Shown here: positions 1 to 64,000 of the stretch, piece by piece
Layout: every line of letters starts with the position of its first letter
Position numbering within the stretch: the stretch's first letter is position 1
Source: Adhaeribacter aerolatus
Lineage (GTDB): Bacteria; Bacteroidota; Bacteroidia; Cytophagales; Hymenobacteraceae
Direction: 5' to 3'
DNA: 64,000 nt
Assembly: GCF_007991635.1 (NCBI RefSeq)
Contig: NZ_BJYS01000001.1
Span: forward strand, 124,001-188,000
Notes under the pieces: model-generated
Told to the model about the DNA's origin: nothing
Database searches by the model: none
What the model saw: the letters and a program-made list of their open reading frames with translations, nothing else
Made by a program: the position numbers and the translations under genes

Positions 1-717
1 GATTAACTGTCCATTGGAAAGCGTGGTATACCGGGTATCGACCGTGATAAAAATTTCCTGGGTCATGCGCTGGTTGGGCTTATCGATGGTGGGCAGCCAG
101 ACAGAGTTGGCCTCGGTTTCGCCCTGGGTCCAGATTTGGCGCGACCGATTGGGGTCGGTGCCCAGCGGGTTAATAAAATATAAGCCTTTATCGGAGGTAA
201 TAGCGGCGCTGCCTTTTGCTTCCAGTTCGTTGGGTTTGGCGGTATATTTAATATAAACCTGGTAGGTATCGGTGCGGGTATACGTTTTATCCAGCGAAAT
301 ATTCAGCCGGGCTTTGTCGTAGGTATATTTCAGATTCTTTTTGCTGCGGCCGGTAACCAGTTGTACCTGGTCAATGTCCATACCCTTGGCATCGAGCACC
401 AAGGTTTGCTGCGGATAAAAATAAGGCTTCAGGGTAAGCGTGGCCTCGCCGTAAGCAAATTGCTTTTGCCAATCGAACCGGATCTCCAGCGAAGTATGAA
501 TTAAATCGTGCAACTGGCGGGCCGATGGATTATAAGCGCCTTTCTTAGTAGCCCAAACCGGCGCTCCATCGGGTATAGTATCGGGCTTTACCATTGTTTC
601 TACGCCTAGTGGTGCAACCGGGGCAAGGCTGGCCGCCGGGGCTTTAGGCGTTTGACAACTGATAAACCACCCGGCCAGACCCAGGTAACCGACTAATCCG
701 AAAAGCTTAAAATTCAT
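1..717 (-). CDS. M1 family metallopeptidase, N-terminal part (3' end outside window)
   Basis: Reading the minus strand from ATG at 717 gives 239 codons open to the window edge. The N-terminus is a lipoprotein-like signal ending in WFISC, which fits a lipobox only loosely, so the protein is probably exported and perhaps lipid-anchored. The visible part is the beta-rich N-terminal domain of M1 aminopeptidases, including SVWLPTIDKPNQRMTQE, the typical W-P-x-x-D-x-P-N signature. The HEXXH zinc site would lie beyond the edge, so catalytic competence cannot be judged. The family trims N-terminal residues from peptides. It is divergent from the biotin carrier gene that starts at 802. The family call is fairly sure, the substrate unknown. 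Confidence 0.75.
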   Translation of the reverse strand, partial: MNFKLFGLVGYLGLAGWFISCQTPKAPAASLAPVAPLGVETMVKPDTIPDGAPVWATKKGAYNPSARQLHDLIHTSLEIRFDWQKQFAYGEATLTLKPYFYPQQTLVLDAKGMDIDQVQLVTGRSKKNLKYTYDKARLNISLDKTYTRTDTYQVYIKYTAKPNELEAKGSAAITSDKGLYFINPLGTDPNRSRQIWTQGETEANSVWLPTIDKPNQRMTQEIFITVDTRYTTLSNGQLI

Positions 718-729
718 AAAGGAAAGTTT

Positions 730-737
730 TATATTTG
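730..737 (+). promoter_or_regulatory. candidate -7 box TATATTTG
   Basis: TATATTTG matches the Bacteroidota -7 consensus TAnnTTTG and lies 65 nt before the biotin carrier start codon. No convincing -33 TTTG is present at the usual spacing, so this is a partial promoter match. Confidence 0.35.
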
Positions 738-801
738 CCGCCAATTTGGAAAATTACTTTTAGATTTAAGCTAACTTTAAACCCGAAAATAATTCCGCGG
801 T

Positions 802-1302
802 ATGCTACAGGTTTTAACTGCTAACGATAAAAAATGGCAGATTGATTTTAATAAATCCGAAATACTTGTAGATAACACTCCTTTTGCGTGGGATATTACA
901 GTAATCCGGCCCGGCATTTTTCATATTATAAAAGATGCGGTTTCTTACAACGCCGAATTAGTGCAGGCCGATTACCAGAATAAAACCTTCGTTATCAGAA
1001 TAAATGGCCATTTACACAGCCTCACGGTAAAAGACCGGTTCGATTTGCTGCTCGATAAAATGGGCATGACGCAGGCCAATGTTCACAAAATAAACGAAAT
1101 AAAAGCTCCCATGCCCGGCCTGATTGTGGCTATTAAAGTAGAAGCAGAACAGGAAGTAAAAAAAGGCGATCCGTTGCTGGTGCTGGAGGCCATGAAAATG
1201 GAGAATATTTTAAAATCGCCGGGCGATGGTGTGGTGAAAGCCATAAAAGTTAACCTGCGCGACAATGTGGAGAAAAACCAGGTGCTAATTCTGTTTAAGT
1301 AA
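802..1302 (+). CDS. biotin carboxyl carrier domain protein (acyl-CoA carboxylase subunit)
   Basis: The 166-residue protein ends in a biotinyl/lipoyl domain (about 96-166) with the biotinylation motif EAMKMEN, Lys132 being the predicted biotin site, preceded by KAPMPGLI. The N-terminal 95 residues resemble the linker and barrel region that precedes the biotin domain in carriers of acetyl/propionyl-CoA or oxaloacetate decarboxylase systems. Biotin on this lysine would shuttle carboxyl groups between carboxylase and transferase subunits, neither of which is next to it here. It is followed, after 131 bp, by pyrH on the same strand. The class of carboxylase served cannot be decided from this protein alone. 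Confidence 0.85.
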   Translation: MLQVLTANDKKWQIDFNKSEILVDNTPFAWDITVIRPGIFHIIKDAVSYNAELVQADYQNKTFVIRINGHLHSLTVKDRFDLLLDKMGMTQANVHKINEIKAPMPGLIVAIKVEAEQEVKKGDPLLVLEAMKMENILKSPGDGVVKAIKVNLRDNVEKNQVLILFK

Positions 1303-1433
1303 AAAAGAGCGGAAAATATTGCTGATTGGCGCTTCCGACGTACCTGCCAATAAGCATTACTAAACCAAATAGAATATTTAAAGTTTAAACAAGTCGGGAT
1401 AAAAAAGAATAAACTAACAACTAATATAACAGC

Positions 1434-2141
1434 GTGAAATACAAACGGATTCTTTTAAAGCTCAGTGGTGAAGCCTTAATGGGCGACCAGCAATACGGCA
1501 TCGACACCAACCGGCTCCTGCAGTACGCCGAAGATATTAAAGGAGTAGTAGAAAGCGGCGTAGAACTAGCCGTGGTTATTGGGGGCGGCAATATTTACCG
1601 GGGCTCGCAGGCCGAACACATGGGTTTAGATCGTGTGCAGGGCGATTACATGGGAATGCTGGCCACCGTTATAAACAGTATGGCGTTGCAAAGCGCTTTG
1701 GAAAAATCTGGCATCCACACCCGTTTGCTCTCAGGTATAAATATTCAGCAGGTGTGCGAACCTTACATCCGCCGGCGGGCCATGCGTCACTTAGAAAAGG
1801 GCCGGGTAGTTATTTTTGGCGCCGGCATTGGCAGTCCTTACTTTACCACCGATTCGGCTGCCAGCTTGCGCGCCATTGAAATTGAAGCCGATGTAGTACT
1901 AAAAGGTACCCGCGTAGATGGTATTTATTCGGCCGATCCGGAAAAAGATCCCACCGCCGTGCGCTACGAAAATATTACTTTCCAGGACGTGTTCGAGAAA
2001 AACCTGAACGTAATGGACATGACGGCCTTTACCTTATGCCGCGAAAACGAATTGCCGATAATTGTTTTTGACATGAACAAACGTGGTAACCTGCGGCGCG
2101 TAACCGACGGCGAAAGTGTAGGTACGCTGGTATCTGTTTAA
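1434..2141 (+). CDS. pyrH: UMP kinase
   Basis: This 235-residue protein has the usual length of bacterial UMP kinase and starts [17 protein letters not shown]. The start codon is GTG at 1434; translation beginning exactly at the conserved MKYKR supports it. Landmarks are SGEALMG (11-17), GGGNIYRG (50-57), the GTP/UMP-contact region around [12 protein letters not shown] (71-82) and DGIYSADP (162-169). It phosphorylates UMP to UDP with ATP in pyrimidine nucleotide synthesis and is normally a hexamer regulated by UTP and GTP. frr follows 186 bp downstream on the same strand, the common pyrH-frr order in bacteria. Confidence 0.97.
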
Positions 2142-2327
2142 CCAATTCTTCTCAGGGTAATTAAGCTAATAACAATATTGGTTCGCCCTGAATCAGAGGA
2201 TGTAATTTTTAGTCATTTTTCTTTTAGCATAAAATATTGTTTTTTTGAAAACAACTTGGCGCCAGATTAGTAATTAAAGCTATTGCCAACTAGCGCCACA
2301 CTACCAGAAACGGACAACTAAATAAAT

Positions 2328-2891
2328 ATGGAAGAAGAAATTCAGTTTTATCTGAGCGAAGCCGAAGAATCGATGCAGAAAGCTTTGCAGCACACCAGCA
2401 CAGAGCTAAGTAAAATCAGAGCGGGTAAAGCCTCCCCGGCCATGGTCAATGATATTCGGGTAGATTACTACGGTACCCCTACTCCATTATCGCAGGTAGC
2501 TAATGTTAGCACCCCCGACACCCGCACCATCTTTATTAAACCCTGGGAAAAAAATATGGTTGGGGAAATTAACAAAGCTATCAAAAACAGCGATTTAGGC
2601 ATTCAGCCGTTGCAGGAAGCCGATGGCGTGCGCCTGAATATTCCGGCCCTGACCGAGCAACGCCGCCGCGACCTGGTAAAGCAGGCTAAATCGGAAGGTG
2701 AAAGCGGTAAAGTGCGGGTTCGTAATATCCGGAAAGATGTAAACGACTCGCTGCGGAAACTCCTGAAAGAAGGGGCGGCCGAAGACGCCGTGAAAGATGC
2801 CGAAGGGAAAGTTCAGAAACTGACCGACAGCTACATTGTAAAAGTAGATGAATTGCTTAGCAAGAAAGAATCAGAAATAATGACTATCTGA
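2328..2891 (+). CDS. frr: ribosome recycling factor
   Basis: The 187-residue protein matches the normal RRF length and sequence: the ELSKIRAGKASPAMVNDIRVDYYGTPTPLSQVA region (27-59) and the C-terminal helix set with RRDLVKQAKSEGESGKVRVRNIR. With EF-G it splits post-termination ribosomes. The gap to pyrH (2142-2327) contains no gene. The gene ends 19 nt before a strong bidirectional terminator that it shares with the convergent PepSY gene. Confidence 0.97.
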   Translation: MEEEIQFYLSEAEESMQKALQHTSTELSKIRAGKASPAMVNDIRVDYYGTPTPLSQVANVSTPDTRTIFIKPWEKNMVGEINKAIKNSDLGIQPLQEADGVRLNIPALTEQRRRDLVKQAKSEGESGKVRVRNIRKDVNDSLRKLLKEGAAEDAVKDAEGKVQKLTDSYIVKVDELLSKKESEIMTI

Positions 2892-2910
2892 TTTAATATT
2901 CAAGTATAAT

Positions 2911-2947
2911 AAAAAAGCCTCCTGTTAAAGTAACAGGAGGCTTTTTT
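2911..2947. terminator. bidirectional Rho-independent terminator
   Basis: A perfect stem (arms 2911-2927 and 2931-2947, core GCCTCCTGTTA/TAACAGGAGGC, 3-nt loop) carries A-runs on the left and T-runs on the right. It therefore works on both strands, between convergent frr and the PepSY gene. Confidence 0.9.
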
Positions 2948-2948
2948 A

Positions 2949-4205
2949 TTATACCCGAGCTGTGGTAGTACGAATCGGGGCTCTGAATTTTTGTTTCTTC
3001 TTCCGGTTTTTCTTCAATCGGTTCAGCCACAATATTACCCCGGTAACCGGGAAGGTTACGCCTAGCAAGCAAGTAATAAGGGCAACAATTTTAGAAGGCA
3101 GGCCAAAGATAGACCCGGTGTGGACCGGCTTAAACGTAGATCTTACGCGCTGCCCCAGGTTTTTGTCATCAAACTTTAAAGAGCCAATTACCTGTCCGCT
3201 ATACTGGTCGATGTAATAATTATCGGTGGCAGATTCCTGCCGGCCCGGCTGGTGCACGTTAATGGCATAAATGCCCGCCGAATCTTTAGGCGCCGAAATA
3301 TTATAAAAATCGCTGTTCTGAATGTGTTGGGTAGCGGTTTGCAGCACGGCATCTAAAGTTACCGGCGAAGCACCTACTATATATTCTGAAACCGGCGGCT
3401 CGGCTGGTTTCATATCCGAGTTGGTTACCTTGTAAATACCATCGTTAAACCACTTAAAAGACCAGGCTAAACCGGTAAAAGCAAAAATAAACAGGAAAAT
3501 AGCCGAATAGAATCCGAGCACGATATGAAAATCGTGGTTCAGGCGTTTCCAGCCGCCATCTAGCTTAACTTTTAATCGTTGGGCCAATACTTTTTGGGTT
3601 TTAGGCCACCACAAAATAATACCGGTTAGCAAAATAAACAGAAATATAAAAGTAGATACGCCTACAATTAACTTACCAATGCCGTCCTGGCTGCCCAGCA
3701 GCCACCGGTGCAACGCGAACATGGTGTAGAAAAATGTTTCGCGGTAAGTATAGACCTCCTGCACATGCCCGGTATACGGGTTTACGAAAGCAGTATGGCT
3801 GGGCCGGCCACCACCGCTTTTCTTAGCTTCGCCTCCACCCGAACCGCCAGGCCCTTTTTTACCGGCTTCAGCTTTGTCTGCCTGGGCTTTTTCAGGGCCG
3901 TGGCCACCACCACCTTCGCCCTGTTTCTCCGGCATCATCAAACCCACTTCTACGGTACGGGCCGGATTGGTGTAAACTTTAACGGATGCTACTTTACCGG
4001 TCGGCACTTCCTGCTGTACACCTGTTACTAATTGCGCCAGTGGCAAAGGCTTTCCGGAGGGGGTTACATAATACCTATCGGGGTTAAAGGCTTCCTGCAG
4101 TTCTTTTTCGAACACCAGTACCGCCCCCGTAAAACAAACCACTGCTATTACCAGCCCCGCAGCCAGGCTCAGATACAAGTGAATAACCCGGAAAAACTTT
4201 TTCAT
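2949..4205 (-). CDS. PepSY-associated TM helix domain protein, iron-uptake linked
   Basis: The 418-residue inner-membrane protein has an N-terminal TM helix (about 12-33) and further helices near 185-205, 225-250 and 370-395. The central periplasmic part carries PepSY-like segments. It belongs to the PepSY_TM family, which in Bacteroidota commonly accompanies TonB siderophore receptors and includes ferric-siderophore reductase-like proteins. It lies 129 bp downstream of the receptor on the same strand, consistent with one operon. Residues about 93-137 form a Gly/Lys/Glu-rich low-complexity insert with a few His, unlike the rest of the protein. Biochemical activity is not shown by sequence; reduction or release of imported iron is an inference. 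Confidence 0.85.
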   Translation of the reverse strand: MKKFFRVIHLYLSLAAGLVIAVVCFTGAVLVFEKELQEAFNPDRYYVTPSGKPLPLAQLVTGVQQEVPTGKVASVKVYTNPARTVEVGLMMPEKQGEGGGGHGPEKAQADKAEAGKKGPGGSGGGEAKKSGGGRPSHTAFVNPYTGHVQEVYTYRETFFYTMFALHRWLLGSQDGIGKLIVGVSTFIFLFILLTGIILWWPKTQKVLAQRLKVKLDGGWKRLNHDFHIVLGFYSAIFLFIFAFTGLAWSFKWFNDGIYKVTNSDMKPAEPPVSEYIVGASPVTLDAVLQTATQHIQNSDFYNISAPKDSAGIYAINVHQPGRQESATDNYYIDQYSGQVIGSLKFDDKNLGQRVRSTFKPVHTGSIFGLPSKIVALITCLLGVTFPVTGVILWLNRLKKNRKKKQKFRAPIRTTTARV

Positions 4206-4334
4206 GTGTGCCTTATTTATGCGTTATCAGGTTTAGAATTTAATATTTTTTTTGGAAAGTTTTTAAAAATCAATTTCCGGCGCTGCCTGAACATCGCCGG
4301 AAATCAGGTAATTTATTTAGTTATCTATTATAGT

Positions 4335-6803
4335 TTAAAATTTGTAAGAAAGCGTGGTTACCACCTGGCGCGGCGGTATTGGGTTTACACTATAGTTTTC
4401 GTGTACATAATAATTCAGCTCGTTGGTAATATTCGACAGCTTACCGATGAAGGACAGTTGTTTATAAGAATAACCCAAAGATAAATCGAAGGTAGTAAAG
4501 CCAGATACCGGAACCAGACGATAGTTCAGGGTTCTGGAAACTGAACCATCTTTTCCGTATTTTACCACGTGGGCGGTATTCCAGCCGGCATTCCGTTCGC
4601 CGGTATAAAAGCCAGATACACCTACTTTCAATCCTTTTAAAGCGGTATATGGCAGGGTATAAAACAGAGTGGCATTGGTGGTGTGGGCCGGATTACTAAC
4701 CAACCGTTCTCCTTCCAGGTAGCTGCCATTTTCACCGGAAGTTTTGGTATAACGCATAAAGTTATAGCTGTAGCCGGCCAAAAAGTTTAATCCTTCCACA
4801 ATAGAACCATTTACATCTACTTCTATCCCATCGCTGGTAGTTTGGCCGGTTAATTCTTTAATATTGGCATCTGTATTAATAGTTGTCCCATCGGCTAAAA
4901 ATTGTGCCTGCTGGGCCAGGTTGTTGTTGATTACTTTATAAAAAGTCAGGTTTACCGATAATTTATCTTTCAGGAGATCATTTTTCACCCCCACTTCATA
5001 TTGGTCGATAATTGATGCTTCCAGGTTTTGTTCGTACACATCTTTACCGGTGTTGGGCGTAAAATTATTAGAATAACTGGCAAAAAACGAGGTATTGGTG
5101 CGTGGCTGGTAAACTAAACCTACCCGGGGAGAAAAAGCCCGGTCGTAGCGCGTGGTAGCGGTGGTACTCTTGGTTACTTCATTGGAGGTAACATCGTAAA
5201 TTTTAGCCACGGCTAATTTCTGGTACGACCAACGTAAACCGGCCAGTACTTTAAATTTATTCGAAAGGCTGATTAAATCCTGAATATAAGTACCAAAACG
5301 GTAAGTCGGCGTTTCGGTCCGGGACTTTATCGGGCTGACCGGCATATCGGTGCGGGCAATATATTTAGTAGGGTCCAGAATGTTAATGCTATCGTAAGCT
5401 GTTTTTAGGTTAAAGGTGTGGGTGGTGTTTAAATAGCTTTCGGCGTCGGTTCCTACCAAAAGGGTGTGGCTGATACTGCCGGTTTTAACCGTGCCGGTTA
5501 AGTTTACCTGCCCGGTGTAATAATCTTCGGCAATTTTAGAACGGGTTAAGTTCCGGCCCCAGTCTCCTCGTGCATTGGCCTGGATACGTTCCGTAGAAAA
5601 GTAGTCGCGGTTAAACAACTGGCGGGAACCCACAAAATTTAACTTCCAGTTTTGGTTCAGCTGGTGATTTACATTAACCGAAGCTGTGGTCTGCTCTACT
5701 TTATTATAAGCCCATGGCGTGTTAAAATAGGCGGAGCGCGAAATAGAAATGGGTATTTTACTAGCCAAAGTGCCGATACCAAAATCCGGGGTAAGATCAT
5801 TTTTCAGGTAATCGCCTTGTACCAGAATTTCGGTTTTAGATCCTAATTTATACAACAAAGAAGGGTTTACATAAAAACGTTCCGATTCTACGCTGTTGCG
5901 GTAACTCTTGGCGGTTTCATAAGTTCCAATCAGCCGGAAAGCCAGGTTTTGGGTAATCGGGCCGTACACATCGGCAATAGGCTTGTATAAATTAAAGCTG
6001 CCGGCCCGCAGCGCTACCTCGCCTCCGTATTCAAATTTGGGCTGTTTGGTAACCATGTTTATTACCGCACCACCGCTTACGTTACCATAAAGCAAAGCCG
6101 CACTACCTTTTAATACTTCTACTCTTTCTAAAGTACTGGCTTCCGGAATTACGGCCGAGTTAGAACGGGCCCCGTTCTTAAAAATATTATTAGCGCCCAA
6201 ATTATAACCCCGGGCAAAAAAGGTTTCTGATGTTGCACCGCGGGTAGTGCCTAGGGCCACGCCGTTTACGTTTTTAATTACATCACTTAATTTAGAGGCC
6301 TGCTGCTCCGAGATAATTTTATTATCAATCACGGCCATGCTCTGGGGCATATCCAGCGGGTTAATGGCTATTTTACCAATGGCAACCGGCTTTTTATTCA
6401 TGCTTCTGGTTTCGGTTACCACTACTTCGTTCAACTGCTGAGAGCTGTGAGGTAAAACCAGGTCAATCTGGCTGGTTTGGCCCGCCTGTACGGTAACTTC
6501 TTTTTCCTGTGCCTCCAAGCCTACGTAAGTGGCAATTAAGGTATAGGTACCTGCCTTAATATTTCTAATCTGAAATTTACCGTCTTCGGTGGTAATACTT
6601 CCCTTAGTAGTACCTTTTAGCATCACGCTTACAAAACCAACCGGGCTATTATCGTTGGTTTTAACTTCGCCGGTTATGTTGCCGTTTTGGGAGTTCCCCT
6701 CAAGCAGGGCCAGGGTTTGGGATTTGGCAGATAGAATAGTAAAGAAGGAAATTAATATAGCAAAAATGAAGGTTGCACGGGAATTAGTATAGTTTAATCT
6801 CAT
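4335..6803 (-). CDS. TonB-dependent siderophore receptor with CarboxypepD_reg domain
   Basis: The 822-residue outer-membrane receptor has a signal peptide (about 1-29, ending SAKSQ), a carboxypeptidase-regulatory-like domain (about 40-120, with GEVKTNDNSPVGFVSVML), a plug domain (about 145-255, with the typical YGNVSGGAVINMVTKQP stretch) and a 22-strand barrel ending in the terminal aromatic motif VVTTLSYKF. Plug and barrel are of the ferrichrome/FhuA-like TonB-siderophore receptor class. It imports ferric siderophores using TonB-ExbBD energy; the ligand is not predictable. It is the first gene of a probable two-gene unit with the PepSY protein. Possible Fur-type sites lie upstream (6855-6911). 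Confidence 0.93.
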   Translation of the reverse strand: MRLNYTNSRATFIFAILISFFTILSAKSQTLALLEGNSQNGNITGEVKTNDNSPVGFVSVMLKGTTKGSITTEDGKFQIRNIKAGTYTLIATYVGLEAQEKEVTVQAGQTSQIDLVLPHSSQQLNEVVVTETRSMNKKPVAIGKIAINPLDMPQSMAVIDNKIISEQQASKLSDVIKNVNGVALGTTRGATSETFFARGYNLGANNIFKNGARSNSAVIPEASTLERVEVLKGSAALLYGNVSGGAVINMVTKQPKFEYGGEVALRAGSFNLYKPIADVYGPITQNLAFRLIGTYETAKSYRNSVESERFYVNPSLLYKLGSKTEILVQGDYLKNDLTPDFGIGTLASKIPISISRSAYFNTPWAYNKVEQTTASVNVNHQLNQNWKLNFVGSRQLFNRDYFSTERIQANARGDWGRNLTRSKIAEDYYTGQVNLTGTVKTGSISHTLLVGTDAESYLNTTHTFNLKTAYDSINILDPTKYIARTDMPVSPIKSRTETPTYRFGTYIQDLISLSNKFKVLAGLRWSYQKLAVAKIYDVTSNEVTKSTTATTRYDRAFSPRVGLVYQPRTNTSFFASYSNNFTPNTGKDVYEQNLEASIIDQYEVGVKNDLLKDKLSVNLTFYKVINNNLAQQAQFLADGTTINTDANIKELTGQTTSDGIEVDVNGSIVEGLNFLAGYSYNFMRYTKTSGENGSYLEGERLVSNPAHTTNATLFYTLPYTALKGLKVGVSGFYTGERNAGWNTAHVVKYGKDGSVSRTLNYRLVPVSGFTTFDLSLGYSYKQLSFIGKLSNITNELNYYVHENYSVNPIPPRQVVTTLSYKF

Positions 6804-6854
6804 AGTTTAACAGGATTGCGTTGGTTTACTATTTATCTTCTGAGGGCCTTTATT

Positions 6855-6911
6855 ATTTAGAATCATTTTAAACAGCAGCAAAGGAAAACACTATTTAGAA
6901 TTAATCCAAAT
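6855..6911. promoter_or_regulatory. possible Fur-like operator pair upstream of siderophore receptor
   Basis: Two copies of ATTTAGAAT lie 38 bp apart: 6855-6863, continuing CATTTTAAA, and 6893-6901, continuing TAATCCAAAT. Both give weak dyads about 50-110 bp upstream of the receptor start. Position before an iron-uptake gene and the Fur-like 7-1-7 appearance suggest an iron-responsive operator; the match is partial and inferred. Confidence 0.3.
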
Positions 6912-6925
6912 AAAAATTTAATAAA

Positions 6926-6973
6926 AAATGAGGCTATCCAATACTGCTAAAATGAGGCTATCCAATACTGCTA
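6926..6973. repeat. perfect 24-bp tandem duplication
   Basis: The unit containing ATGAGGCTATCCAATACTGC occurs twice head-to-tail with a 24-nt period (6926-6949 and 6950-6973), without a mismatch. Exactness suggests a recent slippage or duplication event. Confidence 0.9.
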
Positions 6974-7373
6974 ATTTTAAGTGACTGAGATAATCACATT
7001 AACACTATTTAATACTTCTGAATAACAAGTATGTATAAAGCCGAAAAAAATTAATACCGCATATAGGCGCTGATGAATATCGCTTTAGGCTATTATGCGG
7101 CTGTTTGGCAGAAGTTTTAGCATTAAACCCGGGTGGCTGCTGGTTAATTTTAATTATGTTAAAGCGGTTAGTGGGGAGTTCCTAAGCTGCCTGTTGGTCT
7201 ATTGGATAGATGTGTCTTGTACCTGATAAAGAATAAAAAGGGGAATTTTCAAATTATTCCGGGCTAACCAACCCTAAATTATATTACCGGCAACAGTCTT
7301 GTCCGGAAAAAAACTATCTTGTTCCGTAAATAATTCGTTTATTCAGGCAAGTTCTGTTACTATAGATTAAACT

Positions 7374-9395
7374 ATGAAAAATATACCACCGGTGCTGCAA
7401 TTGGTTAAGGACGATCCCTGGCTTACACCTTACGAGCCGGACTTGCTCGAACGGCAGCAAACGTACCAGCAGGTTAAAAGAAATATTGAACAGGAATATG
7501 GTTCGCTGGATTATTATGCCCAAGCCCATAAATATTTAGGTATTAATTACGACCCGGAGCAAAAAGGCTGGTGGTACCGCGAATGGGCTCCGGCCGCATA
7601 TGCCTTATTCTTAATCGGCGATTTTAATAACTGGAACCGCGAATCGCATCCACTTTCGGTTAATGAACGGGGCATCTGGGAAATATTTTTGCCCGATGCC
7701 GAATACCAGGATACTTTTACGTCCGGTTCTTTGGTGAAAGTACATATAAAAGCGGCTAACGGCAATTTAGATCGTATTCCACCTTATATCCGGCGGACGG
7801 TACAAAACCCCGAAACATACGATTTTGCCGGACAAGTCTGGCAAATGGCCCCGTTTACCTGGCAGGACGAAAACTTTAACCCCGCTACTATAACTGAACC
7901 AATCATATACGAAGCCCATGTGGGCATGGCGCAGGAAAAAGAAGGTATTGGTACGTTCCTGGAATTTACCCAGAATGTGTTGCCCCGTATTCACGCCGTC
8001 GGTTACAACTGCATTCAGCTAATGGCCGTGATGGAGCACCCGTATTATGGTTCTTTTGGCTACCACGTTTCAAACTTCTTTGCCGTTTCGTCGCGGTTTG
8101 GTACGCCCGAAGAGTTAAAGCAACTGGTAAACGAAGCGCACAAGCTGGGCATTGCGGTTATTATGGATGTAGTGCACTCGCACGCCGTTAAAAACGTAGC
8201 CGAAGGTCTGGTAAATTTCGATGGTTCCGGCCACCAGTATTTTCACCCCGGCCCGCAGGGCTATCACCCGGCCTGGGATTCGCGCGTGTTCGACTACGGT
8301 AAAAAAGAAGTGCGGCAGTTTTTGCTTTCCAATATCCGCTACTGGCTGGAGGAGTTTCATTTCGACGGTTTCCGGTTCGATGGCGTCACTTCTATGCTGT
8401 ACCAGCACCACGGCGAAGGCGTTTCTTTCGACCATTACGACCGTTATTTCCGGGCGGGGGTAGATAAACACGCTATAACCTATTTACAACTGGCCACCAC
8501 CATGGTGCAGCAGATAAAACCAGGCGCACTCTGCATTGCCGAAGATATGAGCGGGATGCCCGGCTTGTGCCGTACCATTGCCGATGGCGGCATTGGTTTT
8601 GACTACCGCCTGGGCATGGGTATTCCGGATTACTGGATAAAACTGCTGAAACACCAGCGCGACGAAGACTGGAATATTTACGAAATGTGGGGGGTACTTA
8701 CCAATCGGCGCTACAAAGAAAAAACGGTTGCCTACGCCGAATCGCACGACCAGGCCATGGTGGGCGATAAAACCTTAGCCTTCTGGCTGATGGATAAGGA
8801 GATGTACTTCCACATGAGCGTAGACGATCCGAACCTGGTGATTGACCGCGGACTGGCTATACACAAACTAATCCGGTTGTTTACTATTTCGCTCGGCGGC
8901 GAGGCTTACCTCAATTTTATGGGCAACGAGTTCGGTCACCCCGAGTGGATTGATTTTCCAAGGCAGGGCAATAACTGGAGCTACAAGTACGCCCGTCGGC
9001 AATGGAGTTTGGTTGATAACCCAAATTTGAAGTATAAATATTTCGCTGCTTTCGATCAGGCCATGACCCACGTTATCCGGAAATACAAAGTAGTTTCGGC
9101 GCCGGCTGCCTGGCAGCTAAACATGGACACCAGTAATAAAGTAGTAATATTTGAGCGCGGCGGCCTGATATTTATTTTTAATTTCAGCCCAACTAACTCT
9201 ATTCCGGATTACAAACTCTGGGTGCCGGCCGCCGGTTCTTATCAGATAATTTTAAATTCGGATCGTCCGGAGTTTGGCGGCTTTAACCGCATTGCCGACG
9301 ATATTTTATATCCTTCTTTCAGCGAAGACAAATCGAACAAACTCCGGTTATACATTACAAATCGCACCGCTTTGGTATTGAAGCGGCAGGAATAA
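7374..9395 (+). CDS. glgB: 1,4-alpha-glucan branching enzyme, eukaryote-like GH13_8 type
   Basis: The 673-residue protein has an N-terminal CBM48-like domain (about 75-145), a GH13 barrel and a C-terminal all-beta domain. GH13 regions are visible: DVVHSH (about 262-267), FRFDG (about 332, nucleophile Asp), AEDMSG (about 387, acid/base Glu) and ESHDQA (about 455, transition-state His-Asp). Length and the YGSFGYHVSNFFAVSSRFG segment match the eukaryotic/Bacteroidota branching-enzyme subfamily rather than the longer enterobacterial GlgB. It forms alpha-1,6 branches in glycogen. The GT3-type glycogen synthase at 60094-61935 is the natural partner, though it is not adjacent. A terminator follows. 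Confidence 0.92.
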   Translation: MKNIPPVLQLVKDDPWLTPYEPDLLERQQTYQQVKRNIEQEYGSLDYYAQAHKYLGINYDPEQKGWWYREWAPAAYALFLIGDFNNWNRESHPLSVNERGIWEIFLPDAEYQDTFTSGSLVKVHIKAANGNLDRIPPYIRRTVQNPETYDFAGQVWQMAPFTWQDENFNPATITEPIIYEAHVGMAQEKEGIGTFLEFTQNVLPRIHAVGYNCIQLMAVMEHPYYGSFGYHVSNFFAVSSRFGTPEELKQLVNEAHKLGIAVIMDVVHSHAVKNVAEGLVNFDGSGHQYFHPGPQGYHPAWDSRVFDYGKKEVRQFLLSNIRYWLEEFHFDGFRFDGVTSMLYQHHGEGVSFDHYDRYFRAGVDKHAITYLQLATTMVQQIKPGALCIAEDMSGMPGLCRTIADGGIGFDYRLGMGIPDYWIKLLKHQRDEDWNIYEMWGVLTNRRYKEKTVAYAESHDQAMVGDKTLAFWLMDKEMYFHMSVDDPNLVIDRGLAIHKLIRLFTISLGGEAYLNFMGNEFGHPEWIDFPRQGNNWSYKYARRQWSLVDNPNLKYKYFAAFDQAMTHVIRKYKVVSAPAAWQLNMDTSNKVVIFERGGLIFIFNFSPTNSIPDYKLWVPAAGSYQIILNSDRPEFGGFNRIADDILYPSFSEDKSNKLRLYITNRTALVLKRQE

Positions 9396-9414
9396 CCCGG
9401 AATAAATATTAAAT

Positions 9415-9452
9415 AAAAAAGGAGATGCAGATTAAATGGCATCTCCTTTTTT
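9415..9452. terminator. bidirectional terminator between branching enzyme and radical SAM gene
   Basis: Arms GGAGATGC (9421-9428) and GCATCTCC (9439-9446) are flanked by six As on the left and six Ts on the right, so it can stop transcription from both convergent genes. Confidence 0.85.
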
Positions 9453-9455
9453 ATT

Positions 9456-10538
9456 TTAGGTCCAGTATAAAATGGGGGCCTGCGGAAAGCGCTGCTTTAG
9501 TTCGCTGTAAAAGAAGCTGCGCAGGGCTGCCATGGTTAAGGGTTTATACACAAACTTTTTCCCTCCGAATTTATTAAACTTCAAGACCCGGTTAGTTTCG
9601 TCAAAATCGATGCTGGTATTGGGGTACCATTCCTGCAAAATAGCCTTAGAACCCGGGGTAAATCGGTGGCTGATTAGCTCAAAGGTAATATCACAGGAAA
9701 AATCCAGGGTTTGTTCTAATTTATCCAGCAAATGGGTATACTGCTCTTCCCAGTCGGGTAGCGGCATAATGGGCGCAATTACCAAACCTACTTTATAGCC
9801 ACCACCACCCAAAGCCCGCGGCAGAGCCATTTTGCGCACGGCCGCTAACCGGTCGTCTAACGAAGCGGTACCCCCTTCCATCCGCCGGGATACAAAATCG
9901 GTATTTAAACTGAAGCGGGGGCGCACCTGGTGTTTATGGTCGAGGTTAAGCAAACCATCTACCTGGCTGTACTTGGTAACCCACCGTAAATGCATATCCT
10001 TCTGCTCGCCAAAAAACCGGATAGTTTCGGCCAGGCTACGGGTTAAATGCTCAATGCCCAACGGGTCGGTATAACAACTGGCCTCAAAGGAAGTAACCTG
10101 CCCCGGCTTTTTGTAATGCGGCAAATTATTTAGGATAGTAGGCAAATTGGCGAAAACGCGGATAACCGGCGGGCCCTGCAAACTACCTGCTAAATAACAA
10201 TACTGGCAGTGCGCCGGGCAACCTTCAGCCAAATGGAACTGGTAATCGGCAGAGGGCGGGATGGGTTGTAATTTTAGGGCACTCGCCGGGGCTGTAACAA
10301 TAGCCAGAGTGTTTTTAGCAATGCGGTAAGTTTCCCGCTCATCTTCTCCTCTTAAATTTATCAACCGGTTTTGTTTGAGTTCCTGTACCGGCAAGCCTAA
10401 TCTTTTTACCCGTTCATAAATTTGCTGGCCCCAGGGTTCTTCCAGGGCTGCTGGGGTTACTAATACCTGTTTAGGCATCCACAACTTGGCAGCACGCGGT
10501 TCAACAATATTATTTATACTTTCAGCAGTAGCAATCAT
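9456..10538 (-). CDS. spore photoproduct lyase family radical SAM protein
   Basis: The 360-residue protein carries a radical SAM CX3CX2C motif, Cys107, Cys111 and Cys114 in EGCPAHCQYCYLAG, and overall resembles the SplB family (QYCYL motif, TSFEASCYTDPLGIEHLT, RFSLNTDFV). SplB uses a [4Fe-4S] cluster and S-adenosylmethionine to reverse the spore photoproduct thymine lesion. Nothing here suggests sporulation, so this homologue may repair other lesions or act elsewhere; that is inference. The ATG at 10538 gives MIATAESINN, a plausible start. It stands alone, converging on the branching enzyme. Confidence 0.85.
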   Translation of the reverse strand: MIATAESINNIVEPRAAKLWMPKQVLVTPAALEEPWGQQIYERVKRLGLPVQELKQNRLINLRGEDERETYRIAKNTLAIVTAPASALKLQPIPPSADYQFHLAEGCPAHCQYCYLAGSLQGPPVIRVFANLPTILNNLPHYKKPGQVTSFEASCYTDPLGIEHLTRSLAETIRFFGEQKDMHLRWVTKYSQVDGLLNLDHKHQVRPRFSLNTDFVSRRMEGGTASLDDRLAAVRKMALPRALGGGGYKVGLVIAPIMPLPDWEEQYTHLLDKLEQTLDFSCDITFELISHRFTPGSKAILQEWYPNTSIDFDETNRVLKFNKFGGKKFVYKPLTMAALRSFFYSELKQRFPQAPILYWT

Positions 10539-11227
10539 GCGTTAGTTCTTGATTTCGAATATTCGATTAACCGCTCCGAACTGGCAAAAACCAGGAAGCC
10601 ATGGTTATAAAATAAACAAAATACACCGCTGTATAATTCGAATTAAGCGGCTAACAAGCCTAAGTAATCGCATTGATTATCAGAAACTTAATATACTACT
10701 TAAAATAACTTAAATTAAATACCTGGTCAAAATTAAATCACACCCTAATCACCTACCCAGGACTCATTGTTTATGTCTTAATAATTAATTATTGAGAACC
10801 TAATAATTGCTGCTTACTTAAAATACCATTGATGCGAAGGCAAAATATCCCTAGCAGATACCATTTCAAAAATAGAAATTGATGTTGAAGCGTGGTTACT
10901 ACCCAGGAAGTTTGGTTATAAGTAGTAGGAAAGGAAACGGTTCCTAACTTTATGAAGTAGGCAGGTGGCAGCAGCTAATAGAAGATAGAAGACAAGTGAA
11001 CAGGCAATAAATTCTACATACCGCAGCTGGTCGGAAAAATGGCAGAAGTAATAGCTTCGTCTGGTGAATATAATATTATCATTCATGTCCCGGCTGCCAT
11101 TATCAGAGCATGAGAAATGTCAAATATTTTGAGGTTCTAATTCCCGATGACACCAAAAAAGGCTTAAGCAAATTAGTAATAACAGATGAGGCTGGTGTTG
11201 GTTAAACGTTATCAAGTTTCACCAACC
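10539..11227. other. 689-bp intergenic region with gene debris
   Basis: No long gene. It holds two short overlapping frames (11039-11205, listed separately) and an open stretch with no start codon, encoding about 29 residues including DVEAWLLPRKFGYK, that ends near 10923. The A/T-rich first 250 bp look like the upstream region of the radical SAM gene. A decayed gene is possible; no family was recognised. Confidence 0.5.
11039..11205 (+). CDS. possible pair of overlapping small ORFs (24 and 31 residues), unknown
   Basis: ATG at 11039 opens 24 codons (MAEVIASSGEYN... ending IIRA), and its TGA overlaps the ATG of a second 31-codon frame (11110-11205, MRNVKYFEVLIPDD... ending EAGVG) in an ATGA arrangement. 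The residue composition is protein-like. They could be a short translationally coupled pair or the frameshifted remnant of one gene. No homologue is recognised. They run convergently towards moeA. Confidence 0.2.
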
Positions 11228-12445
11228 TCAGATTATGTTACGAAACCCGTAAAAAGAATAAACTTCGCCCGCTGAAAACGTACTTTGTTTTTGCGGCAAT
11301 TCCAGAAAACCATCTGCCGAAAGTAGTGCGGCAAAATCACCGGAGCCACCAATATGGATTGGTTTAGCCGTAAGCATGCCGCTGGTACCAATGGCAACTT
11401 TCACCGGCAAAAAATAAGTCAGGTTGGGCCGAAAAACAGTTTCTTCCTGCAAAATGGCTTTGGGTACTAATGCAGCCGGCGCACCCAAACTAGCCCGTAC
11501 CCACGGCCGGACGTATTTATAAAAACAAACAAATGTAGAAACCGGGTTGCCCGGCAACGCAAATACTATCGGACCATCCGGAACCCGGCCAAACCAGAAA
11601 GGCTTACCGGGGCGTTGCGCCACCTCATGAAAAAGCTTCTGTACGCCTAATTCTGCTAAAACTTCCGGAATAAAATCTGCTTTCCCTTTCGAAACACCAC
11701 CGCTCAGTATTAATGCATCAAAACGAGATAACAGGGTTTTCAGCTCCGCGAATAAAGCGGCTTTATCGTCGCGCAGGTGAAAACGCTCTGCTTTTACGCC
11801 CTGCTCCTGCAAAGCGGCCTGCAACAGATAGCTGTTCGATTGCCGGATTTGGTGCGGCAGCGGCATTTCCGATACCTCCACCAGTTCGTCGCCGGTAGAA
11901 ATGATGGCAATACGGGGAGGCTGGCTAACCTGTACGGTGGTTTTACCCACGGTTGCAATAACTGCTATTTCGGCGGGTGAAAGTAAAGTACCGGCTGGGA
12001 TGAGTAAATCGGAAGCGCGGCGGTCGGAACCGCATTGGTGAACATTCTGCATCCGGCCTTTCGGCGCCGCAAAAATATGGGCGTACCGGATGCCATTCCG
12101 CTCAAATATTTTTAAATCTTCGTACCGGATTACCGTATCGGTGTTACCGGGTAAAATGGCACCGGTCATTACTTCCAGGCAATTATCCGCCTGTTGTAAG
12201 GTTTGGGCAGGCGCTCCGGCTAACTGCACCCCTTCAATCCGGAAAGTATCTTCACCGGTCTGAAAACTGGCAAACCGGATAGCAATACCATCCATACTCA
12301 CCCGATGAAACGGCGGAAAATCGCGATCGGCCGAAATCGGCTCTCTTAAAACTGCTCCATTGGCCTCGGTTAAAGCAACTTCAGTAATGGGTAAGGTTAA
12401 AATATTTTCTCCAATTAATCGGACGGCTTCGGTAACGGTTATCAT
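11228..12445 (-). CDS. moeA: molybdopterin molybdenumtransferase
   Basis: The 405-residue protein has the usual MoeA length and motifs: SMDGIAIR near residue 50, TGAILPGNTD near 95, the MPT-binding STGDELVE near 180 and SGGVSKGKADF near 245. MoeA inserts molybdate into adenylated molybdopterin to form Mo-cofactor. It is the last gene of the minus-strand nitrate-assimilation block and lies 124 bp after the rubredoxin fusion gene. This fits supply of cofactor to the molybdenum nitrate reductase at 14376-17900. No other Mo-cofactor genes are in the window. A weak hairpin (GAGGCTGGTG and CACCAACCTC, 11188-11229) overlaps its 3' end. Confidence 0.95.
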   Translation of the reverse strand: MITVTEAVRLIGENILTLPITEVALTEANGAVLREPISADRDFPPFHRVSMDGIAIRFASFQTGEDTFRIEGVQLAGAPAQTLQQADNCLEVMTGAILPGNTDTVIRYEDLKIFERNGIRYAHIFAAPKGRMQNVHQCGSDRRASDLLIPAGTLLSPAEIAVIATVGKTTVQVSQPPRIAIISTGDELVEVSEMPLPHQIRQSNSYLLQAALQEQGVKAERFHLRDDKAALFAELKTLLSRFDALILSGGVSKGKADFIPEVLAELGVQKLFHEVAQRPGKPFWFGRVPDGPIVFALPGNPVSTFVCFYKYVRPWVRASLGAPAALVPKAILQEETVFRPNLTYFLPVKVAIGTSGMLTAKPIHIGGSGDFAALLSADGFLELPQKQSTFSAGEVYSFYGFRNII

Positions 12446-12569
12446 ATCTTGGAAACGGAAGCCAAACCTACAAATTTTATTTCGGCTGGAAAAAGCCTTA
12501 TTCCAGCCGGTTATTAATATTTTTCGCTTCTAATAAGTTTAGCTAAGATTATTTTCACCAACAATAACT

Positions 12570-14027
12570 TTAAGCAGCTATTTCACTTTCATTGGCCGGC
12601 ATCAGCTTAAACGCACTTTTGGGCGCCTCACAAAGCGGACAGGTATAATCGGCTGGTAAATCCGGGAAAGGTACGCCGGGCAAAATATTGCCATCGCCAA
12701 AAGCCGGGTCATAAACGGTGAGGCAATCCGGACATTGGTGCAAGTTTGGCTGCGGTTTACTTTCAGCAATTGGTTTATTTACTTTTACTTCGGGCTCGTA
12801 GTTTAGCTGTTCATAGTACAAACAGCTTAATTCCATCAGCAAAGGCGCCAAATCTTCTTTCAACACATCTTTCGCAAACGTAATGTACTTCCGTTTATTC
12901 GGGTTAAAGTCCTGGCAATACAGTACATTGTAAGTATCGAGTAACTCGTACTTATCGGCGTACTGCGAAACCGGGTTCTTCTCGATAACAATCGCCGTAA
13001 ATAATACCATCGGCACGGTTTTAACGGCAAAGGTTAAGCCTTCGGTACTGATATCGTTCTGGTCGAAGGTTCGGACCAAGTAACGCTTTAATTGTAAGGC
13101 TTCTTCGTCGAGAACCGGTAAGTGCCAGTTGAGTTCCAGCGACGAGTGCCGCATGTTGATACCATATTTACCCAGCAGCTTTTCGTATTTAATTTTATCT
13201 TTCTCCGAAATCCCCTTGATGATAAATGACTTCCAGGTGGTAAGGCTGATTTTACCAATATTGGTTTCGACGCATAAATCGCAGAGTGCTTTTAAGAATT
13301 TAATGGTGTAGCAGTTGTTGCGCCAGTAAAGCCCCAGCCAATATTTATCGCCGGCCATTTTGTTCATCCCCTCGTACGAAGGGAACGGCGTTTTAGAGAG
13401 TTCTAACCCACCATCTAACGGCCGGTTGTTCGCTTTCATGCGGGCGTTGGTTTGGGAAAATAATTCGTTAACGGGCAAATTCGGCTTTTCTAAATATACT
13501 TCTTCCAACGCCTTCACGGTTCGGACCACATCAAAAGTAAACACCAGGGCCGGCCATAGCACCAGTTCCTCCCCCAGTTCAGGCAAACTCAGGTAGAGAT
13601 ACCAGTAATTATCCTGTTTAGAAGCAACAAAGTTCAGGTTACCGGTAAACAAGGGTACCAGGGTCTGGCGCGGATCGGCAATATTTATTTTAAGCTTGGT
13701 ACGGTACTGTTCAAAATCGTCGAGAATGTAGAGGTAGGTATCGGAATGCAGCCAACTGGTATTGGGCAGCATATCGGCGGCCACGTATGAGCTCACTATG
13801 TTCTGGTAATTATTGCCGTCGAAGTCGTACTCAGTCCGGATAGCCTGGAAGGTATGGTCAAGGATAGTTTTGCTGCGGATATTTACCGGGAATAATATAT
13901 CCTGCCGAGAACCGAAATGAATGGTCTCGTTGCCAAAGTCTTCGGCGGTTTCCAGAATTTTTTTCATGTCGCCGGGAGATACTACCCCACCTCTCGCGAA
14001 TACCCGGATTAAGTCATTCTTCTCCAT
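12570..14027 (-). CDS. rubredoxin-fused, siroheme-less nitrite/sulfite-reductase-like protein
   Basis: This 485-residue protein begins with a nitrite/sulfite reductase ferredoxin-like half-domain (MEKNDLIRVFARGGVVSPGDMKKIL, then HFGSRQDILFPV) and continues with a second reductase-like region. It ends in a full rubredoxin domain with CPDC (432-435) and CPLC (463-466) plus the VPFPDLPADYTCPLC core. I do not find the four-cysteine siroheme/[4Fe-4S] pattern seen in NirB, so it is probably an electron carrier or assembly partner rather than a reductase. It lies downstream of the nitrate reductase on the same strand, separated by 348 bp of palindromic sequence. A role as electron donor to nitrate reductase is inferred from context. 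Confidence 0.8.
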   Translation of the reverse strand: MEKNDLIRVFARGGVVSPGDMKKILETAEDFGNETIHFGSRQDILFPVNIRSKTILDHTFQAIRTEYDFDGNNYQNIVSSYVAADMLPNTSWLHSDTYLYILDDFEQYRTKLKINIADPRQTLVPLFTGNLNFVASKQDNYWYLYLSLPELGEELVLWPALVFTFDVVRTVKALEEVYLEKPNLPVNELFSQTNARMKANNRPLDGGLELSKTPFPSYEGMNKMAGDKYWLGLYWRNNCYTIKFLKALCDLCVETNIGKISLTTWKSFIIKGISEKDKIKYEKLLGKYGINMRHSSLELNWHLPVLDEEALQLKRYLVRTFDQNDISTEGLTFAVKTVPMVLFTAIVIEKNPVSQYADKYELLDTYNVLYCQDFNPNKRKYITFAKDVLKEDLAPLLMELSCLYYEQLNYEPEVKVNKPIAESKPQPNLHQCPDCLTVYDPAFGDGNILPGVPFPDLPADYTCPLCEAPKSAFKLMPANESEIAA

Positions 14028-14107
14028 ACCGTTTAAAATTTATACTTACTGCTACTTACTGCACTTATTACTGGCGCGAGGCTCCGCCTCATGTCTTTTA
14101 TTTATCA

Positions 14108-14154
14108 GGCCTCTGGCCGATAATGAGTTAATTATTTACTAGCGGCCAGAGGCC
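14108..14154. repeat. 12-bp perfect inverted repeat
   Basis: GGCCTCTGGCCG (14108-14119) pairs exactly with CGGCCAGAGGCC (14143-14154) across a 23-nt AT-rich loop. There is no T-run, so it is not a classical terminator; a dispersed palindromic repeat is likely. Confidence 0.8.
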
Positions 14155-14162
14155 GGAAGGAA

Positions 14163-14188
14163 GTCGTCACGAGCGAGACGCTCGCGAC
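14163..14188. repeat. nested GC-rich hairpin
   Basis: CGAGCG (14170-14175) and CGCTCG (14179-14184) enclose AGA, with an outer GTCG/CGAC pair (14163-14166, 14185-14188). The motif looks like a dispersed repeat. Confidence 0.7.
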
Positions 14189-14375
14189 AGCAAACGTTTT
14201 GTAATTTTCTGGCTTATAGCCACCAGTTTTTTCCCTTCCGCCCTCCGGACACCTTTCCTAAAACAGGGAAGGAGTTGCGACTAATGCTTTAGATGGGCCT
14301 AAGTTTTGCATCAGCCGCAGTTCCCCGCCTATTTTAGGAGGGGTTAGGGGTGGTAAAATAATTATACCCAATTAT

Positions 14376-17300
14376 TTAAACTGCTACCTGCTCTACTTCC
14401 TGTAGCTTTTCCAAAATATTCTTTACTTCTGGTTTGCAGCTACCGCAGCCCATACCGGCGCCCGATTGCTGGCAGAGCTGGCGGAATTCGGTGCAGCCAC
14501 CTTTTATCATATTCGTGAGGTTACCTTCGCCTACGTTGTTGCAGGAGCAAACCAGTTTACCCAATACCGGGGCGGCTGCTTTGCCCGAGCGCAGCAATTC
14601 CATCCGCTTATCAGATAACTCCAGTTTATTCTCAATGAGGGTTTTAAACTCGGCAAACTCACTTTTATCGCCCATCAAAATGGCTCCTACCAGGCGATCC
14701 TGGTGAATAATACATTTCTTGTAGTAACGATTGGCCTTGTCGGTGAATATTACTTCTTCGTACTCCGGGTTATTATCCGGAGCTTCTACCATCCCCAATG
14801 AGCACAAATCCTGGCCCGATAATTTGAGAATATTCATGAAGATGGAACCGGAATAATAGCTACTCTGGTCGCCGGTCAAAAAACGGGCGGCTACATCGGC
14901 TTGGGCTTCTGCGGCCATGGTAATACCGTTTACTATGCCGTTAAATTCGGCGACCTCGCCCATGGCAAAAATATCCTGGTCGCTGGTTTGCAGGTATTCG
15001 TTAACCACCACGCCTCTGCCGCACTGGAGCTTGGCCTCCAGGGCTAATTCCATATTGGGTCGGGTACCGATGGCATAAACGGCGGCATTACAGGTTATGG
15101 TTTTACCACTTTTTAGATTTACCACCAAACCAGGCTCATTTTTGTTCGGAAATACGGTTTGTACCTGGTCGTTAAAATATACCTGAATACCCAATTCCTC
15201 TACATATTCCCGGAGCAAATCGCCGGAAATCTGGTCGAGTTGCCGCTCCATCAGGCGGGAGCTTAACTGCACAATGGTCACGTTAATGTCTATTTCGCGC
15301 AGCGAAGCCGCTAATTCCAGCCCCAGCAAACCACCCCCTACGATTACCACGTGGCCTTCGTAGTTCAGGAAAGTCTTCAGGCGGTCGGCATCGCCACGGT
15401 TACGCATAGTAAAGATGCCCGGCAAATCCATGGGTACATCTTTGGGTACAAAAGCCCGGCTGCCGGTAGCAATAATTAATTTATCGTAAGAATGTACCTG
15501 GTCTCTGGTATCCGTAACCGTTTTGTTTTCGCGGTTTATGGCGGCGATACCAGTAGCCTGATGTAGATGCACATCCAGTTTGGCCAGTTCGCCGGCTTTA
15601 AATTTTTCGAGCTGCTCCCAGTTTAGGTGGCCATTTAAATACTCCGGCAATAACACCCGGTTGTAAAACGGATATTCTTCCTGCGAAAACACGTGAATTT
15701 CATCGCGCCGGTTTTTCTCGCGGTAGGTATTAATTAAGCGGTAGGCGGCCGCTCCCGCCCCGATTACCACTATCTTCTCGAAAGGCTTTTCGTACTTCTG
15801 TACCTGTACTGCCGAGTATTTAAAATCCGGTTCTTTTGATTTCGGGTCTACTAAATTATTGGTGAGGTTATTCGTCCGCCCAAAGTCACGGTTTAATATT
15901 TTACCCCAGTGCATCGGCAGGAAAACCACACCGGTTTTGATATCGGTGGTTAACACGGCATTTACACAAACCTTTCCGCGCGCACTATTAATTTCTATCG
16001 TATCGCCATCGTTAATGCCGCGCAGGGCCGCATCAATCGGGTTTATTTCGATAAAAGGTTTGCTCAGGTGCTGGTTTAGTTTGTTTACCTTGCCGGTTTT
16101 GGTCATGGTATGCCACTGGTCGCGGATACGGCCTGTGGTGAGCACCAACGGAAACTCCCCGGTTAATGGCTCGGATTGGTTAACCACACTGGCGGGGGTA
16201 TGGATTTGGGCCCGCTGGTTAGGCGTATAAAACTTTTTATCCTGAAACAACCGGGGCGTTCCAGCATTGCCGCTGACGGGCACCGGCCATTGTATGGTTT
16301 GCTTTTCTATTAAATCAGCATAGTTTAAGCCGCTCACATCAATATTGGTGCCTTTGGTTAAGCCGGCATGCTCTTCGTAAATTTCGCCTACACTATTGTA
16401 ATCAAAGCCCGGGAACTGCATCTTCTGAGCGAAGCGGCACAAAATTTCTACATCCGGCAGGGCTTCACCGGGTGGCGGCAATACGGCATTCAGGTAGCTG
16501 ATGCGACGCTCTGAGTTGGTCATGGTGCCTTCTTTTTCGAGCCAACCGGCGGCCGGTAATACTAAATCGGCGTATTGCAAAGTATCGGAACGGCCCGAAA
16601 TATCCTGCACCACCACAAAACGCGCTTTCTTTAATGCTTCTTCTATCATGCCGGCATCCGGCATACTCACCAGGGGGTTGGTGCAAATAATCCAGACGGC
16701 TTTTACCTTGTCGTCGCGCAGACCTTCGAATAATTGGGTAGCGGTCAGGCCGGGCTGCGCTGGCACACTCGGTACGCCCCAGTAATCCGCTACTTCCTGC
16801 CGGTGCACCGGGTTGGCTAAATCGCGGTGCGCCGAAAGCAGGTTGGCCATTCCTCCCACTTCGCGACCACCCATGGCATTGGGCTGACCGGTTAAGGAAA
16901 AAGGGCCAGCACCGGGCTTGCCAATTTGCCCGGTAATGAGGGATAAATTTAATAAAGCTAAATTTTTATCAACCCCAATTACGCTCTGGTTCAGCCCCAT
17001 GGCCCACATAGAAATGAAACCTTTGGCCTGGCCAATGTAGGTAGCTGCTATCTTGATATCGGCTACGGAAACATCGCAGATAACCGCCGCTTCTTCCAGC
17101 GAGGTTTGCAGCACAAACTCCCGGAAAGTTGCGAATCCATCGGTGTGCTGCGCCAGGAAGGCATCATCAATTAAATTTTCTTCTATCAGGTGCCGGGCGA
17201 TGGCGTGATATAATACAATATCGGTACCGGGATTTATTTGTAGGTGTAAATCGGCCAGGGCGCAGGTTTGCGTGCGGCGGGGGTCTACCACCACAATCTT

Positions 17301-17900
17301 TACATCCGGGTTTTCTTCTTTGTGTTTTTCGATGCGCCGGAATACAATGGGATGACACCAGGCCGGATTGGCACCGGCAATTAAAAAGCAATCAGCTAAT
17401 TCGATATCGTCGTAGCAGGTGGGTACAGCATCTTCGCCGAGGGTCATTTTATAGCCTACTACTGCCGAACTCATGCACAGCCGGGAGTTGGTATCGATGT
17501 TATTCGTACCCAGAAAGCCTTTTGCTAGTTTATTGGCAACATAATATTCCTCGGTTAAGCACTGACCCGAAATATAAAAGCCGACCGAATCCGGGCCATA
17601 TTTAGAAATAATAGATTTGAAAACGGCAGCGGCCCGGTCTAAAGCGGTATCCCAGCTTACCCGTTGCCGCGGCTGGTTTTTAGCCCAGCGCATTTCGGGG
17701 TACAGCAGGCGGTCGGAGTAATCGGAGGCGACGTAATGCAGGTTTAGGCCTTTGGAGCAAAGCATGCCTTTGTTGGTGGGGTGCTCGGGATCACCTTCCA
17801 CACGGATTTTACCTTTGGCATCCTGCTGCACGATTATGCCGCACCCTACTCCGCAGTAAGAACACGTGGTTTTAAAGCTTTTTTCTTTGCCTTTTTTCAT
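14376..17900 (-). CDS. assimilatory nitrate reductase catalytic subunit fused to FAD and [2Fe-2S] modules
   Basis: This 1174-residue protein opens with a molybdopterin oxidoreductase: [4Fe-4S] cysteines 13, 16, 20 and 48 (CSYCGVGC...MLCSKG), then the bis-MGD region (DTNSRLCMSSAVVGYK, GQPNAMGGREVGG) and the C-terminal molydopterin-dinucleotide domain (LVLTTGRIRDQWHTMTKTGK). From about residue 703 a NirB-like FAD/NAD(P)H oxidoreductase follows (KIVVIGAGAAAYRL, second GGGLLGLELAAS). Near 1118 comes a BFD-like [2Fe-2S] domain (CSCNNVG, then CQQSGAGMGCGSCKPE). It would reduce nitrate to nitrite in the cytoplasm, drawing electrons directly from NAD(P)H through its own module. It lies after the transporter gene in the same orientation, but a 535-bp spacer suggests its own promoter. 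Confidence 0.92.
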   Translation of the reverse strand: MKKGKEKSFKTTCSYCGVGCGIIVQQDAKGKIRVEGDPEHPTNKGMLCSKGLNLHYVASDYSDRLLYPEMRWAKNQPRQRVSWDTALDRAAAVFKSIISKYGPDSVGFYISGQCLTEEYYVANKLAKGFLGTNNIDTNSRLCMSSAVVGYKMTLGEDAVPTCYDDIELADCFLIAGANPAWCHPIVFRRIEKHKEENPDVKIVVVDPRRTQTCALADLHLQINPGTDIVLYHAIARHLIEENLIDDAFLAQHTDGFATFREFVLQTSLEEAAVICDVSVADIKIAATYIGQAKGFISMWAMGLNQSVIGVDKNLALLNLSLITGQIGKPGAGPFSLTGQPNAMGGREVGGMANLLSAHRDLANPVHRQEVADYWGVPSVPAQPGLTATQLFEGLRDDKVKAVWIICTNPLVSMPDAGMIEEALKKARFVVVQDISGRSDTLQYADLVLPAAGWLEKEGTMTNSERRISYLNAVLPPPGEALPDVEILCRFAQKMQFPGFDYNSVGEIYEEHAGLTKGTNIDVSGLNYADLIEKQTIQWPVPVSGNAGTPRLFQDKKFYTPNQRAQIHTPASVVNQSEPLTGEFPLVLTTGRIRDQWHTMTKTGKVNKLNQHLSKPFIEINPIDAALRGINDGDTIEINSARGKVCVNAVLTTDIKTGVVFLPMHWGKILNRDFGRTNNLTNNLVDPKSKEPDFKYSAVQVQKYEKPFEKIVVIGAGAAAYRLINTYREKNRRDEIHVFSQEEYPFYNRVLLPEYLNGHLNWEQLEKFKAGELAKLDVHLHQATGIAAINRENKTVTDTRDQVHSYDKLIIATGSRAFVPKDVPMDLPGIFTMRNRGDADRLKTFLNYEGHVVIVGGGLLGLELAASLREIDINVTIVQLSSRLMERQLDQISGDLLREYVEELGIQVYFNDQVQTVFPNKNEPGLVVNLKSGKTITCNAAVYAIGTRPNMELALEAKLQCGRGVVVNEYLQTSDQDIFAMGEVAEFNGIVNGITMAAEAQADVAARFLTGDQSSYYSGSIFMNILKLSGQDLCSLGMVEAPDNNPEYEEVIFTDKANRYYKKCIIHQDRLVGAILMGDKSEFAEFKTLIENKLELSDKRMELLRSGKAAAPVLGKLVCSCNNVGEGNLTNMIKGGCTEFRQLCQQSGAGMGCGSCKPEVKNILEKLQEVEQVAV

Positions 17901-17957
17901 TTTGGTCTTAAGCTTTTTTAGCTGGTTAAGGCTACTATTTTATTTGGTTGTTATTTT

Positions 17958-17978
17958 TTGAAAGATTGCATCTTTCAA
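17958..17978. promoter_or_regulatory. 9-3-9 perfect dyad upstream of nitrate reductase
   Basis: TTGAAAGAT, spacer TGC, ATCTTTCAA lies 57 bp upstream of the nitrate reductase start. Its position suits an operator or a leader hairpin. It is not followed by a T-run on the minus strand, so it is not a terminator for that strand. Confidence 0.45.
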
Positions 17979-18330
17979 TGTGAAGGTGCTAACTGGCTGC
18001 CTCTTCCTAAGTTGCCTCCCGGCCGGCGGGCCCCGTTTGGTCATTCGGGCTGTTAAGCCTTCCTTTGCTCGTACCTCGCAATGCCTCCTCCGTCGGCACC
18101 GGAACTCTTAAAGGCCCTCATCGCCCAAACTGCTGTCGTTTGTTTGAAGCTACTGCTTGTCTAATTTTAACTTTTCTTTTTCTATCAAGAGAAAATATCG
18201 AACTTCCTCTTTTCAACCTTTTCCAAGGAAGGGCGCTAAAATACCCCGCAATGGAATAGCAGTGGCGGGTGCAACAGCAACGCTTCACTGTTCGAGCGGT
18301 CAGCGAGTTTGAAGCGTCTTGATTCTTTTG

Positions 18331-18360
18331 CTTACTTTTCTCATCAAGGAGAAAAGTAAG
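18331..18360. repeat. 12-bp hairpin in repetitive block
   Basis: CTTACTTTTCTC (18331-18342) and GAGAAAAGTAAG (18349-18360) are exact complements around ATCAAG. The surrounding text looks like a dispersed intergenic repeat. Confidence 0.75.
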
Positions 18361-18435
18361 TGCCCGCCGCACAGGCGAAAGCTAGAACAAAGAAAGACTT
18401 CAACTACTGGCAAAAACCATTAGCAAATCCGCTTC

Positions 18436-19815
18436 TTATATTTCTGCTAAAGCCGGCTTCAACTTACCTTCCGTAACCGGAATCCCCCCCAGCGAAGCAT
18501 CCATTTCAGATTGGGCTTCAGCCTCATGGGCTTTAGAGAATTTCACTAAAAATGAGGTAAACGAAACGGCTATCACCACACAACCTATAATAAAGAGCGC
18601 ATCGCTGTAGGTTAAATTTTCTTCTTTTAATAAAAACCCGGCTAACACGGCCCCTACGTTACCGCCCGCACCTACAATACCCGAAACTGTGCCAATGGCC
18701 TTTTTATTGATGAATGGTACCACTGAATAAGTAGCGCCTTCTGACATTTTAACGAACAAGCTAAAGAACAGCATGGTGGCGATAGCAATGGGCAGCACGG
18801 TCATCTGGGAGAATAAAAGGAGCGTAACACCTTCCATGAACAAGGCGAAAGCCAGGAACAGCACGCGGCCTCTTAAACCGTAGCGGATACCAAATTTGTC
18901 GCCGAAGTAACCACCCAGGGTGCGGGCGAAAATATTCATCATGCCAAACAGACCGGCAATTAATCCAGCCGTTTCCAGGCTCAGCTTAAACTTATCGAAG
19001 TAATAAATGGCGGCAATATTATCGATGGTAATTTCAATACCGAAACAGGCGCCGTAGATTAAGAACAGCATCCACACCCGGATGTCTTTGCAGGCTTTCC
19101 AGAAAGCGCCTTTGGCTTCGGCGGCTTTCATGCGGTATTCCGGATCGGATTTTTTCAGGTCGGCCACGTTACCTTCGGGTGTATCCTGGGTAAATTTGTA
19201 ATAAACAATACCCATCAAAAACAGCATCACGCCGGGTACCACCATGGCATAGCGCCAGGCACTGGCTTCTACAAAACCAAACCCAACTAATCCGGCAAAA
19301 ATCAACGGCATTACTATTTGGGTAACGCCGCCGCCCATATTTCCCCAACCGGCGGTAGTAGCATTAGCCGTGCCCACCACATTAGGACCGAACATCATGG
19401 AGGTGTGGAATTGTGTTACCACGAAAGAGGCGCCGATAATACCAATGGCCAACCGGAACAGCAGGAATGATTCGTAACTATTGCTCAGGCCGATGAACAT
19501 TACCGGCAGTGAACCTAAAATTAAAATATAAGTGTAGGTAACCCGGGGACCAAATTTATCGCAGAGCCAGCCAATTAACAGGCGGGCAAATATGGTAATA
19601 GTTACCGACGAAATTACAATATTACCAATCTGGGATTTGGTCAAGGCTAATTCTTCCCGGATAATGGGCATGAGCGGCGCTACGCCAAACCAGCCAAAAA
19701 AACATAAAAAGAAGGCAAACCAGGTAACATGAAACGTGCGCATGTGCGGCGTTGCCAGACTAAAAAGGTTAATACGGGAGGCCTTGCCTACTTTAGGAGT
19801 TGAAACTGCTTTCAT
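18436..19815 (-). CDS. narK: NarK/NNP-type nitrate/nitrite MFS transporter
   Basis: The 459-residue membrane protein has about 12 hydrophobic segments and the nitrate/nitrite porter hallmarks: an N-terminal FHVTWFAFFLCFFGWFGVAP segment, then LCDKFGPRVTY after helix 2. The two NNP glycine-rich signatures are AGWGNMGGGVTQIVMP near 155 and GIVGAGGNVGAVLAG near 390. Arginines sit where the family binds anion (FARLLIGWL). It imports nitrate and may exchange nitrite across the inner membrane. It follows nirD by 31 bp in the nirB-nirD-narK operon. Confidence 0.93.
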   Translation of the reverse strand: MKAVSTPKVGKASRINLFSLATPHMRTFHVTWFAFFLCFFGWFGVAPLMPIIREELALTKSQIGNIVISSVTITIFARLLIGWLCDKFGPRVTYTYILILGSLPVMFIGLSNSYESFLLFRLAIGIIGASFVVTQFHTSMMFGPNVVGTANATTAGWGNMGGGVTQIVMPLIFAGLVGFGFVEASAWRYAMVVPGVMLFLMGIVYYKFTQDTPEGNVADLKKSDPEYRMKAAEAKGAFWKACKDIRVWMLFLIYGACFGIEITIDNIAAIYYFDKFKLSLETAGLIAGLFGMMNIFARTLGGYFGDKFGIRYGLRGRVLFLAFALFMEGVTLLLFSQMTVLPIAIATMLFFSLFVKMSEGATYSVVPFINKKAIGTVSGIVGAGGNVGAVLAGFLLKEENLTYSDALFIIGCVVIAVSFTSFLVKFSKAHEAEAQSEMDASLGGIPVTEGKLKPALAEI

Positions 19816-19846
19816 CTTTTACTTTTAAGCTGTGGTTGCTGATTAT

Positions 19847-20218
19847 TTATTCTGTTATCCCGATGTACACGAAGCCATCTTCTACTTTCACGGGGTACGT
19901 CTGAATCTCGTAGCATTCGCCGTTCAGGTTTTCGCCGGTTAGCAGGGAGAAGGTTTTTTTGTGGAACGGGCAGGCTACTTTAGGCTCGCCGCACTGGTCG
20001 CCTACGAGGCCGCGGGCTAATATCATTTGCTGCTTGTGGGGACACATATTCTGGCAGGCGTACCATTCGTTGCGGCGGGTAAAGTTAAAAACCGCAATCT
20101 GCTGGTTCTGGTATTTTACACAAGCGCCACCGTCTGCGGGGAAAGCACTTACTTCGGCCGCTTTAAACCAATAGGTAACTTCTGAAGAGCGGGTATCGGG
20201 GTTTTGTGTGCTTAACAT
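19847..20218 (-). CDS. nirD: nitrite reductase small subunit (Rieske-type)
   Basis: I choose ATG at 20218 (123 residues), because the extra 23 residues from an upstream ATG at 20287 are unlike the family. It is a Rieske-like domain with complete cluster ligands, CPH (59-61) and CPFH (83-86), unlike many NirD proteins that have lost them. NirD partners NirB in NADH-dependent nitrite reduction to ammonium. It lies 96 bp downstream of nirB from this start and 31 bp before narK. Retained ligands imply a real [2Fe-2S] cluster. Confidence 0.88.
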   Translation of the reverse strand: MLSTQNPDTRSSEVTYWFKAAEVSAFPADGGACVKYQNQQIAVFNFTRRNEWYACQNMCPHKQQMILARGLVGDQCGEPKVACPFHKKTFSLLTGENLNGECYEIQTYPVKVEDGFVYIGITE

Positions 20219-20314
20219 AGCTGTATTTATTTTTATTTCTGATTTTTCAGGAAAAAGCCAGCCCGGGGTGGCCTTTCCGGCCACCAAATTCAGGCTTAAA
20301 GAATTTTATATAGT

Positions 20315-22825
20315 TTAGATTACCGGCACTTTCTGTCCGCGCTCGGGTCGGAAATTAATAGATGGGTCTGGTTCGGGGGTATTGACAAAGTGCTGGAAAC
20401 GCTTGCGTAATTCGGGGTTGTTTACCACTTCTTTCCACTCGCAGGCGTAGGTATCCACCATAAATTCCATTTCGCGTTCCAGGTCGGCACAAATACCCAA
20501 AGAGTCTTCGATAATTACCTGCCGCAAATATTCAATACCACCTTCCATTTTATTTAACCAGGTAGCGGTGCGGTTCAGCGGTTCGGCCGTTTTGATGTAG
20601 AACATCAGGAACCGGTCTAAATAACGAAGGCAGGTTTCGGTGTCGAGGTCGGTGGCGAAAAGTTGCGCGTGCTGCGGTTTGGCGCCGCCATTGCCGCAGA
20701 TGTACAGGTTCCAGCCTTTTTCGGTGGCAATAATACCAAAGTCTTTTGATTGCGCTTCGGCGCATTCGCGTACACAACCCGATACGCCGCCTTTTAATTT
20801 ATGAGGCGACCGCAGGCCCCGGTACCGTTCTTCTATTTGAATCGCAAAACCTACCGAATCGTGCAAACCGTAGCGGCACCAGGTAGAACCAACGCAGCTT
20901 TTTACGGTACGCAAGCTTTTGCCGTAGGCATGGCCGCTCTCGAAACCGGCGTTTACCAGTTCTTCCCAGATATCGGGCAGCTGATCTACCCGTGCACCAA
21001 ACATATCGATGCGCTGGCCGCCGGTTATTTTGGTATACAGGCCGTATTTAGCTGCTACCTGGCCAATCACAATCAGCTTTTCTGGGGTAATTTCGCCGCC
21101 GGCAATCCGGGGAACAACCGAATAGGTACCACCTTTCTGAATGTTAGCCAGGTAACGGTCGTTGGTATCCTGGATGGTAGCTTGTTTTAAGATAAGTTCG
21201 TTCCAGGTGCTCGCCAGAATGGAAGCTACGGCTGGTTTACAAATTTCGCAGCCATCACCTTTGCCATGGTGACTGATTAACTCATCAAAAGTGCGGATAT
21301 TATTAACTTTTACGATGTCCAGAATTTCGTGGCGGGAATACTGGAAGTGCTCGCACAAAACCTGCTTCACTTCCTGGCCCATTTCTTTCAGGGTGGCATT
21401 GAGTAAATCGCCCAGCATGGGTACACAGCCACCGCAACTGGTACCGGCTTTTGTACATTTTTTAATACTGGCTACATCGCAAAGTTTTTCATCTTTAATA
21501 GAATTGCAGATAGTGCCCTTGCTTACGCCTTCGCAGGAGCAAATAGTAGCTTCTTCGGGTAAGCTCAACACACCGGCTCCGGCAGACTCACTGCCGCCGC
21601 CCCGGCTGCCCAGGATTAAATCTTCGGCATCTGGTGGTACAATAATCCGGTTTTGTACTGTTTGCAGCAGCATGTTGTAGTTAGCCGCTTCGCCTACTAA
21701 AATACCACCCAGCAAATATTTGCCGTCTTCCGAAATATTAATGCGCTTGTAAATACCTTTAATCCGATCTTCGAAAACAATGGTGCGGGCATTCGGCTCC
21801 GAGATAAAAGGATCTCCAAAGCTGGCTACATCTACCCCAATTAGTTTTAGTTTGGTAGACATATCGAAACCTTTAAAGGTTTTTTCACCGCCCACCAGGT
21901 TAGTTACCACCGTTTCGGCCATATCATAGCCGGGGGCTACTAGTCCGTAAATCATGCCGCCGTGCAAAGCACTTTCGCCAATGGCATATATATCGGGATC
22001 AGAGGTTTGCAATGCATCGTTTACCAGAATACCACCCCGCGGACCTACCGACAGACCGGCTTTAACGGCTAACTCATCGCGCGGCTTAATACCCGCCGAT
22101 ACAATTATCATATCAACGTCCAGCTCACTGCCGTCCGCAAAAGTCATTTTACGTACGCCGGGCTCACCCAGAATAGCAGTTGTACTTTTATTTAAATGAA
22201 TGCTGATGCCCAGGTTTTCCAGTTTTTTCTTCAGCATATCGGAGCCGAACTCATCTAACTGCCGCGGCATTAACCGGGAAGCAAATTCTATTACGTGCGT
22301 AGTCAGTCCCATATCCATCGCCGCTTTAGCTGCTTCCAGGCCCAGTAAACCACCGCCAATTACAGCGGCTGTTCTGGCTTTGGGTGCATATTCCAGCATG
22401 GCATCCAGGTCTTCGATGGTGCGGTAAACAAACACGCCTTCTTTTTCTACGCCGTTAATGGGTGGTACAAAGGCGCTGGAACCAGTTGCCAGGATTAATT
22501 TATCGTAGCTAATGGCTAAACCTTTATGCGTCGTAATTAATTTGCTGGTAGCATCAATGCCGGTAACCAGCTCGCCTAAATGCAGATTAATATTATTCTC
22601 TTCGTACCACGAAACGGGAGCCATGGTTAATTCTTCGGCGGTGGTGCCGGAAAAATAAGCGCTTAAGTGTACCCGGTCGTAAGCTGGACGGGGTTCTTCC
22701 CCGAAAACTGTTATCTGGTAAGCACCAGGCTGGGCTTTTGCTACTAACTTTTCGCAAAACTTATAGCCGACCATGCCATTGCCTATTACTACTATACGCT
22801 GCGGATGTGCTGGAGAACTGCTCAT
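20315..22825 (-). CDS. nirB: NAD(P)H-dependent nitrite reductase large subunit
   Basis: The 836-residue protein shows the full NirB layout. An FAD/NAD(P)H oxidoreductase comes first (VVIGNGMVGYKFCEKL at the N-terminus, second dinucleotide fold GGGLLGLEAAKA near 155). Two BFD-like [2Fe-2S] regions follow (CSCEGVSKGTICN near 430; CEICKP near 525), then a ferredoxin-like half-domain. The siroheme/[4Fe-4S] site has CVGSTWCRYG (about 645) and GCVRECAEAQ (about 682). It reduces nitrite to ammonium by six electrons in the cytoplasm. It heads the nirB-nirD-narK operon. Its leader holds a conserved hairpin (22874-22903) and upstream dyads shared with the porin gene. Confidence 0.96.
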   Translation of the reverse strand: MSSSPAHPQRIVVIGNGMVGYKFCEKLVAKAQPGAYQITVFGEEPRPAYDRVHLSAYFSGTTAEELTMAPVSWYEENNINLHLGELVTGIDATSKLITTHKGLAISYDKLILATGSSAFVPPINGVEKEGVFVYRTIEDLDAMLEYAPKARTAAVIGGGLLGLEAAKAAMDMGLTTHVIEFASRLMPRQLDEFGSDMLKKKLENLGISIHLNKSTTAILGEPGVRKMTFADGSELDVDMIIVSAGIKPRDELAVKAGLSVGPRGGILVNDALQTSDPDIYAIGESALHGGMIYGLVAPGYDMAETVVTNLVGGEKTFKGFDMSTKLKLIGVDVASFGDPFISEPNARTIVFEDRIKGIYKRINISEDGKYLLGGILVGEAANYNMLLQTVQNRIIVPPDAEDLILGSRGGGSESAGAGVLSLPEEATICSCEGVSKGTICNSIKDEKLCDVASIKKCTKAGTSCGGCVPMLGDLLNATLKEMGQEVKQVLCEHFQYSRHEILDIVKVNNIRTFDELISHHGKGDGCEICKPAVASILASTWNELILKQATIQDTNDRYLANIQKGGTYSVVPRIAGGEITPEKLIVIGQVAAKYGLYTKITGGQRIDMFGARVDQLPDIWEELVNAGFESGHAYGKSLRTVKSCVGSTWCRYGLHDSVGFAIQIEERYRGLRSPHKLKGGVSGCVRECAEAQSKDFGIIATEKGWNLYICGNGGAKPQHAQLFATDLDTETCLRYLDRFLMFYIKTAEPLNRTATWLNKMEGGIEYLRQVIIEDSLGICADLEREMEFMVDTYACEWKEVVNNPELRKRFQHFVNTPEPDPSINFRPERGQKVPVI

Positions 22826-22827
22826 AG

Positions 22828-22903
22828 GTTTTAAGTCTTAAAAAATAATTATAAAATGAACCTTTAATTATTGCCTTAACAGGAGTTGCCGCTCCTGCTA
22901 AGG
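22828..22903 (-). ncRNA. conserved leader RNA element of nirB (hairpin plus AT-rich tail)
   Basis: On the minus strand a 12-bp stem (CCTTAGCAGGAG and CTCCTGTTAAGG, one G-U pair) closes hexaloop CGGCAA at 22903-22874. Then follow a conserved tail including AATAATTAAAGGTTCATTTT and, next to the start codon, ACTTAAAAC. The same layout occurs before the porin gene (26029-26098), with different stem bases that still pair but an identical loop, GAG/CTC closing pairs and tail. No T-run follows the hairpin on this strand, so it is not a terminator. A cis-acting regulatory RNA is inferred. Confidence 0.6.
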
Positions 22904-23033
22904 ATGTATCTTATAAATTCAGGCTTTACTTTTCATTTTAGTAGAGTTTTCAGCCAAACAGGTTTACTTTTGAACCTCTTTTATTTAAAAACCTATTCTT
23001 TTATTGATAAGCGCCTCTATTTTTAACCTTTTG

Positions 23034-23051
23034 TTGAGTAAAAATACTCAA
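23034..23051. promoter_or_regulatory. operator-like dyad TTGAGTA-N4-TACTCAA upstream of nirB
   Basis: This perfect 7-4-7 inverted repeat starts 209 bp before the nirB ATG. Each half, TACTCAA, matches the NarL heptamer TACYNMT at six of seven positions. AGGTTAAAA follows 5 nt later on the nirB strand, as it does at the porin dyad (26231-26248). Confidence 0.5.
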
Positions 23052-23450
23052 ATCCTCTATACATGGCTATTTTTTTAACTACTTTTTTATAAAATTTATG
23101 TTTTTCTATAAAATTGCCTCTTAAAACAGGGTATTATTTTAAATATTTCAGATTTTGAACAAGTTTATTAGGAACCTGGTATTACAATTTTTCCTAATTT
23201 CCTGGCAAAAGTGTTCTAATGCTGCCATCTTAAACTCGGTAGCACCTAATTTTTATACCTTTTTGTATTAAATCAGGCGCAAAAAGAACATAATAACCTA
23301 TATTTGGCCATTGTTATTAATCTGGGTAGCTTAATTTTTCGAAACTGGTTGAACAATAGTATCCCGAACCGGATATTCTAAGATTAGAATAATATCCAGA
23401 ACCAATCAATAGTCCGGGAATATCCAGACAGCATTACCTATAAAAAACTA

Positions 23451-23466
23451 TGAGTAGAATTACTCA
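23451..23466. promoter_or_regulatory. second TGAGTA-N4-TACTCA dyad
   Basis: A perfect 6-4-6 inverted repeat lies between the pfkB terminator and nirB, 626 bp before nirB. The half-sites equal those of the nirB-proximal dyad. Confidence 0.45.
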
Positions 23467-23520
23467 AGTTTTATAGAACAAAATATTCTGGGTTCATACT
23501 ATAGAAAAAGCTTTAACAAC

Positions 23521-23560
23521 AAAAAAGCCTGCCGATTACGAATCAGCAGGCTTTCGCTTT
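23521..23560 (-). terminator. terminator of pfkB-family gene
   Basis: On the minus strand AAAGCCTGC pairs with GCAGGCTTT around a 13-nt loop, followed by a T-run, just after the kinase stop codon. Confidence 0.85.
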
Positions 23561-23577
23561 TTTACTTATATTATTTT

Positions 23578-24486
23578 CTAGAAACGCACCAAATCGGCAA
23601 ACATCTGTACCCGGGCGTCTATCTCTTCTTGACTTAAATTAACTAATCGCTCGGTACCGAATTTTTCTACGCAAAACGAAGCCATAGCCGAACCATGTAT
23701 AACGGCGCTCTTCATGTTGTTAAAGCTTACATCTCCAGCCTTGGCTAAATAACCAATGAAACCACCGGCAAAAGTATCGCCGGCTCCGGTTGGGTCAAAT
23801 ACATCTTCCAGCGGCAGCGCTGGGGCATAAAATATTTCGTTCTGGCCGAAAAGTAAAGCACCGTGCTCGCCTTTTTTAATAATTAAATATTTAGGGCCCA
23901 TTGCCATAATCTTCCGGGCGGCTTTCACCAGCGAATATTCGCCGGATAACTGGCGGGCTTCTTCGTCGTTAATAGACAGCACATCTACCAGCGCAATGGT
24001 TTTTACCAACTCATCGTAAGCAATATCCATCCAGAAATTCATGGTATCCATTACAATCAGTTTCGGGCGGTTTTGCAGTCGCTCGATTACGGTGCGCTGC
24101 ACCTGAGGAGCCAGGTTACCCAGCATCAGGTACTCGCAGTTCTGGTAAGCCTCCGGAATAATCGGGTCGAAATCGCCTAACACATTCAGCTCAGTGACTA
24201 GCGTTTCGCGGCTGTTCATGTCGTTGAAGTACCGCCCGGACCAGAAAAAAGATTTTTCGTTTTCTTTAATCTGCAAACCGGCAGTATCAACCCCGTGCTC
24301 CTGAAATAATTCGATATCGGACTTTAGAAAATCACCGCCCACCACTGCAACCAGGTTCACCGGCTTCACAAAGTACGACGATGATAAAGAAATATAGGAA
24401 GCCGCGCCGCCTACAATTTTATCGGTTTTACCAAAAGGCGTTTCCAGGGCATCGAAAGCTACCGACCCAATTACTATTAAGCTCAT
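23578..24486 (-). CDS. PfkB-family carbohydrate/nucleoside kinase
   Basis: The 302-residue protein is a ribokinase-fold kinase with the N-terminal GG motif (VGGAASYISL, about 26-35) and the C-terminal signature DPTGAGDTFAGGF (about 232-244), whose GAGD carries the catalytic Asp. Such kinases phosphorylate sugars or nucleosides; the short lid and DALETPFGKTDKIVGG start resemble the adenosine-kinase-like subgroup common in Bacteroidota. Substrate is not predictable. It sits between the porin gene and nirB but has its own terminator, so a role in nitrate metabolism is not implied. Confidence 0.88.
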   Translation of the reverse strand: MSLIVIGSVAFDALETPFGKTDKIVGGAASYISLSSSYFVKPVNLVAVVGGDFLKSDIELFQEHGVDTAGLQIKENEKSFFWSGRYFNDMNSRETLVTELNVLGDFDPIIPEAYQNCEYLMLGNLAPQVQRTVIERLQNRPKLIVMDTMNFWMDIAYDELVKTIALVDVLSINDEEARQLSGEYSLVKAARKIMAMGPKYLIIKKGEHGALLFGQNEIFYAPALPLEDVFDPTGAGDTFAGGFIGYLAKAGDVSFNNMKSAVIHGSAMASFCVEKFGTERLVNLSQEEIDARVQMFADLVRF

Positions 24487-24652
24487 TTTATAGATTTATC
24501 TTTAGAATACAAGAGATTAAACAAGGGGCAAAAATAAGATTTTAATTTATACTTCTGCTTAAGCCTTCGTTTAGGCCTGATAAAATTCCAATAGAAACTC
24601 CGTAAAAAGAAAGCAAAAGCCCAAACCAAGTTAATCCGTAAGGTTAAAGCTT

Positions 24653-26017
24653 TTATTTAGAGAGAAAAGTTGGTTTGATGTTAATCATCAGGTAAGCCCA
24701 ATCAGCTTGCAAATCAGGATTAGAAACGTTCTTTACCGCTGAGGAAGCCAGGGTAGAAGTAGCAAAGAAATGGGAATAGCCGGCTTCCAGATTTATCATT
24801 TTGGTTAAGCCGTAGTTTACCACCAAATCGAGTTCAGTACCAAAGTTGCGGTCCAGGCTTATGCGGTCGTTGTTTACTACATTATTAGAAGCCACAAACT
24901 GGTGCGCATCCAGGTTCATCACCAGGTTATCTTTTAATTTATAGCGGGATTTTAGGTAGTAGTTGATTAAGCCGTTTTTGCCAAAGCCATCGGCTACGTA
25001 AAAGTAATCCATGTTGCCCCAGAACTTATGCGGCGTACCGTAAAGCGGATCGAACTGCCGGTTAGTGGCATTAGGCGTAACGCGGTTATTGCCGGAAGTA
25101 TAATCAATGCCGGGCCCAATGCTTAGCTGCGGCGAAACCGCGTACATGGCCGCTGCGGAAACCAGGTGCGAACGCAGTTTGCCGCCGTTTTTATCTTTGC
25201 CGCTTTGCAGGTAAGCGCTGCCGGTAAAGCTAATTTTTGGCGAAAGATTGGTAGCTACATAAAATCCGGAAGTAACCCGGCTCCAGGTACCTTTATCCAG
25301 CACCCGTACGGTGCTATCTAGGTGGTATTTATTAAAGTCATCTTTCAGAACCAGAAAAGATGCACTGCCTTTACCAAATTTACGACCAACGTACAGAAAC
25401 TGCATCGACTTATATAAGGAACCAATGCCATTGGTACCCGCAGTGTAACCCGTAGGTATACCATTATAGATAGTACTGGCTTTGCGCTCCTGGTTTTGGT
25501 TATAAGCTACGCCCAAATGCCCCATCCAGCCCTGGTGTTCCAGTTTGAGCAAGGCTAAATCGTGGCGACGGCCTTGTTGCAGCCAGTCCAGGTTACCCAA
25601 CAGGCGCGAGTCATCGTAAACCAGTTCCTGCCGACCTATTTTTAAAGAGAGATTTTCAATGGCTGCGGTAGTATCCAACAGCATTATTTCGCCCCAGGCT
25701 TCGTGCATCATTAGGCCATCATTGGCATCCGGCGTAACGCGGTTAATGGTAGAGGCATCCTGTCCCCAAACCCGTACATCCTGAATAGCGGTGAAAAGTT
25801 TGAAGCGGTAACCCGCGTAACCTACATTTAAGCGGGTGCGCTGGGAGGTAAAAAAAGCGGGTGCCGCCTCTTTGGTGGTTAGGGTGCCCTGCCCGTCGCG
25901 CAACTCCGAACGGGTACGTACCTGCCCCGAAATGGTAAACTGCGCCAAGGCAAAATTACTACTCAACAGCCCCAGCATTAGCGCGCCGAAAAGTTGATTC
26001 CGTAACTTTTTTTTCAT
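24653..26017 (-). CDS. outer-membrane beta-barrel porin, alginate-export-like
   Basis: The 454-residue protein starts with a signal peptide (about 1-25, ending SNFALAQ) and continues as alternating beta-strand sequence typical of an outer-membrane barrel. Stretches such as FTISGQVRTRSELRDG and LKIGRQELVYDDSRLLGNLDW resemble the alginate export porin family. The family names a fold; the solute here is unknown. A shared operator-like dyad and leader hairpin with nirB suggest passage of nitrate or nitrite through the outer membrane. That link is inferred from regulation and position, divergent from the NarX/NarL-like pair. Confidence 0.82.
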   Translation of the reverse strand: MKKKLRNQLFGALMLGLLSSNFALAQFTISGQVRTRSELRDGQGTLTTKEAAPAFFTSQRTRLNVGYAGYRFKLFTAIQDVRVWGQDASTINRVTPDANDGLMMHEAWGEIMLLDTTAAIENLSLKIGRQELVYDDSRLLGNLDWLQQGRRHDLALLKLEHQGWMGHLGVAYNQNQERKASTIYNGIPTGYTAGTNGIGSLYKSMQFLYVGRKFGKGSASFLVLKDDFNKYHLDSTVRVLDKGTWSRVTSGFYVATNLSPKISFTGSAYLQSGKDKNGGKLRSHLVSAAAMYAVSPQLSIGPGIDYTSGNNRVTPNATNRQFDPLYGTPHKFWGNMDYFYVADGFGKNGLINYYLKSRYKLKDNLVMNLDAHQFVASNNVVNNDRISLDRNFGTELDLVVNYGLTKMINLEAGYSHFFATSTLASSAVKNVSNPDLQADWAYLMINIKPTFLSK

Positions 26018-26028
26018 AAGTTTGAATA

Positions 26029-26098
26029 GTTTTAAGTTAGAAATAATTTAAAATGAACCTTTAATTATTGCCCTGGAAGAGTTGCCGCTCTTCCAGGG
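26029..26098 (-). ncRNA. conserved leader RNA element of porin gene
   Basis: On the minus strand arms CCCTGGAAGAG and CTCTTCCAGGG (11 perfect pairs, 26098-26071) close the hexaloop CGGCAA. The tail AATAATTAAAGGTTCATTTT and ACTTAAAAC follow, ending 12 nt before the start codon. Stem bases differ from the nirB copy but keep pairing, while loop and tail are the same. On the opposite strand the hairpin is followed by TTTTTTA, so this copy might also stop plus-strand transcription. Confidence 0.6.
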
Positions 26099-26230
26099 TT
26101 TTTTATTGCTGTTTTGTTAAGCTTCCGAAAAATTTATACTTATTCCTCACTTACCTACCTATTAATTAAATAACTCCCTTTAATAATATTTTATTAAATC
26201 AGGTATTTACTTAATATTTTAACCTAGACT

Positions 26231-26248
26231 CTGAGTAATTATACTTAA
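26231..26248. promoter_or_regulatory. operator-like dyad upstream of porin, matching nirB dyad
   Basis: CTGAGTA, spacer ATTA, TACTTAA is one base away from the TGAGTA-N4-TACTCA palindrome. It begins 214 bp before the porin ATG (209 bp for the nirB copy) and 133 nt from the hairpin (131 nt for nirB). AGGTTAAAA follows on the porin strand. Confidence 0.45.
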
Positions 26249-26501
26249 TTCATCAATACACACCTAAATTTTTAAGAGTTATTTTACAAATTTAGTTTTT
26301 TATTGTAAAAAATACCTTATTTGAAAGGCTTGTTTGCGAAATAATCAACTTTAAAGTACTTTTATTAAATACTTAAAAAGTAACAATCCTATAAATTTAT
26401 AATAGTTACTTAGTTAAGATTACGCTGCTTATTTCACTATAGCTTTAACCTAAACCAAAAACCAATTACCGCCACCAAATCGCTGCCTCTAAACGCTTTT
26501 T

Positions 26502-27980
26502 ATGAATTTATCCGCTGACCCACAGATTGCCCGTAAAATTACCCGCCTGTATTTGCTGGCTCTCACGGCAGTGGCATTATTATCGGTAGGTGGGCAATAT
26601 TTGGTGCAGCGTTCGCTGGAGAGTCAATCTTCCGATTCGCGGGTGGTAAATATTGCGGGCCGGCAGCGCATGCTTAGCCAGAAAATAACCAAAACGGTTT
26701 TGTTGCTGCAGGAGCAACCCGACAGCTTGCTACTAGCTACTTACCTGGCCGATTTGGATGAGGCGCTGGATTTGTGGCAGAAAAGCCATAAAGGTTTGCA
26801 AAGCGGTTATCTGGCATATATTCAAACACCGGTAAACAACAGCGATTCTACCCGTGCTATGTTTGCGGCCATTAATCCGCTTTTTGGAGCTATCTATAAT
26901 AATGCCACTGCTGTAAGTAAATATTTTCATCAGCAGGGAGACAATATTCCAGTACCAGCGGACATCCGAAACAACATCCGGATAATTCTTGCCAACGAGC
27001 GAACTTACCTGCAAGGCATGAACCAGATTGTTTTTCAGTACGATGCCGAAGCCAAAAGGCGGGTAAACGCCTCGCAGCAAATTGAGCTTATACTATTATT
27101 ATGTACGCTGATTATTCTGGTACTCGAAGGCTTGTTTATTTTCCGGCCGGCTGTGCGGCAAATTCAGCGAACCATTGGGTTGCTCATCGATTCGGAACAA
27201 CGCACCCACCGGGTAAACGAAGAACTGGTTGGGGTAAATAAATCGCTGGAAGAAACCCGCGAAGCCTTACTGCGGGCCACCGACGAAAAATACCGCCAGC
27301 AAATAAACGAGCAGAAAATGCGGTCGGCGTATTTGATTGAAGGTCAGGAGGAAGAACGCAAGCGGGTAGCTTTAGAAATTCACGACGGCCTGGGCCAGAT
27401 GCTGACGGCACTAAAATTTGGCATTGAGAAAATTGGCGACTCGGTAAACAGTACCGTAACCGCGCAGCAAAACCTGGATGAACTCCGCGGTCTGGTGAGC
27501 CAGGCTATTTCGGAAGCCCGCACTATTTCGTTTAATTTAATGCCGGCCGTACTAAACGACTTTGGCATTTCGTCGGCTTTAAAATTACTAACCTCCCAAG
27601 TAGCCTCCAATGCCGGCATTAACGTTACGTTTAATACCAACTGGAACGGCAAAAGATTAACCCGCAACCTCGAAATTGGGCTGTACCGGGTAAGCCAGGA
27701 AGCCCTTAACAACGCAATAAAATACGCCGAAGCTACCGATATCACCGTCGAGCTCTGGCATAAAAAGAAATATATTCACCTAACCATCCTGGACAACGGG
27801 CGCGGCTTTAGTCCCCAGAAATTATCCACCCGTTCGCGCAAAACCGGTCCCTCGCACGGCATCAGCAATATGAAAGAACGCGTTTACATTATTAACGGCG
27901 ATATAAACATAAATTCCAAACCCGGACAGGGCACCCAGATATACGTAAAAGTACCTTTACTCCCAACCGAACATGCATAA
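26502..27980 (+). CDS. NarX-like sensor histidine kinase (PilJ-type sensor, HisKA_3)
   Basis: The 492-residue membrane kinase has TM1 near 16-34, a periplasmic helical sensor (about 35-190) containing NIAGRQRMLSQKI and TM2 near 191-215. A coiled-coil linker, a HisKA_3 domain with phospho-accepting His in ALEIHDGLGQ (about 297) and an HATPase with LYRVSQEALNNAIKYA, LDNGRGFSP and GISNMKERV follow. The NIAGRQRMLSQ stretch corresponds to the P-box of NarX/PilJ-type sensors that bind nitrate in enteric NarX. It overlaps the response regulator by 8 bp and is divergent from the porin. Nitrate or nitrite as signal is inferred from motif plus neighbours. Confidence 0.88.
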   Translation: MNLSADPQIARKITRLYLLALTAVALLSVGGQYLVQRSLESQSSDSRVVNIAGRQRMLSQKITKTVLLLQEQPDSLLLATYLADLDEALDLWQKSHKGLQSGYLAYIQTPVNNSDSTRAMFAAINPLFGAIYNNATAVSKYFHQQGDNIPVPADIRNNIRIILANERTYLQGMNQIVFQYDAEAKRRVNASQQIELILLLCTLIILVLEGLFIFRPAVRQIQRTIGLLIDSEQRTHRVNEELVGVNKSLEETREALLRATDEKYRQQINEQKMRSAYLIEGQEEERKRVALEIHDGLGQMLTALKFGIEKIGDSVNSTVTAQQNLDELRGLVSQAISEARTISFNLMPAVLNDFGISSALKLLTSQVASNAGINVTFNTNWNGKRLTRNLEIGLYRVSQEALNNAIKYAEATDITVELWHKKKYIHLTILDNGRGFSPQKLSTRSRKTGPSHGISNMKERVYIINGDININSKPGQGTQIYVKVPLLPTEHA

Positions 27981-28623
27981 AATAAAAGTAATCTTAGCCG
28001 ACGACCACACCATAGTGCGCAACGGCATTCGGTCTTTACTCGAAGGCCTTACTGATGTAGAAATTATTGGCGAAGCCCAAAATGGTGCCGAAGCCATTAG
28101 TAAAGTGCAGGAACTGGCTCCTGATGTATTAATGATTGATATTGCCATGCCAGTAATGAACGGCATTGAAGCTACCGCCCAGCTCAACAAACTGCATAAA
28201 AGCACCAAATGCCTGATGCTATCGATGCACAACAACGAAGATTATATTCTAAAATCGGTGGAGGCCGGGGCTTACGGCTATTTATTAAAAGATACTACCC
28301 GCGACGAAATGCTGCGGGCCATCCGGACGGTTGCGGGCGGCGAAAAATATTACAGCCCTTCGGTATCCAATATTATTATTAGTTCCTACCTGCAAAAAGT
28401 AAAACTGCCCGAAACAGCGCTGCCGCCAAAAAAGAAGCTGAGCAAACAGGAAAAAGCCATCTTAAAATTTATTGTGGAAGGCTCGAACAGCCGCGAAATT
28501 GCCGAAAAGCTAAACCTCAGCGTACGCACCATCGACAACCACCGGGCCAGCATGATGAAACGCCTGAGCGTAAAAAATGCCGTTGAACTGGTTCGTAAAG
28601 CTTTGGAAGAGAAATTGGTTTAG
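27973..28623 (+). CDS. NarL/FixJ-family response regulator
   Basis: The 216-residue protein has a receiver domain (1-120) with phospho-acceptor Asp in DVLMIDIAMPVMNG (about 55) and acidic ADDHT near residue 11. It also has a LuxR-type HTH (about 150-212) with LSKQEKAILKFIVEGSNSREIA and LSVRTIDNHRASMMKRL. It starts inside the kinase gene, so the two are translationally coupled. It likely binds DNA as a dimer when phosphorylated; the TGAGTA-N4-TACTCA dyads before nirB and the porin are candidate sites. Confidence 0.93.
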   Translation: MHKIKVILADDHTIVRNGIRSLLEGLTDVEIIGEAQNGAEAISKVQELAPDVLMIDIAMPVMNGIEATAQLNKLHKSTKCLMLSMHNNEDYILKSVEAGAYGYLLKDTTRDEMLRAIRTVAGGEKYYSPSVSNIIISSYLQKVKLPETALPPKKKLSKQEKAILKFIVEGSNSREIAEKLNLSVRTIDNHRASMMKRLSVKNAVELVRKALEEKLV

Positions 28624-28823
28624 GTTTTGTTATGAGTACTTCATAATATCAAATAACAGTTGCGTAGTCGGCATGACCATAAATAAAGTAAAGCACCTAC
28701 TTGCATGTAGGAGCGCCAGGCAAACGTCCTCAACTAGCAGCTATTTTGGAGCCTATTTATTAGTATTATAGGGCAGACGCAAGAAGCTCTACAGTAGGAT
28801 TAACAAAGTAGGATTAACAAAGG

Positions 28824-29312
28824 TTAATAAGCCAGCCAGCGGCCACAAACAATAACCCCTACCCACAATAGAATAGAGAAAACAGCGGCAAATTTTGCGC
28901 CTTTAGGAGAAACATTATCTGAATTCCAGACCGAAACCGATGGTAAAGTATATTGGTGAAATACCAGTGCATTCAGTCCGGCTAAAAGCAGCAAAGTCAT
29001 TTTAAACCAAAAGGTCAGGTCGTAACCCAAAACCGAGGCATCGGTTATGAAAAGCAACATACCCGAGGGTATCACTAGCAGTAAGCCTCTTCTGGACCAG
29101 GTTAACAAATGGTTTGCCAGTGCCTTAACGGGTAGTTCCCAGGTATACCCCAGCAGCCGCAAATCAAACATAAAGGCTGCACCTACCAACAAGACAATAC
29201 CTACCAGGTGTACTACTTCCAGCGCCGGATAGAGCCATGCTGATTGCCGGATGGTAACCGCCCAGATGCTATTTTCCAGCCATTGGAGCAAATCAGCGTA
29301 GCGAACCGACAT
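28824..29312 (-). CDS. small integral membrane protein, DUF6644-like
   Basis: The 162-residue protein has four to five hydrophobic helices (about 28-48, 68-90, 95-115, 145-160) and conserved-looking ALEVVHLVGIVLLVGAAFMFDLRLLG and FWFKMTLLLLAGLNALVFH stretches. His residues within the helices (VVHLVG, NALVFH) resemble small heme- or metal-binding membrane families. I place it tentatively with the DUF6644 group. It begins 2 bp after the stop of the upstream secreted protein gene, so the two are one operon. Function unknown. Confidence 0.65.
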   Translation of the reverse strand: MSVRYADLLQWLENSIWAVTIRQSAWLYPALEVVHLVGIVLLVGAAFMFDLRLLGYTWELPVKALANHLLTWSRRGLLLVIPSGMLLFITDASVLGYDLTFWFKMTLLLLAGLNALVFHQYTLPSVSVWNSDNVSPKGAKFAAVFSILLWVGVIVCGRWLAY

Positions 29313-29314
29313 GC

Positions 29315-29671
29315 TTACCGGCGCATTTGATATTCTTTGCCTTGAATAAATATTGTTTCGGCCCGCATTTCATCTTTTACTTCCCGGTGCGGATACCCAA
29401 TTACCCGGATAGTAGTACCCTTTTGCAACATAGCAGCGGTAACCCCTCTTTCCTGCATACGGCTGGTGGGCGCCAGCACTACGGTCCAGGTTTTATCTTT
29501 AAAATTTACTTTAGCAGTAGCATGGGGATTCTCGTAGGTGGCTTGCTGAATAACGCCCGTGTAATCGAGACGCTTCTCCTGGTCATAATTAGCCCAGCCA
29601 TGATGAAAGAAGGTAAAAGCGGTGCTTACGAAAAAGAGAAACAACAGAACAAATAGCTTTATTGAATTCAT
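29315..29671 (-). CDS. secreted DUF6152-like protein
   Basis: The 118-residue protein has a signal peptide (about 1-24) and a small beta-rich domain opening with HHGWANYDQEKRLDYTGVIQQ and containing ENPHATAKVNF, the pattern of the DUF6152 family. It is periplasmic or exported. The family is often found next to small membrane proteins like the one 2 bp downstream. No reaction is known. Confidence 0.7.
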   Translation of the reverse strand: MNSIKLFVLLFLFFVSTAFTFFHHGWANYDQEKRLDYTGVIQQATYENPHATAKVNFKDKTWTVVLAPTSRMQERGVTAAMLQKGTTIRVIGYPHREVKDEMRAETIFIQGKEYQMRR

Positions 29672-30098
29672 AACAAATAGTATTTAGTACAACCTCTTCA
29701 TTACTAACGCAACAGCTTTCAATTTTATATCTACAACGCGCTTAAACTTTAAAGGTTAAAAACATCAACAACCTAAAAGCTTTTGAAAATTAAAATAAAT
29801 TCGAGGGGTACTGGCAATTCCAAAACAACTTAGTTTACGCCCATTCCTGTGGTTTTTAGTAATATTTTTAGATTAAGACCAATTTTAATAGTATCTGTAA
29901 AGACAAACATTTACTCAAACAACCTTATAGTATAGCTATTTCCGGGTTCTCTTGGTAGCTTATGATATAATCAAAAATAAAGATTTACTCTTTCAAGCAT
30001 CCAAAGTATCGTTGGTAGCAATTTTACAAGAAACAGGGGCTGCACTCATCCCCGGATAAAATGGGAATACCAAGGAAACCAGTAAGTTTACCTGTTTA
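29672..30098. other. 427-bp AT-rich intergenic region, no feature seen
   Basis: The spacer between the glycosyltransferase gene and the secreted protein gene is AT-rich, without a supported gene, clear hairpin or repeat. It presumably carries the promoter of the downstream two-gene unit. Confidence 0.5.
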
Positions 30099-30797
30099 TT
30101 ATAGTTTATCTTGCCGGATGAGTTTACGGTAGGTACTTTCAAGTTTAGTTTGAGAAAGACCCAGGTTATATAAAATATAAACCAGAAAGAATATTGCCTG
30201 GGTTTTATAGATGCCATTCTCCAGATATTTCCGGGCTGAAGTTATAACCGGCCTTTTTATAACTTTAAAAGAACCTATTTGGCTGAGTTGTTTAATAATA
30301 TGCTGATCTTCCAGCACCAGGTGTTTTTCGCAGAAGCCTCCTACTGCCAAAAATTTATCTTTTGCTAAGAACAAACTTTGATCGCCGAAGCGGAATGCAT
30401 TCAGATTGAACCGGGTAAACCAGCAATTTGCCTTCAGAAACCAATGTGGATAGTCAAAAGCCAACCTGAAACAGCCCGCACTGGTACCTTGGTTAAACAA
30501 TGCAACTATCTCCTGGGTAAAACCCGGTGGCGGAATAGTATCGGCGTGCAGGAAATAAAGAATATGCTGGGTGGCCAGTGCGGCGCCGTAGTTCATTTGG
30601 GCCGCCCGTCCTTTCTTCGGACAAATAACGACTTTTGCTCCTTCGGATTTTGCCCAATCAATTGTATTGTCCTGGCTATTCGCATCTACCACAATAACCT
30701 CTGCAATTAAACCGGCAATATCGTTGTTTCTTAAAGCTTTTAAGGTGGCTTTAATATGACTTTCTTCCTGGTAGGTCGGAATAATTACACTAATCAT
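30099..30797 (-). CDS. family 2 glycosyltransferase, TIGR04283-like
   Basis: The 232-residue GT-A protein starts MISVIIPTYQEESHIKATL and has VVDANSQDNT (about 35-44), KKGRAAQMNYGA (about 61-72) and a D-x-D-like LHADTIPP (about 83-90). GCFRLAFDY and FRFGDQSLF follow. These match the TIGR04283 glycosyltransferases, some of which are proposed in arsenosugar synthesis. No arsenic gene is nearby, so the acceptor is unknown. It stands alone on the minus strand. Confidence 0.85.
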   Translation of the reverse strand: MISVIIPTYQEESHIKATLKALRNNDIAGLIAEVIVVDANSQDNTIDWAKSEGAKVVICPKKGRAAQMNYGAALATQHILYFLHADTIPPPGFTQEIVALFNQGTSAGCFRLAFDYPHWFLKANCWFTRFNLNAFRFGDQSLFLAKDKFLAVGGFCEKHLVLEDQHIIKQLSQIGSFKVIKRPVITSARKYLENGIYKTQAIFFLVYILYNLGLSQTKLESTYRKLIRQDKL

Positions 30798-30980
30798 ACA
30801 GCAACAAGTTGAAACCCAAAGCAGCCACTCTATTTATTTAACTTCGACCTGGCTTTAAATTATTGATACGGCGACGGAGCGTAAAAAATCTAAGCGGCAA
30901 ACCACTTAATCGGCCTAGTACCCCAACTCTTCTCCCTGCTTGGAAGATTCGCCTGCAAAGTTCAATATTATTTAAGCTGT

Positions 30981-31934
30981 CTAATTCCCGTCTACCCAAA
31001 ATTCGCTGAAACGAAACAGATTTTTACTTTTAGGATCAATGTCTATTTTAACGCCGTGCATATCGTATTCACCAAAAACCATTACAGAAGTAAAATTGGT
31101 TAAGAGTTTGCCACTGGCATTTACCAGTGGTTTCTCAATTAAAAAACGGTGGTAATCGCCGTACACGAGTAAGACCGGGCGTTTAAATTTTTCTACCCGA
31201 TCGCGTAATTTCTGAACTATTTTAAAATGGCCGGAGGCTTTATCGCCTTTAAAGTTCATGGCGGCTTGGGTAAACAGAACCACCCCTTTGTGTTTTTTTC
31301 TATCTGCTTCGTCAAAAATATAATCCAGCCAATCCAGGTTGGCTGCGTCACGCTCGTAAAATTCCTGGTTTTTATCCGGGTCCGATTGCAGGTTGTTATT
31401 GCTGCCAACTACATGAATGGTACCAAAACTAATTTTAGCATGTTCCCAGTACTGGTTTTCTACAAACTTCTCAAAACCCTTGCGATTGCTTTGGTTAAAG
31501 GTCGGCAATGGTTTTTTACCCAACGATTGGCGGCCATCGTAAAATACACTTCTTAGTTTTTGCAACCGTTCTACTGTATTATAATTACCGCTCGCCGGCC
31601 GGTAACAATCAGTCCAGTCATTATCGCCGGGCGTAAAAATAAGCGGACCTTTAAACTGCATAAACATACTTTTAATCAGTTCGAAGTAGGCATCGCTGCA
31701 ATCGGAATAGCCATTTTTGATATCGCCCACGTGCACCGCCAAGTAAGGATTAGCCTGGTTTACCGCAGCCGTTAATTTTTTAAAACGCTCAAAATCTGCC
31801 GGTACATGGTAGGGCATATCGCCAAAAGCAATTATGGAAAAGCGCTTTTGCGCCTGCACCTGAAGAAAACTTACATAAAATAATAAGGATAAAAGAAATT
31901 TTAATTTAGAAAAATGTAAAGGTTGCAAAATCAT
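30981..31934 (-). CDS. secreted metallophosphoesterase
   Basis: The 317-residue protein has a signal peptide (about 1-28, ending VQAQ) and the calcineurin-like phosphoesterase motif series: FGDMPYH (about 37), HVGDIKNG (about 67), TPGDNDWTD (about 100) and VYGDYHRF near 258. The first motif is GDM rather than the usual D-x-H. Two metals probably bind these residues. The substrate is unknown; export suggests scavenging or envelope roles. It is monocistronic on the minus strand. Confidence 0.8.
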   Translation of the reverse strand: MILQPLHFSKLKFLLSLLFYVSFLQVQAQKRFSIIAFGDMPYHVPADFERFKKLTAAVNQANPYLAVHVGDIKNGYSDCSDAYFELIKSMFMQFKGPLIFTPGDNDWTDCYRPASGNYNTVERLQKLRSVFYDGRQSLGKKPLPTFNQSNRKGFEKFVENQYWEHAKISFGTIHVVGSNNNLQSDPDKNQEFYERDAANLDWLDYIFDEADRKKHKGVVLFTQAAMNFKGDKASGHFKIVQKLRDRVEKFKRPVLLVYGDYHRFLIEKPLVNASGKLLTNFTSVMVFGEYDMHGVKIDIDPKSKNLFRFSEFWVDGN

Positions 31935-32094
31935 AACACAATTAATTTACCCGTGTGGCTTAAATTTTTCCTTTAATTTACTTTAGACCGGTGCCAATCA
32001 GGAGTTGTTACCTAAAAACAAATATAAGCTGAAGCTTCTGAATAGACATTGCTGAACGGTTTTAACATAGATTTTTCTTAAAGTCAAATGCGGT

Positions 32095-32169
32095 GGACCC
32101 CACTTGGAATTGAACCAAGCACCCACTGATTATGAGTCAGTTGCTCTAACCAGAATAAACTATAGGCTC
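32095..32169 (-). pseudogene. degenerate tRNA(CAU) copy
   Basis: This 75-nt stretch aligns with the intact tRNA at 33549-33622 and keeps the identical anticodon arm (ACTGACTCATAATCAGT) and T-arm. It has an acceptor mismatch (G3-G70), a D-stem reduced to wobble pairs (GTTT for GCTC), an extra D-loop base and C at position 73. Homology reaches about 14 bp past the 5' end. Expression is unlikely but cannot be excluded. Confidence 0.7.
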
Positions 32170-32218
32170 GTTAAAGAGAATTTAACTGTATAATTTAGCT
32201 TCTCTAATTATGTATCTG

Positions 32219-32290
32219 AAAGTAAACTATAAATTATGTTAGTTTACTCAAGGGTACTAAAGTAAACTAACATAATTTATAGTTTACTTT
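32219..32290. promoter_or_regulatory. 72-bp nested palindrome upstream of fic (operator-like)
   Basis: Two 30-nt arms (32219-32248 and 32261-32290) are exact reverse complements around a 12-nt spacer, ending 18 bp before the Fic start codon. Each arm is itself a dyad of AGTAAACTA and TAGTTTACT, so there are four half-sites. Placement over the promoter or leader suggests autoregulation by the HTH-containing Fic protein; that is inference. Confidence 0.75.
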
Positions 32291-32308
32291 GTAGCAGAAA
32301 ATAATCTC

Positions 32309-33451
32309 ATGAGCATACAGCTTGAAAAATATAAAGCCGGACATTGGCAGCCAGCGACTGGCTATAAATACTTTATGCCGGCCAAGATAAACGATCAATG
32401 GCAATGGAACGATGCGCAGCTAAATACTTTACTGGAAAAAGCATCAATCCGATTAGGAGAGCTTAACTCTTATGCCCGTCTGGTACCCAACATAGATTTA
32501 TTCATTTCGCTGCACGTTACCAAAGAAGCCGTAGTATCAAGCCGGATTGAGGGTACACAGACCAATATTGCCGAAGCGATGTTGCCTGAAGAAGAAATTA
32601 CTCCCAAAAGACGAAACGATTGGAAAGAAGTTAATAATTATACGAATGCTCTAAATGAGGCCATAAAAGGCTTAGAAAAATTACCGTTGTCTTCCCGGTT
32701 ACTGAAGCAGGCGCATCAGAGACTATTAAGTGGTGTAAGAGGCGAACATAAATTACCTGGGGAATTCCGTAGTAGCCAAAATTGGATAGGTGGTAGCGGC
32801 CCCGCCGATGCGATTTTTGTTCCGCCAGCCCACCCTCATGTAGATGCGCTAATCGGCGATTTAGAAAATTTTCTGCATAACGATCAAATTAACGTTCCAT
32901 CTCTTATTCGCATTGCTATTGCCCATTATCAATTCGAAACTATCCACCCATTTTTGGACGGCAACGGACGAATAGGCCGTTTACTCATAACCTTGTTTCT
33001 GGTAGATCAAGCCATTCTGCATCAGCCGCTTTTATACTTATCGACTTACTTCGAAAAAAACAAATCTCATTATTATGATAACCTTACCCGAGTCCGGGAG
33101 AAAAACGATATGCTGCACTGGCTCAAATACTTTCTTATTGGTGTAGAAAGAACGGCACAAGAGGCGGTAGATACGCTTTCAAAAATCATTAAGTTAAAAC
33201 AAGACCTCGAGAACAACATACATCAGCATTGGGGAAAGCGCACCCAGTCGGCGCTGAAATTACTTTTGCGGTTATTTGTGCAACCAATAGTAACGGTAAA
33301 AGATGTACAAGGCATCTGCCAGCTTAGCAAAAAATCGGCCGGCGAATTAACAGAAAGCTTCCAGAAGTCAGGAACGCTGGTAGAACAAACAGGACAGAGC
33401 CGCAACCGAATTTACTACTTTGTGCCTTATTTAGATTTATTTAAGGGCTAA
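32309..33451 (+). CDS. Fic family protein with N-terminal inhibitory motif and C-terminal HTH
   Basis: The 380-residue protein has a Fic_N-type domain with the class II inhibitory motif SSRIEG (77-82, S/T-x-x-x-E-G). The Fic domain has the complete catalytic loop HPFLDGNGRIGR (from about 213). A C-terminal region (about 300-375) looks like a winged HTH (TVKDVQGICQLSKKSAGELTE). Family members transfer AMP to hydroxyl side chains; the intact His and Arg indicate activity, held in check by the inhibitory Glu. No antitoxin gene is adjacent. It lies between two tRNA copies and behind a large palindrome, which suggests self-regulation and possible past mobility. Confidence 0.9.
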   Translation: MSIQLEKYKAGHWQPATGYKYFMPAKINDQWQWNDAQLNTLLEKASIRLGELNSYARLVPNIDLFISLHVTKEAVVSSRIEGTQTNIAEAMLPEEEITPKRRNDWKEVNNYTNALNEAIKGLEKLPLSSRLLKQAHQRLLSGVRGEHKLPGEFRSSQNWIGGSGPADAIFVPPAHPHVDALIGDLENFLHNDQINVPSLIRIAIAHYQFETIHPFLDGNGRIGRLLITLFLVDQAILHQPLLYLSTYFEKNKSHYYDNLTRVREKNDMLHWLKYFLIGVERTAQEAVDTLSKIIKLKQDLENNIHQHWGKRTQSALKLLLRLFVQPIVTVKDVQGICQLSKKSAGELTESFQKSGTLVEQTGQSRNRIYYFVPYLDLFKG

Positions 33452-33501
33452 TGCTAACATAAGGCAAATGAGCCTTAATATTAGTTAAATGGCAGGTAAA
33501 T

Positions 33502-33540
33502 AAAAAAGCACTTACCGAATTGCTTCATGTAAGTGCTTGA
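33502..33540 (-). terminator. terminator of the tRNA transcript
   Basis: On the minus strand AAGCACTTAC pairs with GTAAGTGCTT across a 13-nt loop and is followed by TTTT, 10 nt beyond the tRNA 3' end. Confidence 0.75.
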
Positions 33541-33548
33541 TTATGAAG

Positions 33549-33622
33549 TGGGCCCACTTGGAATCGAACCAAGCACCTACTGATTATGAGTCAGTTGCTC
33601 TAACCGAATGAGCTATAGGCCC
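33549..33622 (-). tRNA. tRNA with anticodon CAU (Ile2 or elongator Met)
   Basis: The 74-nt cloverleaf has acceptor GGGCCTA pairing with TGGGCCC, a D arm GCTC/GAGC, anticodon stem ACTGA/TCAGT with loop CTCATAA and a T arm with GGTTCGATTCC. Discriminator base is A and no CCA is encoded. CAU could be the lysidine-modified Ile2 tRNA or elongator Met; sequence alone does not settle it. It is not an initiator, as the anticodon stem lacks three G-C pairs. Confidence 0.9.
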
Positions 33623-33656
33623 GTCAAAAAGAATTTCTGTTCTCTTTGATTTTGGA

Positions 33657-33680
33657 GGTGCAATTTTACATATTTGCACC
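33657..33680. promoter_or_regulatory. 7-10-7 dyad between tRNA and HAD gene
   Basis: GGTGCAA (33657-33663) and TTGCACC (33674-33680) flank 10 nt, about 48 bp before the HAD gene start and upstream of the tRNA on its own strand. It could be an operator for either; weak. Confidence 0.25.
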
Positions 33681-33728
33681 GCATTTTCCAAACAAATACT
33701 TAACCTTTTTAGAATAAATTTGACTCCT

Positions 33729-34358
33729 ATGCTACTGGACGGCATTAAAAATATTATTTTCGATTTAGGCGGCGTTATTATTAATATACGGTTTCAGTTA
33801 GCGCTGGATGCCTTTCAGAAACTAAGTAAAAGCGGTAAGGTGCTGGAGTTTACCCAACAACAGCAATCGGCTTTGTTCGATGCCTACGAAACCGGCCGTA
33901 TTTCGGATACTGAATTCCGCGATGGCCTGCGGCAACATTACGAGATAGAAGCCACCGACGAAGAAATAGATGCCGCCTGGAATGCTTTGCTCCTGGATAT
34001 ACCGAAAGAGCGGATTGCCCTGTTGCGGGAACTCGGTAAAAAATACCGTTTGTTTTTGCTGAGTAACACCAATGCCATTCACCTGGTAAAATTCACCCAG
34101 CTTGTAGCCGATAAGTTTACTATTCCGAGCCTCGACGCGCTGTTCGAGAAAACGTATTATTCGCACCTGATAGGGCAACGCAAGCCCGATGCCATCGTAT
34201 TTGAGCAGATACTGGCCCAGAATAATTTACAGGCAGCCGAAACACTTTTTGTCGACGACAGCATCCAACACATCGAGGGGGCGAAAACCGTAGGATTACA
34301 CACGTTGTTTCTGGCGCCTCCCCTTACCATAAACGAGGCTTTTAAAGATGCTTTATAA
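33729..34358 (+). CDS. HAD superfamily hydrolase
   Basis: ATG at 33729 starts MLLDGIKNIIFDLGGVIINI; a TTG three codons earlier is a less likely start. The 209-residue protein has HAD motifs FDLGGV (motif I with the nucleophile Asp; the second residue after it is Gly rather than Asp), LLSNTN (motif II), QRKPD (motif III Lys) and FVDDS (motif IV). The spacing resembles subfamily IA phosphatases. The G at DxG rather than DxD is common in this HAD branch and makes phosphatase activity less certain. It overlaps the M50 protease gene by 11 bp. Confidence 0.88.
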   Translation: MLLDGIKNIIFDLGGVIINIRFQLALDAFQKLSKSGKVLEFTQQQQSALFDAYETGRISDTEFRDGLRQHYEIEATDEEIDAAWNALLLDIPKERIALLRELGKKYRLFLLSNTNAIHLVKFTQLVADKFTIPSLDALFEKTYYSHLIGQRKPDAIVFEQILAQNNLQAAETLFVDDSIQHIEGAKTVGLHTLFLAPPLTINEAFKDAL

Positions 34359-35487
34359 AAAAGCAAAGGGGTACGCCCTGCATATTTTTTTATTTTTACT
34401 AACCTTACTTACCACTACCATTGCCGGGGCCGAATGGCTTTACGGGCGATCCATTTTTGGGCTTAATGAGGAATATAGCCTGGTTCAGGGAATAGACTGG
34501 CAACGGCTACAAGGCGGCTTGCTTTTTTCTTTGCCGTTCCTGTTTGTGCTGACCTGCCATGAGTTTGGTCATTATTTTACGGCGCGGTATTACAAAATAC
34601 GGGTAACGCTGCCTTATTACATTCCAATCTGGCTGGGTTTTACGTCTACTATTGGTACCATGGGGGCATTTATCCGGATTAAAGACCGGATATTTTCGAA
34701 GAAAGAGTTTTTTGATGTGGGCATTGCCGGTCCGCTGGCCGGGTTTGTGGTGGCTTTGCCGCTGCTGTATTACGGCTTTACCCATTTGCCCGAGCCCGAA
34801 TATATATTCCAGATTCACCCGGATTACAAGCAATATGGTTTAGACTACCCTAAATACGTGTATCAGAATACCCTAGGCACGATTACTTTGGGCGACAACC
34901 TGTTATTCCTGTTTTTTGAAAATTATGTAGCCGATCCACGGCTTTTGCCAAACCAGTACGAGATAATTCATTACCCTTTACTGTTCGCCGGCTACTTATC
35001 TTTATTTTTCACTGCACTTAATTTGTTACCCATTGGGCAGTTGGATGGAGGCCATATTCTGTACGGTTTAATCGGGTACCGCAATTTCAACCGGTTATCT
35101 CCGGTTCTGTTTTTTGTTTTTATTTTCTATGCCGGGCTCGGCATTTTATCACCCTATGTACCCATGGAAACAGCCCAGTGGCTTTACCCGGCTTATGCCT
35201 TTTACCTTTTCCTGGTATTTCAGCGTACGGTGCCGCATGTAAAGTATGCTTTTATGCAGATGGGGGTAGTTATGGCCGTGCAGTTTGGCCTGGCCTGGCT
35301 GTTCCCAGATTTACACGGTTATCCGGGGTGGCTATTATTCGGACTCCTACTATCGCGGTTTTTAGGAATATTTCACCCACCGGCACCCGATGAGCGGCCT
35401 CTTTCAACGGGCCGGAAAGTTCTAGGCTGTGTAGCTCTATTGATTTTTATTTTGTGCTTCTCACCTACCCCTTTAGTAATCAGGTAA
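34348..35487 (+). CDS. site-2 protease family (M50) membrane metalloprotease
   Basis: The 379-residue membrane protein carries the zinc motif HEFGH (71-75) in a hydrophobic segment and the second M50 motif QLDGGH (about 231), which gives the third ligand. About eight TM helices are predicted by hydrophobicity. It resembles the EGY1/Rip1-like S2P group without a PDZ domain. It would cleave within membranes, for example anti-sigma factors or signal peptides. Translation is probably coupled to the upstream HAD gene, whose 3' end it overlaps. Confidence 0.88.
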   Translation: MLYKKAKGYALHIFLFLLTLLTTTIAGAEWLYGRSIFGLNEEYSLVQGIDWQRLQGGLLFSLPFLFVLTCHEFGHYFTARYYKIRVTLPYYIPIWLGFTSTIGTMGAFIRIKDRIFSKKEFFDVGIAGPLAGFVVALPLLYYGFTHLPEPEYIFQIHPDYKQYGLDYPKYVYQNTLGTITLGDNLLFLFFENYVADPRLLPNQYEIIHYPLLFAGYLSLFFTALNLLPIGQLDGGHILYGLIGYRNFNRLSPVLFFVFIFYAGLGILSPYVPMETAQWLYPAYAFYLFLVFQRTVPHVKYAFMQMGVVMAVQFGLAWLFPDLHGYPGWLLFGLLLSRFLGIFHPPAPDERPLSTGRKVLGCVALLIFILCFSPTPLVIR

Positions 35488-35594
35488 AGGTTTGTTATAA
35501 GCTGAATCAAAGTAATTATTCCAGCAGCAAAGACGGTAATAGTATCAGTTTTATCAGCAATTAAAGATAAAAAAGAACACTTATACGCTGCTTT

Positions 35595-35642
35595 AAAACC
35601 TCACCCTGCCCTTTCCGCCAGGAGAGGGCTAGGTGAGGTTTT
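35595..35642. repeat. imperfect hairpin repeat, CCTCACC...GGTGAGG type
   Basis: AAAACCTCACC (35595-35605) pairs with GGTGAGGTTTT (35632-35642), with inner GCCCT/AGGGC pairing and a GCCAGGAGA-type top. This kind of element recurs between genes in many bacterial genomes. Its T-run at the right end could end plus-strand transcription from the M50 gene. Confidence 0.65.
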
Positions 35643-35703
35643 TACATCTCTTCTACTGCACAACACAAGTACAGACGCGGAATGCTGGTTTCAAACCATG
35701 CTC

Positions 35704-36000
35704 TTAAGCATTATACGCCAGGATACCACCCGTCAAATTCCGGACATTCTTAAAGCCTTGCTGCTCCAGAAAGGCCTTGGCCGAGGCAGACCGGGCGCCG
35801 GATCGGCAATGCACAACTACTTCCTGGTCTTTGTAATCTTCTAAATCGTCTAGGCGGGTGGGTAAGGCTCCTAACGGAATATTCAGGGCGCCAATATTCT
35901 GCTCGGCGTATTCGTACGGCTCCCGCACATCTATTACGATTAAATCTGGTTCCTGCGCCAGGCGCTCTTTCAGCTCGGCGGGCGTTATGTCGTTTGCCAT
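35704..36000 (-). CDS. single-domain rhodanese-like protein
   Basis: The 98-residue protein is one rhodanese domain with VIDVREPYEY (22-31) and the active-site loop HCRSGARSAS, Cys65 being the persulfide-carrying residue. A six-residue loop fits sulfurtransferases (GlpE type) rather than phosphatases. It is cytoplasmic. It starts 16 bp after the stop of the T9SS protein gene and is probably co-transcribed at the end of the ddl-like/PASTA/T9SS row. Confidence 0.92.
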   Translation of the reverse strand: MANDITPAELKERLAQEPDLIVIDVREPYEYAEQNIGALNIPLGALPTRLDDLEDYKDQEVVVHCRSGARSASAKAFLEQQGFKNVRNLTGGILAYNA

Positions 36001-36016
36001 AATAGTAAAAGAATAA

Positions 36017-37867
36017 TTATCGGGTTAATATTATTTTTTTGGTGCGGGTAATATTCTTCTGGGTAAACTGCAACAAGTACATGCCTTTGGCCAGGTTACC
36101 TAAGTTTAGCTGATTACCGGCTTCTGCTTTGGTTTTACAGAAAATAACTTTGCCGGCCAGATCGGTCAGGCAAACCTGCTGGTAAAGGCCTTCTATGTTA
36201 ATTAAACCCGCGCTGGGGTTCGGGAATACTTTTAAAGCGGTCTCCGGGGCCGGCGGATTGGCAGGGTCTTCGGGGTCATCCGGACTGGATAAAACATTGC
36301 CCATAACCGGGCGCATGAGCAAAGCTCCGCGTTCGTCTTCGAAAGTAAGCCAGCCCCCGCCATTGTTGTAGTTTATCCGGCCGGGTGCTTCTTCGTTTAA
36401 ATCAAAACCAAAGTTCACAAATTCGGCTACCGCCGAAGTTAAGCTATAGCCAATGTAAAACTGGTTCGTTACGGCTACCGGCGTAGCAAAAGCAATTTCA
36501 TAAAAACGGTTTAAAGAATCGATGGGCGGAATGGTAAATGATTTCTGCGCTGCCGCGGCACCGGCCGGCTTCCCGTTTTCATCGTTCCACACCCGGAAAT
36601 TTATAACGCCACCGGGTACGTTGGTTTTGGTCAGGTATACCCGAATAGCCACTACCCGGTCGGGCATGTTTACATCAAAACGGTAAGCCAACTGGCGGGT
36701 TCCAAAATTATTCAGCGAGAAGTTGGTTTCGGCGGTACCATCGTCGTAAGCAAAATAATCGCTTAAAACGGTTATCCGGGAAACGGTATCATTCTGCCGG
36801 AGGCGGGCATCTGACTCGCGGGTACTCAGGAACAATGAATGCTTAATTTCGAGGGCATTGCCGGTAGTGCCAATGGCAGTTGGGTTGGGTTTGCCGTTTA
36901 TTAAATATTGCCGCACCACCGGTTCTATGGCGGCATTGCCCCGCAAGAAGGTGTCGGCAGGCGCTGCCGGGCTAATGGGTTTTACGTACCCCCGCCAGGC
37001 AATTGGCGCAAAAAGATTATTAAAGTTATTAATGCGGGTAAAAGCAGAATCGTTTGTTTCGGCTACTTGCTGCGCAAAAAAATGCGAGGCCGGCATGGCC
37101 GTATACCTTTTCAGTAACGAATTTAGGTTCTGGCTAATAGCTACATCGCGCAGATCCGGTGCCGCCGGGTCGCGTTTTTTATCTAAGTAAATATAATCCA
37201 GGTTCCAGGTATCGCCGGTGCCGCGCTGCAGCCCCGATTGCCGGAACCGAAACTGGAAGCCCGCGTGGAAATAAGCGGCATTGTTGACAGGTAATATTAC
37301 CCGGTTAAATTCAGTTTTCTGGTTAGCTCCCAATTGCTGCCATACCCGCTGCCAGTTACCGCTATGGTCTTTAAACTCTAACTCCAAAAAAGAAGGCTGA
37401 CTGGTCGAATTAATTTCCGGCGAACCGCCCAGGCCGCCGGCCTGCCAGTAAAAACTGAGGTAAACCGCTTCCGTAGCAGGATTAAGGCCATTTAACCGAA
37501 TTGGTTTGGAAGTAAGGGTATCGCTGTAGCCATAAGTAGCCGTGGCGCTGTAAGGCCGTCCGGCCGCATTTACGCCTTCGAAAGTAGCTACATTAACAGA
37601 GGGCGGATTTACCCCAAACTGGTTGTTGATGTAAACGCCGCCCCCGCTTTGCCAGTAATTTGCACTCGGGGCCCCGGTGTAGCCGGCAAAATCATCAAAA
37701 AAAGGCAAGGCCAGGGTATCGCCGGTGGCTTGGGTACGGGCATTACGGGTAACCGAAGCTTTAACCGATTGCAGGATCGGGTAAGATGCTAAAGGCGTAA
37801 TTACCTGCCCCCAACTATTTAAAACAAAACCCAGCGAGCAGAAGAGCCCTATTAAGAACTTTGGCAT
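36017..37867 (-). CDS. T9SS type A sorting domain protein, secreted
   Basis: I start at ATG 37867 (616 residues, MPKFLIGLFCSLGFVLNSWGQ). The longer frame from 37987 puts 40 basic, non-signal residues in front of this signal peptide. The body is beta-rich with no recognised enzyme domain. The last about 75 residues (LKVFPNPSAGLINIEG ... KGMYLLQFTQKNITRTKKIIL) are a classic type IX secretion C-terminal domain, so it is exported to the surface or medium. It lies between the PASTA protein and rhodanese genes. The function of the body is unknown. Confidence 0.85.
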   Translation of the reverse strand: MPKFLIGLFCSLGFVLNSWGQVITPLASYPILQSVKASVTRNARTQATGDTLALPFFDDFAGYTGAPSANYWQSGGGVYINNQFGVNPPSVNVATFEGVNAAGRPYSATATYGYSDTLTSKPIRLNGLNPATEAVYLSFYWQAGGLGGSPEINSTSQPSFLELEFKDHSGNWQRVWQQLGANQKTEFNRVILPVNNAAYFHAGFQFRFRQSGLQRGTGDTWNLDYIYLDKKRDPAAPDLRDVAISQNLNSLLKRYTAMPASHFFAQQVAETNDSAFTRINNFNNLFAPIAWRGYVKPISPAAPADTFLRGNAAIEPVVRQYLINGKPNPTAIGTTGNALEIKHSLFLSTRESDARLRQNDTVSRITVLSDYFAYDDGTAETNFSLNNFGTRQLAYRFDVNMPDRVVAIRVYLTKTNVPGGVINFRVWNDENGKPAGAAAAQKSFTIPPIDSLNRFYEIAFATPVAVTNQFYIGYSLTSAVAEFVNFGFDLNEEAPGRINYNNGGGWLTFEDERGALLMRPVMGNVLSSPDDPEDPANPPAPETALKVFPNPSAGLINIEGLYQQVCLTDLAGKVIFCKTKAEAGNQLNLGNLAKGMYLLQFTQKNITRTKKIILTR

Positions 37868-38023
37868 CTTACGGATGATAGAATTTGGCAATAAGCAAAA
37901 AATATTCAGACTAATATTTTTACGGATAAAATGCTTTAATATTGCTGCCATTCTCCAATTAAAGCTATTTACGCCTTTAGCCGGCATACTACTGCGGGTT
38001 CTTTTTTCTTTTGTAAAACAGAA

Positions 38024-38806
38024 TTATTCAATTGCCGGGGCCGGATTAGAACCTGCTACCCAAATATCTACCAATTCGCCTACCCGTATTTTGGCGCCCG
38101 GCGCTGCGATAGGCCGTTGGCGCACAACGGTGCCTTCGGGCTCACCGTTCGGGGCTGTTATATATTGTACGGCTCCCATCTGCAAACCGGCTCCCACCAG
38201 TAAAGTAGTGGCTTCATCGGCGGGCATACCTACTACATTTGGCACCTGGAACTCCGCATTGCCTAAGCCATCGCCCACTACCAAGTCCACCGCCGAACCT
38301 TTCGGAATGGGAGCACCGGCTGCTATTTCTTTACCCTTTACCAGTTGTTTTAAAACAGCGTTTTGTGCCAAATCCGGCACGTATTCTATTTTACCCACCT
38401 GCAAATCCGAAGTTTTCAAAATCATCTGGGCATTTTTTAAAGAAAGTTCAACCAGCTTAGGCATTTTAATCATGGGAGCGGTTTTCATGTTATAGGTAAC
38501 GTAAATCTTACGATCTACTTTTACCTTGGCGCCCGGCTGCGGATCTTGCTTGGTTACGGTAAACGGCTCTTTTTCGGAACTATAACTGGAGTCGCTCACA
38601 TAAAATTGCAACGAATGCTCTTCCAGGAAGTCCTCAATTTCGTTCAGCTTCATGCCTTCTACTTTGGGAACGGTTATGGTTTCGCCGTGGTTGGTAGTAG
38701 CCGGCAAGTACACAAAAAAGAAGAAAAACAACATTAAAGCTATAATAATAATAATTACGGCTATGTGCTTAATTACGTCGCCCAAAGTATTTGCTTTAAA
38801 AAACAC
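38024..38806 (-). CDS. PASTA domain protein with N-terminal TM anchor
   Basis: The 260-residue protein has a TM helix (about 16-34) and then three PASTA repeats. They begin near ITVPKVEGMKLNEIEDFLEE (38), MIKMPKLVELSLKNAQMIL (112) and FQVPNVVGMPADEATTLL (192). There is no kinase domain, as in the stand-alone PASTA proteins of Bacteroidota. PASTA domains bind peptidoglycan stem peptides or lipid II. It follows the D-Ala-D-Ala-ligase-like gene by 233 bp, which fits a cell-wall role. It is anchored in the inner membrane facing the periplasm. Confidence 0.9.
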   Translation of the reverse strand: MFFKANTLGDVIKHIAVIIIIIALMLFFFFFVYLPATTNHGETITVPKVEGMKLNEIEDFLEEHSLQFYVSDSSYSSEKEPFTVTKQDPQPGAKVKVDRKIYVTYNMKTAPMIKMPKLVELSLKNAQMILKTSDLQVGKIEYVPDLAQNAVLKQLVKGKEIAAGAPIPKGSAVDLVVGDGLGNAEFQVPNVVGMPADEATTLLVGAGLQMGAVQYITAPNGEPEGTVVRQRPIAAPGAKIRVGELVDIWVAGSNPAPAIE

Positions 38807-39039
38807 TGTTTTTAAATAATTTTAATTTTAGAATAAACCTCAACAGAATAAGACCGGCAAAATACAATGGTAATCACGCGGGTCGGCATTCCGGGAACAA
38901 AAGTAATAATATCTCAGCGCTTTACCCGCTATTTTAACTTTCTTCCCAAAACTGTTTTCCCGCTCCTGTTTATAACCCGCATCACCGGCCCTGTAAAGCC
39001 CCATATTCTTAAGTTTAAGCTAATGGTAATATTACCGGG

Positions 39040-41511
39040 CTAAAATTCGGTATGCCGATGGCCATGTACTTTCTTTTGCCGCCGTTCCAGGGCAAACTGC
39101 AGCATGCGGTCGATAAAACGGTCAGGTGTAAGGCCATGCAGGGCTGCTGCCTGCAAGATTTCGGACATGGCAGTAAGAACCGGAAATAAATTAACTCGCT
39201 GAATAATGGTCTCTACTTCCTGGCTTTCTTTTATCCGGACTAAAACCTGCAGTTGGGCGTAGCTTTGAGTATTCAAAACCTGAGCGGCTTTCTTTAAGTC
39301 AGATTCTACTTTTTTTAAGATGAACTTGTTTACGTTCTGGTCCTGGTTATAAAGCGGTAAAAAACAAACACCTGGTCTACCCTCTATTGCCTTTTCTTGG
39401 TTGCTAACCGCTGTTAGGTCCGAAACGGTTGAGGTCTGGAATATTTCGTAATCCAGGCGACCATCGGGTAAATATTGGGTTAGCAAATTGCCGGTTATTT
39501 CCAGCCAATGTTCAGCCGATCCCGTTTGAGCAACCACCCTATCAGCAGGTTTGGCTAAGCTCCGTTCCGTTGCAGCAAATTCTTGTTGCTGCCCTACGTC
39601 CTGCTGCCGGGCCATATTTTTGGCTAAATGCAGGCCCGATAAGTCAGAACCGGAATAAGCCACCTTTATTTTTTCCAACTCTGCCTGCAATTCTCCGGTT
39701 GCTGCTTCCTGCTCGGGTAAAGCAATGAATACCGCATCTACCAAGTTAGGCAAATGCTCGAAAAAAATAAATTGTGGTTCGCGTAGCAAAGGTCCGGCAA
39801 AGGTGGCGGTCAGGTGGCTGGCCGCGGTTCTTACTTCTTCCAGCAAATCATCTGGTTGGCCTTCCGGAGCGTGGAGTATTTTATCCCGTATAGCCTCGGC
39901 CTTGGGCGGACACAACAAATTTAGCGGCAGAATATAATACCGAAACTGTTCGGCTGGGCCTAACCGGAAAATGGGAACGGGCTGGTATTTCTCTGAAGCC
40001 GCCAGCAACTGGTAAATATATCCGCCACTCGCTATAAATTCGTCGGCATCTTCGGATTCGCCGCCCATCAGAATGCCCACCTTTATTTTGTGCTGACGTT
40101 GTTGGTGGCTTTCCTGAATAGCAGCATCCAATTGGTTTAACCTTATTTGCGCTGAAGATGGATCCGGCAATGTTTTCAGATTAATTGCTACAGCCTGCCG
40201 GATAATAAAAGTTAAAAATTGGGTAGGATTCAGGCCAATAACTGCGGCTTGCCGGAATACCGGGGCAGTTGACAGCATTTTGGGTGTAGGCTGTACCGCA
40301 TCCAGGTAAATATTGCCGGCATCATCTATAAAACCGGTCAGGCCAACATACCCCTTAAAATCCAGCGACTGGCACATGCGCTGACATTCCTGCCGGATTC
40401 CCGTTATTTGCGCCAAATTCAATTGCGCTTTATTCGATTGTTCTTCAGGATTAAATACCAGCGGCTTTTCCAACTCTTCTGCATTCCTCAAACTTATTTC
40501 CGGCACTAAAGCCAGCGGCTCACCATCCGCCTCTCGCATTACCAGACAAGAAAAATTTACTCCTGCCGAAGCGGCTTCCACCACAGCCAAAACCTCTTCC
40601 CTACCGGTTGTATATAAAGTTAATCGCTGCAGGTCTGTTTCAGTAAATAACCGATTAAGTACCTTGTGCAACTGCTCCGGATGATGCAGGACAGTACCAT
40701 TTCGGGTACGCACCGGCCAGCCAATGCCCGTTTGGATATGTGTAATTTGGGAAATCTGGATTAATTGTTCGGTTAGGTCTAGTTCCTGCCATTTTTGCCT
40801 GTAAACCGTATGCTGGCCAAGGCTCCGTTCCAAACTTTCCGAGAACAGATCAAAATTATTATCGCTAATTACGGTATTCCCAAAAGTTCCGGGTTGACTT
40901 GTAGACCTGATTACGAAAGGCAAACCTAATTCCTGCTGTAATTGCGCAAAAAGCGCTTTCCGCTGATCTCCTGCTTCCCAGTCTTTGTTCGATACTACCC
41001 GATACGGAAATACCGGGAAGCCCAGCTGGGTTAACGCTTGTTTCAGGCGCAACCGATTTGTACTAATAGCTGCGGTTAATGCGCCCGGACCGGAATTTGG
41101 GATATTGTTTTCGGCCAGCACACTTTGTAAGCTATCTAAGCCGGCGGCATTATCGGGCAAAACCAGGAAAGCAAAATCAAAATATCTTTTAAAATCGGCC
41201 GGATATATTTGTTGGCCTACCCGGCTAATAATTTCGGTTTGGTGTGCCGAAGATAAATTACCAAGCGACTCGATATAAACCGGCATCTGGTGCACCGATG
41301 CCGGCAATACCTCCGTAGGCGGATAGAAAGTACGGATGCCGGCTTTGTACAGATGTGGCCAATCCAACAGAATAAAATTACCGAGGCTGTCTACAAAAAT
41401 GGGTACGGCCTCGAAAATAGATTTATCCAGGTTGTCGTAAACGGTTCTGCCGCCGGCGTAAGCGCTTTCCCGCTCATTACCAGTTCCGCCGAAAATAATT
41501 CCTACTTTCAT
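39040..41511 (-). CDS. long D-alanine-D-alanine ligase-like protein, catalytic motifs lost
   Basis: I start at MKVGIIFGG (41511, 823 residues); nine more codons upstream are possible. Residues 1-about 450 align in layout with Ddl: preATP-grasp GIIFGGTGNERESAYAGG, then an ATP-grasp region. A second Ddl-like N-terminal module begins near 478 (KVGILMGGESED). Family motifs are missing: where HGxxGEDG should stand the protein reads VLPDNAAGLDSLQ, and the ExNTxPG metal-binding motif reads LDAVQPTPK. It may be an inactive paralogue with a scaffolding or regulatory job. The neighbour is a PASTA protein. Long two-module Ddl proteins are familiar in Cytophagales, but I expect an active copy elsewhere. 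Confidence 0.7.
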   Translation of the reverse strand: MKVGIIFGGTGNERESAYAGGRTVYDNLDKSIFEAVPIFVDSLGNFILLDWPHLYKAGIRTFYPPTEVLPASVHQMPVYIESLGNLSSAHQTEIISRVGQQIYPADFKRYFDFAFLVLPDNAAGLDSLQSVLAENNIPNSGPGALTAAISTNRLRLKQALTQLGFPVFPYRVVSNKDWEAGDQRKALFAQLQQELGLPFVIRSTSQPGTFGNTVISDNNFDLFSESLERSLGQHTVYRQKWQELDLTEQLIQISQITHIQTGIGWPVRTRNGTVLHHPEQLHKVLNRLFTETDLQRLTLYTTGREEVLAVVEAASAGVNFSCLVMREADGEPLALVPEISLRNAEELEKPLVFNPEEQSNKAQLNLAQITGIRQECQRMCQSLDFKGYVGLTGFIDDAGNIYLDAVQPTPKMLSTAPVFRQAAVIGLNPTQFLTFIIRQAVAINLKTLPDPSSAQIRLNQLDAAIQESHQQRQHKIKVGILMGGESEDADEFIASGGYIYQLLAASEKYQPVPIFRLGPAEQFRYYILPLNLLCPPKAEAIRDKILHAPEGQPDDLLEEVRTAASHLTATFAGPLLREPQFIFFEHLPNLVDAVFIALPEQEAATGELQAELEKIKVAYSGSDLSGLHLAKNMARQQDVGQQQEFAATERSLAKPADRVVAQTGSAEHWLEITGNLLTQYLPDGRLDYEIFQTSTVSDLTAVSNQEKAIEGRPGVCFLPLYNQDQNVNKFILKKVESDLKKAAQVLNTQSYAQLQVLVRIKESQEVETIIQRVNLFPVLTAMSEILQAAALHGLTPDRFIDRMLQFALERRQKKVHGHRHTEF

Positions 41512-41770
41512 CCGTGTATATTTATTTCTTTTTTCCATGTAATAGGCCCAGTTGGTACTTACCGGCTTATACTTACGCAGTTCCGGCTATACCGGAGAAT
41601 AAGGAAAAATTCGGGTGCCTGCTAGTTTAATATTCTGATTTTAATTTTAAGTAAAAAGTAAATCTCCAGCCTTTAAGCTAAAAACAGAACTTTGTAAAAC
41701 AAGGCGTAATCAGTTACGCCGGATTCTGCTCTAAAATGCTTAATCTAAAGCTTCTTTTCTTAAAATATTA

Positions 41771-41778
41771 TACATTTG
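41771..41778 (+). promoter_or_regulatory. -7 box TACATTTG upstream of pgk
   Basis: TACATTTG fits TAnnTTTG exactly and lies 53 nt before the pgk ATG. The -33 position does not show TTTG clearly. Confidence 0.4.
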
Positions 41779-41830
41779 CCCTGCTTCCCGTAAAAGCTAA
41801 TTCCACCTGTTCAAAAATAACGAAAATACT

Positions 41831-43024
41831 ATGAAGACAGTCGACCAGTACAATTTTGCCGGTAAACGCGCCCTCGTTCGGGTAGATTTTAACGTACCCT
41901 TAAACGAACAATACGAAATTACCGACGATACCCGCATCCGGGCTGCCGTACCTACCATTCAGAAAATATTAAAAGATGGCGGCGCGGTTATTCTGATGTC
42001 GCACCTAGGCCGCCCCAAAAATGGCCCTACCGAAAAATATTCTTTGCGGCACCTGGTTCCGCACCTGGCCAACACCTTTAATACCGAAGTTAAATTTGCC
42101 CCGGATTGCATTGGACCGGAGGCTTACGAATTAGCGCAAAGCCTGAAACCCGGCCAGATTTTATTATTAGAAAACCTGCGTTTTTACCCCGAAGAAGAAA
42201 AAGGCGATGCGGCTTTTGCCGAAAAACTGAGCAAATTGGGTGATGTGTATGTGAACGATGCTTTTGGTACCGCTCACCGGGCCCACGCCTCTACCGCCGT
42301 TATTGCCCAGTTTTTCCCGAATGATAAAATGACTGGTTATGTAATGCAGGCCGAGCTGGAAAATGCCCGGCGGGTACTGGATAACGTAGAGCGGCCTTAC
42401 ACCGCCATTATGGGCGGGGCCAAAATATCTGACAAAATACAGATTATAGAGCGCCTGCTGGATAAAGTAGATAACCTGATTATTGGCGGCGGCATGGCTT
42501 ACACCTTCTCCAAAGCCGAAGGCGGTGAAATTGGTAATTCTTTACTCGAAGCCGATAAAACCGATCTGGCTTTAAGCTTAATAGCCAAGGCCAGAGAAAA
42601 AGGCGTAAACCTGTATCTGCCCGAAGATTCAATTATTGCCAACGCCTTCAGCAACGATGCCGATATTGATATAAAACACAACCACCATATACCGGCTACC
42701 TGGATGGGCCTGGATATAGGACCGGAAGCCCGTGAACAATTTGCCGAGGTAATCCGCAACTCCCGCACCATTCTCTGGAACGGCCCGATGGGTGTTTTTG
42801 AAATGTCGAACTTCTCGATGGGTACCCAAACCGTAGCGGAAGCCGTAGTGGAAGCGACCCGTAACGGCGCTTTCTCGTTAATTGGCGGCGGCGACTCAGC
42901 GGCAGCGGTTAACCAGTTTGGTTACGGCAACGATGTTTCTTACGTTTCGACGGGTGGTGGCGCCCTGCTGGAATATATGGAAGGCAGAACCTTACCGGGC
43001 GTAGCCGCTTTAGAAACGGTTTAA
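41831..43024 (+). CDS. pgk: phosphoglycerate kinase
   Basis: The 397-residue protein has the normal PGK length and signatures: [20 protein letters not shown] (17-36), SHLGRPK (57-63), [13 protein letters not shown] (about 141-153), GGAKISDKI and the C-terminal [12 protein letters not shown]. It transfers phosphate between 1,3-bisphosphoglycerate and ADP in glycolysis and gluconeogenesis. It is transcribed alone and ended by a strong hairpin. The class II aldolase gene at 51674 is another glycolytic gene of the window. Confidence 0.98.
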
Positions 43025-43045
43025 AAGTATATTATGAAACTACCT

Positions 43046-43078
43046 AAAAATACCCGGCCAGTGAAGCCGGGTATTTTT
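43046..43078. terminator. bidirectional terminator pgk / recQ
   Basis: AAAAATACCCGGC (43046-43058) and GCCGGGTATTTTT (43066-43078) are exact complements around a 7-nt loop, between the convergent genes. Confidence 0.9.
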
Positions 43079-43104
43079 GTTTACGGTGCTCTGGTTTTGC
43101 CGCT

Positions 43105-45018
43105 TTACTTAACCCACTTTAATTTACCGTCGGCTTCGTACTGCACCTGCCCTACTTCCAGCAACTGACTAATTACGTCCGAAATATAGGCTATATCTTT
43201 GGTATCCAACTGGTTTGCCAATTCCTTCGGGTGCAGGTTGGTTTCGTTCAAGAATTGCTGAATCTGGCTGCGCAGCTGATCCCGGATAGCCTGCGCCCGT
43301 TTACGTTTCCGCTGCTGCAAACAATAATCACAAATGCGGCAAGCCTTATCTGAAATTTCCCCGAAATATTCCAGCAATAATTGGGTCCGGCATTTTTTTT
43401 GGGTTTGCGCGTACCGGATTACGGCCTCCATTTTTTGTTGCGCATTTTGCCGCAAAGCATTGTACCTTCTAACGTTTATCGGTAAATCAGCCGCGTCGTA
43501 GCGCTGGGTGGTAAAAACTACCTGGGGCTGATCGTGTTGCGGTTCGTAAATCAGAATACCCCGCTGGTGCAGATACAGCAGGCTTTTCTTTACTGTCTGC
43601 GCAGGGGTTTTCAGCTTCTCAGCCAGGGATTTTTCCGATATTTTTACAAACGAAGTATACACGTTGCCCCCGTAAATCCGCAGAAGCATTTTCAACAGAG
43701 GGTCGTGTTCGGGGTTGGCTACCTGAAATTTATACAACTCCTCGTGCTCGGTAGTAATTAATATTTTAGATGGCGAAAAATACGCTTCATTTAGTTGCAA
43801 AAAACCTTCGGTCTGGAGTTTCTGGAGCGCATAATAGGTTTCCAGAGCTTTTAACTTATACGTTCGGGTAAAATCTTCGAGGTTAAAATCAAAAGACTGC
43901 AAAGCACCACTGCCTACCGCTAATTGGTAATAATTAGCCAGACACTGGTATATTTTGCGCAGCGTTTCTGCGGGCGGGTGCGCTTCTGTTACTTTGGTGC
44001 GCAGGGTATCGGCATCGGTTGGGCCCAGCAAAAGGGTAGCGTAGGCGTATTTTTCATCACGACCGGCACGGCCGGCTTCCTGGTAATAAGCCTCCAGGGT
44101 TTCGGGCATATCCAGGTGCACCACCAGCCGCACATCCGGTTTATCAATGCCCATCCCGAAGGCGTTGGTGGCTACCATTACGGGCGTTTTGTCCTGCAGC
44201 CATTCGGTTTGCACCCGGTGCCGCTCCTGGTGCGAGAGGCCGGCGTGGTAGGCCGCCGCTGCAATCCGGTAATGCCGCAGTTGCCGGGCTACTTCTTCGG
44301 TCAGGCGGCGGGTGCCCACGTACACAATGGCCGCCCCCGGCACACCTTGCAGAATAGCACGCAAGCGGCCTATTTTATCTTCGGTTTCGAGGCAGGAGTA
44401 TGACAAATTAGCCCGGGCAAAGCTTTTCTGAAATACTTTCCCGTTCCGGAACTGTAGCTTCACCTGAATATCGGCTTTAACTTCGGCAGTGGCAGTGGCC
44501 GTTAGGGCAATAATGGGTACGTTGGGTAATAATTCCCGTAATTCGGCAATTTGCAGGTAAGGCGGCCGGAACTCGTAACCCCATTGCGAAATACAATGCG
44601 CTTCGTCTACGGCAATCAGGTTCACGTTCATGCGGGTAACCCGCTCCCGGAAAATATCAGTAAGTAAGCGCTCCGGCGACAAATACAAAAACTTGACGTT
44701 GCCATATACACAATTATCCAGGGCAATATCAATTTCGCGCTTGTGCAAACCCGAATGAACGGCCACGGCCGGTATTTCGCGCCGTTGCAACTGGGCTACC
44801 TGATCTTTCATGAGGGCTACCAGCGGTGAAATTACCAAACATAGCCCATCTTTGGCCAATGCAGGCACCTGGAAACAGATAGATTTACCGCCACCGGTAG
44901 GCAACAAGGCCAGTGTATCGTGCCCTGCCAGTACCGATTGCACAATATCTTCCTGCAAAGGCCGGAATGCCTCGTAACCCCAATATTTCTTTAAAAGCTG
45001 CTTAATCTCCGACACCAA
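43105..45018 (-). CDS. recQ: ATP-dependent DNA helicase RecQ
   Basis: This 637-residue helicase has Walker A LPTGGGKS (about 40-47), DEAH (about 138), SATATA-like ALTATATAEV, the motif VI region QEAGRAGRD and the RecQ zinc domain cysteines (CRTQLLLEYFGE...CRICDYC, about 500-530). The C-terminal part has a wHTH (RQC) but no obvious HRDC domain. It unwinds recombination intermediates at stalled forks. It is flanked by terminators on both sides, so it is monocistronic. Confidence 0.95.
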   Translation of the reverse strand: MVSEIKQLLKKYWGYEAFRPLQEDIVQSVLAGHDTLALLPTGGGKSICFQVPALAKDGLCLVISPLVALMKDQVAQLQRREIPAVAVHSGLHKREIDIALDNCVYGNVKFLYLSPERLLTDIFRERVTRMNVNLIAVDEAHCISQWGYEFRPPYLQIAELRELLPNVPIIALTATATAEVKADIQVKLQFRNGKVFQKSFARANLSYSCLETEDKIGRLRAILQGVPGAAIVYVGTRRLTEEVARQLRHYRIAAAAYHAGLSHQERHRVQTEWLQDKTPVMVATNAFGMGIDKPDVRLVVHLDMPETLEAYYQEAGRAGRDEKYAYATLLLGPTDADTLRTKVTEAHPPAETLRKIYQCLANYYQLAVGSGALQSFDFNLEDFTRTYKLKALETYYALQKLQTEGFLQLNEAYFSPSKILITTEHEELYKFQVANPEHDPLLKMLLRIYGGNVYTSFVKISEKSLAEKLKTPAQTVKKSLLYLHQRGILIYEPQHDQPQVVFTTQRYDAADLPINVRRYNALRQNAQQKMEAVIRYAQTQKKCRTQLLLEYFGEISDKACRICDYCLQQRKRKRAQAIRDQLRSQIQQFLNETNLHPKELANQLDTKDIAYISDVISQLLEVGQVQYEADGKLKWVK

Positions 45019-45189
45019 TACACCTGTTAAACGAAGGCGAAGTTAAGCGAAAGAGAGCTAAAGTCTGCGGCGGGTCAAATTAAAAATCAGGCAGAAAATC
45101 GGGTTAGTAAATATTTTAAACAGCAGGCAGTTCTTTCCAGAACAAATATTCTATGCATCAATAGCTTTGTTTACCGGCCCGTAAAAACA

Positions 45190-45218
45190 AAACCCCGGCC
45201 GTTAAGGGGCCGGGGTTT
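45190..45218. terminator. GC-rich hairpin terminator
   Basis: AAACCCCGGCC (45190-45200) and GGCCGGGGTTT (45208-45218) pair exactly. It lies 31 bp downstream of the unknown gene at 45249-46034 on the minus strand; the T-run there is short. Confidence 0.7.
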
Positions 45219-45248
45219 GCAGGAGACACTAATAGGTTTGATATATTT

Positions 45249-46034
45249 TTAAGCAGCGGCTGATTGCTCTTCGCGCTCTTCAATTACTTTTTTCAGCTTC
45301 GCAATGGCTTGCACAGCCCGCTCTTCGTCGAGTTTATTTATGTTCAGGAGCATTTTGGTTTTCTCCTGACGGGTAATTACCGGGTTATTTAACAACCGTA
45401 TAATTTCCTCTTTTTGTTTAGCCGAAGCATATTTTACACCGTTAGAAACCTGCGCTTCGGCAGCTACTGGTTGTGCGGGTTCCTCCGGCACAGCTTTAAT
45501 AGCTGGCTTGGCTACCGCTACTGCCGGCTGCTCTACTTTGGCTTCGGGTGCATTGCCGTTATAATCCATTTCCTCGGCCGGCGTAGGCTCATAACCCGCT
45601 GCCCGGATAATCCAGGCTAAAATATTGCGGTAAGCTTTACCAATAGCCCTGGTTTGCGCCATTGAGGCAATAGCAAACTCCTGGTAAAATTTCTTGCCTT
45701 GTTCCTTATTCGAGCAGATAGCAAAGCCGGCGCCTACTACTTGCTCGGTACGCAGGTTCAATAGGTTAACCTTGGCCTGGTACTTCAACTCGGTATCGGT
45801 GCTCACGTTAATTACGTGCTCTACTACCGGCAGAATACCCAAACGAGAACCAGCATACTGCCAGCCTTCTACGTTTACATACTCTTTGCCCTGAATATTC
45901 TGATACAGTTTGTTCTCTTTAATGAACTTAGCCAGATCTATCGCCAGGTGCATGGTCTCGTCAGACTTCGCAATGTCGTAGCTCTCGATCTTGTTCTTCT
46001 TAACCAATTTGTTATCCATATTTTCCTGATTCAT
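45249..46034 (-). CDS. conserved protein of unknown function, possible ssDNA-annealing relative
   Basis: The 261-residue soluble protein has an N-terminal conserved domain (about 15-160) and an Ala/Pro/Glu-rich linker. The C-terminal helical segment (about 205-255) reads SAKQKEEIIRLLNNP. The most striking motif is AQTRAIGKAY (126-135) followed by AGYEPTPAEEM (146-156), a pattern I associate with recombination-related proteins found near phage and host SSB-like genes. I cannot name the family. It is monocistronic, followed by a hairpin. ssDNA annealing is only a guess. Confidence 0.55.
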   Translation of the reverse strand: MNQENMDNKLVKKNKIESYDIAKSDETMHLAIDLAKFIKENKLYQNIQGKEYVNVEGWQYAGSRLGILPVVEHVINVSTDTELKYQAKVNLLNLRTEQVVGAGFAICSNKEQGKKFYQEFAIASMAQTRAIGKAYRNILAWIIRAAGYEPTPAEEMDYNGNAPEAKVEQPAVAVAKPAIKAVPEEPAQPVAAEAQVSNGVKYASAKQKEEIIRLLNNPVITRQEKTKMLLNINKLDEERAVQAIAKLKKVIEEREEQSAAA

Positions 46035-46674
46035 CTCTTTTTTTCTTATATAATATTTAAACGTAATATACTAAATATAAGTGCAAAATAAGAGTACTTT
46101 TTTTATAAAATAATTACATTGATTATCAAATACTTATCAATTAAATTCTGTTCTTAAAGAATTATTTTTCTAAGTTTATTGTACCTGTTTTAAATTGCTA
46201 AAATATTTAGTTTTAACTTGTTTCTTATAGATTTATACGAAACAAAACAAAATAAGAAAACAGCTTAAGAATAAAAGATGAGAAATCGGTGATAGAATAT
46301 AATGGCAACTAATTCAGGACCTTTTTAGGACTTCAGGCATTTTACATCTTTGCCACCATTATTGGTGCTTTCACTAAAAATTATATGGCTTTAATAAGGC
46401 TACTTGCCGGTTAAAACATACGGTAGGGGCGCAATTAATCCGGTTTTCAAAATCTTGATTAGGTTCTTATATATTACACCATCTTAGGCGATGAAAGTAT
46501 TAGGTTGGAACTACAGAAAAGAATGTATAAAGCTTTTAATCAGCAAAAAGCCCACCAAAGCATGCACCACCCGGCGGCTGTTCAGAAAACGTTATTGTAA
46601 ATAATTATTCAGCAAATGTAAAATTTGGAGACAGGAACTTCAATTATATTTTTTACAAGTAAATATTACAGCTT
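46035..46674. other. 640-bp AT-rich intergenic region with possible transposase remnant
   Basis: No intact gene. The first 230 bp are AT-rich upstream sequence of the unknown gene at 45249. The stretch 46463-46600 holds the remnant listed separately. The rest shows nothing definite. Confidence 0.5.
46463..46600 (+). pseudogene. possible integrase-type transposase C-terminal remnant
   Basis: An open stretch after a stop codon encodes about 45 residues ending FNQQKAHQSMHHPAAV. The layout recalls the YNxxRPHQSLxxxTP tail of IS3-type transposase integrase domains. No start, catalytic DDE residues or terminal inverted repeats remain. The match is short, so the call is tentative. Confidence 0.3.
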
Positions 46675-47328
46675 TTAGCTCAGAATAAAACCGTCTTTCA
46701 TTACCAGCTTGCGGTCGGCCATATTGGCAAGTTGCTCGTTGTGCGTAATAATTACAAAAGTTTGGTTCAGTTCGGCCCGGAGCCGGAAAAATATTTCGTG
46801 CAGTTCCTGGGCATTGGCCGAGTCGAGGTTACCGCTGGGCTCGTCGGCAAAAATTATTTCGGGAGAGTTAATCAGGGCGCGGGCTACTGCGGTACGCTGC
46901 TGCTCACCACCCGACATTTCGGAAGGCTTATGGTCGAGGCGATGTCCCAAATTAAGCATTTTCAGCAGGTTAGCAGCCCGGTGTTTTACTTCGTCTTCGG
47001 GCGTATTGGCCAAAAAGCCGGGTAAGCAAACGTTTTCGTGGGCGGTAAATTCGGGCAATAAATTATGAAACTGAAAAATAAAGCCGATGTGCTGGTTCCG
47101 GAAACGGGCCAGTTGGTTGCTGTTAAAATTATTTACCAGTTGGCCACTAAATCGAACCTCGCCCTGATCGGCACTGTCTAAAGTACCCAGAATATGCAGT
47201 AGCGTACTTTTACCGGCCCCGGAGGCTCCTACTATAGATACCACTTCTCCTTGCTGAATAGTCAGATCGATGCCTTTTAACACCTGCAGCGCGCCGTAGG
47301 ACTTGTGTATGTTGGTTGCTTGTAGCAA
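46675..47328 (-). CDS. lolD: ABC transporter ATPase, LolD/MacB type
   Basis: This 217-residue ATPase has Walker A GASGAGKST (about 34-42), the signature MSGGEQQR (about 138), Walker B IIFADEPSGNLD (about 158-169) and a switch His in IITHN. Short length and the FHNLLPEFTAHENV stretch place it in the LolD/MacB/FtsE group. LolD powers lipoprotein release from the inner membrane, but permeases are not adjacent here, so the partner is uncertain. It is monocistronic. Confidence 0.88.
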   Translation of the reverse strand: MLQATNIHKSYGALQVLKGIDLTIQQGEVVSIVGASGAGKSTLLHILGTLDSADQGEVRFSGQLVNNFNSNQLARFRNQHIGFIFQFHNLLPEFTAHENVCLPGFLANTPEDEVKHRAANLLKMLNLGHRLDHKPSEMSGGEQQRTAVARALINSPEIIFADEPSGNLDSANAQELHEIFFRLRAELNQTFVIITHNEQLANMADRKLVMKDGFILS

Positions 47329-47793
47329 TGTCTTTAATTAATATTCCGGCAAATCTACAAATATTGCCTCTATTTATTTCTATTACCCGGTGGGGCAATC
47401 TTAATACGAACCTGCCAAAATAAGTTTAAATATATATTTGCAATAAATTTTTAAGGGCTAACTTTTGCTATACCAAATCCTGAAGGTTTAGGGTGACAAA
47501 GCTGCTGCCAATTTCCAAGTGATATCCAAACCTCATAATTTTATTTTTTAATTAAGCTATCTTGAAAGGACCTATTGTATAAAAAAAGTCTTACAGGTAA
47601 CTACCAGTAGAACTTTTGTTGCCTTTTTACTTTCTAAACAATAAAGCTATCCAAAACGCTACCTGGTACAAGGCACTTGCCTCGGATAATAGCAGGAGTA
47701 AAAGTTGGTTTAATAAAGGCTTAAACAGAAAAAGAGCCTCTGAAAGGCTCTTTTTTAATGTTACTGGTTTTAATTATTGGGGGATATAGCGGA
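47329..47793. other. 465-bp intergenic region
   Basis: It holds the terminator (47729-47756) of the following glycosyltransferase-like gene and otherwise AT-rich sequence with no supported gene or repeat. The LolD promoter should lie at its left end. Confidence 0.5.
47729..47756. terminator. terminator of the glycosyltransferase-like gene
   Basis: AAAAGAGCCT (47730-47739) and AGGCTCTTTT (47745-47754) enclose a 5-nt loop with A- and T-runs at both ends, 38 bp beyond the stop codon on the minus strand. Confidence 0.85.
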
Positions 47794-48765
47794 TTATTTT
47801 TGAACTAGATTTGGCTTTTCTAATAACTTTTGAAACACGTTTACCATATTGGAGGCTGTTTCCTGCCAATCCAACGACTCGGCAATTGGCGTAGTGGCAG
47901 TTTCGACTGAAGTGGCTGTTGCGGTAGGCGCTGCTGGTTCAGAAGTAACTGTAGGTTCTTCTTCCTCTTCTTCGACTAATTCGGCCGGGAATGGTTCATC
48001 CAGGTTATTCAAACTGCGGATTTTAGCAGCCGGAATATCGTAACGTGCCTCAATGGTACTTACTAACCCATCGGATTGGGCAATTATTAAATCTGCTTTT
48101 TCCAGCGCTTGTTTCTCTATTTCGTAAGCCCAACCTTTGCTATCGGGGCCGCCGCGTTCTTCGCAAAGCGATGCTACGTGCACTACCAGCAATTTACCGC
48201 TCACCAATTTTAGTTCAATACCGGCCAAGTAAGTCATCCAGTCGTAAGCATAAATAACATCGTAATGCTTTTGCGCTGCCAAACGGGTAGCATAACGGGC
48301 AAAATGAATAACCTGTGTATTGTAATCTAATTGGCTAAAATCGGTTTGCCCGAAAATATTCAACTCTTCTACGGATTCGGTAGTAATGGTACGGTCCTGA
48401 CTACCGGCTAATTCGCCCACTGTCTCCGCTTCGCCCGGCTGCTCGTAAGCAGGTGCCTGCAGTTCCTCTTGCCCAGTATAAGTAGGTGCGCCGTAAGGCT
48501 TAATTTCTGGCTGCGGAACGGCCTGGTGCCCGAAAACCTGGTATTTGGGTTTAGCCGGAGCCGGCGTATCCTGCAGGTTAATATTGTTTAACCCGGTTAG
48601 CTCTACATTGCTTAGAACGTATTGTGAATCGGTTTTTGGCAAAATAAGAGACAAATTTACCTGGCTGGCTAACTCTTTAGCCAATTCATAACAAGCAACA
48701 CCCGAGTCGCCGGCTACCAAAGGCGGAAATTCCCACCCCAATAGGAGTACATCTAATTGTTTCAT
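47794..48765 (-). CDS. GT-B glycosyltransferase half: acceptor domain without donor domain
   Basis: The 323-residue protein begins with the GT4/GT5-type N-terminal Rossmann domain (LLLGWEFPPLVAGDSGVACY at 8-27; HYDVIYAYDWMTYLAG near 165; KADLIIAQSDGLVSTI near 228). It contains a hydrophilic Pro/Glu-rich insert (about 70-140). Where the nucleotide-sugar-binding domain should start, after about residue 266, there is an acidic and Thr/Ala-rich linker. The protein then ends in LDWQETASNMVNVFQKLLEK (298-317), which looks like the final helix of a GT-B enzyme. It is probably not catalytic alone. Close relatives in Cytophagales are full-length transferases, as far as I know. Confidence 0.7.
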   Translation of the reverse strand: MKQLDVLLLGWEFPPLVAGDSGVACYELAKELASQVNLSLILPKTDSQYVLSNVELTGLNNINLQDTPAPAKPKYQVFGHQAVPQPEIKPYGAPTYTGQEELQAPAYEQPGEAETVGELAGSQDRTITTESVEELNIFGQTDFSQLDYNTQVIHFARYATRLAAQKHYDVIYAYDWMTYLAGIELKLVSGKLLVVHVASLCEERGGPDSKGWAYEIEKQALEKADLIIAQSDGLVSTIEARYDIPAAKIRSLNNLDEPFPAELVEEEEEEPTVTSEPAAPTATATSVETATTPIAESLDWQETASNMVNVFQKLLEKPNLVQK

Positions 48766-49130
48766 ATAATTAATTTAAAGAGATTTCGAACCCGGAGATC
48801 AACAATATTCATCAGCTCGTATATTGAACAAAAACAATATAAAGGTAAATCAGAAATAAACTGCTATTTTATGGCCCAGCTTTAACAATTTGTCAAAACT
48901 AATTTACAAGTATGAATATAAAAAGGTAAATCAAAAAGTTTAGAGCTTTTTGATTATTAATTCGTATAATATTTTGCTTTACAAATTTAGTTATAAAATT
49001 CATAAACAAATAAAATTTTTCTAAAAATTTTCCAGATTAATTAAAATATTTATTCCGCTATAGCCGAAAAAATTTATTTAGTCAATCTGCTTGCGTTTTT
49101 CTATTATTTTTTCAAACGCTTCCGTAAAGT
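48766..49130. other. 365-bp AT-rich divergent promoter region
   Basis: Very AT-rich spacer between the divergent glycosyltransferase-like and GH31 genes. No gene or strong hairpin is seen; it presumably holds both promoters. Confidence 0.5.
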
Positions 49131-51620
49131 ATGCAGGATCCGATACCAGAATCGAATTACATGATTAATAGCCTAACCAATAGAAGGGAGGAGCTATTCC
49201 CGGGCAAAATTATAGAACATAAACAGGAAGAGAATAAATTTTACTTTTCTTCGGCCAACGAAGTAACGTTGCTGGTACAGGTGCTAACCAGCCGGATAAT
49301 CCGCTTCCGGTACTCGCCGGACGGCTATTTCCCACCGGATTTTTCCTATGCCATCGATCCGGACTTTAAGCCCGAGCCTCCCAAGGTAGAGTTTACCCAA
49401 AAACCTGATTCTTTTCAACTGACAACCGAACTGGTGGTGTGCATCATTCAGAAAGAAGGCCTGCAGATTAAAATTTTAGACAAATCGGGGAATGTAATTA
49501 ACGAAGACGAAAAAGGTTACCACTGGGAGTACGACTTACAGACCGGCAACAACACGGTAAAAATGAGTAAATGGGTGCAAAGCGGCGAGCATTACTACGG
49601 CCTCGGCGACAAATCCTGTAATATGAATTTACGGGGGCGGCGCCTGCAGAACTGGGGCAGCGACACCTACGGTTACAGCCGCAACTCCGACCCCTTGTAC
49701 AAAAGCATTCCTTTCTATTTTGGCCTGCACCAGAAAACCGCTTATGGTATTTTTTTCGATAACACCTTCCGCACGTATTTCGATTTTGCCCACGAACGTT
49801 CCAATTTAACCAGTTTCTGGGCCCATGGCGAAGAAATGAATTATTATTTTTTTTATGGGCCCGGCCTGACGGAAGTAGCCGAACAATACGCCCTTTTAAC
49901 CGGCCGCTCCGCAATGCCACCGCTCTGGGCCCTGGGCTACCAGCAATGCAAATGGAGTTATTACCCCGAAAGTACCTTTAAAGGCATTGCCCGCGAGTTC
50001 CGGGAGCGGCAAATTCCCTGCGATGCGCTTTACCTGGACATTGACTACATGGATGGTTTCCGGTGCTTTACCTGGAATAAAGAATATTTTCCGGACCCCA
50101 AACGCATGATTAGCGAACTGGCCGCCGATGGTTTTAAAACAGTGGTTATTATAGACCCAGGTATTAAGATTGATAAAAATTACCGGGTGTACCAGGAGGG
50201 CTTCCAGAACGGGTATTTTTGCCGGCGCGGCGATGGTCCTTACATGAAAGGGTCGGTTTGGCCCGGCCTTTGCCATTTCCCGGATTATACGCACCCCGTG
50301 GTGCGGGAGTGGTGGGCAGACTTATTCGAAGAGCTAATTACCGTAGATGGTGTGCGGGGCGTTTGGAACGACATGAACGAACCCGCCGTATTTGAGCAGG
50401 GCACTTTCCCCGACGATGTCCGGTTCGACTACGACGGTAATCCTTGCAGCCACCGGAAAGCGCATAACATATATGGTATGCAAATGGCCCGGGCTACTTA
50501 CATGGGCGTAAAAAAATTCTGCTATCCCAACCGCCCCCTGGTTATTACCCGATCTGCTTTCTCTGGTACGCAACGCTTCTCCTCTACCTGGACCGGCGAC
50601 AACGTGGCTTCCTGGGATCATCTCTGGATGGCCAATATTCAGTGCCAGCGCCTCAGCATTTCGGGTATGTCGTTTGTGGGGTCCGATATTGGCGGCTTCA
50701 TCGAAACACCAACCGGCGAGTTGTATATCCGTTGGTTGCAGCTAGGTATTTTTCACCCGTTCTGCCGCACCCACTCTTCCGGCGACCACGGCGACCAGGA
50801 ACCCTGGTCTTTCGGGCCGGAATATACTTTGCTGGCTAAAAAATTCATCGAACTCCGTTACCGGTTATTACCCTATATTTATACCACGTTCTGGCAATAC
50901 GTAACTTTTGGTACGCCCATGCTGCGCCCATTAACGTTTATGGCCCAGGACGATACGGAAACCTACCACCGCATGGCCGAATTTGGGTTAGGCGATAATT
51001 TCTTAATCTGCCCGATTACCCAAGCCGAAGTAGACGGACGCTGGCTGTACTTACCCCATGGCACCTGGTATTATTTCTGGGATAACACCATATATATAGG
51101 CGGCAAAGAAGTATGGGCCCAGGCCCCCCTCGACCGGATTCCATTTTTTATCCGGGCCGGTTCGGTTGTTCCATTTTACCCCCTCATGCAGTATGTAGGC
51201 GAAAAGGAAATTACTGAGCTTACGTTAAACCTGTATTATACAGAAGGCAGCTTTACCAGTACTTTGTATGATGATGGGGGTGATGGTTACGCCTATGAAA
51301 AAGGCATTTTTACCGAAAGGAAATTTATAGTAACTGGTACCCAAGTCAGCTTAACCGTCTCCCAGGAAATTAAAGGTGCTTTTGAACCAACCTATACTAC
51401 TTACAAAATTATACTGCACGGCTTACCCTTTGGCCCGGAAACTATCCGGATAGACGGTGAACCCTTGCTCTTAGACACGGTTGTTGATCCGGAATTAGAT
51501 TTCGAACCGGAATCACAGAACGAGAAATTTCCGGTAATCTATGTTCGGCGGGACTTCAAAACTTTAAACATACAGGGTATTGCTTCGGATCCGATGCTGC
51601 CGGAGCCTGAAATGGCCTAA
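49131..51620 (+). CDS. GH31 alpha-glucosidase
   Basis: This 829-residue enzyme has the N-terminal galactose-mutarotase-like domain, the GH31 barrel with nucleophile Asp in GVWNDMNEPAVF (about 410), acid/base Asp in STWTGDNVASWDHL (about 488) and the GSDIGGF segment, and C-terminal beta domains. The substrate loop ALGYQQCKWSYYPE is typical of bacterial alpha-glucosidases. There is no signal peptide, so it acts in the cytoplasm, probably on maltodextrins or glycogen fragments. The neighbouring glycogen synthase and branching enzyme genes fit that. It is monocistronic with a terminator after it. Confidence 0.93.
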   Translation: MQDPIPESNYMINSLTNRREELFPGKIIEHKQEENKFYFSSANEVTLLVQVLTSRIIRFRYSPDGYFPPDFSYAIDPDFKPEPPKVEFTQKPDSFQLTTELVVCIIQKEGLQIKILDKSGNVINEDEKGYHWEYDLQTGNNTVKMSKWVQSGEHYYGLGDKSCNMNLRGRRLQNWGSDTYGYSRNSDPLYKSIPFYFGLHQKTAYGIFFDNTFRTYFDFAHERSNLTSFWAHGEEMNYYFFYGPGLTEVAEQYALLTGRSAMPPLWALGYQQCKWSYYPESTFKGIAREFRERQIPCDALYLDIDYMDGFRCFTWNKEYFPDPKRMISELAADGFKTVVIIDPGIKIDKNYRVYQEGFQNGYFCRRGDGPYMKGSVWPGLCHFPDYTHPVVREWWADLFEELITVDGVRGVWNDMNEPAVFEQGTFPDDVRFDYDGNPCSHRKAHNIYGMQMARATYMGVKKFCYPNRPLVITRSAFSGTQRFSSTWTGDNVASWDHLWMANIQCQRLSISGMSFVGSDIGGFIETPTGELYIRWLQLGIFHPFCRTHSSGDHGDQEPWSFGPEYTLLAKKFIELRYRLLPYIYTTFWQYVTFGTPMLRPLTFMAQDDTETYHRMAEFGLGDNFLICPITQAEVDGRWLYLPHGTWYYFWDNTIYIGGKEVWAQAPLDRIPFFIRAGSVVPFYPLMQYVGEKEITELTLNLYYTEGSFTSTLYDDGGDGYAYEKGIFTERKFIVTGTQVSLTVSQEIKGAFEPTYTTYKIILHGLPFGPETIRIDGEPLLLDTVVDPELDFEPESQNEKFPVIYVRRDFKTLNIQGIASDPMLPEPEMA

Positions 51621-51623
51621 ATA

Positions 51624-51654
51624 AAAAAGGTGGAGTTTACGCTCCACCTTTTTT
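51624..51654. terminator. bidirectional terminator GH31 / fbaA
   Basis: AAAAGGTGGAG (51625-51635) and CTCCACCTTTT (51642-51652) are exact complements around a 6-nt loop, with A- and T-runs outside. Confidence 0.9.
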
Positions 51655-51673
51655 ACTAAAATCAACTTAATAA

Positions 51674-52753
51674 CTAAGCATTGCGATTGTTGGCATTTAA
51701 ATCGGTAAAGGCTTCTTTCAAACGCGCAATAAATACTTTTTCGCCTTCGCGCAGCCACACCCGTGGGTCATAATATTTTTTGTTCGGCGAATCTTCGCCT
51801 TGGGGGTTCCCAATCTGGCCTTGGAGGTAGTCTTTTTTGTCTTCGTAATAATTTTTAACTCCTTCCCAGAAAGCCCACTGCATGTCGGTATCAATATTCA
51901 TTTTTACCGCACCGTATTCAATAGCCTCGGTAATTTTGTGTTTTTCAGAACCAGAACCACCGTGGAATACAAAGTTTACCGAATTAGGTTTGGTATCGAA
52001 TTTCTGCTGAATATATTCCTGTGAGTTTTTCAGGATTTCGGGACGTAATTCTACGTTGCCGGGCTTGTAAACGCCGTGCACATTACCAAAAGCCGCCGCA
52101 ATGGTAAACCGGTTGCTTACTTTGCTTAATGCCTCGTAAGCGTATGCTACCTCTTCGGGCTGGGTATACAAATGCGCGCTGTCTACATCGGAGTTATCTA
52201 CACCATCTTCTTCGCCGCCGGTTACACCTAATTCAATTTCTACGGTCATACCCAGTTTATCCATCCGCTCCAGGTAGCGCACGCAGGTTTCTACGTTTTC
52301 TTCTAAGGTTTCTTCCGATAAATCCAGCATGTGCGAGCTGAACAAAGGCTTACCGTACTGGGCAAAAAATTTCTCGCCGGCATCCAGCAAACCATCAATC
52401 CAGGGCAGTAATTTCTTAGCAGCGTGGTCGGTGTGCAGAATTACGGGTACGCCGTAAGCCTCGGCCATCAGGTGTACGTGCTGCGCACCCGAAACAGCGC
52501 CGGCAATGGCTGCCTTTTGCTGGTCGTTGGATAAACCTTTGCCTGCATAAAATTGGGCACCGCCGTGCGAAAATTGAATAATTACCGGCGAATTTACCGC
52601 TCTGGCCGTTTCCAGAACGGCATTTACCGAGTTAGTACCTATCACGTTTACCGCCGGCAGGGCAAAATTATTCTCGTTTGCGTAGTTAAATAGTTCTGTT
52701 ACTTCGTCCCCGAATAATACCCCGGGCCTGAATTTGGTGGTTACTTCACTCAT
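51674..52753 (-). CDS. fbaA: class II fructose-bisphosphate aldolase
   Basis: The 359-residue protein has the class IIA length and signatures: zinc ligands in HTDHAAKKLLPW (about 108), the VEIELGVTGGEEDGVDN segment (about 175-192), the GNVHGVYKPGNV loop (His near 229) and VFHGGSGSEKHKITEAI with the phosphate-binding NIDTDMQW. It cleaves fructose 1,6-bisphosphate to triose phosphates. It converges on GH31 with a shared terminator and is apparently transcribed alone. Confidence 0.97.
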   Translation of the reverse strand: MSEVTTKFRPGVLFGDEVTELFNYANENNFALPAVNVIGTNSVNAVLETARAVNSPVIIQFSHGGAQFYAGKGLSNDQQKAAIAGAVSGAQHVHLMAEAYGVPVILHTDHAAKKLLPWIDGLLDAGEKFFAQYGKPLFSSHMLDLSEETLEENVETCVRYLERMDKLGMTVEIELGVTGGEEDGVDNSDVDSAHLYTQPEEVAYAYEALSKVSNRFTIAAAFGNVHGVYKPGNVELRPEILKNSQEYIQQKFDTKPNSVNFVFHGGSGSEKHKITEAIEYGAVKMNIDTDMQWAFWEGVKNYYEDKKDYLQGQIGNPQGEDSPNKKYYDPRVWLREGEKVFIARLKEAFTDLNANNRNA

Positions 52754-52902
52754 TATTTTATTTATTATTAATAATTATTAAAATTAAAACAAGTAAAACA
52801 GGCGTTCTGTTTCCTTTTAAAGTTTCAATACTAGCCGATTTTTACTTAAATTAAAAGAAAAAGGGTAAAATTCATGCGCTTAAATACAAAGAAATGTGAT
52901 TT

Positions 52903-54291
52903 TTATTGGAAATGTTCTAAGGAAGAAGTCTCGGAACGCTGGTCGAGGTGTTGCAGGTAAATACCTTTGGCGTCTTCCAGGCTCCGGATGATTTCCTGCC
53001 GCTGCTGCCAGATGGTTTCTACTAAAATACTTTGGCGGAAAAAAAATGCCAGAAATTTAAGGTAGCTGCGGGTAAGCCGCAGCCGAAAGCTATACGAAAA
53101 AGAGAATAAGCCACTAATGGGCAAAGATATTCCTAGAAATAAAGTAACCCAACTGCTGTTGCTCCAAACGTAAAAAGCCCATATCAATAGCGCATAGAAA
53201 ATACTAAAAGTAAAAATACCAGCTGTCATCATAATGGGAGCCCGAAATTCTTCCTCCTCGCTAATGAGGTCGGCAATTTTACCCGGAATAAAATAAGGAA
53301 TGTAATTGGTAAGCAAACCCCACACAAAAACCGGGAAACCGAGCAGCAGGAATAATGCCGTTAAGAGAGTGCCGGGCGGGAAAACTGCTCTATCCGGAGG
53401 TATATGCAGGAACTTATCCTGCAAGCCTAGTTTTTTCAGGTTAAGGTAATACAAATGAATTTTTTCGCTAATCTTCCTGACCCGTTCGGGCTCCTGCTGA
53501 CTAAAATACCGGATGCTGTCGGTAATACCTTTGGTTAGCACAAACCGATCTTGCTGGCGGCGGCTCAAACCCAATTCTTCGGTTAAGTTAGCAGCATAAA
53601 TGTTTCTGATCCGCTGGGTTAATTCATCTTCGGCCGGCGAATCAAAGGTAACGAGTAAAGCTTCGAGACGGCTGCGCACTTCAGCAGTTAATTGTTGTAC
53701 CGCTTTAAACGGATCCTGGTTATAAATTTCGGCGTAATCAGCTACCCGTATGGGCTCTCCTACATTAATAAATAAAGTACTTCCAAATCGGGTTGGGTCG
53801 GAATAATTAAGGCCAATAGGCAGTAACTGGACGCCTGCCTTAAAGTTTACCTGCGCTTCAGCGCCCAAAGCAATGCGGGCGGTTCCGGTTTTTAGCGGGC
53901 GCAGGCGCCGCTCGCTATAACTATTACCTTCCGGAAAAATAAGCAAAGTACCTTGCTGCTGTAAAAATTCGAAACATTGCCGGAAAGTAGTATCGTTGGC
54001 AGCAGCAATTGGGGCAGCATTATCTTCGCGGCGGTAAATGGGTATCAGGTTCATTTTCCGGAGCAGCCATTTATTCAAACCATTATTAAAGAGGGTGCTT
54101 TTCGCTAAAAAAAATACTTCTGGTTTTACAATAGCTGCAATGGCAATCGGGTCCATGAAAGTGTTAGGGTGATTAGCGACCAGTAGCAAGGGACCTTTTG
54201 CCGGTATTAACTTTTTATTACGGACTTCTACCCGCCGGAAGAAAATGCGCAAGGCAACATTAAAAATAACTTTGAGAAACGCGTAAAACAT
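52903..54291 (-). CDS. lysophospholipid acyltransferase (PlsC-like) with extra membrane helices
   Basis: This 462-residue protein carries a PlsC acyltransferase domain (about 20-240). Its catalytic His and Asp lie in LVANHPNTFMDPIAI (His near 39). The His-Asp spacing is HX5D instead of the textbook HX4D, a form I have seen in Bacteroidota homologues. FPEGNSYSE near 121 is the second conserved block. Residues about 305-430 add two or three TM helices. It likely acylates lysophosphatidate or a related lipid at the inner membrane. It is monocistronic. Confidence 0.85.
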   Translation of the reverse strand: MFYAFLKVIFNVALRIFFRRVEVRNKKLIPAKGPLLLVANHPNTFMDPIAIAAIVKPEVFFLAKSTLFNNGLNKWLLRKMNLIPIYRREDNAAPIAAANDTTFRQCFEFLQQQGTLLIFPEGNSYSERRLRPLKTGTARIALGAEAQVNFKAGVQLLPIGLNYSDPTRFGSTLFINVGEPIRVADYAEIYNQDPFKAVQQLTAEVRSRLEALLVTFDSPAEDELTQRIRNIYAANLTEELGLSRRQQDRFVLTKGITDSIRYFSQQEPERVRKISEKIHLYYLNLKKLGLQDKFLHIPPDRAVFPPGTLLTALFLLLGFPVFVWGLLTNYIPYFIPGKIADLISEEEEFRAPIMMTAGIFTFSIFYALLIWAFYVWSNSSWVTLFLGISLPISGLFSFSYSFRLRLTRSYLKFLAFFFRQSILVETIWQQRQEIIRSLEDAKGIYLQHLDQRSETSSLEHFQ

Positions 54292-54773
54292 GCCGGAAGA
54301 AAGCTTATGCCCGATAAGACCATTTTCTTAAATATAAAACTAATTCGGAACATCAAGGCTTTTTAAGGAGGCAATTACTATTTACAACTTACTTTCCAGG
54401 TTAACAGAGAATAATATCCCCCTCAAATACTAAGTTATTTATTTAATCACTTTTACAAAATACAGCATTATATTTATTAGATATACCTCAATTCACAGGA
54501 TACCTCCTTCACTTTACCCATTTTTTATCATAGTCCATTAAATTTCAAACCATTCTCTACAAACATCTGATTATAATTAGCCAATACCCATTAAAAATTT
54601 TAAACTACTTTGCTCAATTTAAAACAATTCTTATAGCACACCTTATTTATAAAGGCTATTTTATTTAATTTTACTAAATTTTATAAAAACAGGTTAATTT
54701 TTTAAGCACTTTTCAAGACATCTGCATATATTTGATAAAAATCACATCAATAAATCACATTAAAACAAAAAGT
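54292..54773. other. AT-rich divergent spacer before amt copy 1
   Basis: About 480 bp, extremely AT-rich, with no gene. A -7 box (54727-54734) for the ammonium transporter lies at its right end. Confidence 0.55.
54727..54734 (+). promoter_or_regulatory. -7 box TATATTTG of amt copy 1
   Basis: Exact TAnnTTTG match 39 nt before the ATG at 54774. A TTG at 54732 that could start a longer frame lies inside this box, which argues for the ATG. Confidence 0.45.
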
Positions 54774-56147
54774 ATGAAAGAAAAATTGTCCATCGTTCCT
54801 TTTATGGCGTTGCTTCTGGTAAGCATCCTTGGAGTGGTTTTTTCAGGTGTACCCGGCACCATATCCACAGAAGGCATCGACTCAGGCGATGTAGCCTGGA
54901 TGCTGGCAGCCTCCGCCCTGGTCCTGCTCATGACCCCTGGTTTAGCCTTGTTCTACGGCGGCATGGTCAATGCCAAGAACGTTATCTCTACCATGCTGCA
55001 AAGCTTTATCTGCATGGGTATCATCAGCGTACTCTGGATTACCGTGGGCTTTAGCCTGGCTTTCGGTGATTCCATTGGTGGCTTAATCGGCGACCCCCGC
55101 ACTTACTTTATGTTTAACGGGGTGCTGGAAAGCAAGCCCTGGCCGTTAGCTTCTACGATTCCGTTGGTGCTGTTTGCCTTTTTCCAGCTGAAATTCGCCG
55201 TGATAGCTCCGGCCCTGATTACCGGTTCTTTCTCCGAGCGCATCCGGTTTACTTCTTATATTCTGTTTGCCTGTTTGTTCAGCATGTTTATTTACGCCCC
55301 TATTGCCCATTGGACCTGGCATCCCGATGGCTTCTTGTTCCAGATGGGCGCCCTGGATTTTGCCGGTGGCACCGTGGTACACATCTCCGCCGGTTGTGCG
55401 GCTCTGGCGGCGGCTCTTTACCTGGGCAAAAGAAAGGCTGATGCGGTACACGCCCCGGCCAATATCCCGTACGTTTTGTTAGGTACCGGTTTATTATGGT
55501 TTGGCTGGTTTGGTTTTAACGCTGGTTCAGCTGTTGGTGCCGGCACATTAGCCGCTTCTGCTTTTGCTACTACCAACACGGCGGCGGCAGCGGCCGGTCT
55601 GGCCTGGATTTTATTTGACGCCTTCAAAGGCAAAAAACCTTCGGCTATGGGCTTTTGTATTGGCGTGGTAGTAGGTCTAGTAGCCATTACCCCTGCGGCT
55701 GGTTTCGTCGGTATTTCGGTAAGTATTTTTATTGGCGTGGTAGCAGCATTAATCAGCAACCTGGTAGTAGGCTGGCGTGCCAAATCTACCATCGACGATA
55801 CGTTGGATGTATTTCCCTGCCACGGCGTAGGTGGGATGGTTGGTATGTTAATGACGGGCATTTTCGCGCATACGGCTATCAACGCTGGCAACACTACCGG
55901 CAATGGATTGTTCTACGGCGAAACCAAGTTGTTTTTTATTCACTTAACGGCTTTGGCTATTGTAGTGGCATTCTCTTTGGTTGGCAGCTTTGTCTTATTA
56001 AAAATTACGGACTTGGTATCGCCGCTGAGCGTTTCCCGCGAAGAAGAAGAACTTGGCCTGGATATCAGTCAGCACGAAGAACAATTAATATTTGGTACCA
56101 CCCCCGCTGAAACTCATTCTCTTCCTGAAATTAAAGTTTTAGCTTAG
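54774..56147 (+). CDS. amt: ammonium transporter, copy 1
   Basis: From ATG 54774 the protein has 457 residues, the usual Amt length, and about 11 TM helices. Amt signatures are visible: DVAWMLAASALVLLMTPGLALFYGG, the FxxH-type twin-His region (TVVHISAGCAALAAA and CHGVGGMVGML) and FAFFQLKFAVIAPALITGSFSER. It conducts ammonium or ammonia into the cell. No GlnK/PII gene is adjacent, which is unusual for amt loci. Its central tract is almost identical at DNA level to copy 2. A terminator follows at 56337. Confidence 0.95.
   Translation: MKEKLSIVPFMALLLVSILGVVFSGVPGTISTEGIDSGDVAWMLAASALVLLMTPGLALFYGGMVNAKNVISTMLQSFICMGIISVLWITVGFSLAFGDSIGGLIGDPRTYFMFNGVLESKPWPLASTIPLVLFAFFQLKFAVIAPALITGSFSERIRFTSYILFACLFSMFIYAPIAHWTWHPDGFLFQMGALDFAGGTVVHISAGCAALAAALYLGKRKADAVHAPANIPYVLLGTGLLWFGWFGFNAGSAVGAGTLAASAFATTNTAAAAAGLAWILFDAFKGKKPSAMGFCIGVVVGLVAITPAAGFVGISVSIFIGVVAALISNLVVGWRAKSTIDDTLDVFPCHGVGGMVGMLMTGIFAHTAINAGNTTGNGLFYGETKLFFIHLTALAIVVAFSLVGSFVLLKITDLVSPLSVSREEEELGLDISQHEEQLIFGTTPAETHSLPEIKVLA
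54851..55414 (+). repeat. 564-bp tract shared almost exactly with amt copy 2
   Basis: This tract equals 56744-57307 (constant offset 1893) with a single difference seen, GACTCAGGC versus GACTCGGGC near 54885. Sequence diverges abruptly on both sides. A second short block (about 55627-55726, equal to 57520-57619 with about two changes) lies further on. The pattern suggests gene conversion. Confidence 0.9.
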
Positions 56148-56336
56148 TTTGGGTTGACTGAACTCCCCGGTTTAAAACTTTAACCACTTTACTAAAATCT
56201 TCTGAACACTAAATAAAATAAGAGACTCAAAAAATATTAACCAGATATTCTGAACCTAATTTAGGATATAAGCCAAATTTAAGATCGACAGAACGTTTAC
56301 GCCAGATATTACAATAGCTTGGATTGGCAATTTCAC

Positions 56337-56368
56337 AGAAAGGTGGTTAATAATTAACCACCTTTTCT
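56337..56368 (+). terminator. terminator of amt copy 1
   Basis: AAGGTGGTTAA and TTAACCACCTT pair across loop TAA and are followed by a T-rich tail, 190 nt beyond the stop codon. Confidence 0.75.
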
Positions 56369-56591
56369 TTTATTAGCTCAATATTTCACTAGTATGTAAT
56401 TCATTTTCCAGGTCAATTTAAAAAACCATTAAGCTTATTCAAGGCTATGTAAGTTAAAGTTTGCAAGATTGTTTTTGAAGCTTTAAAAAATATGCAAAAT
56501 TTAATCTGATATTTTAAAATAAAATTACAGACGATAAATTTTAAGCTATAATTCTGAAAAATGTATATTTTTTCATAAAACACCTGCTTAT

Positions 56592-56624
56592 TTTGAGGCT
56601 GATTTAATTTTTTATATATTTTTG
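56592..56624 (+). promoter_or_regulatory. promoter of amt copy 2
   Basis: TTTG (56592-56595), 21-nt spacer, TATTTTTG (56617-56624) fits the Bacteroidota -33/-7 pattern, 42 nt before the start codon. Confidence 0.5.
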
Positions 56625-56666
56625 CACTATCAGATCCAGATTCTTCAGCGGAACTTCTAAAAGCTT

Positions 56667-58049
56667 ATGAAAAATAAATTATCAGGTATTCCTTTCTTAG
56701 CCTTACTGGCAGTAAGTATTCTGGGTGTTTTATTCTCTAAGTTACCCGGCACCATATCCACAGAAGGCATCGACTCGGGCGATGTAGCCTGGATGCTGGC
56801 AGCCTCCGCCCTGGTCCTGCTCATGACCCCTGGTTTAGCCTTGTTCTACGGCGGCATGGTCAATGCCAAGAACGTTATCTCTACCATGCTGCAAAGCTTT
56901 ATCTGCATGGGTATCATCAGCGTACTCTGGATTACCGTGGGCTTTAGCCTGGCTTTCGGTGATTCCATTGGTGGCTTAATCGGCGACCCCCGCACTTACT
57001 TTATGTTTAACGGGGTGCTGGAAAGCAAGCCCTGGCCGTTAGCTTCTACGATTCCGTTGGTGCTGTTTGCCTTTTTCCAGCTGAAATTCGCCGTGATAGC
57101 TCCGGCCCTGATTACCGGTTCTTTCTCCGAGCGCATCCGGTTTACTTCTTATATTCTGTTTGCCTGTTTGTTCAGCATGTTTATTTACGCCCCTATTGCC
57201 CATTGGACCTGGCATCCCGATGGCTTCTTGTTCCAGATGGGCGCCCTGGATTTTGCCGGTGGCACCGTGGTACACATCTCCGCCGGTTGTGCGGCTCTGG
57301 CGGCGGCCATGTATTTAGGTAAGCGTAAAGCCCATACCATTCCGGCTCCGGCTAATATTTCTTTTGTGCTTTTGGGCACCGGTTTATTATGGTTTGGCTG
57401 GTTTGGTTTTAATGCGGGTTCTGCCGTAGGTGCTAACGGGTTAGCGGCCATTGCCTTTGCTACAACCAACACGGCGGCAGCGGCGGCCGGTTTAGCCTGG
57501 ATTTTGTTCGATGCTTATAAAGGCAAAAAACCTTCGGCTATGGGCTTTTGTATTGGCGTGGTAGTAGGTTTAGTAGCCATTACCCCTGCGGCTGGTTTCG
57601 TCGGTATTTCGGTAAGCATTTTTATCGGGGTTTTTGCCAGTTTGGTCAGCAATATTGCCGTTAGTTTATGGGCCAAGACCAATATCGATGATACCCTGGA
57701 TGTGTTTCCCTGCCACGGCGTAGGCGGCATGGTGGGCATGCTGCTGACGGGCGTTTTCGCGCATACCGCTATTAACGCAGCTAACACCACCGGCAACGGT
57801 TTATTCTACGGCGAAACCAAATTATTCTTTATTCATTTAACTGCACTGGGTATCGTCGTAGCTTTCTCATTAATCGGCAGCTTTATTCTATTAAAAATTA
57901 CGGACCTGGTATCGCCGTTAAACGTAACCGAAGAAGAGGAAATATTAGGTCTGGATATTTCCCAGCACGAAGAACAATTATTCCCGGGACAACTACCTGT
58001 AGCCGTAGAAATTCCATTGGAGACTGCGTTAGACAAAGCAATTGCTTAA
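56667..58049 (+). CDS. amt: ammonium transporter, copy 2
   Basis: This 460-residue paralogue of the preceding amt has the same 11-helix layout and signatures (DVAWMLAASALVLLMTPGLALFYGG, CHGVGGMVGML). It differs mainly in the first 25 residues, in scattered positions of the second half and at the C-terminus. It has its own promoter and terminator, so the two copies can be regulated separately. Both may help recover ammonium made by the nitrite reductase; that link is inferred from metabolism, not from gene position. Confidence 0.95.
   Translation: MKNKLSGIPFLALLAVSILGVLFSKLPGTISTEGIDSGDVAWMLAASALVLLMTPGLALFYGGMVNAKNVISTMLQSFICMGIISVLWITVGFSLAFGDSIGGLIGDPRTYFMFNGVLESKPWPLASTIPLVLFAFFQLKFAVIAPALITGSFSERIRFTSYILFACLFSMFIYAPIAHWTWHPDGFLFQMGALDFAGGTVVHISAGCAALAAAMYLGKRKAHTIPAPANISFVLLGTGLLWFGWFGFNAGSAVGANGLAAIAFATTNTAAAAAGLAWILFDAYKGKKPSAMGFCIGVVVGLVAITPAAGFVGISVSIFIGVFASLVSNIAVSLWAKTNIDDTLDVFPCHGVGGMVGMLLTGVFAHTAINAANTTGNGLFYGETKLFFIHLTALGIVVAFSLIGSFILLKITDLVSPLNVTEEEEILGLDISQHEEQLFPGQLPVAVEIPLETALDKAIA
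56744..57307 (+). repeat. 564-bp tract shared almost exactly with amt copy 1
   Basis: Partner of 54851-55414; one substitution seen across the tract, with sharp loss of identity at either end. Confidence 0.9.
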
Positions 58050-58094
58050 GCAATTTACCGTAGTATCAAATTAAATGCCTTTATCTTAAAATAG

Positions 58095-58130
58095 AAAAGC
58101 GGTCTCGAAGTATTTTGGGACCGCTTTTTA
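58095..58130. terminator. terminator of amt copy 2
   Basis: AAAAGCGGTC (58095-58104) and GACCGCTTTT (58119-58128) enclose a 14-nt loop with a T-run, 45 nt after the stop; it also faces the convergent Dabb gene. Confidence 0.85.
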
Positions 58131-58153
58131 TCTAATATATTCCAAAGTAATAA

Positions 58154-58456
58154 TTACAACGATTCTGAATCGTAAATCAGGACCCGCTCCCAGAGTTTTG
58201 AGCAATCAGCCACAAATTGCAAGTGAACCGGATCTACCTGGTAGGCATCGTGGTCGGCCAAAGAATTAAACACCAGCAATAATGAATAAGAATAGGTAGT
58301 ATCAATTACCGGCCGGTCGGTAGAAGCAGGCTTGCCCACCTCTGCCATATGAACCGTTTTAATACTTTTCAGCGAGGAAACACTTGCCTCAAATTTCTTT
58401 ATTTCATCCGGCGTATTGTCAGATTTCAGCCAGAAAAACACGTGATGTACAAACAT
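58154..58456 (-). CDS. Dabb (stress-response alpha/beta barrel) domain protein
   Basis: The 100-residue protein is one Dabb domain, starting MFVHHVFFWLKSDNTPDEIKKFE with the conserved HHVFFWLK strand and ending in DPVHLQFVADCSKLWERV. Such small dimeric ferredoxin-like proteins are widespread, with varied or unknown roles. It stands alone on the minus strand, 97 bp from the lipoprotein gene. Confidence 0.88.
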   Translation of the reverse strand: MFVHHVFFWLKSDNTPDEIKKFEASVSSLKSIKTVHMAEVGKPASTDRPVIDTTYSYSLLLVFNSLADHDAYQVDPVHLQFVADCSKLWERVLIYDSESL

Positions 58457-58553
58457 AAGTTTTCAGATGGTTTAAGCTGCAAGGTAAATGCTTTCGGGCT
58501 TAAAACCAACTGTAACTGGTTTGTACCATGTCCGGATAAAATAAAAAATAATC

Positions 58554-59177
58554 TTATTCTGTTCTGGCCGGCTGCTGACCGTTTGTCATGAGATAGCCTT
58601 CGGTAAACACCTTGTATTTATCGAAAATAGACCTTACCGACCGCTTTAAGTAACCTTCGTTGTTAAAGTCTTTGTTTCCTAATAAGCCTGAAGCATACCC
58701 TTGCCAGATGGCCCGGTTGTGTTTCCGGTCGATTAATACCACCAGCAACGTACCTTTGGTAAGATTATACCGCACCGGATCGTATTCTTTTTTCTGCTCG
58801 CCGGTTTCTTCGTCTATTTCTTCTTCTACTACTTTACCGGAAGCCAGCCAAACATCAATTTCGGTTTGGTTATAGCCTTTAAACAATAAATCGTCATAGA
58901 ATATTTTGTGCGATACGAGTAAATCTGGTTTATTTTCGCTGAACCGGTACCCCTGTAACTGCATCCGGGCCCGGATGGCATTTTCTACAATTTCCATGTG
59001 ATTGCTCGAATCGGAATCGGTCTTCTTATAACCCATGAAATTAAATGTTTTGTACCTTTTAAAATTGCCGTTATAGCTGTAATCCGATTCTACCCGGTTC
59101 TCATAAAAGTTCATGCAGCCTACTAAAGTGGATAGGCATAAAATAATGGCGCATCCGTAAATTTTCCTGATTTTCAT
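58554..59177 (-). CDS. DUF4136 lipoprotein
   Basis: The 207-residue protein has a lipoprotein signal with lipobox LVGC (Cys21) and a DUF4136-like body (RVESDYSYNGNFKRYKTFNF; RAIWQGYASGLL; VRSIFDKY). Family members are envelope lipoproteins of unknown function, common in Bacteroidota. It is monocistronic. Confidence 0.85.
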   Translation of the reverse strand: MKIRKIYGCAIILCLSTLVGCMNFYENRVESDYSYNGNFKRYKTFNFMGYKKTDSDSSNHMEIVENAIRARMQLQGYRFSENKPDLLVSHKIFYDDLLFKGYNQTEIDVWLASGKVVEEEIDEETGEQKKEYDPVRYNLTKGTLLVVLIDRKHNRAIWQGYASGLLGNKDFNNEGYLKRSVRSIFDKYKVFTEGYLMTNGQQPARTE

Positions 59178-59322
59178 TGTGAGTATAATTAAAACATATA
59201 AAGACGGTAAAAGAATGGTAAGCTAACTCCTAAGAACCTGTTATACAGGTTAAAACTATACGTAATTCTAAATAAACGCAGATGTAATTTATAGGGGAAT
59301 TTTACTAAAATTTATTATTTAT

Positions 59323-59865
59323 TTAATTGGATGTATTGGTAATGTGCGCCAAATGATGTTGGCCGTGCCAGGCGTATAAACCAACTGCTTTAGCCAATGG
59401 CGTAATACCAGAAACCGGGTGGTTAAAGGCCTTTTGCCATTGGGCAGGCGTAAGCGATTTTAATAAAACCACCCACCGGTGGTGCAAAGCTTCGAGTAAC
59501 ACCAGCGACACTTCCACGGGTTCTGTTTTGCCATCGGCCAACTCCGCCCACCGATCTTCTTCGTAGGGCTTTATAGTAGGCAACTCTTCGGTTAAAGCCA
59601 GTTTAAACCTAATGTAACTATTCATGTGGCTATCGGCCAGGTGATGTACCACTTGCCGGATAGTCCAGCCACCGGGCCGGTACGGAGTATTTAATTGTGC
59701 CTCGCTTAAGCTGGTCACAGCCCTTCGCAACTGAGCCGGCAAAGCCGCTATATCGTTTATGTAGCTTTGCACCGCCGTGTTGGTTATTTCCGCGGCAGCA
59801 TTAAATTTACCTATTGGGTAGCGCAGCAGGTCATCCTGGTACGTATTACTCAGGTTATTGGGCAT
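59323..59865 (-). CDS. DinB/YfiT-family putative metal-dependent hydrolase or thiol transferase
   Basis: The 180-residue four-helix DinB-like protein has the YfiT pattern: LRYPIGKF near residue 14, [18 protein letters not shown] with the first metal His, and [12 protein letters not shown] with the last two. Bacillus YfiT is a nickel-binding DinB member, and related proteins act as thiol-dependent transferases. The metal triad looks complete. Substrate unknown. It is monocistronic. Confidence 0.88.
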
Positions 59866-60093
59866 AGCTCTACAACGTAAAATTAAACGGTACTCAATTA
59901 CCTTCCGGCTCGGCTTTAAGAAACTGAATTCCTGGTTTTTAAATATATAAAATTTTTAAATAAAAAAAGCAGAAAACTAATTGAATATCAATTAATCTCC
60001 TGCTAATATTTATTTAAAAATGCTTAATACTTATCTCCATATCGCTCCCCAGGAGCGAAACGCCGGTTATATTTTTATAACTGCTTTCAGCAA

Positions 60094-61935
60094 TTAATAA
60101 ACCGGTTTTTCCATGGCCAATTGGTAAGCTTTGTTGTAGTACCGGGTCAGGTTTTTCCAGTCGAATTCTTCCGAAGAGCTTTCTACCTGGTTGCGTAGGG
60201 CTATGCGGTCGCGCTGGCTGTATTGCACGTACTCAAACAGGTAGTCGGCTAACTGATTGGCCGCATCATCGAAACTACGGTTACGGCGTTTTACTACAAA
60301 TATTCCCTTTCCGGCTTTCCCTTCCATTTTACCCATAACATAATCGCCAAAACCCGAAAGATCGCTGGTAACGGCTGGTACGCCGCGCGCAATACATTCC
60401 AATGGCGTATATCCCCAAGGCTCGTAATAACTAGGGAACACCCCCATGTGGCAGCCCCGTACAAATTGGCCATAATCCATAGCAAATAACGGGTTGGTAA
60501 CCGAAACAAAATCCGGATGATACACAATTTTGACCCGGTCGTGGGCATTATTTACCAGGTTAGATGACCGCAGAAAGTGCAGAATCTCGTCGGTACTGTC
60601 ATTAATCAGGTTGTGCGTTACCACACTAGGCAAATTATGCGTTTTCCACGACTGCAAAGTACGGCGGTAACGCAACTGCCAGTAATCGTCTACAAATTCG
60701 CGCAGCGAAGGCAGTTTAAAATCGGTGCTGGAAGCAGCCGCGTAAAACAGTTTTTTACCAATTTCTTTCTGAATAGCCACGCAGGTTTCTCGAATCTCCT
60801 CCATCATTACCCGCGATTGCAGCACGCCCGGGTGCACCGAATGATAAGGCTGCTTGGTAATAAAAAACATGACTACCGTTTTTTTAATGCCGGCCTGCTG
60901 CATGCGGTAATTTAAGCGGGCCAGTGCCTCCAGGGTAACATCAAAGCCTTTGTTGCGGTATTCGTAGCGGCCCGAAGTAAAGAAATACAGCGTTTGATCC
61001 AGGTCGAAAGGATAACTCTGGAAAAAATGAGCCATGACAAACTGGTGGATCTTATCTTTATATTTCTGGTGCAGGTTCTGGTGCTCGTGCAGGGCAATAA
61101 ACCGCTGAATATTTAACCCGTTGGGCAATATTACATCCGGTATGCGTTCGAGCAAGAACATACACTCGCGGGCTGTCACATCACTCACCGTCGAGAATAT
61201 ATGGGCACCGTGGGCTGCCGCCCGTTCCAGCTTAACGGCTGTTTCAATATTAAAATGAATAGCCTCCTGCAACCAGTTAACCGAAGTTAAATTGTCGTAG
61301 AAAGATGGATCGTTCATGGCCAGGTAGCGGCCCAGCAACGTGGCGTGCGTGGTAAATATAATGCGCAGATTTGTTCGCTCCCGCCGCAGTTCCGGTATAG
61401 CCGGCCCAACCATCCACTCATGGAAATGCGCAATTACATTTTTATCGGTTACATCGGGCTGCACCAATTGCTGCAGGAATGTTTTGGCCAGAAAACCAAA
61501 AGCTTCTACCTGGTTTAGCAAATCGTCGTGCCCGGGAGTGGGAATATGGTGGTGATGCCAAAGGTTATATTTTATCTCGCCGAGGCGGTCGTACACGCTG
61601 TAAGGATTTAGCAGTACCACGAGTGGGTTGCCGGTTACCAGCCAATGCCCGTAATGGACCTCGAAACCCATGTTGCGCATTTTTAGCACCGCCTGGCCAA
61701 AAGGACCGCTATAATCGTCGGTGGGTTCAAATTCGGCCTGGGCATTGTGGTGAAAGTACGGCCCAATCAGGCAGTAACAGTCGCCCCAGGTCTGAATCAT
61801 CGAAGGCACCTTCGATCGGATTACGGTGTAAATCCCTCCTACCTGGTTACACACTTCCCAGGCTAGTTCGGTTAATAAACTATTGCTAGTATTAACTTTT
61901 ACTGCATTCGCATTATTATTGCTAGTCTCTGCCAC
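60094..61935 (-). CDS. glycogen synthase, GT3 (eukaryote-like) type
   Basis: This 613-residue protein belongs to the GT3 glycogen synthases. It opens with ELAWEVCNQVGGIYTVIRSK (about 24-43), has the CYCLIGPYF segment and ends its catalytic part with YEPWGYTPLECIARGVPAV and LSGFGDYV (about 500-530), the GT3 donor-site motif. Regulatory phosphorylation sites of the animal enzymes are absent. It transfers glucose from UDP-glucose (or ADP-glucose in some bacteria) to the growing glycogen chain. With the GH13_8 branching enzyme at 7374 it forms a eukaryote-like glycogen pair. It is monocistronic on the minus strand. Confidence 0.93.
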   Translation of the reverse strand: MAETSNNNANAVKVNTSNSLLTELAWEVCNQVGGIYTVIRSKVPSMIQTWGDCYCLIGPYFHHNAQAEFEPTDDYSGPFGQAVLKMRNMGFEVHYGHWLVTGNPLVVLLNPYSVYDRLGEIKYNLWHHHHIPTPGHDDLLNQVEAFGFLAKTFLQQLVQPDVTDKNVIAHFHEWMVGPAIPELRRERTNLRIIFTTHATLLGRYLAMNDPSFYDNLTSVNWLQEAIHFNIETAVKLERAAAHGAHIFSTVSDVTARECMFLLERIPDVILPNGLNIQRFIALHEHQNLHQKYKDKIHQFVMAHFFQSYPFDLDQTLYFFTSGRYEYRNKGFDVTLEALARLNYRMQQAGIKKTVVMFFITKQPYHSVHPGVLQSRVMMEEIRETCVAIQKEIGKKLFYAAASSTDFKLPSLREFVDDYWQLRYRRTLQSWKTHNLPSVVTHNLINDSTDEILHFLRSSNLVNNAHDRVKIVYHPDFVSVTNPLFAMDYGQFVRGCHMGVFPSYYEPWGYTPLECIARGVPAVTSDLSGFGDYVMGKMEGKAGKGIFVVKRRNRSFDDAANQLADYLFEYVQYSQRDRIALRNQVESSSEEFDWKNLTRYYNKAYQLAMEKPVY

Positions 61936-62100
61936 GACAATAACGTTTAGGTTTGTAGTTTCTGTTCTAAATATATAGAAATGATTTAATTCTATACGGG
62001 AATTTAACAGAAGTTTATACCTGCCATTGTCCGGAAAAAGTAAGCTGGTTGGTTAAAAAGGCAATAAATTTTTAAATTCTATATTAATTAACGATATCCT

Positions 62101-62715
62101 TTAGAAAAGTCCGAATAACTCCACCTGAATTTTATTAATTATAAATCCTAAATCTTCGGGGCTAGAAACAAAATCAAGCTTGTTTACATCAATCACCAGC
62201 AGTTTTCCTAAATCATAAGATTTCATCCAGCTATCGTAGTGCTCGTTCAGGTGGCGCAAATAATCCAGCCGCATGGTACTTTCGTATTCCCGGCCTCTCT
62301 TTTCTATCTGTTCAATTAATTTTGGTAAGTCGGCTTTGAGGTAAATCATTAAATCGGGTGGCTTTACCATACTAATAATCGACTGAAAAATGCCGTAATA
62401 ATTATCGTAATCGCGCTGGCTCATCAGCCCGGACTGGTGCAGGTTACGGGCAAAAATATAAGCGTCTTCGTAAATAGTGCGGTCCTGAATAATGGGGCGC
62501 GTGCTCTGGTTAATTTTCTGAACTTGCTGAAATCGGCTGTTTAAAAAATAGATTTGCAGGTGAAAAGCCCAGCGGGGCATATCGTCGTAAAAATCTTTCA
62601 GGTAAGGATTATCCTCTACCGCTTCCAGAAACAACTCCCATTTAAAATGCTGGGCTAATTTTTGGGCCAATGTAGTTTTGCCGGCCCCAATATTACCCAC
62701 AATAGCAATATGCAT
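62101..62715 (-). CDS. deoxynucleoside kinase
   Basis: The 204-residue protein has the P-loop GNIGAGKTT (7-15), the ELFLEAVEDNPYLKDFY substrate segment, the D-R motif IIQDRTIYEDA (about 75) and the LID-like EKRGREYE (about 139). It is of the dGK/dCK/TK2-like family and phosphorylates deoxynucleosides; purine or pyrimidine preference cannot be read. The start codon is well supported (MHIAIVGN). It lies 221 bp from nadD on the same strand. Confidence 0.92.
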   Translation of the reverse strand: MHIAIVGNIGAGKTTLAQKLAQHFKWELFLEAVEDNPYLKDFYDDMPRWAFHLQIYFLNSRFQQVQKINQSTRPIIQDRTIYEDAYIFARNLHQSGLMSQRDYDNYYGIFQSIISMVKPPDLMIYLKADLPKLIEQIEKRGREYESTMRLDYLRHLNEHYDSWMKSYDLGKLLVIDVNKLDFVSSPEDLGFIINKIQVELFGLF

Positions 62716-62904
62716 AGCTTCTAAATTTAAAGCCGCAAGTTACCCTTTTTACCTAACTAGATTGCTGAATTGCTGCCTGTTGAATTGTTGATTCCTAAAT
62801 TGTTGGTTGTTTAGGATAAAGTCGGAATTTTGGAGGAAAGCAAAGGCCTACGCAACAGCCCGGCTCCCCTCCTTTTTGCAAGTATGAGTAAGAGGTAGTT
62901 GCCT

Positions 62905-62933
62905 ATAACTAATAACTAATAACTAATAACTAA
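62905..62933. repeat. 7-bp tandem repeat, about four copies
   Basis: AATAACT repeated with a 7-nt period, next to an imperfect GAATTGTTG-rich stretch (62760-62810) in the nadD-kinase spacer. It is a simple slippage repeat. Confidence 0.8.
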
Positions 62934-62936
62934 AAC

Positions 62937-63509
62937 CTATATCCAAAACTTCTTCTGCTTAATATATCCTTCAACCTCTTCCGGTACCATATAGGTAATA
63001 GACTTATGCTGACGTACGCAGTCGCGGATAAGCGTTGCGGAAATATCCAGCATGGGCGCCGGAATAGTTTTAATTTTAGGATGATCTTTTAAGGTATAGG
63101 GCGGGGTGCCGGACCGGGGGTAAACGTATACCTCGAAATATTCCAAGATGCGTTCATAATTTTTCCACTTAGGGAAGAACGGCAAATTATCTTCGCCGAC
63201 AATTAAAACAAATTCGTAACCGGCATATTTATCCTGCAGGTAAGTTAGGGTATCGATGGTGTAACTGGGCCGGGGCATCCGGAACTCCACATCCGAAACG
63301 CCCAGCCGGTCGTTTTTATCGATCGCCAGCGATACCAGGTGCAACCGGTCGAACTCGTGCAGCAGGCTGCTGCTTTTTTTGAAAGGGTTTTGCGGCGACA
63401 CCACGTACCAGACAGCGCTTAAGTCGGTATTATAGGCCATGTAATTACCTAAAATTAAATGGCCCATGTGAATGGGATTAAAGGAGCCAAACAGCAATCC
63501 AACCTTCAT
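62937..63509 (-). CDS. nadD: nicotinate-nucleotide adenylyltransferase
   Basis: The 190-residue protein has the nucleotidyltransferase motif GSFNPIHMGHL (8-18) and the second motif ISATLIRD (about 156). FVLIVGEDNLPFFPKW is typical of NadD. It makes deamido-NAD from nicotinate mononucleotide and ATP. It starts 3 bp after the gmk stop codon, so the two are co-transcribed. Confidence 0.95.
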   Translation of the reverse strand: MKVGLLFGSFNPIHMGHLILGNYMAYNTDLSAVWYVVSPQNPFKKSSSLLHEFDRLHLVSLAIDKNDRLGVSDVEFRMPRPSYTIDTLTYLQDKYAGYEFVLIVGEDNLPFFPKWKNYERILEYFEVYVYPRSGTPPYTLKDHPKIKTIPAPMLDISATLIRDCVRQHKSITYMVPEEVEGYIKQKKFWI

Positions 63510-63512
63510 AAG

Positions 63513-64000
63513 TTAAACTTTAACTTTAGGGCTGCCGATAAATTTGTTTACCAGGTTCTCGGCCTGCTGAAAAGCATCTTCGAGGTTTTCGTTTACAATA
63601 ACCGCATCAAATTTATTTTCGAAACTCATTTCGAATTTGGCTTTAAATATACGGCTCGAAATACTGGAAGCAGAATCGGTTTGGCGGGCCTGCAAACGCT
63701 GACCTAATATTTCCAGCGAAGGGGGCTTCACAAAAATGGCTAAGGCCCGATCGCCGTAAAATTCCTTTATTTTTAATCCGCCTTTTACGTCTACATCCAG
63801 AATAGCCGTTTTGCCGTGGCTCCAGATGCGCTCTATTTCGGATTTAAGGGTGCCATAAAAGGCGCCTTCGTAAACTTCTTCCCATTCTACAAAGGCGTCC
63901 TGTTCTATTTTCTGGCGAAATTCTTCGGGGGTAATAAAATAATAATCCTTGCCGTTTACTTCCGAGCGCCCCCGTTTATCGCGGGTACAGGCCGAAATAG
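63513..64000 (-). CDS. gmk: guanylate kinase, partial (5' end outside window)
   Basis: Reading from the window edge the minus strand encodes SACTRDKRGRSEVNGKDYYF, the GMP-binding part of guanylate kinase, followed by the EGAFYGTLKSEIER and AILDVDVKGGLKIKEFY segments and a normal C-terminus ending SPKVKV. The P-loop and start codon lie beyond 64000. It converts GMP to GDP. Immediately upstream of nadD, forming one unit. Confidence 0.95.
   Translation of the reverse strand, partial: ISACTRDKRGRSEVNGKDYYFITPEEFRQKIEQDAFVEWEEVYEGAFYGTLKSEIERIWSHGKTAILDVDVKGGLKIKEFYGDRALAIFVKPPSLEILGQRLQARQTDSASSISSRIFKAKFEMSFENKFDAVIVNENLEDAFQQAENLVNKFIGSPKVKV

Follow-up and report, generated by a model that had tools for sequence, protein, structure and literature searches.

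CsrA/RsmA-type leaders present several hairpins with a short conserved loop to a protein that acts on translation, and guanidine-II (mini-ykkC) RNAs are built of tandem small hairpins with ACGR loops. The targets of ANTAR proteins are described as two hairpins, each with a hexanucleotide loop whose first letter is A and whose fourth is G (PMC3369931). The second hairpin of such targets adjoins or overlaps an intrinsic terminator. SnoA of Bacteroides thetaiotaomicron is a nitrite-responsive RNA encoded at a separate locus, where it acts with HcpR on the hcp promoter (PMC13370916).

The element described here outlines like the NasR/EutV dual-hairpin leaders, yet it appears from sequence comparison to be previously undescribed: Rfam held no match for it at the gathering threshold (permissive searches scored only below the gathering score, with E values of 0.13 and 0.85 in 11 loci), and a search of the open-access literature returned no such leader in print for the phylum. 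With ANTAR leaders (NasR/nasF, EutV, NasT) it shares small tandem hairpins with six-base loops of conserved letters and a position in leaders of nitrate assimilation genes. In contrast to them, its loops read UGGSRG or YKGCNR with A at position 1 in 0 of 27, no terminator was seen next to the last hairpin (by scan in the window, by eye in other leaders), and the hairpins number one to three at a near-constant distance from the start codon; the pair of hairpins that marks ANTAR targets is seen in relatives, whereas a single hairpin was found in each of the two leaders of the DNA studied here. None of 13 Cytophagales genomes held an ANTAR protein above the cut-off (G000, G222 and G276 gave weak scores of 21-23 bits) in a search in which two of three positive controls rang (G511, 74.7 bits; G512, 73.2 bits) and G513 and 14 standing control genomes were silent. 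Because the loop rule, the terminator and the protein all fail, the element is not filed under ANTAR, in agreement with the preliminary description, which had set it apart from NasR leaders on its loop letters. Several hairpins with short conserved loops also recall CsrA/RsmA targets, but GGA is absent from the loops UGGCRG, UGGGGG, CGGCAA, CGGCCA and CUGCCA. Guanidine-II RNAs likewise have tandem small hairpins with short conserved loops; the loops here are not ACGR, UGGGGG cannot kiss, and there is no Rfam match. SnoA offers the parallel of a nitrite-responsive RNA in Bacteroidota, but it is not a leader of assimilation genes.

The window, i.e. the whole 64,000-nucleotide stretch of Adhaeribacter aerolatus DNA that was analysed, contains the following genes and sites around the element:

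14376..17900, minus strand: molybdopterin oxidoreductase (assimilatory nitrate reductase-like) fused to NAD(P)H reductase and BFD domains, from domain matches
18436..19815, minus strand: narK, nitrate/nitrite MFS transporter, same direction (NCBIfam TIGR00886)
20315..22825, minus strand: nirB, nitrite reductase large subunit (NCBIfam TIGR02374, NF011565), followed by nirD, narK and nitrate reductase
23034..23051, no strand: DNA palindrome TTGAGTATTTTTACTCAA upstream of nirB, putative operator of the NarL-type regulator
23523..23555, minus strand: terminator-like hairpin between the kinase gene (3' of porin) and the nirB leader, from a consensus scan
24653..26017, minus strand: porin, Alginate_exp family (Pfam PF13372)
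26234..26246, no strand: related palindrome AAGTATAATTACT upstream of porin, with the same putative role
26502..27980, plus strand: histidine kinase with PilJ-type sensor domain, NarX-like (Pfam PF13675, PF07730)
27973..28623, plus strand: NarL/LuxR-type response regulator (Pfam PF00072, PF00196)

The minus-strand genes run in the order porin, pfkB-type kinase, nirB, nirD, narK and fused nitrate reductase, with the PilJ-domain kinase and NarL-type regulator adjoining the porin on the plus strand; nirB and its Adhaeribacter rhizoryzae DK36 counterpart share 98% identity. Downstream of the kinase gene, a terminator-like hairpin (23555-23523) suggests separate transcription of nirB. The palindrome upstream of nirB is a possible operator for the NarL-type regulator. 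Of 18 scanned leaders, 6, both of the window's included, have palindromes of the TTGAGTATTTTTACTCAA or AAGTAnnnnTACT type 205-317 nt upstream of the ATG; in such leaders the hairpin is therefore probably part of the transcript. Promoter consensus scans gave nothing consistent directly 5' of the hairpins. Between the kinase gene and the nirB leader (at 23522-23647) there is also a weak Rfam match to BTnc005, at 30.1 bits against a gathering score of 174.8, which overlaps the terminator-like hairpin and is probably due to chance. Behind the nitrate reductase gene, positions 12570-14027 encode a protein with sulfite/nitrite reductase half domains and a C-terminal rubredoxin domain; this family (F8) has relatives in 10 of 19 compared regions, the window included.

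The two leaders, all on the minus strand, comprise these parts:

22874..22903, minus strand: nirB leader hairpin, 12-bp stem CCTTAGCAGGAG/CTCCTGTTAAGG (sequence read, fold and R3 covariance model)
22903-22892, minus strand: nirB leader 5' arm CCTTAGCAGGAG (sequence read)
22891-22886, minus strand: nirB leader hexaloop CGGCAA (sequence read)
22885-22874, minus strand: nirB leader 3' arm CTCCTGTTAAGG, 12 bp including one G.U
22828..22872, minus strand: nirB leader AU-rich tail, with AATAATTAAAGGTTCATTTT at 22872-22853 and ACTTAAAAC at 22836-22828; ATG at 22825
26071..26098, minus strand: porin leader hairpin, 11-bp stem CCCTGGAAGAG/CTCTTCCAGGG (sequence read, fold and R3 model)
26098-26088, minus strand: porin leader 5' arm CCCTGGAAGAG (sequence read)
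26087-26082, minus strand: porin leader hexaloop CGGCAA (sequence read)
26081-26071, minus strand: porin leader 3' arm CTCTTCCAGGG, 11 bp
26018..26070, minus strand: porin leader tail to the ATG, with AATAATTAAAGGTTCATTTT at 26069-26050 and ACTTAAAAC at 26037-26029; ATG at 26017

Direct reading confirmed what had been reported from the letters of this DNA: a nirB leader with a 12-bp hairpin, a CGGCAA loop and a tail reaching the start codon, and a porin leader with the same loop, tail and position in which the stem (11 bp, 26098-26071) is changed on both sides. The loop and a 24-nt tail are thus common to both leaders, and the stem bases differ with pairing kept; 48 nt separate the stem end from the ATG before nirB, and 54 nt before the porin. 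The two hairpins have folding energies of -18.9 and -20.8 kcal/mol, with z = -5.9 in both cases and none of 200 shuffles doing as well, and the R3 model gives 78.0 bits for the nirB hairpin and 101.8 bits for the porin hairpin, each sequence being itself part of the model. The 20-nt tail, with up to three mismatches, has two sites in the window, both in leaders of the element (0.03 expected; 0 of 100 shuffles reach two), and GGCAATAATTAAAGGTTCATTTT, at the same tolerance, occurs in two places in the organism's own 6.7-Mb genome, with none for the reversed control. A dispersed repeat was rejected for the tail because the genome holds only these two copies. The tail had been put forward as conserved: it is shared by the two window leaders far beyond chance, but in its exact 24-nt form it is a genus-level feature, not conserved outside. 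The AAATTATTnCTAACTTAAAAC part of the porin leader tail is also present in Rhodocytophaga. The ACTTAAAAC/CTAACYTA box was not counted as a specific signal, since other start codons are preceded by it too; 18 of its 50 occurrences lie no more than 25 nt from the ATG of an ORF of at least 100 aa, and six of those 18 are the element's leaders.

Copies in other Cytophagales, which the preliminary description had led one to expect, were found. Run against 390 genomes of the order, the R3 covariance model matched at least 8 sites at E <= 0.01, spread over 7 genomes, 5 genera and 3 families, a count that strict filters make a lower bound; two of the eight are the window's own, and the other six all lie directly before a porin orthologue. 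In Rhodocytophaga aerolata (porin, 70% identity) the element occupies the 97-nt gap between narK and porin. A protein search identified porin orthologues in 170 of the 390 genomes at E <= 1e-30, and 69 porin leaders were read, a non-random sample made up of 29 of the best 30 matches (the window itself supplies the 30th) plus 40 chosen from the list. Of these 69, 30 have the element, with UGG-type loops in 26 and CUGCCA in four (L182, L183, L184, L189); this count leaves out L185, an isolated hairpin 190 nt upstream, and keeps L227 for its UGGGGA hairpin. None of the other 39 leaders has a loop of this class. When the window genus and the R3 matches are added, the element precedes porin orthologues in 13 genera and four families (f1, f4, f5, f11). 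A match in L075 (22.6 bits) was dropped, as no ORF of 100 aa follows it in the same direction.

The porin that bears the element usually opens, or lies within, a porin-nrtABC/narK-nitrate reductase cluster, and in Rhodocytophaga (G251), G276, G306 and G326 the element is flanked by two genes that run the same way. In G465, a UGGGGG hairpin is found before the porin and also before narK, which parallels the porin and nirB copies of the window. A different hairpin with a larger loop was observed at a similar position before the porin in L186, L233, L234 and L238, which are among the 39 leaders without the element, and in L098 and L100; the seven-base loops at that position (L098, L100, L186, L233, L234) read CUGUGAA, CCGUGAA, CUACGAA, GUGCGAA and CUGGACA. 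These hairpins are perhaps a diverged version of the same system.

Within Adhaeribacter, the porin leader carries the element in 3 of 8 genomes searched (G000, G019, G029) and the nirB leader in 2 of 7 genomes with a full nirB match (G000, G019), the other five being without it; among 47 nirB leaders of named genomes, the hairpin occurs only in A. rhizoryzae. Because so few nirB leaders carry the hairpin, that of the window looks like a second copy of the porin leader, and the element is, judged by this distribution, primarily a porin leader whose nirB copy is secondary within the genus. The earlier proposal of a cis-acting RNA of nitrate genes accordingly holds as to conservation and novelty to Rfam, but needs revision as to its main address, which is the porin, as to its 24-nt tail, which is a trait of the genus, and as to hairpin number, other genera having 2-3 in tandem. 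The porin leader of G029 reads GCCCTGAAAGAT, loop CGGCCA, ATCCTTCAGGGC; it has pairs in which both bases differ and a single A.C mismatch. In G003, G009, G014 and G024 the porin lies at most 1 kb behind nirB and is preceded by other sequence. The incomplete assembly G034 (L011, 1424-1614) has the element before a decayed porin start, with decay setting in after about 100 nt, an orphan leader of a broken gene; leader and porin remnant are 79.6% identical to the window over 196 nt. This copy was not counted as a porin leader, as only a remnant of the start stands behind it, and weak R1-model matches in the genus (E 0.26-10) were taken as chance.

Outside the genus, what is conserved is a hexaloop, YKGCNR or UGGGGG, a covarying stem and the spacing to the start codon. 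The prediction that stem changes in relatives preserve pairing was borne out: across the inner 5 bp of 27 hairpins (16 last, 11 upstream), 65 pairs are changed on both sides and 93.3% of cells are paired, a percentage that is inflated because some of the 27 were chosen for pairing. The covariation score of 1.161 compares with 0.273 in shuffles (0 of 500 as high) and at most 0.242 when the alignment is slid, and such covariation implies a paired nucleic acid, most simply RNA. In a less selected test on the 300 nt before the 69 homology-found porins, TGG[CG][AG]G occurred 70 times in sense, 37 times with a stem of at least 4 bp, against 4 of 28 in antisense; ten other loops in sense gave no such stem in nine cases and 2 of 5 for TGGC[AG]T, with the qualification that some control loops overlap one another or the true loop and that related species are non-independent. 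CTGCCA in porin leaders is closed by a perfect 4-bp stem in 1 of 11 occurrences, and the other three element copies mismatch after 3 bp. Loop position 3 is the sole invariant column in the 27 hairpins. Positions 1 and 6 are U with G or C with A, and U/G and C/A are isosteric wobble pairs. The CUGCCA loop (L066, L177, L189) is the exact reverse complement of UGGCAG (L188, L180), as if the hairpin had been inverted in place, which is odd for one-strand recognition.

Two tandem hairpins precede the porin in G306, G222, G250 and six species of genus g16, and three do so in G508, G433 and G453, with an identical hexaloop in each array and 37 to 115 nt between hairpins. The loop is UGGCAG in G306 and G250, UGGCGG in G508, G433, G222 and genus g16, UGGGGG in G453 and G465, and CGGCAA in G000 and G019. 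Wherever more than one leader hairpin was seen in a genome, the loops are identical and the stems unrelated, and between genera the loop changes in concert; this identity within and difference between suggests a trans-acting reader of the loops. Upstream hairpins were mostly sought with the preset TGG[CG][AG]G, by which other loops may be missed; the first of the two hairpins in the G465 porin leader was seen by eye and mismatches after 3 bp.

In 2.04 Mb scanned on both strands (the window, L064-L143 and L251-L270), 10 tandem pairs within 90 nt were found in 8 genomes, three of them from the triple array of G433, and all read towards the porin; nine other loop patterns yielded no tandem pair in the same 2.04 Mb. 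Across the whole 9.5-Mb genome of G222, six letter matches were found, one of which has both stems and is the porin leader. Letter matches number 62 in G433, 82 in G508 and 68 in G209 genome-wide, and at 30 loci examined over G222, G433, G508 and G209, two stems of at least 4 bp occurred nowhere except in the G222 porin leader. Single hairpins with the loop are only mildly enriched and not distinctive: 31 of 3,729 TGGC[AG]G occurrences are closed by at least six pairs, most of them away from porin leaders, compared with 0.2-0.5% for seven other loops. Because such single hairpins occur elsewhere, specificity rests on the tandem arrangement together with position.

In 20 leaders measured, which have dissimilar tails, the last stem ends 37-54 nt short of the ATG. 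In all 13 g33/g122-type leaders with a UGGGGG/UGGGGA hairpin (L211-L213, L215, L216, L222, L224, L227-L231 and L242), a five-codon ORF opens 42-46 nt past the stem, and in these 13 of the 30 element leaders the porin start follows about 200 nt beyond that ORF, 222-281 nt after the stem. The five-codon ORFs encode MKKTR, MKKST, MKSYS and the like, each closed by a stop codon, and are possible leader peptides. A 58-nt segment over the element region averages -17.8 kcal/mol before 14 porins versus -9.0 before 169 other ORFs of the same loci, 40 of which also reach -12 kcal/mol. The near-constant distance to the start codon favours an action on translation over one on termination. Shine-Dalgarno pairing is rarely used in Bacteroidota.

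A reasonable, if still tentative, reading of these comparisons is that nitrate/nitrite assimilation genes carry the element as a cis-acting leader RNA, its loops being read by a trans-acting, non-ANTAR factor that tunes translation. One to three hairpins, with one hexaloop per genome and the last stem about 45-50 nt before the start codon, would be recognised through their loops by this factor, probably an RNA-binding protein. The loop-bound factor could then control access of ribosomes to the region between hairpin and AUG, and the output of the nitrate porin and, in the window genus, of NirB would be tuned after transcription, with transcription itself probably switched by the neighbouring NarX/NarL-like pair. 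From sequence we infer the partner protein, the translational step, its direction (activation or repression) and the signal. With greater reserve, we suggest that this is a loop-reading system separate from ANTAR and CsrA, with a genome-specific loop code that is rewritten in concert, acting on translation at a fixed distance. The 39 of 69 porin leaders without the loop class and the 13 of 30 with a distant porin start speak against the main reading, as do the poor distinctiveness of the loop in single hairpins, the scarcity of perfect stems around CTGCCA and the intrinsic-terminator score of the porin hairpin on the opposite strand; neither ANTAR nor the YbiB-like protein described below fits as partner. 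If the reading is correct, nitrate assimilation in Bacteroidota gains a conserved cis-regulatory RNA; the loop identity per genome suggests a trans-acting factor that a defined bait could retrieve, and the near-constant start-codon distance makes post-transcriptional control directly testable.

Other explanations fit parts of the same evidence. Were a nitrate-responsive factor to bind the hairpins and control transcriptional read-through by attenuation or antitermination, as NasR and NasT do, the shared pathway, the architecture similar to the dual hairpins of ANTAR targets (PMC3369931) and the placement before a long nas gene cluster in several genomes would all be accounted for. This is nonetheless unlikely, given that no sense-strand terminator-like site lies between hairpin and ATG in either window leader and none was seen by eye in the other leaders printed, that ANTAR was not found above the cut-off, and that a fixed ATG distance is unnecessary for such a mechanism. 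The spacing to the ATG is equally what might be seen of a passive mRNA element that stabilises the porin mRNA or sets its 5' end, or leaves the landing region free of pairing, with no specific partner; the location between two same-direction genes in Rhodocytophaga (G251), G276, G306 and G326 and the other hairpin types at a similar place in other lineages could be read in this way as well. Loops that are conserved, repeated and identical within genomes while the stems change freely make such passivity doubtful.

Direct sensing of nitrate, nitrite or a nitrogen metabolite by the RNA, as a tandem-hairpin riboswitch comparable to guanidine-II, would suit tandem small hairpins with short conserved loops attached to one pathway. 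It is made improbable by the single-hairpin forms of the window, by inter-hairpin distances that vary from 37 to 115 nt, and by the concerted shift of loops to UGGGGG, which are unable to kiss by G-C pairs; kissing of tandem loops via GC was set aside, G453 and G465 having UGGGGG in all copies seen. We give very little credence to a DNA-level or antisense feature, whether an antisense intrinsic terminator or a palindromic repeat. The porin hairpin is followed by TTTTTATT, which on the plus strand makes a terminator-like site (26070-26099), and certain lineages have a loop that is the reverse complement of the one found elsewhere. A terminator, however, would not be expected to come as several hairpins sharing one loop, the nirB copy is not terminator-like, the tail occurs only twice in the organism's own genome, and with both strands searched all 10 tandem pairs read towards the porin.

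A gene next to the operon, which we take to be YbiB/TrpD2-like, was considered as a general partner of the leader RNA and rejected, as it is present in 12 of 36 genomes and in 0 of 8 Adhaeribacter genomes. It was observed near the porin operon in the nas regions of G251, G508, G209, G475, G301 and G433. Its sole Pfam assignment is a glycosyl transferase family 3 N-terminal domain scoring 26.4 bits against a cut-off of 26, and YbiB is reported in one paper to bind DNA.

Finally, hairpins at about -400 to -540 in g33-type leaders belong to upstream coding sequence and were not used as evidence. At columns 213-226 of alignment A10, a GGCG[TGGGGG]CGCC hairpin lies inside a cobA-like upstream coding sequence of g33/g122-type genomes. 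Its GTGGGGGC is invariant in 13 of 13 sequences, synonymous sites included, and G443 carries a compensatory pair (GGTG..CACC).
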